Origin: Rhizophagus irregularis
Taxonomy: Eukaryota; Glomeromycota; Glomeromycetes; Glomerales; Glomeraceae
Assembly: GCF_026210795.1 (NCBI RefSeq)
Contig: NC_089458.1
Span: 1,938,001 to 2,002,000 of the forward strand
Direction of reading: 5' to 3'
Length of the DNA stretch: 64,000 nucleotides
Shown here: positions 1 to 64,000 of the stretch, in pieces
How the letters are laid out: every line of letters begins with the position of its first letter
How positions within the stretch are numbered: the stretch's first letter is position 1
Notes under the pieces: generated by a model
Seen by the model: only the letters and a program-made list of their open reading frames with translations
Told to the model about the DNA's origin: nothing
The model's database searches: none
Translations under genes and position numbers: made by a program

Positions 1-2314
1 GGGTTAATATGATGAAAAGGGAAAGGAAAATTAGAAGCGGGAAAGGTTAAAGGCTTGTTTATCCCGATTTTTTAGCAAACAGGGGCTCCTCTACGGGTGC
101 CTGAATAATATTTCTTTTTTACTTTCTGCTCGTTGGGGGTAAAAGGAAGGGGGAACCGTAAAATTTGAGGGTCCGGTAAAAGTCTTTGGCCCTAATATGA
201 ATAGCTGGGCGAATGGGGACATCCCGTTTTGTGATGGTCATCAATTAAAATTATTATTATCTGTGACCATCCTACATACGTCTGTATGTGTCGACATTAC
301 CGACGTCCTTTGGTTGACCTTTCATATACTCTCATTTGTAGTACAAATGAAAAGAAAAAAAAAAATTCAAAATTACCAGCAACGAAAGAAGGATATTTTT
401 CCTTTTGATAAGTGGTCTAATGTAAATTCTAAAACAATTTTAATAAATAGAAAGTTATGGAAAGTTTGTAAGATGGAAAAATTTAGAAATTGATGAACAA
501 ACTTTTATATATTTATTTATCGGCGAATTTTTTTTATACACTGCCACATTTGATGCCACGCGGAATGTGTCAAGTTGTCAATTAAATATTTTTTTCTTTC
601 CAATCGTACAATGATTATAAAAAATCTGACTACTAATACAATCGAATAACGTATTTTTCTTATTATAAAAATTTTGTTTTGTTGGCACGATTCGCTTTTT
701 ATTATACAGACAAGATGGATAAAAAGAAATTTAAGAAAAGGGGAATTTTTTTTTTTTAAAAAAAAAGGACCTATTAACTTGAAAAGAAGGGTTAAAAATA
801 TTTTAATTAACAAAAAAAAAATTCCTCAAAAAGGTGGAAAGAACCAGTTTTCTTATATATTGCATGCAGACAATATTTCCTGCTTAAACTGAAAATTTGA
901 TTGTAGGACAATAATCATCAGAAAGATCTGTTATTTTCATATGAATTCCCGAAATTGTAAAGAACTACTAAAATGGACGAAGTATTTTCCCCAACCAAGT
1001 AGATCATAATACAATTTCAATTTGACGCATTTGGAACGCAAATCGCAAGTATTTAACTATTTTGGCATCATCTGCTTTTTAAGATGATTTTGACTGACAA
1101 ATATCCGGATATTTTAATTCAAAAAAGTTCCTGCATGCAGTTTTATATGAGCCTACTTAGTTTTAATTTTTGTGTTATAGTGATATTATATTAAAATAAA
1201 TTCCAGTAGAAACAATGTGTCGGATTGAAATTTGAAAGCGAGAGAACAACGAATTGAGATGTGAATACAAAATATTGTTTCTATAGTTTCTATAGAGGGA
1301 TAAAATTGTAACAATCAGAGAACCCACGTGGATGTGCAGTGTACATCATTTCTTTTGCATTGGGGACCAAAATGTACATTTTAATGATAAACTTTGGGGT
1401 AAAAAATAGAGATTTTTTAAAATTGGGATTGATGCATAGTTGTTTTTAGAATATAAATATTTCATCAATTTTTACGAATAATCTTTGATTTTTTATTTAG
1501 CGCATATTTATAAACAGATTACGTAATTGAAAGACAAAAATGGTGAAAGGCGGTGATATGTGTGTTATTCAAATCCTGTATCATTTCTTGTCTGTTTCAT
1601 CGTTTATAAATAATATTTCTTACCTATGATCTAATTTGATACCACATGAAAGGCAAAAATTCAAACAGTGTTACTTTTACTATTAGTATTCGGACAAAAA
1701 AATTGCCTTGGACAAAAATTTTTTTATCATTTTATTTATTAGTACAAAAAATTTATGACCGAATCGTTGCGTGTGTAACGTCATTAATCTTGCCTACAAT
1801 TTACAATTTCGGCTGAAATAAAATCTTTATTACAAATTTCAATGTTTTCTTTTTATAAAAGGAGGAATTGAATTAAATTATTTCACTATTCATACCAAAT
1901 AATCAAATTAATCACTCATATATATATATATATAAAATATCTAGTAATAGTTTACATACAAAGAATAAATATTATTATTACGCCGAAGAGAAAAAGAATT
2001 ATCTATTAATATCAATATAAGGTATTATATTTACCAAATTAAGTGACCGCAATAGCAGTTACTTAATATAACATAATTCAACTTCTATACATAATACATG
2101 CTAAGAGAAAAAGAAAATATATAAATATATATATATATATAAAATAAAGCAGCAAATTTCGTTCCTTCCTTTTAACTAAAATTAAATTTATCAAATATCA
2201 TTGTGAAGCAATTAATTATCAAAGAAAAAAAATATATATATACACACGCATAAATATGTAATATACTTCAAAAAAAAACTACGAACTATTATACCTTTAA
2301 AACAACCATATTTA
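1..2314. other. AT-rich stretch without a supportable gene
   Basis: The first 200 bases are richer in G and C than the rest, with purine-rich runs, but hold no convincing reading frame. The open frames at 197-892 are lysine- and phenylalanine-rich and look like chance frames in AT-rich DNA. Alternating AT microsatellites lie near 1918-1934 and 2125-2142. From about 2150 the stretch is probably the 3' flank of the kinase gene that ends at 2315. I see no element ends here. Confidence 0.5.
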
Positions 2315-4113
2315 TTATCTCTTAATGCCCTTTGCCCAAGCTTCAACGTCTACTTTGGAATCTTTTGCAGCTGTAACATAGGAATGTTTCTGTTTTAAAA
2401 ATATTCATTAATTAGTTAAGAAATGTGCCGTAAAAAAATATTTCCCCAAAAATTCTTACCAATAATTCATTGGGTGATGGCCGCTCACTTACTACCTTGA
2501 TCAAACTAAATAAAAAATGAAATTAAATTAAAATCTATATCTATTAGAAACTAAGTTATTCAAACATTACTTCTAATCTAACATGGTTTATTATCATATC
2601 AACATACCATTGCTGAACAAAATCATCGAAGTCTTCCGGAAATTCTCCTGTAGGTAGCCTTGGAGCGGGCTCATTTACAATGTGTTGCAAAAGTTCTAAT
2701 ACAGTCAATTGACTACCATCTGGTGGAAAAGGAAACCTACCCATTGCCAATTCCATCAGAGTAATACCAACTGACCAAACATCAGAGCGAACACTATATG
2801 AAGCACCTTGAATACGTTCCGGCTAAAAGTTTTTTTTTAGAAAAAATCGAATCATTAACAAATATTTATCGAACGAATTCCAAATAATGTTAATATTACT
2901 ACTAAAACTCACCGACATATAATTTGATGTTCCTACAAAAGTATCAGCGATAGAATTGATCAGTTGACCAGACACACCAAAATCACAGATCTTGATCTGT
3001 CCCTTTGAATTAACAAGAATATTAGAAGGCTTAACATCTTTATTATATTTAAAATAATAATAATAAAATTAGTATATTTAAGGAAGGAAAATTATTTACA
3101 TAATATACAAAATATGAAAAAAAATTTTTAAAGAAATGACATTCAGATTACCTCTATGAATAATCCTATGATTTTCGTAGAGATAATTAAGGCCTTCTAA
3201 AACCTGTAAATAAAGAATGAATTAGTCATAAAAATAGTGTATAAATATCGGAAAGATTGGAAATAAAACATACTGCCAACGTGATTTTGCCGACAATTTC
3301 TAAAGGTACAGGTCCTTTCTTTTTATAGATGTTGTCGAGTGAACTAAATTGAAATAATATAATATTCGAAAAGTTTAATGAGTTATATATGGAGTCAAAA
3401 ACGAAAGATCATGCTTAAAATATATCAAACTATGTATTATCTAACAGCACTTACCCAACATCCATATATTCCATACACATTGAAATGTCTGCATCAGACA
3501 TAAATGCACCATAAAATGATACTATGTATTTTGAATTACAATCATGGAGAATTTGAAGTTCTCGAAGAATTTGTTTGCGAACACTTGGATTTGCGTCAAT
3601 ATGAATAATCTAAGAAAATGCATCGATTATAAGGAGAAAGATGAATTGATGTCAGAAATTACTTCAAGAAATTAAAGGGAAAAAGGGCATCAATGTTTGC
3701 GAATTTTCTTTTAGTTATTTTGGTTCGAAATAATTACCCCAAATATAATTAATTGACTAACGTGTGAAAATTAGCAAGAAATTTTTTTTTTTTTTTGGAT
3801 TTGAATCACTACCAAAGGTTTTTCTTTTAGTATATTATACCTTTTTTGCCATCAAAGTCTTGGTGGTAATGTGCATAACTTGCGATACTGTACCACCGTT
3901 GCCTGCTCCAAGTTCTTTTAAATGCTTCAAATCTTCAGCTTTTAAATCCAATCTAAATTCCAGCCCAAACTCAAGGTCTGTAAGGCGTTGAGCTAATCCA
4001 TCTTTTGAATCATCCGTACCATTCTTCGGTGACGAAACAACTGGAGAACTTTCAAGCTTTAGCTGTATATTTCGTTTTTTGCGTATGGATCTAGTAGTAG
4101 TATTAGGCAACAT
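2315..4113 (-). CDS. MAP kinase kinase (STE7/MEK family), 8 exons
   Basis: Dual-specificity kinase expected to phosphorylate a MAP kinase in a cytoplasmic signalling cascade. The exons I read on the minus strand are 4113-3841, 3609-3455, 3343-3274, 3203-3152, 3037-2913, 2822-2608, 2505-2460 and 2389-2315. All introns are GT-AG, and the joined frame is 1011 nt, 336 residues. Visible motifs are a glycine loop GAGNGG (69-74), the ATP-binding lysine in LMAKK (K91), the catalytic HRDVKPSN (D184), DFGVSGQL (D202), and an activation loop with S212 and T216 spaced as in MEK enzymes (SIADT), followed by SPER. A short MEK-type C-terminal tail follows the kinase core. The N-terminus is basic and could hold a MAP kinase docking site. 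I cannot tell which fungal MAP kinase pathway it serves. It is divergent from the CsbD-like gene, 749 bp away. Confidence 0.93.
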
Positions 4114-4862
4114 GTAGATCTCTGGTTTTTTTTGTTAGTTTATGGAATTCAAAAGGTATAAAAAAAGCGATTTGAAGAATGAATGAAAAATAACTATCAA
4201 ATATAGTTAAATGAAAATTTTTATGGAATTATTTATGAAAAAAAAATTGAAATAAGAGAGAGAACAAGAATGCTGAATATAATGTAACTCCAAACAGTTT
4301 ACTGTTGTGCAAGTAACTCAAAAAGGTCGACTTTTTTTTTGTGTGTTGAACTATAAAACTTGAAATTATCCAATAAAAGTAATAAGTATAAGGTATATCC
4401 CAAGATATTACGATTAGTGAAGAATTCTATTTGTTAAACATTTTACAGTATCAAAAAGCTTATTAATTGTTAATTTCAACTTGGCTTTTTTCCTCGATCT
4501 CTCTTTTTTTGTCTTTTTTTGGTTGAACAAGATCAATATTTGGACCACACATGAGTCAATCACTCATTTGATGTCTACTACATTCCCTTACATTGTAGTC
4601 GGATATTTTGACTTGATGATTTGGATCAACAAAGAGAAATGATGATATGATGACTATCTATGACATCATGACATCATCGAATGCACAGATGATGTATTAA
4701 TGACAATTTTATTTCGTCAAATTTTAATGACGTTAACATGACATACCTGGCAATGGTTAACAATTATATAAACTAGCGTTTTCCCCTCGTTTTTTTTCAG
4801 TCAAAAATTCATCGATTCAAAAAAGTATTAATTAAACAATCAAAAAAATCAAATCACTAACA
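4114..4862. promoter_or_regulatory. Divergent promoter with bZIP-type sites and TATA box
   Basis: This 749-bp region separates the start codons of the kinase (minus) and the CsbD-like gene (plus). On the CsbD side it holds TGAGTCA at 4552-4558 (the AP-1/Gcn4 type), two directly abutting TGACATCA octamers at 4661-4676 (one base from the CRE palindrome), and TGACGTTA at 4728-4735. A TATATAA box lies at 4765-4771, about 92 bp before the ATG at 4863, with a pyrimidine-rich stretch at 4782-4800. The sites are read directly. Control by a stress bZIP factor such as an ATF/CREB homologue is an inference. Confidence 0.55.
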
Positions 4863-5377
4863 ATGTCTGATCAACCAAGCAAAACTAATGCTAACGTCAA
4901 CTATTACACTGGTTCTGCTAAAGAACAAGGTAAGGTGTTGTTTCGTAATTAAACTTCATTATTTAATAAAATTCTCATCTCACTTTTCTTGTGGTAGTTG
5001 GTAACTTAACTGGCAACGAAAGACTTCAAACTGAAGGTAAAATAGCACAAGACCGTAGTAATGCCGAATATGATGCAGCCGACAAAGCCCCTTCGAAAAT
5101 TACCGGAAATTATAATGCTGCGGTCGGAGCTGTAAAAGAAATGGTTGGATCTACTCTTGGTTATACTGAACTTGAAAAATCTGGCGCCCAACAACGTCTT
5201 GATGGCAATGCTGAACTTGAAGCAGCTAAAGCTTCTGAATATGTATCAGGCGCTGGTGATAAAGTCAAAGGCGTCGTTAAGGAAAATGTTGGTAGTACCA
5301 TTGGAGATGAAAAGATGGAAGCTCAAGGATACGCTACTAAATTAAAGGGAGAAAGTAAAATGGAGAGGAATGAGTAA
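4863..5377 (+). CDS. CsbD-like stress-response protein, 2 exons
   Basis: Small hydrophilic protein of 148 residues. Exon 1 is 4863-4929 and exon 2 is 4998-5377; the intron starts GTAAGG and ends TAG, and the joined frame is 447 nt. The body has two units of the CsbD type: one at residues 22-60 beginning VGNLTGNERLQTEGK, and a second near the C-terminus with the pattern GDKVKGVVKENVGSTIGDE. Both are rich in G, K and E, with alternating amphipathic helices. CsbD proteins are general-stress proteins in bacteria, and fungal relatives are induced by stress and called DNA-binding, but the molecular role is poorly defined. No signal peptide or membrane segment is seen. A TATA box and bZIP-type sites lie upstream. 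Confidence 0.88.
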
Positions 5378-5924
5378 AACCGTTAAAAATTTTAATCTAA
5401 AAAACATTTGTAACATTCATTAATAACATTCATTAATATATATATTTATTTTTATTTGTTATTTCATTAATTTTATATCGAAACCAGGTAGTCTTTAATA
5501 CGTTTTATTTAAATAAAATATTTTTCACAAATAATCATTAAATAAAATTATTATTTCGTGCAAACATTTTTATATAATATTTGATTCATTTCTGTAAACC
5601 AATTTCAATTTTGTGTACTTTTGTCAATTAGTACCGTTACCTTTATCAAGTAGCGTAAATAAATAACCTTAAAAAAAATGCAAAAGCTTTATCACAATTT
5701 TTTTTTAACGATTTACTGGTCAGAGTACCTTGAACGTGAGCTTTATCTGATAAATCTATATAATTAAAAAAATTTGTAACGTTTAGATTACCTGTATAAA
5801 TAAATTTCCGTATTTCCATTGGCCAGTTTATTACGTTGACGTTCAACAAATTCAAAAAAAATGAAATTTATATGATTATTATTACTCCATTCAGCCAATC
5901 CTGGTGCGAAGCAACGGGTTACAA
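5378..5924. other. CsbD 3' flank and unassigned AT-rich DNA
   Basis: The first part is the probable 3' UTR of the CsbD-like gene, with AATAAA-like runs near 5510-5550. The remainder has no convincing coding frame; the minus frame at 5646-5855 is not supported by composition or motifs. The stretch may belong to a Helitron-like element whose 3' end is at about 5928. Confidence 0.4.
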
Positions 5925-5929
5925 CTAGT
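5900..5929 (+). mobile_element. Possible Helitron 3' terminus
   Basis: The segment has a short stem-loop-like GGTGCGAAGCAAC, a GGGTTA spacer and then CTAG followed by T at 5925-5929. Helitrons end in a hairpin followed by CTRR and insert before T. The stem here is imperfect and no 5' TC end was located, so this is only a candidate. Confidence 0.3.
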
Positions 5930-6114
5930 TAAGATTATTTATAAAAAACAATAAATTTTACATTATAAAAATGCAAGTTTATGGCATAAAACAAACTGTT
6001 GATATAGAAGGCTGGGATCTTAATGAGTTTTAAGTGAATCATTTCATTTAATCTTGTACCAGCAAAACTGTTGGTCGGTTTGGTTGATCAAAAATTCCAA
6101 TGAACAATTATGAC

Positions 6115-6284
6115 TAAGGGTGCAAACTTAATGACGTGCGTAACTCCACGTCATAGACGTATAACTCTAAGAAAAGTATAATTATTTTATAATAAAATGT
6201 ATAGACGTAATATTATATTAAGTTAAGTCACATCATAGACGTAACTGGGACGTAACCCTAAGGAAGAGTTAAGTTTGCATCTCT
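6115..6284. mobile_element. 170-bp MITE with GTGCAAACTTAA ends
   Basis: The left end reads TAAGGGTGCAAACTTAA. The right end read in reverse gives AGAGATGCAAACTTAA, so the inner 12 bp of the inverted repeat match. The interior repeats GACGTAAC-like words. It is flanked by AATTATGAC at 6106-6114 and 6285-6293. A 3-bp TAA duplication of the PIF/Harbinger type is an alternative reading of the same boundaries. Confidence 0.6.
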
Positions 6285-6293
6285 AATTATGAC

Positions 6294-6407
6294 GCAAATG
6301 TATCTTTTTTATACGTGTACGACATAGTATCTTATACAACCTATATTATGTGACATATACTTCGTATAAGAACATAGCACCTGATCGTATAAAAACGATA
6401 CATTTGC
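6294..6407. mobile_element. 114-bp MITE with GCAAATGTATC ends
   Basis: The inverted ends are GCAAATGTATC on the left and GATACATTTGC on the right, continuing inward with an A/T-rich TTTTTATACG match. It is flanked by the same 9-bp word AATTATGAC at 6285-6293 and 6408-6416. A 9-bp duplication is typical of MULE-type elements, so it may be a MULE MITE. Confidence 0.6.
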
Positions 6408-6506
6408 AATTATGACTCATAAAAATAGTTGATTTATTTATAACTATTAATTACTTTTTTTTGGAAATGGATCACTATAAAAGGTGACTCATTTTTTTTT
6501 TTGAAC

Positions 6507-7010
6507 TGATGGATCCTTTCTTAAATTTTCAGCCAGAATTTGTCTGGACTACTAAAGCAAAAAAGCAAGCAGACGAATAGAACCAAGAATTATTGAAAAC
6601 GTTTTACTTGCATATCAAAACAGTGATCCTACTACTCAACGGTGTAAGAGTAATAAATATCCTAACCAGAGAGCAGTTATTCAACAGGAAATTTTTGATT
6701 GAAAAATTCTTCGTGTGGTTGTAGACATAACAACTGATCCTTGGGTTATAATAACTTATTATTATAGCCAGAAAAGAAGATACTGGAACCAATATGTCTA
6801 TTAAAGTTAGCTCTGAGAGAGATAACGCCACCACAATGCATGATCTAAAGAAATTGTCAGACAAGCGAGTACAAGTAAGCAGTTTTCGTCAAGATTCTGA
6901 TCTATCCAGCTTGGACATAGATGTAAGTGTTTGGAATCTATTCCATGTTTTTTTTTGTGTACTTTTCTAACTTCTATTATAATTTTTAGGTTTTAGTAGA
7001 AGATTGGTAA
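6507..7010 (+). pseudogene. Degraded DUF4258-like coding region
   Basis: Starts ATG at 6507 and reads about 23 residues to a stop. The same protein then resumes in another frame: an IEPRIIENVLLAYQ helix, then RAVIQQEIFD, a TGA near 6702, then ILRVVVDIT and WVIITYY. This order (helix, then two beta strands ending in ITVY-like) is what I expect for the DUF4258 fold. A further frame change leads to an acidic tail, a plausible intron (6923-6989) and a stop at 7008-7010. At least two frame changes and one stop make it a likely pseudogene. In bacteria DUF4258 genes often neighbour DUF2283 genes, and the next gene here is DUF2283-like. The assignment is from pattern memory only. Confidence 0.5.
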
Positions 7011-7071
7011 AATAAATAGATATTTGAATTTTGCGTACCTATTTTTGGTTTACAACTTTTGTGTACTAATA

Positions 7072-7635
7072 ATGCATGCCGGTTTGTTTTCATTTACTCC
7101 ACAATGTGGTTATGCAAGGCCTGACATAGTTTTCAGATACTATGAGGATACTGATGATTTGGCAGTTTATTTCGTAAAAGCGTCCCCCGGTGTTATAGAC
7201 TACTGCGAAGATACCTCTGATGACATTCTTGTATCTTATGACAGTAATGACAAGATTGTATCGGTTGACATAGATGGAATATCAAAAATATTACAGTGTC
7301 ATATGTTTGATGTGAGAGAGGAAGTGGATGGAAAACCACCTCTTATGCTCAATTCTATTTATTATCGAGATTCAGATACTCTAAAAGTTTATTTTATTGA
7401 TTTCATTCCGTCTGCAAGCACTGTATGTAAGAAAACTGATATTGAGGATATCGAAATAGAAGTAGATGACACTGGACGAATTGTTTGCATTTTATTTTGC
7501 AATGCTAATGAGAAAATAGCAAAACTAATAACTGAAGAAGAAAGGAAAAGCCTTGCATTAAAATGTGAAGAAGAAACAAAGGAACTTGAAAAGTGGTCAA
7601 ATAGGATTGTTCGTGTATATAATGGAAAGTTTTAG
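7072..7635 (+). CDS. DUF2283-like protein, two tandem units
   Basis: Reading from the first in-frame ATG at 7072 gives 187 residues; the open frame extends upstream to 7024 without an ATG. Two units share the pattern (R)YY.D.D.L.V+F followed by a D-I-E/D-V-D motif and I-V-S/C-I: the first at about residues 22-72, the second at about 98-150. This matches the small beta-strand DUF2283 domain, whose function is unknown. The C-terminus is a charged helix. A splice acceptor-like TTTTCAG at about 7131-7137 just before the first unit suggests the true start could be an upstream exon. It follows a degraded DUF4258-like region; whether the two were once one gene is not resolved. Confidence 0.6.
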   Translation: MHAGLFSFTPQCGYARPDIVFRYYEDTDDLAVYFVKASPGVIDYCEDTSDDILVSYDSNDKIVSVDIDGISKILQCHMFDVREEVDGKPPLMLNSIYYRDSDTLKVYFIDFIPSASTVCKKTDIEDIEIEVDDTGRIVCILFCNANEKIAKLITEEERKSLALKCEEETKELEKWSNRIVRVYNGKF

Positions 7636-8319
7636 TCTTAATTAGGGTAAACATATTATTATAAAGAAATTATAAATTTATCCAATTTATTTTATTTTTT
7701 ACTATTACTTGCTATGCAAAAACTAGAATCCCATTCAATATTATTGCATTTTCTATCTGATTAATTTGTAATTATTTTTGGATAATAAAACAATCACATT
7801 GTTGAACTACTATATATATAATTTCTTATTGTACTATGCTATCATTTTTTCCGTGTTTTTCAAGTTTAGAATAGTATAATAAGTTCTTATCCTATTATAT
7901 ATAGAAAGATGGATAGTGATACTTTACTAAGATGTTGTAACGTTTGACAACTACTGACTAAAAAATACTAATGTCTGATACATAAGATGCATGTGAAATT
8001 TGCCAAGAAAAAATTTGGTTGGGCATAAATGATTGGTAAAAATGATAGCAAGTAAATTATGTAGCTTGCTTTCAAGAAAGGGAGTACGCGAGTCCCTGCG
8101 CCATATTAATTCGCATCACTACCATTACTACTATTATTATTATCCACAAAATTAACTCTCTTTTTTCCCTCCCTATTGACTCATGGAATTATTTTATCCA
8201 TAAAAGGGGACTTTTGATGGCGATAGAAAGTTGCCAATGTCGCCAAACTAAAACCATTTCCTGAGATAATATATTATACATCTGTGTAGGAAAACGTATC
8301 ATAACAAAACAATAAACAA
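7636..8319. other. Intergenic, no gene seen
   Basis: AT-rich, with a weak inverted repeat around 7810-7905 (TTATTGTACTAT against ATAGTATAATAA). No reading frame or element boundary is supported. Confidence 0.4.
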
Positions 8320-8559
8320 TCAATTGTGATACATGGCTTGTGATAGAAATCTGTTGGAGCCAGCTGTAAAAGAATAATATGCATGCATATTAGTCATAGG
8401 AAATCGATTGTCAAATACTTATAAGAACATACCTTGCGAAATAGCATCATTTCTCTTTCTCAGAAGTTTATTATTTAGTGCTAGAATTGATCTTTCTAGA
8501 CCATTATTTCTTCTGGTCTGTTGTATGAATAAATTTTCCAAAAAAATGATTTTGATCAT
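8320..8559 (-). CDS. Small two-exon coiled-coil ORF or gene remnant
   Basis: Exon 1 is 8559-8433 and exon 2 is 8363-8320, with a GTATGT donor and a TTTTACAG acceptor; the joined frame is 171 nt, 56 residues. The protein is basic and helical, with the segment GLERSILALNNKLLRKRND, which could form a short coiled coil. The intron sites fit well, but the product is tiny and unrecognised. It may be the 3' end of an older gene. Confidence 0.35.
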
Positions 8560-8805
8560 CTGGATATTATTTCATAGAATGTGATCACGATTGATATAAA
8601 ACATAAAAATCCTGTCCATTAATTAGCCGATCTCTTAGTTTTTGATCAAATGCTAAATTACCCTATGGGCCCCTCCTCCCGGCACTATGCCCTAAAATAA
8701 TTAGAAGCATTAATGCATATAAACCTGGACAACTAAGCATATTGGAAAAAGTTAATTTTTATTGACAAAATTTCTATTACGATCCATATTAGCCGTAGGC
8801 TAAGC

Positions 8806-9102
8806 AGGACCCCGGATATCTAATATAAAGGTCATAATGGACTTTTGGCCAAAAACACCCCTTTTTGCTGAAACTCAAAAAATCGTTTTTTGTAAATATC
8901 TCAGCATCCAGTAATTCAATTTTAATGAACTTTTTTTTATTTTGTAGCCCTCATTTAGCTCTACAATTTAAAAAAACGTTCATCAAAATTGGACTACTGG
9001 ATGCCAAGATATTTACAAAAAACGATTTTTTGAGCCCCTGAAAAATGAGCCAATCTGCCGAAAGTGTGACTTATGACCTGTTTTGGAGATATCCGGAGTC
9101 CT
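8806..9102. mobile_element. AGGACC-family MITE, 297 bp, 8-bp duplication
   Basis: Termini are AGGACCCCGGATATCT (8806-8821) and the inverted AGGACTCCGGATATCT (9087-9102), 15 of 16 matching. The flanks are a perfect 8-bp duplication GGCTAAGC (8798-8805 and 9103-9110). Inside is a long inverted repeat: arms of about 65 bp at roughly 8871-8935 and 8975-9042 around a 40-bp loop. It has no coding capacity. The ends match those of the elements at 25404-40662, 42573-45657 and 59484-61071. Confidence 0.9.
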
Positions 9103-9173
9103 GGCTAAGCCACTTACATGATTCGAAAAAAAAGTCCAGTACCTATGCGAATATGTGATTCGCTTTGATAATT

Positions 9174-10762
9174 CTAAGCAGTTACTGGAAAGATAATAGG
9201 ACTCATCATTGGAGACCCTCTCCTTTCGTATCTTCTATCGCGATAATAATAACCTCTATCATATTCACCGCATTCATTATATCCACTATATCCATTATAT
9301 CCATCATTATCTGAATCGTCTGGCATTTCATCTCCAGAATTACTATCAGGATCAGAGATATTATTACATGAATTAAAGTTACCATCGTGCGTATTAGCAT
9401 CATTTATCTCATCAAAATACATATCATCGACCGAAGTGACAGTGTTCACTTTACTGGGATTCACCTCATTGAAAAACATATCTTTATCAAACCATTTTCC
9501 TTGGAATTATCAGAAAAATTGCTGTTAAGGCGCTTTGCAAAGATATAGGCTAATGGGATAGATGCAGTTGGAATGCTTACCTCAGCTGAACCGCTTTTGA
9601 TACATTAACCTTTTAAAATCATTTATAATACTTTAGATCTGATTATTAGATAAACTCAAAATTGCACTTATACTACAAGTAATTACCTGAATTTTATCAA
9701 TTCCTATTCCTATAAATAGCAAGTAAATTCTTTTGGCTCTAAATTTTTTCTAACGCAGGTTCACATCAGTAATATTGGGGAGAAGGACTTTGATCTCATT
9801 ATACACCTTGATATTATTTACAGACTTGATATCCCTGACTTGATCTTCATATGCTTTATAGAAGCAATATAATACCAGCATATAATTTCCTTTTATCTGA
9901 CTTTGATTGCTATTCTAAATAGATTAACTATATTTTGCACTGTAAATTTACTAGATTCTATTAGAATTGTTTCTAAGAAGACTTCAGAAATCTGAATATC
10001 AAATGTTTTATTTTCACTTTGTAAAGTGAATCCCTTACTTTTCATATAAGCAGGTAACTTGTATCTCAAATCTTGTTCTACTTTCTGTTTAACAGAATCC
10101 AAAAAAGTTACAACTGTTCCTGAATTCAGGTTCACTTTGTAAACAACTACCTCTAGTAACGAATCATTTTGAAGTTTCTTCTCTCGCTTTTTTTCCCTAA
10201 TCTCATTATCAACCTTTTTCTTTTATATCACATTTAAGAATTCATCAGTTTTTTTATCCTCTTCGTAAATTGAAGAGTTGGCAGGCACAGTTACCTCTAG
10301 TACCACATTATTTACTTTACCATTAGGCCTACACTGCTTGAGCTGATTTATAACTGAAATGAGTAAGTTGGCAGGTTTTTTGGAAATCAATTCATCTATT
10401 TTCTTATCTGATACCTTTAGTATTTCTTTTAGTAACTGAATGTCAGCATTATTTTGCTGGTCCACCATGAAGTCAGATATATCAACAGCTGATACCAGAT
10501 TATCTATAGATAACCGCACCTCTGCTTTCACTTTCTTATCATTTTGTGGCTATTCAGTTGCTTCAGTAATACCCTGTTCCAATATTGCGAGCTTGACTTC
10601 AAGTTTCCTGACTCTAAACTTGAGTTCAGTATTCTCAGCATTATACTTAGCATTTTTCTCCATAATTTGCTTTAGAAATTCAGCTTTCTCAGCCTTAAGC
10701 TTAGCATTCTTAGCTTTAAGCTCACTAATACATTGTTTTAATAATTCAAGCTCTAATGTCAT
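9174..10762 (-). pseudogene. Multicopy coiled-coil family gene, broken
   Basis: Read on the minus strand from ATG at 10762, one frame continues to 9893 (about 290 codons), interrupted only by TAG at 10550-10552 and TAA at 10223-10225. The N-terminus is a heptad-rich coiled coil (MTLELELLKQCISELKAKNA onward). The middle is charged and helical. A separate frame at 9479-9174 encodes an acidic D/N/S-rich then Y/R-rich tail ending PMMSPIIFPVTA, which I take as the last exon. The style resembles a large gene family I associate with Rhizophagus; no function is known to me. The hAT element at 10810 lies 48 bp upstream of the ATG and may have removed the promoter. Confidence 0.5.
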
Positions 10763-11149
10763 GATTTAAAATAAAAAAATCACGTGCGTATTATAAATTA
10801 TAATACTGATAAGGATGTTAACAGTTCAGTCCATCTGGTTTTTGGTCCAAAAACTGGTGGTTTGAGTACAAAACTGAACCGTTATAGGTTTAGAACTAGA
10901 GTTTGAACTGAAGTTTAGACCGAAGTTTAGACCGGATATTTATAGTATTTTATACAAAATTTTGTAATGCAGATCATAAACTTAAATATATTATATATCG
11001 TCAAAAAATTTTTTATTATAAGAAAAAAAATTACTAACAAAATTTCACATAATGTAAAAAAAAAGGAAAAAAAAAAGACATATTGCAAGTATTGATTCAA
11101 TTTTCCATTCTTTCTCTTTCTGATATTCAAATAATTGCCCTTGCATTTC

Positions 11150-13129
11150 AGGATCTAACCTATTTCTAGTTTTTGAAATAGTTAATCCCAAAATTCCTTA
11201 GCTATTTGAGATAGTACTGGGTAATTTTTTTCATAAATTTTCCATCAAATTAAAGAACCTGTATTACTATTTACTGGAGAATTTAAGTATCGATCTAATT
11301 CATTATACGATACTTCTTGATGAATATTATTTGGATTAAGTAAATTAAGGAAATAATCACAAGATGATCGTGTTGATGCTGATAGTATGGTTTGATTATT
11401 TAAGGATAAATATGACAAATATAATTCTTGTAATTTACTTATAATTTCAGTTATAGTATCATTATGACTAAATAATGTGATTTTGTAGCATGGATCTAAT
11501 ATTGAAAAAGTAATGGAAGATTGATTCAAATATTTGTCCCAATAAGCTTTCAATTTATTATAAATTGCTGATGCTATTGCTCTTTGTGTATGGTGATTTC
11601 CTCTTTGATAATGATCTAATTTTTTAAACATTCCATTAAAAACCAATCTAATATCACCTTATGTAAGATTTTTTGATGATGATCGTAAATTGGTTGCTTT
11701 ATACTGTAGGTTTTAATACTTTTGCTAATTCCTGTAAAAAAAAAATAATAATTAATAAATATATAATTATAAAATAAAATAAATAATAATTTATAAAATA
11801 AAAAATACCTTAATATGTCGCCATTCAGATATTGTTGGAATTAAATCTCCAAGTTCTTCAACATTTGTTGTTGCAAGTAATTCTGAAACACCCTTTTGTC
11901 TATTAATCATAAATATGTGGAATTCCAGCAAATGTCTATATCTAAAATTGGTTTAAGAAATTTAACTTTTTTAATTAGGGTACAAATTTCTGATAATTTA
12001 TCCAAAAATAATGGTGAATTCTTGATTTTAACAACAAATTGATGAAGTTTTTTGATTTCATTTCCAACATGATTTATTCCTGCTTTTACTGCTAAATTTA
12101 TAATATGTGCAGCACATCTGTAATGAGTAAAAGCCATATTATTAAACTCCTGATCTAATTCAGTTGCTAGTTGATATACATGCTGCCCAAATTATTTTGG
12201 GATGCCATAATTATAATTTGGGATGTCGTAATTCATTCAATTTATATATAATTTACTATGTAAAGTGCCAAAATAATTTGGGATATCATAATTGAATTTG
12301 GGATTTTACTTATAATTACGGCAGCCCAAAATAATTTGGGTGGCATGTATACTAGTTGATTACCACATGCTATTAATCCTATCATGTTGCTTCTATTGTC
12401 TGTAGTTAATGCAAGAATATTATTACTGATACTAAACTCTTCAAGAATTTGTAAAAGCTTGCTAGTAATTAACCCAGCTATATGAGAACCATTTACAGGA
12501 ATTAAATCAAGTAAAAGATTTTTTAATTCCCAATTGTTGTTAATATAATGCATTGTTACTCCAAGATAACAATCTTTTGAGATTTTTGAAGTCCAAATAT
12601 CAGTAGTAAGAGATATTTTTGAATTAACTTGTGAGACTTCATTAATTAACATATTTTTTCTCATTTTATAATTTTCTATGAATTTTTTCTTTAAGGTTTG
12701 TCTGCAAGGTAAAATATAGCGGGAATTCAATTTATTAATTAATAATTTGAATTCAGGATTTTCAACAATAGTAAAAGGTTGCAAATCAGTTGTAACAAAA
12801 TCAACCAAAGAATCTGTGATAGGTTTAGATTTTGATGGAGAGTAAGGTTTAAAACGTAAAGTAATTTGGCGGGTTTCAGGTTTTTTATAATGTGATGAAT
12901 GTTTTTTAATTAAATGACATCGAAGTGTAAATGTTAGATTACTAGATGAATAAAGTTTTGCACACAAAATACACTTATAGTTTGTAATTAACCAACTTTC
13001 CTCATCTTGAATTTTTTGAAAAAACTCCCAAACATCTGGTGACAATTTTTTATTTATAATTCTTTCATCATCAGATGCTAAGGAATCATCTGATAAATTA
13101 TTATCGTCATTTTTAAAAACTCCCAACAT
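11150..13129 (-). pseudogene. hAT transposase with BED zinc finger, disrupted
   Basis: The N-terminus (ATG at 13129) holds a BED-type finger: W..FF then C-x2-C and H-x4-H ending LIKKH. The RNase H-like core follows with TTDIWTSK (first acid), then TTDNRSNM (second acid), then YRCAAHIINLAVKAG. The C-terminus has the hAT dimerisation pattern: YWDKYLNQ, ILDPCYK, ELDRYLNSP. Reading continues across the MITE at 12179-12347 once it and one TATA copy are ignored. Further breaks are a TGA in place of tryptophan near 11243, a stop before 11646 and a probable intron near 11700-11810. It is not expected to be active. Confidence 0.85.
12179..12347. mobile_element. 169-bp TATA-targeted MITE, copy A
   Basis: Ends read CATGCTGCCCAAATTATTTT at left and, inverted, CATGCCACCCAAATTATTTT at right. 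It is flanked by TATA at 12175-12178 and 12348-12351. The interior repeats the half-palindrome TTTGGGATGYCRTAATT several times. This copy sits in the hAT transposase exon. Confidence 0.88.
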
Positions 13130-13467
13130 AGTTGTAATAATACAAGAAAATGTAAAAATGTAAAATCCGTTATTCTTTTATTGTAAAAAGTTACGTGTGC
13201 AGATACACATAACCGTTAATTGAACTGATCTAAAACTGGTTCACTAAACTAGTTTCTATTAGTTCGATCTCAGTTTAGTTTGACATTTAAACTGAACCAA
13301 AACTGGTCCTATGATCAAACTACAGTTCGAATCATCCAATTATAAATTGTTAACATCCTTAAATACCGATTATTCTACCAAGAAAATTTTTTTATTGATA
13401 CATGCAAAAAATAAATACAAATATTTGTGATGTAACTCAGGATACATTATTTTTTGATAATTTTTTT

Positions 13468-14660
13468 GATTCTAATCCTCTTGCTAGCTGAGGAGTTATT
13501 TACACTAACACAATCTTTTAACAGCCCAACAATTATACAAATAACTTTTTTCACATTATTTCAGTAGAATTAATGTTATTCGATGCGGTGATTTCAAAAG
13601 ATTAATCTGGTACTTACTTTCACTTGTACAGTAAATACCATCTGAAGTATATATTATAAAATGCCATTCTGTTTCCATAGTCATAATACCATAAAGATAG
13701 TCAAAATAATCTTCATTAAATGCTTGATCTACAATTCATTTTTTCTTATTTATTTGGAATGCACTTTCAAATTGAGTCAGATTTTAAGATATAAATACAT
13801 TATTCTTTAGTCTTCTTATTTCAAAGCCAATAGACTGATAAGATGAACAGACTTACTTGAGTATATCCAATTTTAATGTTGCATGATTTCCTTTCAGTAA
13901 TATAAAGAAGCTCTTCCAGACTTTTGATTGTATAATCTATTTGACCTATTGTATCCTTACTGAATATATCTTTTTGTAAAACTATAAATATATCTCAGAA
14001 TATACATGCTGCCCAAATTATTTTGGGATGCCATGATTATAATTTGGGATGCCATAATTCATTCGGTTTATATATAATTTACTATGTAAAGTACCAAAAT
14101 AATTTGGGATGCCATAATTGAATTTGGGATTTTACTTATAATTACGGCAGTCAAAATAATTTGGGTGGCATGTATATCTCAGAAAATGTTTTTTGGCTAT
14201 TAGCAAGAATGGATGTATTTGAAGCAACTTGATGAAATAATTCATAGCATGTTATCTCATTGGTATCAATCATGATTTTCACATTTGAAAATTTTAAGAT
14301 TATATCCTTCATACAGTAATCAAAAGCCTTATTATCATTATTAATCTTCTTAAAGGCTGTGAAGAAAAAAAAAAATAAATGTTTATTACTATATTTATAA
14401 TGGACTATTTTAGAGCAGTGTAAAATAAAAATAATCACTTGTTAAAAGTAAATTGCTTGATGCTTATTATGTCTTCCCTATTGATCTTATTTCTACATAA
14501 CATTTTCTTTAAGTCATCAAGAATTTTAAGCAGTTAACAGTTTCATAATTTCTGGCTGAGACTCCAATAAATTCATCTGCTTCACCTATCTCAATAATAA
14601 GTTAAATCTTTACTGTAAGTACGTATCAATCGTTATTAAGGATTTTAATACAGAGAAGCT
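13468..14660 (-). pseudogene. Multicopy Rhizophagus-type gene, broken
   Basis: Minus-strand fragments in order are: EIGEADEFIGVSARNYETV (about 14590-14540), an intron, then FKKINNDNKAFDYCMKDIIL and a helix ending SQKTFSE, the MITE at 14005-14172, then FNEDYFDYLYGIMTMETEWH and IIYTSDGIYCTSE, and a tail IIVGLLKDCV. Stops and frame changes separate the pieces. The DYLYGIxT..T.W.F....GI segment looks like the C-terminal part of a large secreted-effector-like or Crinkler-like family in this genus, but this is memory, not a search. Function unknown. Confidence 0.45.
14005..14172. mobile_element. 168-bp TATA-targeted MITE, copy B
   Basis: Nearly identical to copies A and C, one base shorter near the right end (GGCAGTCAAAATAA). 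It is flanked by TATA at 14001-14004 and 14173-14176. The surrounding TCTCAGAA also appears on both sides, either an older local repeat or a longer duplication. It interrupts the coding frame after SQKTFSE. Confidence 0.87.
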
Positions 14661-14843
14661 TATTAAATATTTGAAAAAGAAAAACTTGAAACTTGATGAT
14701 GATGATATCAAATTCTTCATAGGGAAAAAATTTCTGGCCTTACCTTTCTAGAAATAATAGATTTTTTTGTATTGATTCATAATGCTTTTGTCCAATATAT
14801 ATGCAATTAAAATGTAGTATAGAATTATTAGGCGATTATATTA

Positions 14844-17082
14844 CAGTCAAAGCTCGTTATAGTGAACTTTCAGTTCTATCCAATTTTGTTTACTGTAACA
14901 AATATTCACAAAAACGGGAGATTTCTTTATAGTGAATTTTATATGAATAAAAAAAAAGTTTCTTATAACGCGAATTTTTTAAACTTTATTATTTTCTTGA
15001 ATATTTAACATTGCATAAAACTATCTAATGTGGTTTGTTTTATGTTATCTTGAATTTGCTTGTTAATTTTTGATTTTAAAGCATTAAGAGTTTTTAACTC
15101 TGTATAATCAACTAAAATATTATCAGGTGGATTTTAAAATACTGAACCACTTTCTCTAAACTACTCAAAGCTTCTTTATTAGAAATACTACTAATATTTG
15201 TTTCTAATTCATCGTCCTCTTCTATGTCATCATTTTCAGGTCTTGAAATTATTGCAGCAATAATTTCTTCATCAAATAATAGCTCTATTGGTATTTCATC
15301 ATCAATATGAATAAATCTTTCAGCTGTAATAGGATCTTGTAAATTTAATTTATCAATCATTTCTTGTAATTCTAAAGTAATTCTATTAATATCATCATTA
15401 ATATCTTAATTCCAATCGGAATCATTTTCTTCAGGATTATTTCCTTCAAAATCAGGTAAAATACCTGTTTTTTCCTAACAGTGTTCATTGTACTTGATTT
15501 TACGATGTTTCATGCTTCATTAACAAATGTTATAGCGTCAAGAATATCAACTAGTGTTATATTAGAACCACTTTCTTAAGCTAAATCGTACATTTCTATT
15601 CTATTTGCAATTAATAATTTTCTATATTGAGCCTAAAATTATAAATATATGAATAAATGTTAAAGAAAATTTAAATTATAAGTAACAAAATATTAATAAA
15701 AAAAATTCAATAATTGGGTTTACCTTAAAGCTATTGATAATACCGGCATCTAATGGTTGTAAATGGGCAGTTGTATTAGGAGGAAGAAAATATACTTTAA
15801 TATTTGATAATTGAATAGTTTCGTCTAATAAATGTGTAGGCGCATTATCTGCTAATAATAATATTTTATGATTTTGCCATTTTATTAATTGGTTAAATTT
15901 ATTTAAATAATCACGCTACACTGATACTTGCATCCATGCAGTACGATTCCAATAGTACCAAATAGGAAGATCATCTTTTTTAATTCCTTTTAAAACACGT
16001 GGAGTTTACCACTTATATATTACTAATGCAGATAATTTATGGCTACCATTGGCATTACAAATTAAAACAACTGTAATACGATTCTTTAATTTTTTAGTAC
16101 CAGAAATATAATGATCTGAAAGCGTTTTGATAGTTCTAAATTCCAAAATAAAGCTGATGTATGTACGTAAAATTAGTTAATAAAATTATAAATTTACACT
16201 AAAATTTAACCTATTTTTACCTGTTTCATCAACATTATAAACATCACAAGGATCATATTGTTCAATAATTTCTTGCAAAATTTTGCACTCTTCTTCCAGT
16301 GTTTCTAAAGGTGCACTATTCGCTTCACCAGCTCTATTAATTTGCCTTACATTATATCATTTTTTAAATTTTGTTAACCATCCATCTGAAGCGGTAAAAG
16401 ATGTTATTTGTAGCCTAGTTGCAAAATTCAAAGCTTTAGATTTTAATACATCTCCTGTAATAGTTAGATTTGATGCTAACGCTTGCTGCATTCACAAATA
16501 CAATGCAGATTCAATTTCTGGATACTTAGCACCTCTATCCCATTTTTGATCTTTAAATTCCTTATTTGAAATATCGATGGATATCTATTTATCTTTTCTT
16601 TTAATATTTTACAAACTTGTGGCTTTGATATGCCAAATTTTTTAACAAGATTTTCCTGATTATATGATGGATTATCTATTTTTCACTCGCATAATTCTTT
16701 TTTTTCTGCAAAAGATAAACTTTTCTTTTTACTGGTTCCTTCCGCTACTTTTCTTTTCCCTTTTTTATCGGGTGGCATTTTGAAAACAAAGAAAAAAAAG
16801 TGTTAATGTGTTACAATGGATGGGCGTTTAAATTAACTAAAAATGATGTTGTATTACAGAACAAATATTAATATCATGTGATATTTACTATAACAAGTAT
16901 AAATTTATAATATATGTTCTATATTTAAATTTTTATTAAATTTACTATATTTAATATCGAGATTTAATTAAGAAATTCACTATAACAGATATAATTTTAT
17001 ATAGAATGAACTGGGGAAATAAAAAAAGTTCACTATAAGCCAAATTTACTATAACGGGATTCACTATAACGAGCTTTGACTG
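14844..17082 (-). mobile_element. Tigger/pogo DNA transposon, 2.24 kb
   Basis: Perfect inverted repeats of 23 bp begin CAGTCAAAGCTCGTTATAGT at 14844-14866 and are mirrored at 17060-17082. TA duplications flank it (14842-14843 and 17083-17084). CAG...CTG ends with TA targets are typical of Tigger/pogo. Subterminal TATAGTGAA-like words recur inside both ends. It carries one degraded transposase. Confidence 0.9.
15005..16778 (-). pseudogene. Tigger-like transposase fossil, about 3 exons
   Basis: Minus strand from ATG at 16778 (MPPDKKGKRKV), followed by a CENP-B-type helix-turn-helix (NQENLVKKFGISKPQVCKIL). The DDE_1 core shows YNVDET, LLADNAPTH and LPPNTTAHLQPLDAGIINSF, that is three aspartates as in pogo enzymes. 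Introns are probable at about 16150-16217 (just after NVDET) and 15633-15724 (after NSF). An acidic C-terminus ends TTLDSFMQC. Several in-frame stops (for example TGA soon after KELCE) show it is dead. Confidence 0.85.
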
Positions 17083-17084
17083 TA

Positions 17085-18839
17085 CTCCTTTTAAAGGTAA
17101 TTTTAAAAAAAATTTACTTTACTATCATTAGATATATTTCAATAAAAGAAATCTATTAATGAATATTTTTTTATAATTACAGAATCTTTAAATATTTTAA
17201 ATTTTAAAAATTTTTAATATTAATTTTAATTTTTACTATTTAAGAAATAATTATATTTACTAATTATATTATTGATTTAAATATTATTAAAATTTTAAAA
17301 TATATTAGTTAATTATTTTAATATTTTTATTTTTTTTATTTAATTTAGATTTAAGTATAATTCAATTTTTTAGTAAATGAAGTAAATTAATATTATAGAC
17401 TTAAATATTTTATTATTTATAGTATAATAATTTTATTATTTAATTGCATTTTTATATTTAATTTTAAAAATTAAAGGTTAATTTAATAAATTATTTTTTA
17501 ATTGTTTAAGTTATGGTAAAATAATTACTTTTAATTTAAAAAATCTAATATTATTTCTTTATTTTAAGTGGTAAAAAACTTACAAGAAAGATTTGTGCTC
17601 ATCTTTTAAAACAAAAAGCTGGATTTTTTGATGAAAATAAAAATAATACTGAAGCTCTGATATCACAATTGTCTATTTAGTGATATATCAAATAGTTGTA
17701 TATAAAATGTTAAACTACTGTTAAATCAGTTTTTTTTTTACAAAATCATTGCTTAACTACATTAGTTTTATATGCAAAAAAAGAATTCAATATTAAAAAG
17801 TGTAAATATTTGTTTAAAAAATAATTTTAAGATTGGCTATATATAGTAATACAATATTCTTATGATAAAATACTTTACCATCCAATATATCTTGCATCTT
17901 ATAAAATACTTACAGGTATAATTAATTTTTAAATTGCTGAAATTAATATAAATCTAAAGTATTTTAGATAATACTATATGGTATATTTTACATTTAATGA
18001 TAAATATATGATTTTTTTAAAACTGGTATAATGTTTTTTTCTTATAAAATATAAATTTTTGTTATTTTTATTTTTTAATTTATTGTATACTTTTTTTATA
18101 TTCTTTTTTTTTAAATAATATTTTTTTATACTTTATTTTCTATTATTTACTCAAAATAAATCAGAAAAATCATAAGAGAAATCAAATATTAAATTAGAAA
18201 AATTATACAGTAAAATTAAAATTATTGATTATAATATTTATTATTTTAATAGTCATCCTAAAAATTTTTTATAATATTTATATTTTTTATCTAAATTTTA
18301 TGGTTAGAAAACTATATAAGAAATTAGGTATAGGTTAGAAGAATTACAGTATATAAAAATTATAATAAAAGTCAAATAATAGACCTTCAAAAATGCAAAT
18401 AAGATACAAATTTTTTTAATAAAAATAGTAAAAGCATAATATTGAATGTTAAAGTGGCTAAGTATTTTTACAATTCTACTACTTTATAATTTAAAGAATT
18501 GACAATTTATTTGCAATATTAAAGTGATAATATTGATATAGTTGTGAAATAGGGTTCTCAAAATAAAAAACAGGGACTCAATATTATATCATTTGAATCT
18601 CAGATTACGTTATTAGGCCATCTGATTTTTGGCGTCATTATCAATTAATGGCGAATAAGAAATTGTTCCGGGACATTATATGATAATTTGATGACACTTA
18701 ATTTGTCGTAAGTATTAAACTCCGCAGTTTAATATAAATAATTACAATTTTTGTTTCGCTTTTTTCTTCTTTTTTAAATACATTCGGATGAGATAAGGAT
18801 AAAACTATTATATAAAACGACATGTATGTATGTTTTTAA
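17085..18839. other. Very AT-rich stretch, possible fossil coding debris
   Basis: A+T is extreme. A frame near 17575-17680 reads KICAHLLKQKAGFFDENKNN before stops, which looks like decayed coding DNA of an unknown element. Around 18540-18720 the base composition becomes less extreme, and this part may be the promoter of the gene at 18840. No element ends were found. Confidence 0.35.
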
Positions 18840-19656
18840 ATGATGGTTGATAATGAAAATCAACAATATTATATCGAACACGATAATTTTACAACTTTTA
18901 ATGATAAATCACGTCTAAATATTACAACCAAGAATGATGACAAGAAAAAAGTTCCACCCGGGTTTGAGAATATTGTTAGAAGGAATATTAATGTTCTTGA
19001 TAATCGAAGATTATCTTGGTATATTGCCGATTTTTTCTTATTTTTAAAAGTTTACATGTCATAGTGATCGAAAAAAGTATTTTCTAATAGGGATACCACT
19101 AAAGACAAAATTGTGAATGGACCTTCAAGATTTCTTGATGAAAACAGACGGATTGTTAGGAAAGAGATAAAACAAAAGAACAAAAAAACAATCAATTCTT
19201 ACTATGAGCTGTTTAATAACAACAATTTACTTAGAGTTGAAGAAATGTAAGAATAATCAATTATGCCTATAACTTCAGTAAAAGGTTCTTTACATATTGC
19301 CTTTTAAAAAAACTAGGTATAATGATGAGCGGAAAAAGTTTTTGCCAGACTTCACGTTTGAAGACTTATTTGATTACAACATTGAAAATATTCCGATAAT
19401 AATGATTGAAGGCTATGCTTATGAAAATAATTATACCCATATCACAACAGAATATAACTTTTTTTTGCCCAAACAATTTAAGAAAGAAAGAGAAGGTCAT
19501 AAGCTAATTCGTGAAATCTTCTATAAAGAGGAAAAAAAGGTAAGTGTGTTTGTTTAATTAACATTTTTTGCAAGAAAAAATTAATCAAAGATCTTTATAA
19601 TTTAGTGGTTTAAAAACTTATGGAAAAAAGCTGTCCCTTTTCTATATTGCGATTAA
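18840..19656 (+). CDS. Orphan basic protein, 4 exons, 202 residues
   Basis: Exons are 18840-19018, 19091-19246, 19317-19539 and 19606-19656; all introns are 66-72 bp with GT-AG ends, and the joined frame is 609 nt. The protein is hydrophilic with many K, R, D and N: VPPGFENIVRR, then SRFLDENRRIVRKEIKQKNK, then FLPDFTFEDLFDYNIENIP and a C-terminus with WFKNLWKK. No signal peptide or membrane segment is seen and I do not recognise a family. The four phases that fit exactly argue for a real gene despite the lack of homology. Confidence 0.6.
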
Positions 19657-20098
19657 AATGTTTATTGAAATTTTTTCATTTTTTTTGTTAATAATAATAA
19701 TTATTCATTAAATGAAGCTTATGTAACCAAATTAATTACCTAATTACCTGAAGATAATATGTGATATACCATCAAATTACTCGTTTTTAAACAAGTTATT
19801 GCGGAGATGATTACTATAAAAGTGCCAAATAATTAACAAACATCTATTTAAAGATATCATCCTGTCTTACAAAGACAACGCGAAATGTTTTTTTTTTATT
19901 ATTTACATATAAAGAATGATCTTAATTTCTTAAATAAATAAATATATTTTATTTATTTATATATCATATAATATCATATAATATTTCACTAAAAAAAAAA
20001 ATACGAATTAAACGTATTTAATATATTAATAATATACAAAATACATATAAAGATATAAATTAATATGATAATCATAATATACTGTACAATAAAGAATA

Positions 20099-21033
20099 TC
20101 ATTCATAGTCGCGAGTACTTCTTAATTTTTTTTGGTTATTTAAAGTTTTAGGTTTACCATGATGATGTTTATCCCACACATTTAAAATGGATCGTAATTT
20201 TATTCCATTTTTACCTTTAGCTTTCATAGCCGGAGTTTGATGTTCGTCTTTTGAAAGATTATCATCATCATAATAGTGAGCGTTTATTTCCAATCTCATC
20301 TTAGTTGAACCATTGTATTTCTTCGTTCCAAATGAGAGAAATTTAGGTAAATGATGGTGATGATGTTGATGATGATGTTGTTTCTCTTCCTCATTATATA
20401 ATTCAAACGTAATTTCATGGTCATGATTTTTCTCGGAATTCTTTTGATCAATTTCACAAACGAGTTCTTCATATTGCTTTAACCAATCAAAAATTTCATC
20501 TTTTGTTCCAAAGACTATGAATTTCGACCTTAAAAGGGTAAATTTAATTTTTTCAAATTCATGAGGAGGTGCAATAAGTTGATTTAGATTTATATTATCA
20601 TCTAAAATAATAAAAAATTATTATTCACTTATCAACTAATTGATGATGCAATAAGAAAGGATCTCTCTATACAATACCTATTAAGTATCCGCACCTGATC
20701 ATCTTATAAATTTTTTATTCTTTCAATTAGTGATTCTCAAAAGGTTTGAAAATTTCAGAAAAGTAGATTTTATGAGAAATAAAAAATAAAAGAAATAAGA
20801 AATTTTTTTGTACCTGGAAAAAAAGAATTTGCTGCTTTTATATGAAGCTCACGATATGCATCCTAGAAACAGAATATGATCGATAAAGAACTTTTGTCCT
20901 ATCGATTCAACACGTTTTTAATTCTAACTGAAAACCATCTATCAATTAAACTTAATAAGGACCGCGTGATAACATTTGAATAGAATATTAATTGATAGTT
21001 AGATACGCATACCTTATACGTATGCAATTTTTT
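20099..21033 (-). CDS. Unknown protein, 3' three exons (5' part unresolved)
   Basis: Exons I support on the minus strand are 21033-21013 (21 nt, reading KKLHTYK), 20862-20814 and 20601-20099, joined in frame. The product reads DAYRELHIKAANSFFP, then APPHEFEKIKFTLLRSKFIV, then FDWLKQYEELVCEI, a histidine-rich run (about 20350-20380) and a basic tail ending STRDYE. The strand pattern followed by a W-containing helix could be the end of a PH-like domain, but this is weak. Further 5' exons probably lie in 21034-21300 (one candidate reads FGQILTREFVT), so the start is not known. Confidence 0.5.
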
Positions 21034-21301
21034 CTTGAAATAAAAAAACAAATTTTTAAAGTGGTATTACGGTAACAAATTCCCTAGTTAAAATTTGTCC
21101 GAACTGCAATTAGATAGTTCAAATATGAGCGTGAAACCTGACTTTAAGAATTGGTTACTTTAACAGTGACTGGGATTTACAAACTAAAAAAAATTTTGTT
21201 TTTTTTCTTTTAATTAGTCAATAAACATATTTCTTAAAATTTCTCGCTGACTAAATTGTAAATTGTATCATATGAAATAATAATAATTTTTTAATCAAAA
21301 A

Positions 21302-22232
21302 TTTGCCAAGAGTTGAAAGGGATAAAAGGTTTAACCAAAAGATCAATCCCGACGGATAATAAACCATTTTTTAAGTTCTTTGATGATAATCCCTTTCAAA
21401 TTTGTAAACCGCGAATAAAATATAAGAGGAATTTTCATGTGCAAAATCGATTCGATTTCGCAGAAAGGAAAGCAATTTGAAATTAATAGTTTCACGGGTT
21501 TAGGGATTGACCTATTAGAATAAATCTTTTGAGATTAAAAGGATATATTATTTTTTATGGATATAAAATCCGTGAAATAATAATCCTGTCATTTCCGTTA
21601 GTTGGATCTTCACGTGTTGTACTTATATAGTTATGTAATTATTCCTCTCTTGATACGTTTTTTTTCCTTTTCATTATACATTTATGTAATTGTCTTCCAA
21701 CTTTTTAGTTTTTTAAAGAAATTGTGCCACAAAAAAATAGTGACAGTTCAATTGTGTTACTCAGATCTTCCCAATTGCATCTCTATTTGGAAGTATTCGA
21801 TTATATGGTAAACGCCAGCAGTGATTAAGCAAGAATAAATTGGAATAATTGTTCGTTTAGTAATAGTTTTCTAACCTTAAAAGTTGCTGTAATTGTATAA
21901 TTTTTGTTTTTTAGGAACCTCAACTTTAATTAAACGTTCCTAAAATAATTGGCTTAACTGGTTTCTATAGAAGTGTTTCTTAAAGTTTTAAGCTCCAAAA
22001 ATTTTCTTATTAAATTACTTTTACGATTCTCTTTTATAAATAAATTGGATAGATTTCCTGCAATCAGATATAAAAGGGTAGTGTTTATTGAATTTTAAAA
22101 GAAAAAATCTTTGCCAATACTACTATATTTAGACGCGTTTTAATATATATTGTAATGATATGAAATTATTCAATATAGATTTTATTTATTTAACTGCGCA
22201 AATTTTGATTAATTATAAAAGTAATTACAAGA
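21302..22232. other. Intergenic, no gene seen
   Basis: AT-rich sequence with a short inverted pair TTTCACGG...CCGTGAAA at about 21491-21578. The open frame at 21602-21811 lacks an ATG and looks like chance. No other element ends were found. Confidence 0.4.
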
Positions 22233-22245
22233 TTACAAATTATCC

Positions 22246-22809
22246 CTAAGTGCGAGATGAAGAAGAGATTCTTTTTGAATATTATAATCTTTCAAAGTAC
22301 GTCCATTTTCGAGCTACGATGATTTTAAAATATAAGGTTAAGATTTCTAATAAAATTAATACACGTTACAATAGGACAAAAAAAAAAATATCGCGTACAT
22401 GTTGATCGTCATATATTAATTCTTGTTGATCAGGAGAAACCACCTTATCTTGGGTCTTTGCCTTGACTTGATCAATAGTATCAGAAGATTCAACTTCGAG
22501 AGTGATAGTCTTTCCAGCGAGAGTTTTTACAAAAATCTGCATACCACCTCTTAGACGGAGCACGAGATGAAGAGTTGATTTATCCCTAATATTATAATGT
22601 GTCAAAGTATGTTTATCTTCCAGTTGTTTACCAGCAAAGATCAAACGTTGCTGATTTGGAGGAGTGCCTTCTTTATCTTGAATTATGTTTTTCACTTCTT
22701 TAACTGTATCAGAGGCATCAACTTCAATGGCAATTGTTTTGCCACTTACAGTTTTAACAAAAATTTGTATAATCCTTTTTTCACGGTGTACAGACTTAGA
22801 GTTACCCAT
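22246..22809 (-). CDS. Divergent two-unit ubiquitin-like protein, 2 exons
   Basis: Exon 1 is 22809-22399 and exon 2 is 22314-22246 (480 nt, 159 residues). A 14-residue leader [14 protein letters not shown] precedes unit 1, which keeps LRLRGG at its end and K48 but has D at position 63 and I at 29. Unit 2 starts [13 protein letters not shown] and diverges after residue 30; K48 is Q and the unit ends ESLLSSRT instead of [11 protein letters not shown] one-base excess in an AAA run near 22260 explains the shifted end. Polyubiquitin normally yields identical GG-ended units; here only unit 1 could be processed. The MGNSKS start fits an N-myristoylation signal. It may be a decaying copy. Confidence 0.75.
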
Positions 22810-23637
22810 CTTTCTCTATTTTACAAAAAAAAACAAGCAAGAAATTTAGCAAAAAATGTAAGAATTTTTTTTTTTTGATAAATATTTATAATATTTATAA
22901 AATCATAATGTTTAATTATGACTCAATAAGTAACTGAACAATTACATACTTTATTATTGTAGATATTAGCATATCATATTGACTATTATTTTAATAATAA
23001 ATAACAATTTGACACAAAGATATTATTAATAGGTTAGACTATGATAGCAAATATAGAAAGCTTTATTTGATATATTATATTTCTTTAAATAAGTATAATC
23101 AATATATTTTTTTTTTTGAAATTATCCTCAAAGGGATCAGATCATTTTTATTTAAATTTACTGGTAAGTAAACTACAATAAATTTAACCCCTATCTACTT
23201 AAATGTAATGGCAAATATACCATGAGTATACACCAATGAAATCTATAAATAAAAAGTTAGTAAAAATTAAAGAAAATTCAACTAGAGAAAATTTTTAACT
23301 AACTAAAAAATTCCGAAAAAAACTATATGAAAATTAAAAACCAAAAATTTCTAAATTAAAAAAAAATTAACTTCTAAATAAATAAACTGTTCAGCTTTTT
23401 AAATGTTATATTCTGTCCATTAATTTCTTTAGCATCTCCTTCAATTCTATTACTTCCTTATAAAGTTTTTGCTTGGAGATTCTAAAACCCTTCTTTTTCT
23501 TGTTTTTCTGCTATTAAAGTTGAGATTTGCAGCAGTTCTAATAATTGAAAGATTCTTGTTTGCTATTTTTTTTATTAGTTTCTCGATCTTATCACTTTTG
23601 AATATTGATGAAATCTAATTAGTACCTATAACTTTAT
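22810..23637. other. Intergenic, no gene seen
   Basis: Upstream flank of the ubiquitin-like gene, then AT-rich DNA. No supported frames or repeats. Confidence 0.4.
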
Positions 23638-23645
23638 TCTTTAGG

Positions 23646-24547
23646 TAGGGAATTGAGTTGATCAAATTAAAATTGATTTAGTCAAGTGACTCAACTAATA
23701 ATTTTATGTATTGAATACTATAATCAATCACTAAATATAATCAATTAAATAAATATTAAATAATATAATTAGTTAAATAAATGTGATTAAATCTTAGTAA
23801 GTAAACTAGTTTAGTACTTTATAAAAAAAAGGTTCTTTTTTTTATGCTTCTCTATAGAGATTCTGGATGAAACTGAAATATTTAGTCATTTAACTAAACT
23901 GAAATAGTTTAGACATTTAAAATTAAAAGACAAAATGCTGAAATTCAATATTCTATAGTATTTCCATGGATTTTTAATTATAATAATTACTTATAAAAAA
24001 AAAAATAATAAATTTATATTAAAATATAATATTTTTTAAAGAAATTTATAAAACTATTATATGTATAATATAATTTCATATATTTTTATAATAAAACTAT
24101 AAATTTATATAATTAAAATTCAAACTTAAAAATTATTACTATATAGTTTAGTCAATGACGAAACTGAAACTAGTTGGTGATGAAACTGAAATTTTTGGTA
24201 AAAAGAGTTTAGCCAGATATCACTACTTCTCTACTTAAAGTATTAAACTCTTTTAACATTAACATACCTCCAAAATGTATAAATAGTTCTATCTATTAAA
24301 TTTTTACATATATAAAAACACAGATGAATAAAAGTTACAAATTACTATATCATTTTTCTCAGCAGTCATTTTAGTTAATTTACTATAAAGTACTATAATC
24401 AATTAATTGTTTGATTAATTATTCAATTGAGTATACTTAATCGAATTTTAATTGATTACTGCTTATTAGTCAATTTTAATTGATTTTGCCATAAAATTTT
24501 TAACCAATTAATTAAACAATAATTTTTAACGTCAACTCAATTCCTTA
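23646..24547. mobile_element. Non-autonomous hAT-like element, 902 bp
   Basis: Ends are TAGGGAATTGAGTTGA (23646-23661) and, inverted, TAAGGAATTGAGTTGA (24532-24547), 15 of 16 matching. The flanks are a perfect 8-bp duplication TCTTTAGG (23638-23645 and 24548-24555). Both ends carry many ATCAATTAA/TTAATTGAT words. The TA(A/G)GG start and the 8-bp duplication fit hAT. No coding frame is present. Confidence 0.87.
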
Positions 24548-24639
24548 TCTTTAGGTTAGGATTCTTCTGAGAATTTATAAAGTCTTTGAATTTGTTCATT
24601 ATTTTTATTTTATCTTTAGATTATCTAATAAAATAAGAA

Positions 24640-25200
24640 AAAGCATGATATCAATTATTTAATTTTGTAATTTCACTTTATAAAATTATTAAAATCTTTC
24701 TTTTGAATTAAAAATCTTCAAATAATTTTAATTTAATTCTAATCTCAAATTTAGTTATAATTTATTATATTTGTAAATGTGTGATTTTTTACTATCTAGT
24801 GATCCTATAAAAATGAATTATAGCTTTCTTTGGAATCTTCTGGATAGAGTAATTGAATAACAGTAATTTTATATTTCTATAATTGATATATATCACAATA
24901 ATTATGTATTATTTAATATTAACATATTATTAATTAATTATATATCAATGATAAATATATGAAATTATTACCATTCAATTCACTATGATGAAAGAATTTC
25001 AAAGAGCTACAATTTATTCTTATAGGATTACTAGATAGTACATTTACAAAAATAGCAAATTATAATTAAATTTGAGATTAAAATTGAGCTAAAATTATTT
25101 GAAGATTTTTAATCTAAAAGTAATATAAATGATGGTTTAAAATTACAAAAATTTAAATATAACAATATTTTTGTTATAGTACCATTAATTAAAAACTTTT
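24640..25200. repeat. Long imperfect inverted repeat, arms about 150 bp
   Basis: The arm at about 24700-24850 (AAAATCTTCAAATAATTTTA, ATCTCAAATTTAG, ACTATCTAGTGATCCTATAA) is mirrored at about 24965-25120. The centre is AT-rich. It would fold into a long hairpin and is probably an old foldback MITE; precise ends and a target duplication were not resolved. Confidence 0.65.
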
Positions 25201-25924
25201 TTCTTTAGTAACGTCAAATTTTAATCCATAACACTTAAAAATATATAAATAGTAAATTTACTTAGAAATATAATAGTTACAAAACTATATTAAAATTATT
25301 ATATTTTTTAAATATTTTAAATATTTTTATTTAAAAAAAATTTATATGAAAAAATTATTTAAGAAATAATTGATTTACTATAATAATTTCTGATATGTAT
25401 TAGAGGACCCCGGATATCACATATATAACTCATAACTGATCTGCATAAATTTAAGTACTTTTTGCTCCTGCTAAAATAGACCTAATTTGCTAAAAATCAA
25501 ATTATCACATTTCAAATCTATACTAATTTGCTAAAACTCAAAATATGAGTTAATAATCTTTTTTTTATTATCAATAAAAAAATAAATGATTAATATAAAT
25601 TAAACTGCCAATTTTTATAATTAAAATATATAGATTATAGATAAAATAATAATAAATAATTATTAAAAAATAAAATGTTGCGAAACTAAACAGACGGTTT
25701 TTGGCCCGCATTATGCTTAATTTTGGCCAGAATTATACTTAATTTTGGCCAAAATATGACCTGAACCCTGAAACTAATATTTTTAAAAATATTATTTATA
25801 AAGTTAAAAACAAAAAATAAGTTAAATTTAAAAAAAAGTACCAATTTGCTCAAATATAAAATATGACTTTGTAAAATCAATACAATTTGCTAAAACTCAT
25901 AATTACTATGACTACTTTACTGAA

Positions 25925-26890
25925 ACTTGGAGTTTACAATCGATATTGATTAGATATTGCAATGATATCATTACGATATCATTACGATATTTTGATAAAA
26001 AATAGATTCGACGTCGTTAAGTTAGTCGTAACTATATTTATTCGACATTGATTAGTTCGATATCTCTGCGATATCGCAGCGATCATTATGCGATGTAAAT
26101 ATTATCACGTAATCACATCGTAGTGATGTCGTATTAACATTGAATTAATATTACAAAAATATTTGACATTTATTTGATATCGTAACCATGTCGTATTAAC
26201 ATTGAATTAATATTACAAAATATTTGACATTTTATTTGATATCGTAACCACATCGTAGTGATATCATATTAACATCGAATTAATATTGCAAAAATATTTT
26301 ACATCTATTTGATATCGTAACCACATCGTAGTGATGTCGTATTAACATTGAATTAATATTACAAAATATTTGACATTTTATTTGATATCGTAATCACATC
26401 GTATTGATATCATATTAACATCGAATTAATATTCAAAAAATATTTTATCTATTTGATATCGTAACCACATCGTAGTGATGTCGTATTAATATTGAATTAA
26501 TATTACAAAATATTTGACATTTTATTTGATATCGTAACCACATCGTAGTGATATCATATTAACATCGAATTAATATTGCAAAATATTTGACATTTTATTT
26601 GATATCGTAACCACATCGTAGCCATATCGTAGTGATATCATATTAACATCGAATTAATATTGCAAAAATATTAAAAATATTTTACATCTATTTGATATCG
26701 TAGCCACATCGTAGTGATGTCGTATTAACATTGAATTAATATTACAATTTTATTTGATATCGTAACTACATCATAATAATATCATATTAATATCGAATTA
26801 ATATTACAAAAAATGTTTTACATTTATTTAATATCGTAACTACATCGTAATGATATTATATTAACACCGAATTAACATCACAAAAATATT
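25925..26890. repeat. Left subterminal satellite, about 73-bp units
   Basis: About a dozen diverged units carry GATATCGTAACCACATCGTA, then GTGATATCATATTAACAT, then CGAATTAATATTGCAAAA. GATATC and near-palindromes of it recur every 30-40 bp. Units vary in length through small deletions. The position just inside the left end of the giant element suggests transposase-binding or replication-related repeats, which is an inference. Confidence 0.8.
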
Positions 26891-28200
26891 TTTATTGTAA
26901 TATATGTTTATTATTTATTATACATTAATAATAATAATTTTTTATTAGTGGATTATTATGGGTGAGTGGAGTACGTTTCTTTTCTTCCTTTTTTTTATTC
27001 TTTTCTTCTCTTTTTTATTCTTTTCTTCTCGTATGTGAGTGGATGGATACGTCATTTTCAATTTTAAAATATATATATATATATATATAAAAAATAAAAA
27101 AAACAATCATGATTAATAAAATGTACTCTTTGTAAAATATATTTAAAATTTAATACATAACCTTGGGATAATAGTTAGAGCAGGTAATTCCGGGATTTTG
27201 TAAAGAATAATAAAAATGATAATATTTTTAAGTTAGTTCTTTCTTTAAATTTTTTTGAAAGTGTTTTGTTTCTTAAAATCATAATATTGTAAAAAAATGC
27301 TGGTTGCTACGACTGACGGACAACGACAAATTGTCAGGCTACCCCCGGACAAAGTAATTGGAAGGCGGAAAATGCCATAAATATCCAGCCCTATTTTACA
27401 ACATTTTCTTCCAGGCTAAAGCAAATATTACAAAAGAAATTGCAAATATATTTAACAAGCAATAGATACATGGCCGTTGAAAAATATATTCACACTTCAT
27501 ATTGTAATACCACAGTCTAACAAAGAAATTGCAAATATATTTAACAAGCAATGAGATACATGGCCGTTGAAAAATATATTCACATTTATACCACAGTCTA
27601 ACAAAAAATACTCAAACCACAACATATTGTAAAAAAAATATGAAAAATACGCGTATATCCTATTTTCATACCTTGCTTAACAGCTCCACTATTTATTTAA
27701 AAAACGGCTTTTTTCTCTTTTAGATGCGTAGGTAGGGATACATTTTTCCTTTCTTTTATTCTTTTCTTTCGTATGTGAGTGGCGGGTACATTTTCTTTTC
27801 TTTATTCTTGCTTTTATTCTTGCTTTTCGTATGTGGGTGTCTTACTATGTTGAATATATAAACTAAAGTGTCCCCAAAGTATTGTTAATATTGTAAAAAG
27901 ATAATTAAAGTATACTTTAAAAAGAAAAAAGAAGAGACGAACTAAAATACCGTAAAGTATTAATATAAAAGACAAGAGAAAAGCGTATTTTTGAAAATAA
28001 ACAAAAAAAATCTCATTAATAAACGCGAATTTTAGCTATTTTTAGATATCACATGCATGATATCACATGCATGTAATTAAAGTGATTTTAATTGGTTAAT
28101 TTTAATTTATTATTACATCATGCATATGATTTTATTGGTTAAAATTTTATACGATACAAATTAAAATAATTATTTTATTATATTTATATAATTAATATAA
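26891..28200. repeat. Direct 85-bp repeat and T-rich tracts, no gene
   Basis: Two copies of an 83-88 bp unit (27434-27521 and 27522-27604) share GAAATTGCAAATATATTTAA, ACATGGCCGTTGAAAAATAT and the CCACAGTCTAAC end. Around 26955-27060 and 27735-27850 the T/C-rich tracts with TCGTATGTGAGTGG repeat each other. No coding frame is present; this is the 3' flank of the large transposase-like gene. Confidence 0.6.
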
Positions 28201-29124
28201 TTATATGGCTGTAAAATAAAAATTATTTTTTATCCAAATTCTATTTGTAGTATCACGATTTGGTAGTTGGCACCTTTCTGAATTACAATTATGAATAAAA
28301 TGTACTTTTTGAACATTATCTATTACAGTAATTGGAAAAATACGTCTCCATTTATCTCCTGTTGCTTGGAGACGGTAAAGTGGACATTTTAATACTGAAT
28401 GTTCAACCATAGTATCTTCAAACCAATCTACAACAATAAATGCATAATATTTGTTATTGTTACCCTTATGTTGAAAGATACCTTTGATTATTGCATAAGA
28501 TTCTTCATGATCTTCTTCATAAATTGTGATAAAATCATCGAGATGTAGGTGAACTTTTGAAAGGATACCATTTTCTTCTTCAATCATATATGATGCAAAT
28601 TTGTACCAACTAATTGAAGAGTTTATAAGTGCCGCCTCAAACTTCATATCCACATAAGATAAAAACAATTCAGTTTTAAAATTATGTAAAGTTAAAAGAA
28701 GTTTATCACGTTCCTGCTTTGGCATTCTTTTTTTTAATGAAATATTGGAAATAAAGTTTACTGGAGATATAACTAAATTAAAAGATTAGTAAATATAAAT
28801 ATCAAACATGTACTATTATATGCAATAAAATACTTACTTTTTGTATCATCATCATCGTCTTGAACTTGTTCAGTTGCTTCAGTTGAATATTTATCTTCTG
28901 TAACATACCAATTTAAAAATAATTGTCCAAAATTTGAATTTGTAAATCCAGTACAAGATCTATTAAATCTTGGATCAATACCACCATCTGCTAAATGTCG
29001 AATTGCAAATAAAGTATTGTAACGCTTTAATAAATCTAAATCTATGTTTTTGCAATTAGTTTTTGGTACCATCCCCTTAAAAATACGATGGACCATTTCT
29101 TTTATACCAACTTGGGTATTAATA

Positions 29125-31015
29125 CCGTATTTTATCGAAAATAAGCACCCCATTTTTGCAAGGATTCTGGACGAAAAATTTGGGGGGTGTTTATTTTCAA
29201 GACTTTTTTTTAAAATACGATTATCTATTAATCAAGGGGTTTTATCACTCTGGAAATTTTTTTTACTAATTCGGGAATTTCACCATGTGAATTAGGGGTA
29301 TTATTTCGCGTTCGTGACTTTATAACTTTCGCGTAACCTCGTAACTTTCACGAAACTTTTATACGACCTTCATAACTTTCATACAACTTTTATAACTTTC
29401 ACAATTTCATACAATTTCAAACCTGTTTTAATACTATGCCACAAGTTTCAAAACGCCAACGTAGTTCGTATTCTATTGAGCAAAAAAAAATTGTCGTTGC
29501 TTATGCTAAGGAACGTGGCAGAAATGAAGCTTCTAGGCACTTTGAACTTGATGCTAGTATGGTTGGAAGGTGGGTCAAAGCAAGTTTAAACTGGAAAGAT
29601 GAAACAAAAGCAACAAACATGAGTGTAGGTTCTGGCCGAAAAGCATTTTATCCTGAAGCAGAAGTGGAGTTATACAAATGGGTTATGGAACAAAGAAAAA
29701 TGGCATTAGCTATAACCACAGTGAATTTACGAATTTCAATGTTTGAAATTTTAGACCGGCCAGAAATGATCTCTCTCTATGGTAATTCAATAGAAACATT
29801 TAAGGCAACATCTAGTTGGTTATCTGCATTTATGAAAAGGTATAAATTGGCTTTACGGCGGCGTACAAAAGTGTCACAAAAACTACCTGAACAAACAGAA
29901 GAATTATTGGAAAAATTTCGCAGATTTGTCATTCGAATTAGGGTCAGAAAATCTTTTGAATTGTGTAATATTTTTAATATGGACGAAACGCCTGTCTGGT
30001 TTGACATGGCTGGAAATTTTACCATTCATACGAAAGGTGATAAGACAATTCATATTCGTGGAACAGGAAATGAAAAAAACAGATTTACAGTAGTTTTAAC
30101 ATGTGCCGCAGGTAAGATTTACATTAAATTTATGGTTTTTATTAGTTTTTAAATAAAATAACAATTTTTTTTATTTATAATAGATGGAACTAAATTTCCG
30201 GCAATTTGTATTTTCAAAGGAAAACAAATGCCACGCGGAGAACAAGCACCTTCTGGTGTGATTGTTTGGTTCCAAGAGAGTGGATGGATGAATACAGACT
30301 TAATGAAACGGTATGTTGATTATCTCAAACGTTCAAGAATAATGACAAACGGTCAATCCAGCTCTCCTGCATTGATGGTGTATGATTCTTTTAGAGGACA
30401 TTTAGAAGAATCTGTTAAAAACGCATTTCATGATACTAATGTTGATTTGGCAGTAATTCCGGGTGGTTTGACTAGCATTTGTCAACCACTTGATGTTGCA
30501 ATCAACAAGCCATTTAAAGACAACCTCCGTAAAGAATGGCACCACTGGATGTCTAATGGTGGTGCTGGGTATACTACTTCAGGAAACCTTCGACGTGCTA
30601 AAATAAGTGATGTTTGTAAATGGGTTAAGCGTGCATGGGAGAATATTTCGGATGATATTATTATCCGTTCTTTTAAAAAATGTGGTATATCTAATGATTT
30701 AGATGGATCGGAAGATGATCTTGTTTATGAAGAAATTGATGAACTTCTTAAAGAACTTCAAGATGAAAATGAGGAAATGGATGAAATTGATTTTATCGAT
30801 ACAAATTAATAATATTTGTTTAAATTTTATTTTTTTTCTAAGTCAATAAAATCAATATAGTTAAAAATTATTTTTTTTTCTATTGTCAATAAAATTAATA
30901 AAATACCGGGGGATGCTGATTTTTGAAGGTGCTTATTTTTGATTTTTGCATGAAATCGCACAAAATAAGGGGAGGTGCTTATTTTTGATAGGTGCTTATT
31001 TTCGATAAAATACGG
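29125..31015 (+). mobile_element. Intact pogo-like (Tc1/mariner) element, 1.89 kb
   Basis: Perfect 25-bp inverted repeats begin CCGTATTTTATCGAAAATAA at 29125 and are mirrored at 30991-31015. TA duplications flank them (29123-29124 and 31016-31017). Shorter GGTGCTTATTTTTGA copies lie just inside the right end. It encodes one intact spliced transposase. Perfect ends and an undamaged gene suggest recent arrival. It sits in a coding exon of the large minus-strand gene. Confidence 0.95.
29436..30809 (+). CDS. Pogo/jerky-like transposase, 2 exons, 433 residues
   Basis: Exon 1 is 29436-30111 and exon 2 is 30184-30809; the 72-bp intron is GT-AG, and the joined frame is 1302 nt with no stop. The N-terminus YSIEQKKIVVAYAKERGRNE with DASMVGRWVK is a Brinker/Psq-type helix-turn-helix, followed by a CENP-B-like region. 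The DDE_1 core shows NMDETPVW (D183), MVYDSFRGH (D293) and ICQPLDVAINKPFK (D329), giving DD35D spacing. The C-terminus is acidic (ELQDENEEMDEID). It should bind the TIRs and cut and paste at TA in the nucleus. It is complete and plausibly active. Confidence 0.93.
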
Positions 31016-34000
31016 TAAGTGTTCCAAAGGTTTTAGCATGCATCAAAAGATGCATATTAACGTGTATGTTTGGTAAATTAACAAAATTTACAAAAACCTA
31101 TAAAAAGTAAAATATTGTTAATTATTTGAAATTATTCCACATTTCAATATCAAATTTGTAACTATACCTTTGGAAGGATTGAAAACTCTTCTTCAAGACA
31201 TTGTTGCAATTCCTCATAGCTATCTGATGTAAATTTCTTGTTAAAAACCGCTTTCATAGTTTTTGCAACATGTATCCAACAAGATATAATAATTTTTGGA
31301 ACTGAACTAACTCGAAATGCATCAATTCTTTGTTGAATCATGGCTGTTTCATTACGTTTGATACTTGATTCTTTTAAAAACTGGTTTAACAAAAATGGCA
31401 TAATCATAGCTAATCTAAGTAAATCCGACATCATAAAACTATTGTAGTGAGTAATCGGATTTGGTAAGCGAGACCATCTTTTTGGAATTTCAAAATTTTT
31501 CCAAATTTCGATAAAATTATCTTCTCCTTCTCGTGAAAATAATTCACAAGTTAATTTTAGTAGCCGCCCAATCTTTCCTGCAGTCGCATGATAAACATCC
31601 TGCGGCGTCTGTAAATGTCTTTCCCTTTTTAATTTATCTAAAATACTAGGTAATGATCGTAAACCATATTCCGTACAAAGTTGATCTCTTCTTGACATTA
31701 TAGTCTCATGAGAAATTTTTAAGATTTCTTCGTCTGTAATATGATGATAACGTAATGTTGTTACGATATCCTGATTGTGAGCACTCAATGATTCTTTAGT
31801 AGTTTTACAAGTACGACAACCCTTATTTGCATTATGTCTAAATTTATTTTTTAAACAATTTTAATAGTTGTCATAAAATTATATTATTATATTATTAACT
31901 AAGTTGAAAAAATACCTTAGTACTCCTGTCATATCGTTACCTTGAGGTAAATCTGCCGTAACAACGCCTAAACCAGCAATTATCCATGCATCTTGTCCTT
32001 GGACAGTCATCACCTTTCCTTTCTCTAATTCCTTCATTTCGAAATGAATGGTATCATAAATTGGTCAAATTTTCCTCCAAATGGGATAAACCCAATAACA
32101 AAATGGTTCTTTATTAGCTTTCTTTGATGTGCTGGCATATTTCCAAACTGTACATAAACACCACCTAGAGAATGGTATACATTTCTAAATGTACCAAAAT
32201 CATCATAATAAAGATCTAAAAACAGCTTATAGATTGGCATAGATGATGATGGTGGATTTCTAATAGAAATGTAATCAGATGGATGTAGGTATGAAAGCTT
32301 TACATTACGAACGTGCCAACGGTCATTACATTTATAAATTATTTCACTAATCCGCAATGAACCATCAGGGAATATTTTGATGTTCAAACATCATCAATAT
32401 AGTTACTTTTTCTAAAATTTGAGAAGTCATTATAATTAAAAATGGTTCGTCTTGTAACCATACTTCACCGTAATAGAACGACGTTGTCTTGGTAACCCTT
32501 TTAAATTTCCGGGTAAATCACTATATTCCAAAATTTTTTGAATTCGTAACTGATAATATCCATCATGATTTTTTAAAATTGATCTTAATCTTCCAAGTTT
32601 TTTTTGACCATTATCATCACGATAGTAAACAAAATCACCAGATCGGTACAATACTATTTATTAAAAATAAATAACTTTAATAAATATTATCAATGATAAT
32701 AAATTATAATTGTATCAAAGTGTATTAATTTATAACCTTCTGATATTAATATTTCGTGTTGTCCAAAAAGTGGGGATTCACCCCCCCCCCCCCCATAAAT
32801 TTCCATGCCAAAATTCTGATTTTTCTTCAGAATTAATGCCGGGTCCAAAATACATATGCTTCATTAGCATCGGATTATTAAGAACACGCCATATAATTTC
32901 ACTAATTGAGAGTTGATACGAAAGTTTTGATCCTCGTGAGGTTGATGGAGTTTTTTTTGGTGAAATTTTAATAGACTTTGTTATTATTGGTAGGAGAGGA
33001 AGACGTTTTCTCCATGATTGGAATCTTCGGATATTTTTTACCACATGGGTAGGTTCAAATTGAGAATTGTGAATGATATCGACAAGATCTTCATATGCTT
33101 TCGTAGAAACATTATGTTTCTGAAGCCAGCAAAATAATGCCGTAGTTGTATAATTATCAAAGTACGGTGCAAATTGACCATTGCAGAACGGTATCTTGTC
33201 TTCATCTAACGCTTCAACGATTTGATGTATTTCTTCCTCTTCGTTATTACGTTCCTCTTCATCGTTATTACGTTCCTCTTCATCGTTATTACGTTCCTCT
33301 TCATCGTAATTACGTTCCTCTTCATCGTTATTACGTTCCTCTTCCACTTGATTATTATTATCATCATTATTACCTTCATCCTCCTCCTCTTCGTCATTGT
33401 TTTCATTATTATCTTCCTCCTCTTCCTCCTCTTCATAATTGTATTCGTTATCACTTTCTTCTTCCTCTTCAGTATCAGATGAATTGACATTATCTTGCGA
33501 AAATATCATCTCATCATTGTAGTCTTGAGGATTAATTGATCCATATGCATTATCGTCATCATTAATGTCTTGAAAACTTAAATCATCTTTATGATCATAC
33601 TGAAAGTCCATGTCATCGTTATCATTATCAGGTGAACGTACAGGCGAACGAATTGCCACTCTCTCGTCAGAATCTGTTGTCTCATTAGGTTTGCTGTAAG
33701 AAAACCGATTTCGAATTCGAATTGGCTCTATTGGCTTGTTGTGACTATATCGTCTTCTCATCTTTATAACAATTTAAAATAATTCAAATTTAATTAGAAC
33801 ATAATTACCAGTGGTACCACTACCACAGTATCTGTTATAAATTCAATTAGAACTAAATTTATTAAATACTATTAGTGTGTCGGCAAAAAAAAATGCAATT
33901 AAGTAATCAATTCGGTTAAATTACTGCCGATTTGGCTACACAAAATTTAGGGTCAATTATACCGGTTAATGACAATTGGTATGACAAATAATATTATCGA

Positions 34001-34176
34001 AAATAGTCATTTATTGAATCAGAAAATAAAATAAAATATATAATAATATAAAACATAATAATAATTAAATAAAATAAAACATATAATAAAATAAAACATA
34101 TAATAATAAAATAAAATAAAACATAATAATAAAATAAAATAAAATATATTAAAATAATAAAATAAAAAATAAAAAA

Positions 34177-34803
34177 TCAATGACGTCGGTGAGAGCGCCC
34201 GCGCTCTCGGTGGTAGGGAGATCGAGAACGAGAGCGCCTGCGCTCTCGGTGGTGAGGAGATCGAGAACGAGAGCGCCTGCGCTCTCGGTGGTAGTAGGGG
34301 GATCGGGAGCGAGAGCGCCTGCGCTCTCTATACTCGTATGTCCTACGATCCATCCTATTTCTCCGGGCGGCCCGGACTAATGCTTAAAACAAAGCAAGTA
34401 TTAATATAAATGCAATGAATTAATGAAAAAATCAGTTAAATAATAAATACTTACGCTCCACTCTCCAAAACTCGTCAGAGAGTTCCTGGTGGAATCTCTC
34501 GTCATGCAAAGTCGGGGTACGAGTGGGATATCCTTCAGGATTTCTGTTTATTAATCTCTCTAAATTCTCGTACCCCGACTTTAGCGCATTCCATTTCTCT
34601 CTACATTGTTTTCTAGTTGGCCTGAATATGTGGTTGTTTCGTATATCACGAGCAATTCCACGCCATAATTGGTTTTGGTTATGTAACCTCGTTGTGGTGA
34701 ATAAGGGCTGATAGGCCCGACGACGCTGAATTAAGGTCAAAGCAGCGTCATCGGGCCATTGAATGTATACTGGAAGATTTGCGTTTAAGTTTAATGCTGC
34801 CAT
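34177..34803 (-). CDS. Myb/SANT-like protein with arginine-serine tail, 2 exons
   Basis: Exon 1 is 34803-34455 and exon 2 is 34382-34177; the joined frame is 555 nt, 184 residues. Residues 15-90 form a Myb/SANT-like trihelix DNA-binding domain: W.DDAALTLIQRRRAY, then LWRGIARDIR, then RKQCREKWNALKSGYENL. Exon 2 is GC-rich and encodes three or four RERRRSRSRSP repeats separated by YYH or HH, ending SHRRH, an RS-domain-like tail. DNA binding plus an RS tail would suit an accessory protein of the giant element or a nuclear-speckle-targeted factor; both are inferences. It lies 416 bp upstream of the large minus-strand gene's start, on the same strand. Confidence 0.8.
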
Positions 34804-34867
34804 TATTAAATATTATTAGTTTGATGGGGAAAATGTCAAGAAAAGGCTCTATATTTATAATAAATTT

Positions 34868-35275
34868 ATTATGATTTCTTTGAGTTTATTTTTACGATCT
34901 TGTCTAAATTTTTTAGTTCTAATGCAATCATCCTTAATTAATTTATTTAACATTGAATACACACATAATTTTTTTTGATTTCTTTGAGTTTATTTTTACG
35001 ATCTTGTCTAAATTTTTTAGTTCTAATGCAATCATCCTTAATTAATTTATTTAACAATGAATACACACATAATTTTTTTTTGATTTCTTTGAGTTTATTT
35101 TTACGATCTTGTCTAGTTCTAATGCAATCATCTTTAATTAATTTATTTAACATTGAATACACACATATTTTTTTTGATTTCTTTGAGTTTATTTTTACGA
35201 TCTTGCCTAAATTTTTTAGTTCTAATGCAATCATCTTTAATTAATTTATTTAACATTGAATACACTCAATTTTTT
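34868..35275. repeat. Tandem array, about 104-bp units, 4 copies
   Basis: Copies start at about 34872, 34976, 35081 and 35175. Each reads TGATTTCTTTGAGTTTATTT, then ACGATCTTGTCT, then GCAATCATC and ATTGAATACAC. The third lacks an 11-bp AATTTTTTAGT segment. It lies upstream of the Myb/SANT gene. It keeps an open frame on both strands, but this follows from the repeat and is not evidence of a gene. Confidence 0.9.
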
Positions 35276-35932
35276 GATTTATCAATTTATTTTAAAAATA
35301 TAATTATAGTAATACTGCATTAATTAATATATATAAATAAAAATAAATAAACAAATTCTATTAATAAAAAATGAGTTAAAATGTTATCTTTATACTTTAT
35401 AATTATAAAATATAATATTTTAAATCACGCATGTCCTTCCTTGATTATATTTCATATTACACTGCGATGATATATTACAATTATACTGAATTTTAAGCTA
35501 ACCTTAATTTACACCGTAACGAACTTAATTCGATCTTAATTTACTCCGTTTTAGGAATATTATCGAACAATTAAACAAATGATTAGTTGCACATGACTTG
35601 TATTATTTGAATAGTTGATACTTTATATACCGATATTTGATTACACCAATATGTATTAAAACTCTTTCCTATCAGTAATTTCACAATTTCAATCAATATA
35701 TCGGTATTTTTCAAATATCGTTGTAAGTCTACTACTGTAGATCCCATCTATTTTTTATGTAATCAATCCAGAGGCTTACACTAAATAGATATGGCTTAGT
35801 TAGATAGGATCATCACATGGTTCATTGGCTCAGTTATTTTTCCGTCAAGAGTACCAGGATCTTATAAATTTTTTTTCTTGCATGTCATCGTATCACACAT
35901 AAAAATGGAAATTCAAAACGTAATATTCCATT

Positions 35933-36085
35933 AATTTCTTCTCACTCCTTTTCTTCTACCGATCATTTTTCTTCTCACTCCTTTTCTTCTACCGATCATT
36001 TTTCTTCTCACTCCTTTTCTTCTACCGATCATTTTTCTTCTCACTCCTTTTCTTCTACCGATCATTTTTCTTCTCACCTTTCCAT
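35933..36085. repeat. Tandem array, 33-bp units, 4 copies
   Basis: The pyrimidine-rich unit CTTCTCACTCCTTTTCTTCT followed by ACCGATCATTTTT repeats four times almost exactly, with a partial fifth. It lies about 480 bp before the ATG at 36562. Confidence 0.9.
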
Positions 36086-36561
36086 TATTTTTCTTCTCAT
36101 TCCACGTATAGCCTGAAAAATATAATAAATTTGAAACCGTAAAATCGATTTGAGGTAATCTTCCATGTAAAAAAAAAATTTCACTGAATGAAATTCGATA
36201 TTGTAATAATTTATTTATATTAATTAAATTTAATTTTCGATCTTCTAGAAATCATAATTTTTAGTTTTCCCATCTCCTGATATTTTTAACTGATCCTGCA
36301 TTCTACACGATACACAATGATATTAAGATCATGTATATTTTCCAATTAAATACTACAATCATAATTACAATAGCTAAAATCTCAAAATTATATCATGATA
36401 ACCTCGCCCTTTTTTTTGTTCATTCAATATTTATCATCTACTTTTTTGAGCAAGAAAGTTGCTCTACATTTTTTATTCATTCATATTTTCTCGATAAATA
36501 TCACCTACTTTTAAACAAAAAGGTTGTTCCACTTTTTTTCGCTCATATTTTTTTTTATATT

Positions 36562-36874
36562 ATGACGACTAAACGTAAATTACCTAATAAATCGTCTGAT
36601 GATAATCAAGAAATGGAAGTTGAAGGAGGTATGTAGATATAACTCTTTTGTAAATTTATAGTAAGTTTTGCTTATATAGTTATATGTAAGAAGAATAATT
36701 AATAAATACCAAAAATATGTATAATAGGATCGAAAAGAAAACAAATTACGAAAAAAAGAAGAGATATTGACATTGAGAAAGCCAATCAGTTGATGAAAAA
36801 AAGTAAAAATAGTAATAAAGAAGCTGCCGAATCTGCTGATAAAGAAGTTATAGTAGTAAATGAAAAAAGAAGTA

Positions 36875-36918
<44 letters not shown>

Positions 36919-37828
36919 AATGATGATGATGATAATGATGATGATGATGAGAGTAAGACGGAAGATCATAAAAAACCCGAAGTATTTCAATCAAAGTCAA
37001 ATTTAGAAATAGTTGCTTGGCTCGTCGACCATCCGGAAATTTTAAGATTGGCACTAGAAATGAACAATACGGATGTTGCTATCTCATCATCCAGTAAAAT
37101 TACGGACGTAAGTATTAAATTAACATGATTTTATTATGTCTAAATCTTTTAAATAATGTATTTTTAATATTTTAGGATAAAATTCGTCTATGGGACGAAA
37201 GTGTCAAGTGTCTTTTTTTACGTGCAAGAAGTCCGCGTGGTGAAGTTTTTGATGAGTTGATAACAAAAATTTTCAAAATAAAAATACATTCGAACGAAGC
37301 TAAAAGCTACCTCGAAAAAACCCGAAAATTTTTTATCGATTTCAGAAATAAGTTTAACCAAATTATTTTAACTTCTGTAGAAGAATTTAAAGAAATAAGA
37401 AAAAACAGGTATTTATTTAATTGTTTCGTAGCTAACCAAATAGTGCTGTTTGTATTAATTATTAATTTAATTATAGAGCATCTACTGGAAGTTTATCTCA
37501 AAAGGAACTTATAGATTACGTTGATGAAGAATTTGTCCAAAAGATTTTAAGCCGACAGCTTGTAGCTGTTAATATTTCAGAATTAACAAGAAATGGAGGA
37601 TTCAATACCTTGGTTGATTTCGTAAGAGAAACCTTTAAGGTTTCGTGGAACGGAAAAAATTTGTCCGCCGTTAAAGAATTAGATAATATGACCAAAAAAT
37701 TAACGATCCCTTCTAGGAGCGGAAATAAGATCGTTGATTCTTTATCGGTAAGTTATTTTATTTATACTGTACTGATACTTCATATCCTTTAATCATAGTT
37801 ATTAATAATAATATTAAATTATACATAG
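36562..37828 (+). CDS. Unknown gene of the giant element, 4-5 exons
   Basis: Exons are 36562-36628, 36728-37107, 37176-37408 and 37477-37747, all in frame (951 nt), with a likely last exon 37799-37828 (326 residues in all). Reading through the last donor instead would stop at 37792. The N-terminus is basic (MTTKRKLP, KRKQITKKRR), then comes a (GAT)n-encoded run of aspartates (about 36873-36950), then a helical domain with NLEIVAWLVDHPEILRLA, FLRARSPRGEVFDELITKIF, and DFVRETFKVSWNGKNL. I do not recognise it. A nuclear protein is plausible from the basic and acidic tracts. It is the only plus-strand gene carried by the element itself and may be a second mobility protein or cargo. Confidence 0.65.
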
Positions 37829-37829
37829 T

Positions 37830-39883
37830 TATAAATCTTAGCAAACGCTCTAATTTTTTTATAAAATTATGCATTTTATAACGATATTACATTGAATAAA
37901 TTTAGTAAATTTTACAAGCAAATGATAATATGAAACATCATTATTCTAAACATTATACCATAATGTCGAGTGATAATAATATAAAATAAAATGGATGTAT
38001 AAAACTATAAAATGTTTGTCTAAGATATAACATTTTCAAGTTTAAAAAGTAATTGTTGTTTTGTTAAAAATGGAATGGTTATTATATGACGTTTCTTCTT
38101 TAGTATATACGGCCTAAATATCTCTATATATTTGACGTTCTTATACAGATCAAAAAGAATACATTTGCGTAACATTTGCGTAAAGTAAGAACTTTAAAGT
38201 TTAAGCCAATTCTGACTGGTAATTTACAAAATAACAAACACATTTCTTAAAAAAAATTCTGAATCAGAATACTTTTCCGGTTTCCATCTTCGATTCTGCA
38301 AAAAATTGAAAAGTTCAGGTGATAATTTAAGAAATATCCACCTATAAAGAGACTAAACAATTATCAGGTTGATCAAGTTCGTGTAATACCAAATTTAATA
38401 AATTGTCTGATTAAATGATCGCGTATATTAAATGATCGCGTATATTATAAGGCTATAAGGCCTATTAATTCCTAAAAAGTCAATTTAACCACTATTTTAT
38501 TTAACCGCTATTTATTTGTACGTTTTTTTTTTTGAAAAAAAAAACTTTCTTTCTGAAAGTAGAGTCTTCCTCCTATACCGTTTGCCGTCGTGCATAGTGT
38601 GTTATAGGAAAAGGCGGACTTGAATTATATAGGTGTAAGCTTATGTTATATAGGCGTAAAGCTTATATAATTAACGCAACGAAAATCCTTTAATCAAAGG
38701 TTAAAATAGGCATGATGGGATATTCTCATATATCATGAGCTCTGTCTGTTCGAAGTGTCGTTTTATATATAATTAAGTAGGCTTAAGTCGTAAGTAACTT
38801 TTTTATAACATTGATTATTGGAGAATTAAGTGGCAAAAATAATTTTTAGTTTGTAAGACTTTTAACTCCATACCAACTTGTGTGTGTTTGGCGTGTAATT
38901 AATTCCCTAACCCTTAGACCCACTCGTGGGTTAGGTAGGTTGCTTTGCACTTCTTGCAGCCTACCTTATAATGGGTTTTAGGTCCACGTTTGCCCATTTA
39001 AAATTTATTAAACAGGATGTCATTCGTCCAAACACATTGCAACGTTTGTTGATGAAGCTATAGTTGTCTAATAAAAGTTCGCTTTGCCAGGCAATTTATG
39101 GTGGATTCAATGGATCAAATTACAAACAACAATAATGCAGTCATATGAGAATTCCAGGTCAAAGAATAAGGGTGAATTGTCAAAGTTGAGAATATATTTG
39201 TATTTTTTTTTTAAAGCCGTCATTCTCATGAACTTTTTCATTGTATCCCTAAATTCAATGATTTTGGTAATGATGAAACTGCAGTTGTTTATAGGGGTTT
39301 CCCGCCAAACTTCTGAGGTGAATTTATGTCTGGTGTTTTCGAATATACTTATCCTTTTTGCAATAGAGTCGTAGCGAGTCTTCTTAAAGCGTACCTGTGA
39401 CACCCCATCCAACTTGGGCAGTGTCGCTGAATCTAAAGCAAGGTACCCGGTTAATCCTCAACTTTGGGTTGATGAGTTATGATTCTGGAGTATTAAGGCA
39501 TAATGTTTTGACTTACATCACCAATTTAACTCATAATTCTAATTTATTGAATTAGTTTATTATAGATTTATTGATATTTTTTTTATCTGTTATATAATAT
39601 TTAAACTAATGTATACTTTATCTGTAATTAAAATTGTTATTGTAATAAATAACCGGTAACTTAAATCTATTGAAATTAACTTTTAAATTAGATTACAAAT
39701 TATTAAAATATTATAAAACGATATTTGATTGATTTGATATTTTTATAGATAATATCATTTTGATATTATTTTGATACTGAATTAATATTAAAATAATATT
39801 ATATTGATATTGCATTTATTAAAAAAAAATCATTATTGTTATAACAATATCAAAATGATATCGTTTCGTTATTTGTCAATATC
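37830..39883. other. Non-coding part of giant element, one odd GC-richer block
   Basis: Most is AT-rich. Around 38900-39420 composition changes: CCCACTCGTGGGTTAGGTAG, CCCATCCAACTTGGGCAGTG and an uninterrupted minus frame at 39412-39107 (KKTRYDSIAKRISIFENTRH). This may be a captured fragment of a host gene or another element. I could not identify it. Confidence 0.35.
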
Positions 39884-40399
39884 GATTAGATAATTATAAA
39901 GTGATATCTTTACGATATCATATTGATATTGAATTAATGTTAGAACGATATCATATTAATATCGTATTTACTTTCTATTTTTCATTATTGTTATAACAAT
40001 ATCGAAATATCGATATGATATCGATTTGATGTTTCGTCAATATCGTTATGACGTCGATTAGATAATTATAAAGTGATATCTTTACGATATCATATTGATA
40101 TTGAATTAATGTTGGAACGATATCATATTAATATCGTATTTACTTTCTATTTTTCATTATTGTTATAACAATATCGAAATATCGATATGATATCGATTTG
40201 ATGTTTCGTCAATATCGTTATGATGTCGATTAGATAATTATAAAGTGATATCTTTACGATATCATATTGATATTGAATTAATGTTGGAACGATATCATAT
40301 TAATATCGTATTTACTTCCCATTTTTCAAAAAATTCATTGTTGTTATAACAATATCGAAATGATATCGATCTGATATTTTTTCAAACAAATATCTTTAC
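39884..40399. repeat. Right subterminal satellite, 172-bp units, 3 copies
   Basis: GATTAGATAATTATAAAGTG starts at 39884, 40056 and 40228, exactly 172 bp apart. Each unit contains several GATATC palindromes (CTTTACGATATCATATTGAT, GATATGATATCG). Less regular GATATC-rich DNA continues to about 40510 and begins near 39730. Together with the left satellite it gives both ends of the giant element the same word. Confidence 0.88.
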
Positions 40400-40670
40400 G
40401 ATATCATTTCGATATATTGAATTAATATTGAAATGATATCATTGCGATATCATAATGATATCATTTGCAAATCGATATCGCCACGATATTTATTTAACAT
40501 CATTATTATATCAATTCGGTATTGTTTAAAAATTCAAGGTTTCTGTAAAGTATTAATTAATTTTCAATCAATTTGCTCTTTCTAAAATTATAAGTTTAAC
40601 CTAATTTTGATTGAATTTGCTAAAACTCAAATGTGAATTATATATGTGATGTCTGGGGTCCTTGTATTAG

Positions 40671-41322
40671 TACCTTTTACTGGTTCTGAAGTGGATCACA
40701 AATTAAATATAAATTATAAATCATATGATATGAAGATCTATTACCACTATAAAAAAAGTTTTTGTCAAATAAATAAAATAAGATTTTTTTTATATTTAGT
40801 TTCTTTGCTTTATGTTACATAAAATTATCAATAAAAACTTTTAAAATATTTAATATTGATCAAATAACTTAATTGATTACTAGTCATTTAATTCATTATT
40901 CATTTCAAGTCATTTACCAAACACTGTCTTATACTATTGGCAATTTAATACCATTTATATGATTATATAAATGTAGTTATATTTGTAATAAGATGACATA
41001 AAGTTATAATTCAGTTTTTGCTATTTTTGATCTGGCTGCCTTGATTTTTATTTTAAATTCAAAAATTTTTAACTAATAAAATTTAACTATTCTAATTTAT
41101 AATAATTTTTATATATTAAAAGTTTTAGGTTAAATAATATATAATTTATAATGAATCCATAATATAATGAACTCTTAACTTATCGAACATTTTTTAAAAA
41201 AAATTTTAATATATCAAATATCATACAAAATTTTATATAATGTATATTAAATTTTTATTGAGTAACTGTTTATAATAAAACATAATAAAAAAAAATTTTA
41301 ATATATTAAACTGATCATATAA
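40671..41322. other. AT-rich flank, no gene seen
   Basis: DNA between the giant element and the next MITE. No frames or repeats are supported. Confidence 0.4.
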
Positions 41323-41325
41323 TTA

Positions 41326-41773
41326 GAGCACTGTCAGATATTACCTAATATCACTTTAATATAAGAGCTTACCTTCCCTTCTAGGTAAGATATGTTTAGT
41401 GTTCCATGCAAATCGATTTGTGACACAGTATGATCCTGATTGCTCCTGAATAATAAAAACATATTTTGCGAATAACTTTTAATCTAGCAGTTTGATTTTA
41501 ACGATTTTTTTTTATTTTGATCAGGGCAATAAAACTTATCAATTAAAAAAAAGATCATTAAAATTGGATCACTAGATCCTGAAATAATAATTTTTAGAGA
41601 TCAAATCAAGTCCAAATTTAGTCCAAATCGAATTAAATTTCAGAGGAGAAATTTGATTCATGGAGAACACTAGATATGTTATATATATAATTCCTTATAT
41701 AGTATTATATGTAACCTAAGATCTATAATTATCCCTCTCCTTCTAAAATATTAAGTAATATCTGATAGCATCC
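41326..41773. mobile_element. 448-bp MITE with TTA duplication (PIF/Harbinger-like)
   Basis: Ends are GAGCACTGTCAGATATTAC and, inverted, GGATGCTATCAGATATTAC; the inner TCAGATATTAC matches fully. The flanks are TTA at 41323-41325 and 41774-41776, the TWA target of PIF/Harbinger. The interior carries AAATTGGATCACTAGATCC, a word shared with other MITEs here. Confidence 0.65.
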
Positions 41774-42803
41774 TTAGTAAAATTGGTGTTATAAAATTAT
41801 AGATTATAATTAAGGGAAGTGACAACTATGATGTAATTATTAGAGGGGGGGAGGGGGATAATTAAAATCTGACGTTACACTTATTCTATTTATATAAATT
41901 GTATAATTAAATTTAATTGATTATTAAATCTGACAAGGTAGAATTCATAGTAAAATGAATATAATGTAATATGTGTCATTTCCCTAAACAATTTAATCTA
42001 TAGAATAGCTTAAGAGAGGTTATTGGTCAAATTTTTAAATTTATCATGACAAGTCACCTTTGATCTCAAGATGACAGATCAGTCTTTTCCTTCAGAAGGA
42101 GCAGTATATTGATAATATTTAAAATTAATTTAGAATACTTTATTTTATTTTACTTTTGTAAATATATTGTATTACTTTAATATAATTATCAATAAACATG
42201 ATTGTATCACGCCTTTATAAAGAAAAAAAAAATTAAACAATTTGATCAGATTTTTTTTTACCATATTATAAAATAAAAAAGAAAAAATGTAAATAATGAA
42301 GTAACATTAAAAAAAAGAAAGAATTATGTTTGCTTCATTAAGAAAATCTATTATTATTATAGGAAGAAATAGAGAAAAAATTTGGTGTAAAAAAAAATAC
42401 AGTTTGTTGATATTTTAAAAAGTAAAGACAAATAATTAAATATGGAATTTAATAGTTTTAATACAGCTAAATAAAAAAAAATCACCAAAATTTCTTAAAC
42501 TAGAAGAAGCTTTAGCAATTTAAATCTCAAATATTTAATAGCTAATAAAACTATAATAGGAGAAATTATTACAGAACCCCAAATAATACTAATATAACTC
42601 ACAAGTAAACTTTAAGTACTGAAGTAAAAATACATTTTATGACATAACTCTGTCAATATTGAAGCTAGGAGTTCGATTTTACTATCATTAGAATCCTCTC
42701 ATCGAGACGAATCCAATGATATAAATTTTATTAAAATCAAATTACTGGTTATATTAAAAACATGGGTATGTAGGATAACAAAATTTTGAAAATACCCCTA
42801 TAA

Positions 42804-43096
42804 GGCCAAAGAAATAAAATTATTTGTTTCTCATGAAAAAAAATTGCTAAATTTGACCCAGCCGCCCGGAAAAAAAATTTATTTTCAAAAAAAAATTTAG
42901 CCGATTCCTAGAAGATGATTGGTTGATTTAATAAATTTTTTGCCTGGGTTACCAGGTGAAAAAAAAATTATTTTTTTATGATTATGATTGGTTAAAACCA
43001 AATCACATGACCAAATAAAATAAATTTTTTTATCTTTTCGCAATATTTACATGACCCGTCTGGTTATGAGAAACAAATAAATTTATTTACTTGGCC
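42804..43096. mobile_element. 293-bp PIF/Harbinger-like MITE, TAA duplication
   Basis: Inverted ends of about 31 bp begin GGCCAAAGAAATAAAATTAT and, from the right, GGCCAAGTAAATAAATTTAT; both end TTTGTTTCTCAT. TAA flanks both sides (42801-42803 and 43097-43099). It lies inside the 3.09-kb AGGACC element. Confidence 0.85.
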
Positions 43097-43328
43097 TAAT
43101 ACGCAACTTTTGAAAAATTTTAATATAAACTCTACGCAAACTCAAATGTGAGTTGTAAGGATTTTTGTAACTCTTTCCCCGTTCCCCTTCTGGAGTTAAA
43201 TAATTAAAACAAATTTAAATATTTTTCTTTGTCTCTATAGGGTTTCTTAGCGGTTACTTGAGACAATTTTTCCCTTTTATTAACTTTGTTTAATATTATT
43301 TTATTTGATAATATTGAGTGGTTATGCG

Positions 43329-43664
43329 TAGGGTTAGGAAAATATGGTGTACGAGGTAAAATTTCAGTACAGTACAGTACAGTACAGTACAGTACAGTTA
43401 GTACATTGTACTTAAAATTTTAAATACCATATATTTAATAAAGTTACTTCAAATGCTAACTCTGTCAATATTGATTCATTTATGATAAAATAAATACTAT
43501 TAAATTCCTCTCATTGAGACGAATCTAATGAGCTTAATTTTATTGAAATCTAATCACTGGACCACTTAAAACCAAGGTATATATGATTGAAAATACCTCT
43601 GTAATTTATATAAAAAAATGTACTTGTACTAAAAAAACTCAGTACAGTACATTTCCCAACCCTG
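43329..43664. mobile_element. 336-bp hAT-like MITE inserted at a start codon
   Basis: Ends are TAGGGTTAGGAAA and, inverted, CAGGGTTGGGAAA, a classic hAT form. The perfect 8-bp duplication GTTATGCG is at 43321-43328 and 43665-43672. A (CAGTA)n microsatellite lies just inside the left end (about 43370-43400), with a matching short copy at the right. The right duplication copy contains the ATG of the next ORF. Confidence 0.9.
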
Positions 43665-43667
43665 GTT

Positions 43668-44894
43668 ATGCGTTTTAACAAAGGTTTACACGAAGAAGAT
43701 TTTGACGATGACAAGGATGACCCTTGTCTTAACCTCCAGCTTATTTCTCTTCAAGTTCAATATAATAATGACCTTCCTTATGTCAGAAAATATCTTTTAT
43801 TTCATAGAGTTCGTTACGAGCCCTTTATTAACACTCCTTTTTGGAATACTTTACCGTTACCTACTCAGAATTTTATTTATAAGGCATATACGGAAAAAAA
43901 GGATATTCAGTTTACTCCCTATGAAAGATTGACTTCTGATTATCCTGTTACACCAATCAGCCCATCTACAGATCTTTTTATTGATGACTCATTTGAGAAT
44001 CCCCTTCCTACTGATCTGAGTTCCCATGATGTAGATCATTTGGATAATTCCTTTGAAAATATGGGGTTTTCAGATAATTTTCTTGGTAATATTATTTCTC
44101 CAGCTATTAATTGGAATAATTACCTCGATCCTAATGTTGATGAAGATAAATTAATTGAAGATGATCTAAAAATAGATGAATTTATGGACAAAATGTATGC
44201 TGCATGTGATCTTTCTCCAGTTTCATCAACTGTTTCTCATCCTTCTTCTCCCGTTTTGGCCACTTACGATAATATGAGTTTAATATTTTTATCCGATTTG
44301 GATAATGAATTTTCAGATTCTGATGATGAATCCTCCTTCCTGCCTTTTGATAATGAAACTTTAACGTATTATAAAACTGAATGGATAGAGTTATTTTGCC
44401 GTTCGGTTTGTTTTTCCTTTATTCCGTTTTATATACGGCCTCCTTCCTTTGCTTTAAATTTGACTGAGATCTCTTCAAAACAATTTCCTGCTCCTTTGTC
44501 TCCACTCTTCTTTCTTGACTTAAGGGTCACTCATGTACATCGATCATTTTAGAAACTTTCTGTACGATTTTTGGATTTTGAAGTGGTCTTAGCTCATCCT
44601 TCCTTTTCGTCTGCGGATTTCAAATTTTATGATAGACTGTATCGTCTTCATTCTTCTATTTATGATCAAATAATTCACTTTGCGTGTTTATTTGAAATAT
44701 ATGCTGGACTTCTTGTATTTACTCGCAGAATATTGGGTTTTCTGCATTGTATTTATATAGTGTCATTTTCTAAAAAATTTCTTTTTATAGCTATTATGCA
44801 TTACTCTTCCTCAGCCGATGTGCTTTCTTCCTCGCTACAAACTTGCGACCCAGTCTTTCTGGGATTTTATTATCTGCTGAGGTCATCGGAGTAG
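43668..44894 (+). pseudogene. Passenger ORF of unknown function with one TAG
   Basis: A frame of 409 codons runs from ATG at 43668 to the stop at 44892-44894, broken only by TAG at 44550-44552. The N-terminal half is acidic with LPYVRKYLLFHRVRYEPFIN, then WNTLPLPTQNFIYKAYTEKK; the middle is D/S/P-rich (several DNSFEN-like and SSPV segments). After the TAG the frame continues KLSVRFLDFEVVLAHPSF. It is GC-richer than its surroundings, so it may be a captured host coding region. I do not recognise it. The hAT MITE sits directly before the ATG, so its original promoter is displaced. Confidence 0.5.
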
Positions 44895-45066
44895 TTGAAC
44901 AATCCTCGTCTGAACTTATATATTAGCCTTCATTGTTGTGGATTGAAATTGTTTAAACCTGGGTAGTTGACCTGAAATTTTGCTATTTGTGGTTTAAAGT
45001 TGGGATATACAAATTTGGCTTTTATAGATTAGCTTTTTCTCTATATGTACTTTTTCATGTGACTAT

Positions 45067-45532
45067 CACAGGTCGAAAAGTGAAAAATCAGGCATCAATC
45101 AGTCACCAATCAGGCAGTTTGCTAACTTTTAATCCAGTGATCAGAAAAGAATGAAATATAGTAGCTTATTGGAATCGTCTCAGCAAGACGAATCTAATGG
45201 TAATAAAATCGCATTTCTAGGATTAATAGTTAATAAAAAATTAAATAAAATATAAATGATACATTTTTATTTTTATATTTTACTTAATTTCTCATCAAGT
45301 ATTAATTCTAGAAATGAGATTTTACTACCATTAAATTCGTCATGTTGAGACGATTCCAATGAGCTATATTTCATTCTTTTCTGATCACTGGATCAAAAGT
45401 TAGCAAACTGCCTGATTGGTGACGGTATTTGGCGAAAATGCCAATCAGGTACCAATCAGTCACCAATCAGGCACCAATCAGCTACCTGATTGGTGCCCGA
45501 TTGGTGCCTGATTTTTCACTTTTCAACCTGTG
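45067..45532. mobile_element. 466-bp CACTA-like MITE with repeated ends
   Basis: Ends are CACAGGTCGAAAAGTGAAAA and, inverted, CACAGGTTGAAAAGTGAAAA; both continue with AATCAGGCA. TAT flanks both sides (45064-45066 and 45533-45535), a 3-bp duplication as in CACTA/EnSpm. Subterminal words CACCAATCAG repeat at least six times, mostly at the right. The inner arms also form an inverted repeat around 45165-45370. Confidence 0.82.
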
Positions 45533-47330
45533 TATTTCATTTTTGTTTTTTCTTATGTTTGTTATCTTTTCTATATATTCTGAGTGCACATAAAAATTAA
45601 TAAAGTTTGACTATTAGTACTTCAAATGTGAGTTGTATCAGTATTGTTCGGAATCCTATTATTACAACAAAAGTTGCTGATTTTGTAAAATTAATAAATA
45701 TTAAAAGTTTTATCAGGTTAGCAGGATAGTTTATAAATTAAGCAATATAATAAATATAGTGAGGCTCAAAGTAGATCAAATGAAAAAAAATTATTTAAAG
45801 AAAGAAAAAAGTTATAGGAATTACTAATTAGTAATTTTGATCTTAAAGATGTATTTAACTGCTATGATGAAACTAGTAAAATTTTTATAAAGTTTAGATT
45901 TTAAAAATAATAAATATAATTTTAAATTATAAAAATATTTTATTTATTTAGGATTGTATTAGAAATTAGAATTTTTTAAAATATTATTTACCAGTTCTCT
46001 TTTCAGAACAAAAAAATTGAAAAATAGAGTTACATTTTTATTAATGTTTAATACAACTGGTTTAATTAAACTTATTAATAAATCAAAGTTTTTTGTGAAT
46101 TATTATTAGAATAAAAATGTCTGGATGCAAATGTTTATTTGGAATAATTATTTAGAACTTTTAAATCAAAAAATGAAAAAGCAAAATAGAAAGGTCCTTC
46201 TCTTGGTAGATAATGCACTAGTTCATTTATTCTGTTAGTAATTTAGAGCTATTAACAAATATTACAATTTATTATTTACCTTCCAATATTATAGCATATT
46301 TGCAACTTGCTGATATTGGCATTATTAATTCATTCAAGGTTTATATATTATTTATTATAAATTAGATTATAAAATTAATAGTATATATTCTAATACTTTA
46401 TTGATCTTAGATACAATATTGTAAAAGATTTATAAAAGATAAAATAATTGAGATTTATGATAATGAAATGGAATTAAATGTACCAGTTTCTAAATTGAAG
46501 ATAAGTGACTCTATTTTACTTTGTGTAAAAGTTCAGGAAGCTGTACAAGTAAAAATGGTTATCAGTTCAGGCTGAACTTATAGTGCTGGCTAGAATTACA
46601 AGAAAGTGTAATATAAAAAAATTTGTATTACAATGGTAGAACTAGTAAAAAATTTTTTGCCCAATAGCTAAACCATTTATCTAGAATTACGTGATTGCCA
46701 TATTTAGTAATTCTAACTGACACTATATATTTGGCCAGGATTAGTCCAGAACCAAAAGACCGCAATTTTACGTAAGATAGACTAGTCCATTTTTTGGAGT
46801 GTAAAACCAATAAGACCGCAGTCTTTTAAGACTGGTGATTATTCTTATATACAAGTGAAACTATTTGTAATTATTAATCAAAAACTAGAATTTTGCCAAT
46901 TTTACTTTTACCTTTACCTTTACCTTCTGATGAAGAATAAAATAATGATAATTTGAATGAAATAGAAGAGATCTAAAAATTATTAGATCAATATAATAAT
47001 TTATTTCTAGTAGATTAATAAGTGCCAAGAAATTTATCTTATTAATTGATGATAATAATAATTATGAGAGAGAAGAAATTACAGATGAAGAAATTGTAAA
47101 TATGGTAAAATCAAATGAAATAGATCTTGAAGAAGAAGAATTAGTTCTATAACCCCAAAATATCTACTTCAAAAGCATTAGCATCATTGGACGAAGTATT
47201 ATCTTTTCTTGATAATCCACCTAATACTTTTATTATAAAATTCAATAACAGAAATATATTATATAATTTTAAAAAACAAATTATTCAATTGGTATTAAAC
47301 AGTTGGTTAAACATATGATGAATCATATGT

Positions 47331-48795
47331 GACTTAATATTATAATAATTAATAATATAATTTCTTTTTTAAATATTTATTGGTAATATAATTAGTAATA
47401 CGATATGAACATTTACATTTTATTAGCAATATAATTTTAAATTTGATTTACCGAACACCTTTCATATATTAAACTTTTATCCTTGAACCAAAAATTCAGT
47501 AATTATTAAATTTTTGGTGTGAGAAATTAATTAATAAAATAAATAATTCATTTATCAATTATCAGAATGAAAATTTTCTTCTGTAGTTATCATATGATAT
47601 TATAAAATATAAACTATTTTTATTAGCCAATTATCTTAATATAAAAAAAAATAAAAATTTTGGATTTGTGATTTACCAACCTGACTGAAATATGAAAATT
47701 GAATTTATAACTTAAATTTATGTGTATTTAATATATAAATTGTTTATGTTGCCAGATGCTAAATTCTCTACTATCAATAGATTGGAAAATATCTTTTCTT
47801 CTTGTATGTTCATTTGAAATAGTATCTCCATTAATATATCTTTTCAAGTGGTCAGTTATTTCAATAGTGATTCTCAAAAAAAACCATTTGCAAATGAAAA
47901 AACTAAGGAGTCACATATATTGCAATATATATAATTGGTTGGATGACTATTATGAATCCTATCATCTTCATATAACTTTCCATACATTGTAATATATCCA
48001 TTCTTAGAAAGGATTCTTAGATTCTCTTTAAGTATTTTCTTAAATAAATTACGGATACGAAAATACCACATTTCTGGTATTTTATGATTACATTTTTTTG
48101 TTAAAGGTCATATTATATCAATTATTCTTCTATATTTTTCAAAGTTTTCATCACCATAGTTTACTAGATGTAACTTAGAAATTAGAATAGGTTTTACTAT
48201 CTAAATCCATATTAACGTTTTGGTAGATTATAACAGAATATAACAATTTTATTGATTTATACTGTTTTTAGCAATTTTAGCTGATTTAACAATATTATAC
48301 TTTAATAAATATCAGATTTATTTTATTTGATTGTTCAGGTGAAAACTGATTCAGCTAAATTAGACCCAATCACCATGTTCAGCTAAACTATGCATAACGC
48401 CTTGTTCAAAGAATGTCTCTAGTCTAACTAAATCATGAGATGATTAGCCAACCAAATTTCAGATTTTTTTTCTGAATTTGGGAAAATAGTAAAAAAAAAA
48501 GTGGTAATTTTATATTCATATGCATATAGATTAGTTTGTGGATCCTTCATGATTGCATGTATCATTTTTATTTATTTGATAAGTGTTCATTTAGTATTTA
48601 GAATAAAAAAAAAAAGAAAGGCCTTATATGGCAAAACTTTATTTATTTAATTGTTTTAATTGCATTATGCATTCATGCTTTACAATACCACATATGCAAA
48701 ACTACATTTGAAGACTAAATAAAAATCAAAATATAAGTGTTGAGAATGTCCTAGTGCTGGAACAGTATCATGTGATTGTGGCATAATAATAACCA
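47331..48795. other. AT-rich stretch, possible minus-strand coding debris
   Basis: A minus frame near 48071-47760 reads NGYITMYGKLYEDDRIHNSH with YIYCNICDSL, with a C-x2-C that could be a decayed zinc finger. No clear gene or element boundaries are visible. Confidence 0.3.
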
Positions 48796-50140
48796 CTATT
48801 CCTTAAAATTTTTTATGATATATGTGACCTCACTTCTTATTAGATCCAAAAAACTATATACAGTAAAAGACTTAATATGAAGAATCTTATCTTTCCCTAT
48901 CATGCTAAAGATATTATAAATTTTTCTGGCTGTATCTGTTCTCTTGTGCATCATACCATTATTTGCATTCTTTGGAAGTTTTTCCTTAACTTCTTTGTTC
49001 AGCTTTGTATGTGCCATTTGCGAAGGATTGCTTTGCAAAAGTATAGCTAATCATCCTGATAAGGTTTTTCCAAATCAAAAATAGAAACAAACTAAATCTT
49101 TATTAATCTGATCCCATTTTTTTCTGCATCATCAATCTCATAATATAATTTATGGAATTGATTCAAAACTTTTCTCATGTCAGAATCTTCGGGAGGTGCA
49201 TCAATTGATACTTTACTAGCTGGGTAGATAGATAGCTCACGAATTATGGTTTGTGCTTTTGTATCCTTACTAGATTTACGTGAATCATCTTTCCTCTTCC
49301 TTTTCTTGGATGCTTTATCGAAAGTAGGTGAAATATAATATCCTTCTTTTTCAAAATCATCAATTGACGGGCATTTAGGACACAGCTTACTCTTATTACT
49401 AATACATTCAAAATGTGTCTTATGTCTGCATAGTAGTAGTATGACTGGTTTAGAAACAGAAGCATTAAGCCTTAATAGAGGCACTTTAGAGATTACTTCA
49501 GAATACTTATTACAAGCTTCCTTAAACAGATCATCATCATCAAATTCAAGATCCTCTGAAAGCAATAATGGATCGCTATCTTCCTCCATGCCATATAAGC
49601 AATATAATGTTCCTTTCTTATCAATTCCTCTCGCAAAAGTCCGATGGATCATATCACCACAAACATTTAAAATGAGCGATCTAGGTGGGTCTTCTGTCAA
49701 AATGGGGATATCACATTCCATACATGGCCCATAATCTGGGATAGCTTCATCAGATTTAATCAACAAAAAATCTGGCTCTTCACGAAGAATATCCTCTGGG
49801 AGGTGTTTCAATATATGTAATGCGAGTAATTTTAGGGCTTTATTGTGTTTTGGTTGTACTCCGTAAATATCTCTGCTTTGGGTAGAGGTGTTTATGATAC
49901 CCTCCATTCCCTCAATATCCTCTGTATTGATATCGTCAGCAGTGATCTCTGTCACATCAAATGGAACTTCTGTATTAGCTGAGCTCTCTTGGCTCTCTTG
50001 GTTCTCCATGGTATCATTTTCCAAAAAATAACTATGTAATTCCTCATACAAGACCCTGTTTTTATAGCACCAGGCAAATGTCCAGGAAAAACATTCACCG
50101 GATTTTCACCTGCAATTACGCACTGCATTTCGTCATTCAT
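48796..50140 (-). pseudogene. RING-like multicopy gene with frame breaks
   Basis: Starts MNDEMQCVIAGENPVNVFPG at 50140; a frame change near 50075 leads into the main frame (to 49092). That frame has an acidic N-part, a C-x2-C (CMECDIPI), an ICGDMIH-like segment (NVCGDMIHRTF), and later LLCRHKTHFECI with KLCPKC, a RING-like set of cysteines and histidines. A lysine-rich stretch (ASKKRKRKDDSRKSSKD) may be a nuclear signal. The C-terminal part continues at 49038-48796 (KLNKEVKEKLPKNANN, ARKIYNIFSMIGKDKI) after a stop or an unresolved intron. I associate this layout with a multicopy Rhizophagus family of unknown role. Confidence 0.55.
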
Positions 50141-50615
50141 TAACCCCTTGCAAATCGATAAAAAAAAGACGAAGGATTAGTATATACACTTCCCCATAAC
50201 CCCATCATGCGAAATAATGATTGTCAAAAATTAATTATATTCGAATGTTGTTTTGTTAGTATGATACTAGCGTGAACCAGGAAGAGACATGACGCAAAAA
50301 ACAAATGCAATCAACTCAATGCGAAAAATATATATATATGCAAATCTTACGTCGCCGGCAAGAATTTTCCCGATATCTTCTGCGCATTTCAGGTGACTTA
50401 ATATTCAATATACTGTAACACAAATTACGAGAAAAAATCCACAGCACAAAAAATGAAAATCTTTATTATTTAAACTTGCAGATTAAACAAAATACAATAA
50501 TTTGTCTTGAATATTTCATAATTACTAATCATTTGTTTACGCGAATAATATTAATAGCAGACATAAAAACATAAATCGAAATTGAGAAATCATTAAACAC
50601 AACATAGAAACCAGA

Positions 50616-51684
50616 TCAATGCTGTTTCTTTTTTGAGTGCTTTTTTTTCGAATTCTTTTTCTTCTTTGCAACAGTGGCGGGTATGTCAAAGGTTGGTTTA
50701 TCCAGTGAATCTAGGAGAGAAGAAACTAATTATATAAATTATGACAAAAAAGAATGAATAAAATCTTGACATACCAACTTCAGCGACTTCAAATTCAACA
50801 ACAGTCCCATCGGACTCATAATCCCACATTACGCGGTGAGTCAGAGATACCTTTGGTGCTTCATTCAAATAATCTCCAAGTGGCCACAAAACACCGCACG
50901 TTGAGTTGTCCCATTCGAATACACGACCGTAACAATCCAGAAAAAGAAGTCCAGCGTAACGTTCCCCGATGATAATAATATGATCAAAACCATACTGCTT
51001 AATATATTCCATATAACATATACAAGTAGAAGGATCTCCTCCTTCGAGATCACAGTTAAGATATTTTGCGACACGTTTACGATCTTTTTTATTTGCAATC
51101 ATTTCGACTATCATAAGCGGATTATTTGGAGTAGCTTTTGGATTGTTGCAATCTTCTCGAGATTCATCTTTCTTTTCACTTGTCGGCACATGGAACATGG
51201 GTTCTGGAACTCTTGCTTGTTCATATTGAAAGTTTGGGACCACAAGACGACACGGTGTTTTCGGCTCTTCTTTCGTCCATACATTGCCAGCCAAGGTACC
51301 AATTCGGCGCAGTTGCCCCAACGGTAGTTGCAACATTTGATTTGGGCAAAGTTCGAACACCATTCTACTATCGGAAAGTCTCTCGCCCTCAATTTTGCTA
51401 TTTTGCCATTGTTCACGTACAACATCGCTTTTGTTATCGATTCTGTTTTTATTCCGCTCCGAATCGATGCCCCATACATAAATTTGATCTTCCCGTTTTC
51501 CATTGACACCGTTACATTTACTGCCGTTGGGCGACCCAACGCATTCGTTTCCATCATCGTAATTTTTTTTGTCAAGATAATTAACATTCCGGAAAGATAT
51601 TTTTTCTTGTCTTGAAACTCCATTCCCTTGATAGAATCCATTCTCATTATGTGGATCGTCCAAAGTAGGGCTACTGCATCCCAT
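50616..51684 (-). CDS. Unknown protein, 334 residues, 2 exons
   Basis: Exon 1 is 51684-50775 and exon 2 is 50710-50616; GT-AG intron of 64 bp, joined frame 1005 nt. The N-terminus MGCSSPTLDDPHNENG could be acylated (G2, C3). The middle is N/D/K-rich. The C-terminal third looks folded: YGFDHIIIIGERYAGLLFLD, then CYGRVFEWDNSTCGVLWPLG, resembling a SMI1/KNR4-type strand pattern only loosely. Exon 2 encodes a very basic tail (KKKKNSKKKHSKKKQH). Base composition is closer to balanced than the surroundings and the frame is clean, so it is probably a functional host gene. Family not recognised. Confidence 0.7.
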
Positions 51685-51973
51685 ACTGTTACTATTGGAA
51701 TTGGCCGACAGAAGGGTGGTTCTACTAGTTTCCCCACGACGCCAAACGGAATATAAATTTAATGATTCCTATATAAAAAATTTTTCGTTGGCTATTCCTA
51801 TAATTTCGAAATAGTGTAAAGAATAAAATGCCTGAAAGGTTCTATAAATTCCCTTATCAAATTTCTCGCCCATTTTCCTTTAAGATTATCTAGCCAGGAC
51901 CAAGCTTCGTTGTCTTCGTATGGACTAGCGAGGACTAGAAAAAATATAAATGAGTACAAAAAAGTGGAAATTA

Positions 51974-52127
51974 CACAGTGAAAATCGATAAACCGGATCT
52001 ATCGGTTCCACTAAAAATATCCGGTTTATCGGGATATCCGGTATAACGAAAAAATTTTGATATATTGAAAATCTATTATATTTATTGGTTAACGATCACG
52101 TGATCCGGTTTATCGAATTTCACAGTG
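51974..52127. mobile_element. 154-bp Tc1/mariner-type MITE
   Basis: Ends are CACAGTGAAAATCGATAAAC and, inverted, CACTGTGAAATTCGATAAAC, followed by CGGATC on both sides. TA flanks at 51972-51973 and 52128-52129. The interior repeats ATCCGGTTTATCG. It lies about 290 bp upstream of the start of the 334-residue gene. Confidence 0.85.
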
Positions 52128-52389
52128 TACTTGTTTTAACCTACATTCGGATAATTGTTATCCATTAGAGTGAGTCAGTCACAAATTGACAATTGCTTAG
52201 GTACAATATGATAACTTACACTAACACGTGATATATTATATATATTACATCATTTTTTTGCTTGTCACACAAAAGGCTTCTCCGTTCGAAATACGAAAAC
52301 AAGTCTTTTTGAAACTTTTTTGCATATATAAAAACTATTGTAAGAAAATTTTTTTCTCACTTTTTTTTAATTGTTTTTTTTTTTTAGTT

Positions 52390-52787
52390 TATTGCTGTTT
52401 TCTAATTACTGTGATCTAGCATTATTTAATAAAAAAAAAAATTTTGAGAAAAACATGTGAAAATAAAAATTTTATTGCATTTTCAAATAAAGAAGGTATG
52501 ATTATAAGCTAAAAATTATAATTTTAAGAAAAAATTTTCAATTTTTAAATAAGTTTACTTATAAGTAACTTTTTAAATTTTGTGTAACAAATCGTTTTTA
52601 AAAAAGTTATTTATAAGCAAACTTATTTAAAGATTGAAAATTTTTTCTTAAAATTATAATTTTTAACTTATAATCATATCTCCTTTATTTAAAAATGCAA
52701 TAAAATTTTTATTTTCACATGTTTTCTCAAAAAATTTTTTTTTTTTATTAAAAAATGCTAGATCACAGTAATTAGAAAACAGCAATA
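52390..52787. repeat. 398-bp near-perfect foldback
   Basis: TATTGCTGTTTTCTAATTAC at 52390 is mirrored at 52768-52787, and the match runs inward for about 180 bp (GTGATCTAGCATT, AACATGTGAAAATAAAAATT, TTATAAGTAACTTTTT) to a centre near 52589. No target duplication is certain; TA on both sides is possible. It is a hairpin MITE or other palindrome. Confidence 0.85.
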
Positions 52788-53302
52788 ATACTGTATTATT
52801 GTATATTATAAATAATTAAAAAGATAATTTCTTATTATACACTAGTGTGCGAAACACACTAGTACGAATAGCAATTTCTTAATTTATTTACATCATTATG
52901 AGATCATTGCTACGCAAATTAGCACGTTCGTATTGTGTGCCAGGTTAATGGCACGACCGCAACGCCACAATCACGTGATTTATTAATCAGAAAAATTGTG
53001 TCGCACCGATAAACAAATCCCCCATATCGCGCTGGATTTCTTTGCTTTTTTTTATAAATTTTAATTTCGAGTTTTTAATAATAAAATATAATAATTAATA
53101 ACATTAAAAATGTGAAAAATTAAATTTATTTGTTAAAAAAATATTTTAATTATAAGATGTATAAACCCTTATAATTGATAAAAATAAATGCTATCGCATA
53201 TAAATGTGTAATTATTATTATAAAATATAAGTTAAATATGCTTAAAAAAAATGTATTATAAAACGTATAAAACGTTGAATTCTATTGTAATAATACCTTG
53301 TT

Positions 53303-56149
53303 TCAATTAAGCTGGTTTTTTAATACATTCTTGCTCAGATTATGTTCCTTTTTGCCAATTTTCTTTGTTTTTCGACCTGGAATGATCTGAGGGTCCGAGT
53401 TTTCCAGATTTTCCTTATTATTAGTAATGGAAAATAGTTTTCGCTTACGTCCAGATCCTTCTGTTTTTCGTCATTTTACAGATTCAACTTGCACGCGAAT
53501 CATAGATCCACTTCTGATATTAACTGCTGGGTCCAACTCGCGATTAATATCATAAAGAAAGGACACTAACCGCGGGATAGATTTCAATTTTGCTGTTTTA
53601 TAATGTTCTGCAAATTTGTTTAGTGCAGTATGTAATTGTGCGCATCCATTTGAATAGTCTTCCTTGATTTCTTCCAAAAAATTGATAAATATGGTAATAT
53701 CATCCTTGACATTTTTATTTGATTCACTACAAAATAAAGTGTTTAAATAAGAATTTGTAATTTTATACCAAATTATTAAGGAAGAATTTACCTATACTCG
53801 ATAGTTAAATTGCTATTTGGCATTGTTGTTTCCATTTGTAAACCTTCTCGGTCTTGTGAAATAAATTCTGCATGTAATGATACGTAAAAGGAACTGTCCT
53901 CTGCAGTATAACCTAAAGGAAAAAAATTAAAATTAATGTGGAATCACAAAATTTACTTTTTAATTTTTTTCTTACCGATTGCAATGTAAGCATAAATCAT
54001 ACGGTCATTAGAAGTCAAAGATGGTATAAAGTTAAACATTGATATATGAAATTTTACCGAAATTGCACCTTGATGCTTACAAGGTGCACCGGTCATCCCA
54101 ATTCGACAAGTACAGGTTCCAATCTCACTATTTACGGTATAGAAATGACCGGAGTTATTCACACTTTTCACAAAGAATTCATTTTCTATGCTATGCTTTT
54201 TGATAGAATCCATGTTCACAGTATCCCATCCTGAACATAGAAAGCGTTTTGCTATTCGCAAGTATCCTGGACGTCTATGTGCAAAATTTAACAACCGAAG
54301 TGAATAGAACCTCTCCATGTTTTGAGTAATGAATTGAAAAACTTGTACACAATTATACGCTTGTGTTCTTGCAAATACTATATCTTTTATTATTCCGAAA
54401 CTTCTTTCAATATAATTATTCGTGTTGTTTCCTCGAATATGAAATTCAGAACGAAATGATAGAGCCCATATACTACGACGCTCCCACATGAGTTCAAAGT
54501 GTTTGTGTAATTGAGGATATTGACCATAAAATCTTTGCTTGAATTCACAGTAATACTTATGCATTTCCAAATCTGAAGGTGCATAAAGAATTTCCTTCAT
54601 CTTTTGCATGATAGGTTCACGATCTGCTTTATTGATATAATGCTTCGAATTGTGCAACCACCTCCAAAACGCTTGCAAGACATGAAAAGTGCAGAGAAGG
54701 CGAATACCTTTCAAATTACAATAAAAAATTAATTTATAAAAAAAATCATTAATTTCAATCGTTTAATTTATTAAATAAATAACATTTGAATAAATAATTA
54801 ATAAAAAAAATATTTGATTAAATAAAATTATAAAAAAAAAATATTAAATTAAATAATTAATAAAACTAATAAAAAAAATCATTATTCTATTGTTCAAAAA
54901 AACATTAAATTAAATAATTGATTTAAAATCATTCATTGGTATTAAATAATTAATTTAAAATCATTATCGGTATATATTAACAATAAATCAAAATGGAATC
55001 ATTACTTTCTGGCCAACATAATTCTAATGCATTCCGCTCCGCGCTTGAATCATCTGTGAGGAAAATCTTTGGGCCGAGTTGTGCTCCACGTCCATAGAAA
55101 GCATGTTGTGGAAGAATTGACTTTAATAGGTTTAATGCTTTCTCTAACGTTATTTCAAGCTCATCAGAAGTAATAAACAATCCAAGAGGGAGGGCTCCGA
55201 CTGCATAACTTGTGTAAAGTAAAGTTATTGATGTGTTTAAAGGTTCAAAAGATGCAGAAGCATCCATATAACAAATTTCACTGGATTGTAAGATCTTTTC
55301 GTGAACTCTGCTCATTAAGCCAGTAACCACACATAAGATAAATGCTTTTCCACTACGTGAATCATATTCTTGTAAGATTACTCGCCCTTTACCAGAATTA
55401 TTATAATCATTTACAACTTCTGCTAAACGTCTAAACATCGCACTACCATTACGATCACCAAGTGAATCCTGACGATATTGCCGAAACAGATTAAAAATAT
55501 AGTCATAATCCAGATTACTTGCTCGATCAGCAAGTAACAACAAAAGCTCCTGTTCATCAGCTGCACTAAGATAAAGTTCATCTTCATGTGTGTACATAGC
55601 AGATGCTGGGGAGTGACCATCCTTAAATAACTCCAGAAATCTTTCGCGAACCTTTTCATTGACACGTCGAAAACTTAATGACTCTGCCGAAATAATTACA
55701 TGGTTATGTATAAATTTAATGTTGACTTCCAGGGGATGACTTAATTCAATACGCCAACGTTCCAGTCGAAGGTGTATGGTCGAAGTACAATTTGTATTTC
55801 GTAACTGAGATGATTGTTGGCGTTTTATTTCTCGACTACCTTGTTTTTTTTAACCTTATCACTATGAATACAATGCCTCATCTCGCGAAAAAGTATATAT
55901 TTTCCTTTGAACTCATAACGTTTGGTTTCCGGCATTGTCATTTTTGATTTAGATTCAAACGCCATAAACCATTCGCGTGCTTTTTCTTCATTATCAATAT
56001 CTACAAAGACATCGAGCTCAAATTGTGGAATAATAAAGTTTTCTGTGGTTCGATATGATGGAAGTTCATTGAAATTTTCAATTAAATACGAATAATTTTG
56101 AGGTAAGATTGATTTTAGAACTTCAGAAAGAGAATTCCAAGAAAAGACC
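53303..56149 (-). pseudogene. MULE transposase with SWIM finger, lightly damaged
   Basis: In order on the minus strand: an exon from about 56149 (FELDVFVDIDNEEKAREWFM), a frame change at an A-run near 55846-55855, then ERFLELFKDGHS, the MULE core with ICYMDASASFEPLNTSITLL (first acid), PKIFLTDDSSAERNAL (second acid), an intron (about 55002-54712), IRLLCTFHVLQAFWRW, IERSFGIIKD, and a SWIM finger CTCRIGMTGAPCKH. After another intron come C-terminal exons to 53303, with a TGA at 53471-53473 followed in frame by RKTEGSGRKRK. Only one shift and one stop are seen, so decay is slight, or the A-run shift is a sequencing error. The N-terminal exon was not located. Confidence 0.82.
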
Positions 56150-56470
56150 TAAAAATGAATATGAAAATTTTTAAATTTTAATAAAGATAAATGATAAACA
56201 AATGCGTAATTAGTGAAAATCATTGCTATTTAATATAAATCGATATTATATTAAACAAAAAAAAGAAAAAAAATTTAAATAAACTACATGCTACATATAA
56301 CATAAAATGATAAAAACCAACTAACAGCTAAATAAACACCCGCATAATACATTATAAATTGAAAATATGTATTACTATACGCTGATATTTTTTGTTTATA
56401 ATTTTCATTCACGTATATTATACGCTAAAGTCTAAACTTCGATAAAATAAAAATCGTGTAAAATTAACTA

Positions 56471-56833
56471 CTTTACTAAAAATGGCCAATTTTTTGAAAT
56501 ATTTTTATAGACCTAGATACAATGGCTTTCAAAACAATTGTGCAATTATTTTGTAAAATTTTTAAAATATATCAAGATATATTTAAGGTATTTTTGAGAT
56601 TAAAATATTAAAATAATATCAAAGTTAATTATATTATAATAATAAAATAATAACAAAAACATTAAAAAATTATTGTGATATTATTTTGAGTTATTTTTAT
56701 AGACCTAGATACAATACAATTACAAAATAATAGCAAAAATATAATAAAAACATTTTGATGTATTAAATGTATTTTTGTAGTATTTTAAAATTATTACAAA
56801 ATCATTTCAAAAAATTGGCCATTTTTAGTAAAG
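56471..56833. mobile_element. 363-bp Tc1/mariner-type MITE inside the MULE
   Basis: Perfect inverted ends start CTTTACTAAAAATGGCCAAT and run about 30 bp. TA flanks at 56469-56470 and 56834-56835. TATTTTTATAGACCTAGATA occurs twice inside (about 56501 and 56692). It lies between the MULE's right end and its transposase. Confidence 0.88.
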
Positions 56834-57301
56834 TAATCTGCAAGTTATTTTGTGAAGTATTTCCTGTATTGTTCATCCTTTACTATTATTGAAGTTATTG
56901 TTTAACGAATCACAACTTGAGTTGTGTAACTTATTTATTTATAATAAATATTTTTAATAATTAGATTAGTTTGGCAAAATAAACTCAATTAAAGAGTATT
57001 TAAAAGTAGTTATCGTACTTCTGTAAAATTAAAAAAAAAGAATGAGAAAACATTGCTCATTCGAACGAAAGTAGAGTGTGTGAGAAAAAAAGCAAAGAAA
57101 TCCAGCGCGATATGGGGGATTTGTTTATCAGTGCGATACAATTTTTCTGATTAATAAATCACGTGATTGTGGCTGTGGCGCTACGGCTGCACCATTAACC
57201 TGGCACACAATACGGACATGCCGCAAATTGATATATTTGTTATACTTTTTACTCCTGAAAATAAACTTTTCTTCTTCTAAAGTTTCGTTCTAAACTAAAA
57301 A

Positions 57302-59476
57302 ATGATGCAAGACATATCAAACCTATTAGTATTTGATATTGATAATGATAACAATACAAACTATATAGATACTTTTTTCCCTCAAGTATTTCGTTTTATT
57401 TTATATTTTTTCCTTTTTTAGTACCACCATTTCTCCTTTGTTTAACTTATTTGTTAGTTTTCTATTCAAGATTTGTGCGACTTTCTTAATAATGATGACG
57501 ATCAGCTTAACAGTCAAATAAATTATTCAAAAGACCTGGAGTCAACAATAATTAATAAAGATCAAGAAAACTATGATGATAAAATGTCAATATCAATGCT
57601 TACTCTTACTTTAATTAACCATGTTTAATTTTTTTAAACTAATCTTTACATTCCATTATGGTGTATTAGTCTTCTGTTCGATCTTCATATAACTTCAGTT
57701 CTAGTGACGAATTTAGAAATGATCATTATCAGCATCATGATGTTACCGCTCAGCATTCTTTTGATGATATTGAATTACCTGATAGTTCAGAAGAAACAGA
57801 ACAATATTTGGAGTTAAAGATTGGGCTTACCTTTAAAATTGGGCGGAATTCAATATCTGGATTGATGATTTTGCTAAAAAAAAAAGGATTCAACTATAAG
57901 GTTAGAACTAATTTATACATGCTGCCCAAATTATTTTGGGATGCCATAATTATAATTTGGGATGTCGTAATTCATTCAATTTATATATAATTTACTATGT
58001 AAAGTGCCAAAATAATTTGGGATGTCATAATTGAATTTGGGATTTTACTTATAATTACGGCAGCCCAAAATAATTTGGGTGGCATGTATAGATTAATTAA
58101 AAGGATGGAGAAATAATGCATCGTATTTCTTACGAATATTCAAGATCGGGCAATCACAATCCACAAGTATCTTCCGATCTAACTAAGAGACGAAATGCAA
58201 CTTCACAACATACACAATGTCCATGAAAACTTAATGTTGCTTGTTCTAAGACAAGTAATGTTGTTAAAATTAATTCATTTGTTGATAATCATAACTATAT
58301 TCTTACTTCAAATATACAAGAAATGGCTCCAAGATTTCAAAAATTAACTCCAGAAATATTATCTGACATAAAAAAATATGTCATTCAAGGACGAATGGAT
58401 TCTGTATCTATTTACCCATTACTTATACATGACTATCCTGGATATACTATCTTTAAAAAAGATTTATATAATGCAGTATATCAATTTCAGCTTCAAAATA
58501 ACCCAGGTGATTCAGATGCATCTCAAATGTTACAAATGTTATTGAAAAAGAGTATTCTGATCCATTATGGATTGTTAAATCACAATTGGAACTTTTATCC
58601 AGAAAGTTATCATTTGTTGTGGATGTTATCACAACAACAGGCTTTATATGAAAGTTTTCATGATATTGTATTCTTGGACACCACATCAAACACAAATCAG
58701 TTTCAGATGATGCTTTGTGTTGTTGTTGTCATTGATAACCATTTCAAGTCAAGAATCGTAGCTTCTGCAATTATAGAAAATGAAACATTAGATACCTTTC
58801 GATGGATTTTAATGACATTATTTGAAGAAACAGATATTAATCCTAGGATTATATTTACCGATTCAGATCCATCTTTAATTAGTGCAATCAAGGAAATATA
58901 TTCCAATACCGACCATTTATTATGTATTTTCCATATTGATTTAAATCTTCGTAAAAAACTTAAGGGTAAATTAGGAGCTTGCTTTGAAGAATTTTGTCAC
59001 AAATTTTATACTTGCCAAAATTCTTTATATATAGAATTATTTGAATCACGATGGGTACAATTAATTTCTCAATATCCTGAATCAGTCAAATATACTATAT
59101 GTCTGATACTCTTTATATTAATAAAGAGTTGTGGGCCATCTCTTGGATATATAATCAATTTATATGTGATGTACAGAGTACCCAAAGAATAGAATTCATT
59201 AATAAGCAAATACATGATAAAGTTGATCAGTCTATCTCTTTATGTGATTTGGTGATTACTAATATAAATGATTATGTCAAGTGCAAAGAACATTTTGAAA
59301 AAATTTAATGCTTTACCAACTGTTGGATTACCAATATTATATAATAGGTTTTTTGGTCGGGTAGATGATAATATCAAACAATACTTTTAACTTACTTATT
59401 AAAGTAGCAATTACAAATGAATTAATCGGTATGTTATAATTTAAACCATATTATGAATTGGCAACAATTATTAGAG
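57302..59476 (+). pseudogene. FAR1/MULE transposase fossil
   Basis: The N-terminal region starts MMQDISNLLVFDIDNDNN. A FAR1-type zinc-binding region follows around 57830-58320 with a KKKGFNYK strand, a cysteine pair (the second after a TGA in place of tryptophan near 58226) and VDNHNYIL. The transposase core from 58323 has FHDIVFLDTTSNTNQF (first acid), PRIIFTDSDPSLISAI (second acid) and LLCIFHIDLNLRKKLKG. A frame change near 59095 leads to NKELWAISWIYNQFICDVQS, then more decay to 59476. Breaks are the MITE at 57918-58086, stops and shifts, and at its 3' side the AGGACC element. Its own TIRs were not found; a MULE lies immediately to its left. Confidence 0.78.
57918..58086. mobile_element. 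169-bp TATA-targeted MITE, copy C
   Basis: Differs from copy A (12179-12347) at one base by eye (GATGTCATAATT against GATATCATAATT). TATA flanks at 57914-57917 and 58087-58090. It interrupts the FAR1-type N-terminal coding region. Confidence 0.88.
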
Positions 59477-59789
59477 GTACATTAGGACCCCGAACAATAC
59501 TAATATAACTCACAAATGATCAGCATGCGTTTACTATTAACTCTACGCAACTTTTTTTTCATAGTAATGCTACGCAAACTCAAATCTTAGTTAAAAAAAA
59601 AAATTTTTTTTTATAGCCAATTTAACATTTTTTTATATTTTAATTTTAATTACTGTTATATCGTATGCAATTAAATAATAAAATGTATTATTTTTAACAT
59701 ATTTATTTGCAGAAATTACAATTTATAGTTTTTATTATCAATAAAAATTTTCTTTTATTTATATTCGAAATTCTGTTTCTACTAGTATA

Positions 59790-60380
59790 ATATTAAGTTC
59801 CAACTCCAAGCTCCAGTCTAAAATTTAAGAAAAGAGATAATAAAAAATGTTAGTAAAATAGCAAACATTCTTGTATAAGAACCAAATCCCGCTTCTTTCT
59901 TCCAAACATTTACCTATAAAAAAAGATGTTAAAGAATGTTAGCTATATAAAAAAAAATCTAAAGTCCACTTTCTTCTTCCTTTAAAAACATTTACCTGTC
60001 TTGAATTCCAAGTTTCAGTCCGAAACCTATAAAAGAAAAGCCAAAAAAACATTAGTAATGGTCTTATATATAAAAAAAAAAATTTAGCACACTTTTTTTT
60101 TTAAAAACACTACCCACCTGTCTTTAATATTAAGTTCCAGTCCAAAACCTACAAAAGTAAGAATGTTAGTGAACGTTTTTATACAAGAAAAATTAATTAA
60201 AATCAATTCTCTCCTCTTTTAAAACTGACTTACCTATCTTAAAATTCCAAGTTTCAGTCCGAAACCTACAAAGTAAAGAATGTTAGTAGCATTCTTACAT
60301 ATTTATCATAACCTACTCACCCACTCACCATTTATAAACACTTACTGTTTCACTTTCAAGTTACAGTCTGACTGGAATCT
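59790..60380. repeat. Diverged tandem repeat, about 120-bp units
   Basis: Five or so units share a core like TTGAATTCCAAGTTTCAGTC followed by CGAAACCTA(T/C)AAAAG and a later AATGTTAGT. Cores lie near 59800, 60000, 60125, 60242 and 60350. Confidence 0.65.
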
Positions 60381-60423
60381 CTAAAGTTAAAAAAAATGGG
60401 TTTTTAAAAAGTAAAAAAATGTT

Positions 60424-60785
60424 TTTAAAACTGAAAAAAAAATAAAAAAAATAAAATCAGTTTTAAAAACTGAAAAAAAAGTAAAAAAAATAAATCGGTT
60501 TTAAAAAACCAAAAAAGAAATAAAAAATAAAATAAAATCGGTTTTAAAAACCGAAAAAGAAATAAAATAAAAATAAATTCTGGTTTAAAAAACCGAAAAA
60601 AAATAAAAAAAAAATTATATTTCGGTTTTAGAAACTGAAAAAAATATAAAAAAAAATTAACATTCGGTTTAAAAAACCAAAAAAAATAAATAAAAAAAAT
60701 AAATTTCGGTTTTAGAAACTGAAAAAAAATAGAAAAATAAAATAAAATAAAAACAAATAATAAATTTCGGTATAAATTTTCAAAA
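60424..60785. repeat. Array of short palindromes, about 43-bp spacing
   Basis: Eight or nine near-palindromes of the form CGGTTTTTAAAAACCG (variants GGTTTTAGAAACTG, GGTTTAAAAAACC) are separated by A-rich linkers (GAAAAAAAATAAAAAAA). Cores lie near 60447, 60494, 60538, 60578, 60620, 60663, 60705 and 60766. The minus strand has a long F/L/I-rich open frame that is a by-product of the repeat. Confidence 0.8.
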
Positions 60786-61096
60786 AAAAAGATCGATAAA
60801 TGATAATTCGATCTAATTTGATCACCCGTCACATACAATAGATTTTTATTGAAATCGTAATTAAAAAAAATTATAAAATTCCGGTATATAATAATTATTT
60901 ATTTTTTAAAAGATAAATCTCACATATTTATAAACTCTACGCAAACGTAATATGTGAGTTGCCCAAAAATTGACCGATCTATGCAAACTCAATTTATGGG
61001 TTTAAAATACGTTCTCATATAAACTCTACGCAAATCCAAATGTGAGTTGTATCATAGATATTCGGGGTCCTGGTACATTGTGTTCCTTGTTAATTA

Positions 61097-61200
61097 CAGT
61101 GACACCTCTATAAGTGCACCCTCTATAAGTGCATGTACTATATAAATTCTCTTTAAGTGCACGGTTCTATGAAATTTTTCAAGAGGGGTACTATGCATAG
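61097..61200 (+). mobile_element. Left end of a third Tigger/pogo-like element
   Basis: CAGTGACACCTCTATAAGTG starts at 61097 directly after TA, then CACCCTCTATAAGTGCA and CTCTTTAAGTGCA repeat inward. This is the form of Tigger ends. The matching right end is not in the window, so it is truncated or continues beyond 64000. It lies 25 bp right of the AGGACC element. Confidence 0.5.
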
Positions 61201-64000
61201 GGGGGTACTATGGCCTGCAATATATGGTATATATCAAAAATTAAATTATTATGTTTTGTAATGATTATACTTTACAATACTAAAATTTTAAATAATTTGA
61301 ATTATTTTATAGAATTATACATTTTTTAAATTGTAAATTCTATTTGAAATCTAAATATAATTCAAATAATAAGTTATCTGAATTTAATTATCTGTTTGAA
61401 AAAACTCTAATAATAATCAATTTTAATTTTAAATATTTAAAATTATATTAACTTTTTTTTATTATTATTAATTAAAATATTTCATTTTAAAATTTTTGTT
61501 ATATAAAATCTGAATTATTTTAATTTTATAAATAACCAATCTGATAAGAAAAATATTAATTAATATCTAAAAAAAAAAAATTTTGATAGATGTTATTAAA
61601 TTTAAATCTAAGTTTTTATACTTATTTTTAAAAATTTTATTTTATTATATGTATTATATGTAAAATTTTACATTATTTTAATAATTTTAGATTGGATTTT
61701 TTAATTTTAAAATTATAATTCATTTATACTAATACTATATATTTAAATTCATTTTTAGCTTTTTTTCAGCCAATTAAAAAATCCATTTTTACTGCAATAT
61801 CCATTTTTATATTGCAGTACCATTTGTTCCAATTAGCATTAAGTCTGCATTATAATAATATAGTTTATTATCAGAAAAAAAAAAAGAAAAGCAATCCAAT
61901 TTGATTTGATTTCAAATAATTCAATAACTGAATGTAGTGAACCATGCATCCCATGCATCTTGGCATGTATTAGTTAATCAGTGATCAAATGCCTGAATAT
62001 CCAATTGTTGATTTCAGATTTTTGCTAAAAAAAAGTACTTTTTATTTCTCTTGTGCTTATTTTATAATCAACTATTAATCTATTATTATATTCATCTAAA
62101 TCTAATAGGTACGCATTAAGTCGAGAATTTAGAAATACTTTAGGTTAATTTCAAATTGCTTAGAGTGTTTTTTTTTCAACATTAATAAAGTGCATCACAA
62201 TCTGAACATGTGTGAGTACCAAATGCGAAAACATGAATTATGTACTATCATGCCATCACGACTCATATTCCCTTTAAGATATTGGTTTAACTTCCTTGAT
62301 CTAATAATTGATTTCAAAAAGAAAAATTATTATAAATCAATATTTACATAAATATTTAAAATTTTGCCAATTATACCGATTATACACATTCATCATCATC
62401 TATCTCTTGTTCTTATGCATTGTAAAATGAAGTCATATCATAGTTCCCCCTATTCTCAACACATTTACATTCAATTTTGAATATATATATATATATATCA
62501 AGACTTATTGGAAAAAACACAAATTGTTATTTTTTCATAAACAAGTATTAATGAATGATTTTTGTTAATGAACTGCACGTACCTAACCGATTTTCTTCAG
62601 GATAACACAAAAATTCAGGAGAATTTAGAAGACCAGTATCTTTTACAAGGGTAATTATAAAGTTAACATTTGTTTAAAACTGTATGGGTTTTCATTCTTA
62701 AACAAGTAAAGTATGTGTAGAGTTTGTCGCGCAAGAAAAAATGGTTCAAAATGACCAACATGTAAAAAAATAACCTGGCCTGCAGAAATAAGTGTCGTAA
62801 GCCGTAACGTGTTATTTACTTTTGCACATACGTTTGACTTTTGTACGTAAATAAAACGCGAGATAAAAGGCCGATTTATATATGACGATCACTACTTTAT
62901 ATACGGATCGCGAATAATTCTTTCCGATTAAAAAGTGTGAAAAAACTATTAACAAAAAGATTTCTGATAAGCATATGTTAATAAGTTGATTATTCCAAAA
63001 TCAGAATATGTTAAATCTTTTAAGAAACAAATTTTCTAATACGATTCTGGATGAAATTTTAATTGTAGAAAATTATTATTAGGTGCAAAAACGAGCCCAA
63101 GATAACTAAATTTTAAACGATCAAAGGAGAATTAGGAAGAATTACTCATCTTCGAATTCGTAAATGATATACTGGAGAAAATATTAATTAAAAATTAACA
63201 TGTTAATAAAATAACATATCGTTAGATTTCTGTAAAATACTGATTTTGCGATATATTTGATTTGTGATATATTTGAACAATTTTATCGATTCATATTTCA
63301 ATTACGTACTTTTTTTCTTGAACAAATAATAATTATCTTGGAGAGAAATTAATCAACAATCCTTTATTATAATTAAATCGCGAATTATTCCAAAATGGTA
63401 TTTTTATATAGTTTCGAAGTTAATTCAACATCCTAATACATACGAAATTAAACCAATCAACTTAGATATTAAGTTGGAATAATAATTTTTCGTGTAATCC
63501 TATATCAAATATCATTCGATAAGGAAACATATTGAAATATTTGAAATATAATTATTATGGTCAATATTGTCGTTTCACAACAAATTTCGAATATATACAT
63601 ATGCATATTATAAAATCAACGGGGTAAAAAAAAAAATGATAAATTTTAATATCGAGAATATTACTCGATCAATAATACTAAATATATCAAAGTCGTAATA
63701 ATTTGTGGGTCTTTAATAGATTTAAGAAAAGAAACATGCAACATTGACGTGTGGTAACAGCTAATTATTCTGAATTTACAACTAATATTGAACTCTGGTC
63801 GTGACTTTTCCTTCAAATAGTTCAGTAAGGATTGTCAGAGTATTATTAATCATTTCGAATCAATAATTTATTACAATTCTATGGTTTCGAAAAATTTTAC
63901 AATTTGAATAGGAACGGGAAATATCATCCATTGGGAAAGTACAAAATTTTGATGAAAAGTTCCTAAAAGAAAGCGTTAAAAATAAATTTTTAATGGAAGA
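61201..64000. other. AT-rich, no gene seen
   Basis: No frame over 60 codons has coding character. A TA microsatellite lies at about 62481-62498. Around 62840-62960 the sequence is less AT-biased (AAACGCGAGATAAAAGGCCG, TATATACGGATCGCG) and could be a promoter or an old exon, but no start with a long frame follows. Confidence 0.4.

Follow-up and report, generated by a model that had tools for sequence, protein, structure and literature searches.

The interval at positions 25404-40662 of the window, the 64,000-nucleotide stretch of Rhizophagus irregularis DNA analysed here, consists of three nested transposons (probability about 0.97). A MITE-like element of ~620 bp with AGGACCCC terminal inverted repeats (TIRs) inserted first and duplicated TGTATTAG. 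A ~12.7-kb Plavaka/CMC-like transposon then entered this outer element at a TA, which was duplicated in turn. The newcomer encodes a transposase, a Myb/SANT protein and a third protein, seen here in Rhizophagus only, and it has subterminal satellites rich in GATATC. The third step was the insertion of a 1.89-kb pogo-like element into a TA in exon 4 of the inner transposase gene. The claim of a giant TIR transposon with an 8-bp duplication is removed, and a clean, datable nest takes its place. The case illustrates a general trap: perfect TIRs and a perfect duplication prove the insertion of the outermost element, not the joint movement of everything between them.

The first-pass annotation had described a single 15.26-kb transposon that begins with AGGACCCCGGATATCACATA at 25404, ends with the inverted partner at 40662 and is bounded by a perfect 8-bp duplication. 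The ends and the duplication are borne out. The TIRs occupy 25404-25432 and 40634-40662 and pair at 26 of 29 bases, and arms of 36 nt match at 83%. Their alignment scores 43, against a maximum of 42 among 2000 pairs of random 60-mers from the same region, a pool that includes the satellites and the TIRs themselves. Exact copies of TGTATTAG lie on both flanks (25396-25403 and 40663-40670), and the repeat is 8 bp and no longer. Comparison with relatives assigns 25404-25912 (+ strand), which opens with the TIR AGGACCCCGGATATCACATATATAACTCA, and 40553-40662 (+ strand), which closes with the inverted TIR, to the left and right parts of the MITE-like element; the left part aligns to complete copies of 619-641 bp and to one of 1368 bp. 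Polintons/Mavericks, which have a 6-bp duplication and capsid, polymerase and integrase genes, were considered for a 15-kb element starting with AG and rejected on the 8-bp duplication and the absence of such domains from the Pfam matches of 15 ORFs. The outer ends are observed, yet they are not the limits of one mobile unit, which the relatives contradict.

The outer family has 210 TIR matches, with 0 in the reversed control. Among the matches listed, 134 TIR points give 46 end pairs and leave 42 points without a partner. Thirty pairs span 617-669 bp, 15 span 702-4749 bp and one, that of the window, spans 15,259 bp, lengths that are off by a few bases where a match started within the TIR. Five copies (L002, L003, L004, L006 and L007; 619-1368 bp) are complete, and a perfect 8-bp duplication flanks each of them. 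The same five of the seven loci L002-L008 preserve the unoccupied site: they are continuous across ...GACTATTAATTAATTTTC, where the window reads TA, 14.6 kb, TA. One 15.26-kb transposon carrying all genes and satellites between AGGACCCC TIRs would account for the matching TIRs and the perfect 8-bp duplication. This reading is practically excluded: the short complete relatives show the interior to be an insertion at a single TA, the interior is found elsewhere with other ends and without AGGACCCC TIRs in 10/10 copies, and 15,259 bp is a length outlier among the 46 pairs listed. The ends instead belong to a ~620-bp element split by a later insertion.

Single loci vary around the unoccupied site. 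L007 reads AACTATT..., with one upstream base different. L008 has the bare TATGACTATTAATT too, but carries another insert a few bases beyond it and has no matching 8-bp flanks. The right end of L005 was not found in its 3.1 kb.

The outer element has the features of a MITE: it is short (mostly ~640 bp), with a 29-bp TIR and 8-bp duplications, and its length suggests that it has no coding capacity. In these features, with the duplication present in 5/5 complete copies, it resembles MITEs and other non-autonomous TIR elements of the groups that make 8-bp duplications, hAT and Zisupton among them. It differs in that no master is found among the listed hAT or KDZ matches inside the three longest family members (C6:3509520-3514268, C12:1230710-1234473 and C5:2496229-2498884): neither the 150 hAT matches listed (150 of 835 candidates scored) nor the 23 KDZ matches fall within them. 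These results bear on whether the nest moved as one at least once, carried by the outer family's transposase after the inner insertion and leaving TGTATTAG behind. The complete outer TIRs and the perfect 8-bp duplication would allow such a move, which we nevertheless consider very unlikely. No outer-family transposase was seen in the longer members among these hAT and KDZ matches, the next longest outer pair listed is 4.7 kb, and a second copy of the nest was not seen among the copies examined and the pairs listed. With ~100 of the 210 TIR matches listed, another inner copy within an outer element is possible.

The inner transposon occupies 25915-40550, with ends CTTTACTGAAACTTGG.../...CAAGGTTTCTGTAAAG at which the homology of other copies stops, and is flanked by TA at 25913-25914 and 40551-40552, a dinucleotide that is single in the complete outer relatives. 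It is 14,636 bp long in the window, or ~12.74 kb without the pogo-like insert. Its ends follow CTTTRC...GTAAAG, in full form CTTTRCTGAAAC...GGTTTCTGTAAAG. Both ends lie at the positions found in the window in 9/10 fetched copies, with differing flanks, and copy C22 has no left end. The AGGACCCC TIR is present in 0/10 of these copies (20 kb each). The family has 71 left and 75 right ends, exact in 57 (30 bp) and 53 (36 bp) cases, respectively, with 0 in the reversed controls; 34 of 51 pairs span 12.2-14.6 kb. Miniature derivatives were not seen among these pairs, the smallest of which is 8.2 kb end to end.

The flanking TA was compared in pairs with two exact ends and less than 20 kb between them, which dropped 16 of the 51 and used one right end (C27:2012527) in two of the remaining 35. 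Its state is concordant at both ends in 31/35 pairs (20 TA/TA, 11 neither; Fisher P 9e-6). Two of the four discordant pairs come from C6, from loci where the right end is duplicated. Copy C16 has AC on the left opposite TA on the right. The inner parts keep the same order between the same two ends in 9/10 fetched copies, with <1% mismatch. Satellite arrays differ between copies, and single copies hold further inserts, as might be expected if the satellites, the Myb gene and the third gene were independent repeats that lie side by side by chance. The conserved order and ends, the low mismatch and the concordance of the 2-bp duplications make such a chance composite extremely unlikely. We conclude that the inner family is real and young. 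Its genes and satellites move together with ends other than AGGACCCC. The joint movement proposed in the first-pass annotation stands for the ~12.7-kb inner element with CTTTRC...GTAAAG ends and a 2-bp duplication, and falls for the AGGACCCC ends.

The cargo is as that annotation named it: a Plavaka-like transposase, a Myb/SANT protein, a basic/acidic protein of unknown kind and two arrays. The transposase gene (28201-33773, - strand) carries D, D, C(2)C, H(3)H and E motifs. Intact copy C19 has four introns and encodes 1120 aa; the gene in the window is interrupted by the pogo-like insert and has lost its reading frame at other places as well. Relatives of this protein have a weakly BAH-like region. 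The second gene (34432-34812, - strand) is a 126-aa ORF with a Myb/SANT match (PF13837, E 9e-11). The third (36562-37792, + strand, exon borders approximate) encodes a protein of ~310-320 aa with a basic/acidic N-terminus, whose relatives are all from Rhizophagus among those listed with an organism name. Two tandem arrays complete the element, a left subterminal satellite with a GATATC-rich unit of ~73 bp (26179-26892) and a right one with a 172-bp unit (39882-40328); GATATC density was followed by position in the C19 copy.

Putative catalytic residues of the transposase were picked by motif. In A1, D485 is conserved in 18/19 non-gap rows, D573 in 21/21, C592 and C595 in 19/19, H820 in 22/22, H824 in 21/22 and E844 in 21/21. 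The result is a DDE core in which C(2)C and H(3-4)H stand between the second D and the last E. A search of solved structures with the transposase alignment returned six matches, all at E 1.5 or worse and all to the N-terminal region. The choice of residues follows the motif description in PMC12730594 and the motifs of CACTA Tnp2, not a structure.

Class assignment points towards Plavaka, a CACTA/CMC-related group (PF18759). The transposase motifs (D, D, C(2)C, H(3)H, E) follow one another as PMC12730594 describes for Plavaka and CMC elements. The 2-bp duplications, mostly TA, also agree with the 2- or 3-bp duplications of PlavakaA and PlavakaB in that paper. The ends differ, since CTTTRC...GTAAAG is neither the TGT..ACA of PlavakaA nor the CATCA..TGATG of PlavakaB as given there, and so does the presence of the Myb/SANT and third genes. 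No Pfam family scores above its cut-off in the transposase itself, and one of 22 relatives (P0101, 50% identity) matches PF18759 at E 1.2e-5, its 25.1 bits lying just below the curated cut-off of 26.3. A Plavaka label is thus weakly suggested by the profile evidence.

The inner element may also be likened to the EnSpm-like ESTA elements described in PMC12730594: TA duplications occur in both (here TA at both ends in 20/35 pairs), and the catalytic core is CMC-like, including C(2)C and H(3-4)H. TET-carrying ESTA families are reported there among rust fungi; the 15 ORFs scanned here have no TET/JBP match. The CMCT ends given in the same paper are mostly CA..TG, unlike those of the inner element.

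Plavaka-type elements are already known from R. irregularis, where PMC11075540 describes them as prevalent and two thirds of transposable elements as unclassified. Literature listings on Plavaka, CACTA, MITEs and nested insertions gave no description of the ends reported here, and the curated library of PMC11075540 may well contain the family. The present analysis defines the precise ends, the length of the duplication and the genes of a large Plavaka/CMC-like family that is abundant and young in an arbuscular mycorrhizal fungus. We tentatively suggest, at somewhat less than even odds, that it is a distinct, recently active, TA-targeting CMC/Plavaka-type lineage of Rhizophagus with CTTT...AAAG ends, always long and with GATATC-rich satellites, and that its moving cargo includes a Myb/SANT protein and a third, genus-specific one that transposition may require.

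Divergence gives the age order of the outer and inner elements. The outer flanks are 97.9% identical to L002 (605/618 paired columns), and the inner parts outside the arrays are 0.17-0.90% mismatched against 10 copies, gaps ignored. All three elements presumably moved by cut-and-paste, each through a DDE/D transposase of its own family. The GATATC-rich ends are probably bound by the inner transposase, perhaps jointly with the Myb/SANT protein. The inner copy in the window is probably no longer autonomous, and intact sister copies could move it in trans.

The third element is a Pogo/Tc1-mariner-like transposon of 1,891 bp (29125-31015, + strand) with perfect 25-bp TIRs CCGTATTTTATCGAAAATAAGCACC. 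It lies in exon 4 of the inner transposase gene, and its TA duplication is at 29123-29124 and 31016-31017. It matches HTH_Tnp_Tc5 and DDE_1 (PF03184, E 4e-24), and with its HTH and DDE_1 domains, perfect TIRs and TA duplication it shows nothing unusual for this group. The insert is missing from 9/9 inner copies that hold the site. Its gene did not figure in the first-pass finding and belongs to this separately inserted element. Copy C28 has two additional A at the insertion site.

Positions 25404-40662 had been read in the first-pass annotation as a single 15.26-kb transposon. The ends it named are present: 25404-25432 pairs with its inverted partner at 40634-40662 over 26/29 bases, and a perfect duplication of exactly 8 bp, TGTATTAG, lies on both flanks. 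The 36-nt arms of this outer TIR match at 83%, and its score of 43 compares with a maximum of 42 among 2000 random 60-mer pairs drawn from the region. The observation was right but the single-transposon reading was wrong, and the refutation is direct: complete short relatives read through the unoccupied site, and the interior is found elsewhere with other ends. The interval holds three insertions whose order and duplications can be followed: an outer MITE-like element (25404-25912 and 40553-40662), an inner Plavaka/CMC-like transposon (25915-40550) and a pogo-like insert (29125-31015).

The window flanks 25404-25914 and 40553-40662 were joined at one TA and aligned to outer copies. Five complete copies span the joined flanks with no gap at the junction (about ten bases further left there is a 3-base gap), and the outer-family locus L002 is identical in 605 of 618 paired columns. 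The junction reads TATGACTATTAATTAATTTTC in four of the five and TATAACTATTAATTAATTTTC in L007. Because complete outer copies cross the junction without a gap, 25915-40550 plus one TA is an insertion into an outer-family element. The search for empty sites thus returned complete relatives that lack only this stretch and one TA, and that retain the outer ends. Locus L008 also shows the bare TATGACTATTAATT; just a few bases beyond it lies another insert (L008 2023-2937) with ends TGCCAATCCGCC.../...GGCGAATCGGCA, which contains a 297-bp AGGACCCC-ended element. The L008 insert is a different nest, at almost the point where the window's inner element inserted.

The outer family is abundant in the 146.7-Mb genome (32 contigs). 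A 25-base outer TIR pattern gave 210 matches with at most 3 mismatches (about 100 listed), and its reversed control gave 0. Searches with the left end (117 bp) and with the right end (123 bp) each gave 40 scored matches, the window's own included, all with at least 96% identity (in both cases the best 40 of 156 candidates). From the matches listed, 134 TIR points yielded 46 convergent neighbours less than 20 kb apart, with 42 points unpaired. Thirty pairs measure 617-669 bp and 15 measure 702-4749 bp; full-length 15-kb copies were also sought, and among the 46 pairs the window's, at 15,259 bp, is the only one. Where a match began inside the TIR, the length given can be off by a few bases (L008: 1548 versus 1550). 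Seven outer copies besides the window's were read as loci. Five are complete (L002, 640 bp; L003, 1368 bp; L004, 641 bp; L006, 641 bp; L007, 619 bp) and carry perfect 8-bp duplications, all five different. The flanks of L008 have no matching 8 bp, and the right outer end of L005 was not found within its 3.1 kb. Inside the three longest family members there were no hAT matches among those listed (best 150 of 835 candidates) and none of the listed KDZ matches (23).

The inner element occurs widely without the outer ends. For its third-gene stretch, 39 matches outside the window are listed besides the window's own (best 40 of 81 candidates), and the transposase and Myb stretches have many genome matches. 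We fetched 20 kb around each of 10 other copies. In nine, homology to the window starts at the base equivalent to 25915 and stops at 40550, with a few bases of BLAST overrun; outside both ends, these nine carry other sequence than the window. The copy on contig C22 is without the left end, and the C6 copy has a second right end just past the first. None of the 10 contains the AGGACCCC TIR, even when 4 of 20 bases were allowed to mismatch.

The inner ends, CTTTRCTGAAACTTGGAGTTT... and ...AAAAATTCAAGGTTTCTGTAAAG, form an imperfect TIR with a score that 3 of 2000 random pairs also attained. Genome-wide, 71 left ends were counted, 57 of them exact, and 75 right ends, 53 of them exact; reversed controls of both gave none. 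Pairing produced 51 pairs, which involve 49 distinct right ends; 34 span 12.2-14.6 kb, four are shorter (the smallest 8.2 kb) and 13 are longer, including five above 20 kb that may be chance pairings. At C6:5152737-5153088 and C6:5202517-5202868 the right end is tandemly duplicated, about 316 bp apart, possibly representing one rearranged copy that later moved or was duplicated. At C14:2713340-2714816, an outer-family element is separated by 20 bp from an inner-type right end that is degenerate (C14:2714836-2714871, 3 mismatches); here the two families may have met again.

On its outer side, the exact left end is bordered by TA in 34/57 cases and the exact right end in 32/53. Among 35 pairs with both ends exact and less than 20 kb apart (16/51 dropped; one right end used twice), TA occurs at both ends in 20, at neither in 11 and at one only in 4 (Fisher P 9e-6). 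This fits an inner element that makes a 2-bp duplication, with TA preferred. The C6 loci with duplicated right ends account for two of the four discordant pairs. In copy C3 both sides read TT, and C16 has AC at one side versus TA at the other.

The transposase gene is intact in the C19 copy: it encodes 1120 aa and is interrupted by four GT-AG introns, each 65-83 nt long. This model agrees with P0001, a 1120-aa protein of Rhizophagus irregularis DAOM 197198; identity over residues 350-950 is listed as 100%, a rounded value, as the alignment has a few substitutions. An alignment of 22 relatives, picked from 120 listed, conserves D485, D573, C592-x2-C595, H820-x3-H824 and E844, an order that fits how Plavaka and CMC transposases are described in PMC12730594. 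The Pfam Plavaka family is matched by one of the 22, slightly under its cut-off, and had no match to the element's own transposase. The N-terminal region is acidic, and four of the 22 relatives have a weakly scoring BAH-like stretch (best E 0.015, below cut-off). A 126-aa Myb/SANT ORF (PF13837, E 9e-11) is found upstream, in the same orientation. Some database gene models (P0007, P0011) fuse Myb/SANT with the transposase, so there may be one gene or two.

The third gene (36562-37792, strand opposite to the transposase) encodes about 310-320 aa. Of its 127 relatives found, 120 were listed, and all those with a named organism come from Rhizophagus (irregularis, diaphanus, clarus); some are unnamed. 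Three scanned relatives had no Pfam family above cut-off. The C-terminal exon scores PF17518 (DUF5443) below cut-off; for one listed relative, P0157, that family is a precomputed annotation. GATATC is clustered toward the ends of the inner element: in the C19 copy (12,477 bp), 18/33 GATATC motifs fall in the first 1 kb and 10/33 in the last 477 bp.

The pogo-like insert (29125-31015; 1,891 bp) has 25-bp perfect TIRs, TA on either side and HTH_Tnp_Tc5 and DDE_1 matches. It is absent from all nine inner copies holding its site; the C22 copy is without the site. The insert interrupts exon 4 of the transposase gene, separating the H(3)H motif from the E motif, and comparison with C19 ORFs indicates that the window's frame is broken at other places too. 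The two extra A that copy C28 (L037) has at the pogo site may be the footprint of an excision or simply an indel.

With the arrays set aside, mismatches between the window's inner copy and the 10 others amount to 0.17-0.90% (gaps not counted), against about 2% between the outer element and L002, which agrees with the outer element having inserted first and the inner one later. Judging from their families, movement would be cut-and-paste by DDE/D transposases, and the transposase, perhaps with the Myb/SANT protein, may bind the ends at the GATATC-rich arrays. Our literature searches found no publication describing the inner family. It is worth describing: Plavaka elements are reported from R. 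irregularis (PMC11075540), yet the inner ends match neither of the two types of Plavaka ends in PMC12730594.

Related ends occur elsewhere in the window. A 297-bp element at 8806-9102 has a related TIR, AGGACCCCGGATATCT..., long imperfect inverted halves and perfect 8-bp GGCTAAGC flanks; the element at L008 2600-2896 shares its length and end type. An isolated inverted AGGACCCC-like TIR lies at 61052-61071 (5 mismatches in 20), and the one candidate partner in the 5 kb upstream of it, at 59484, is weak (4 mismatches in 16).
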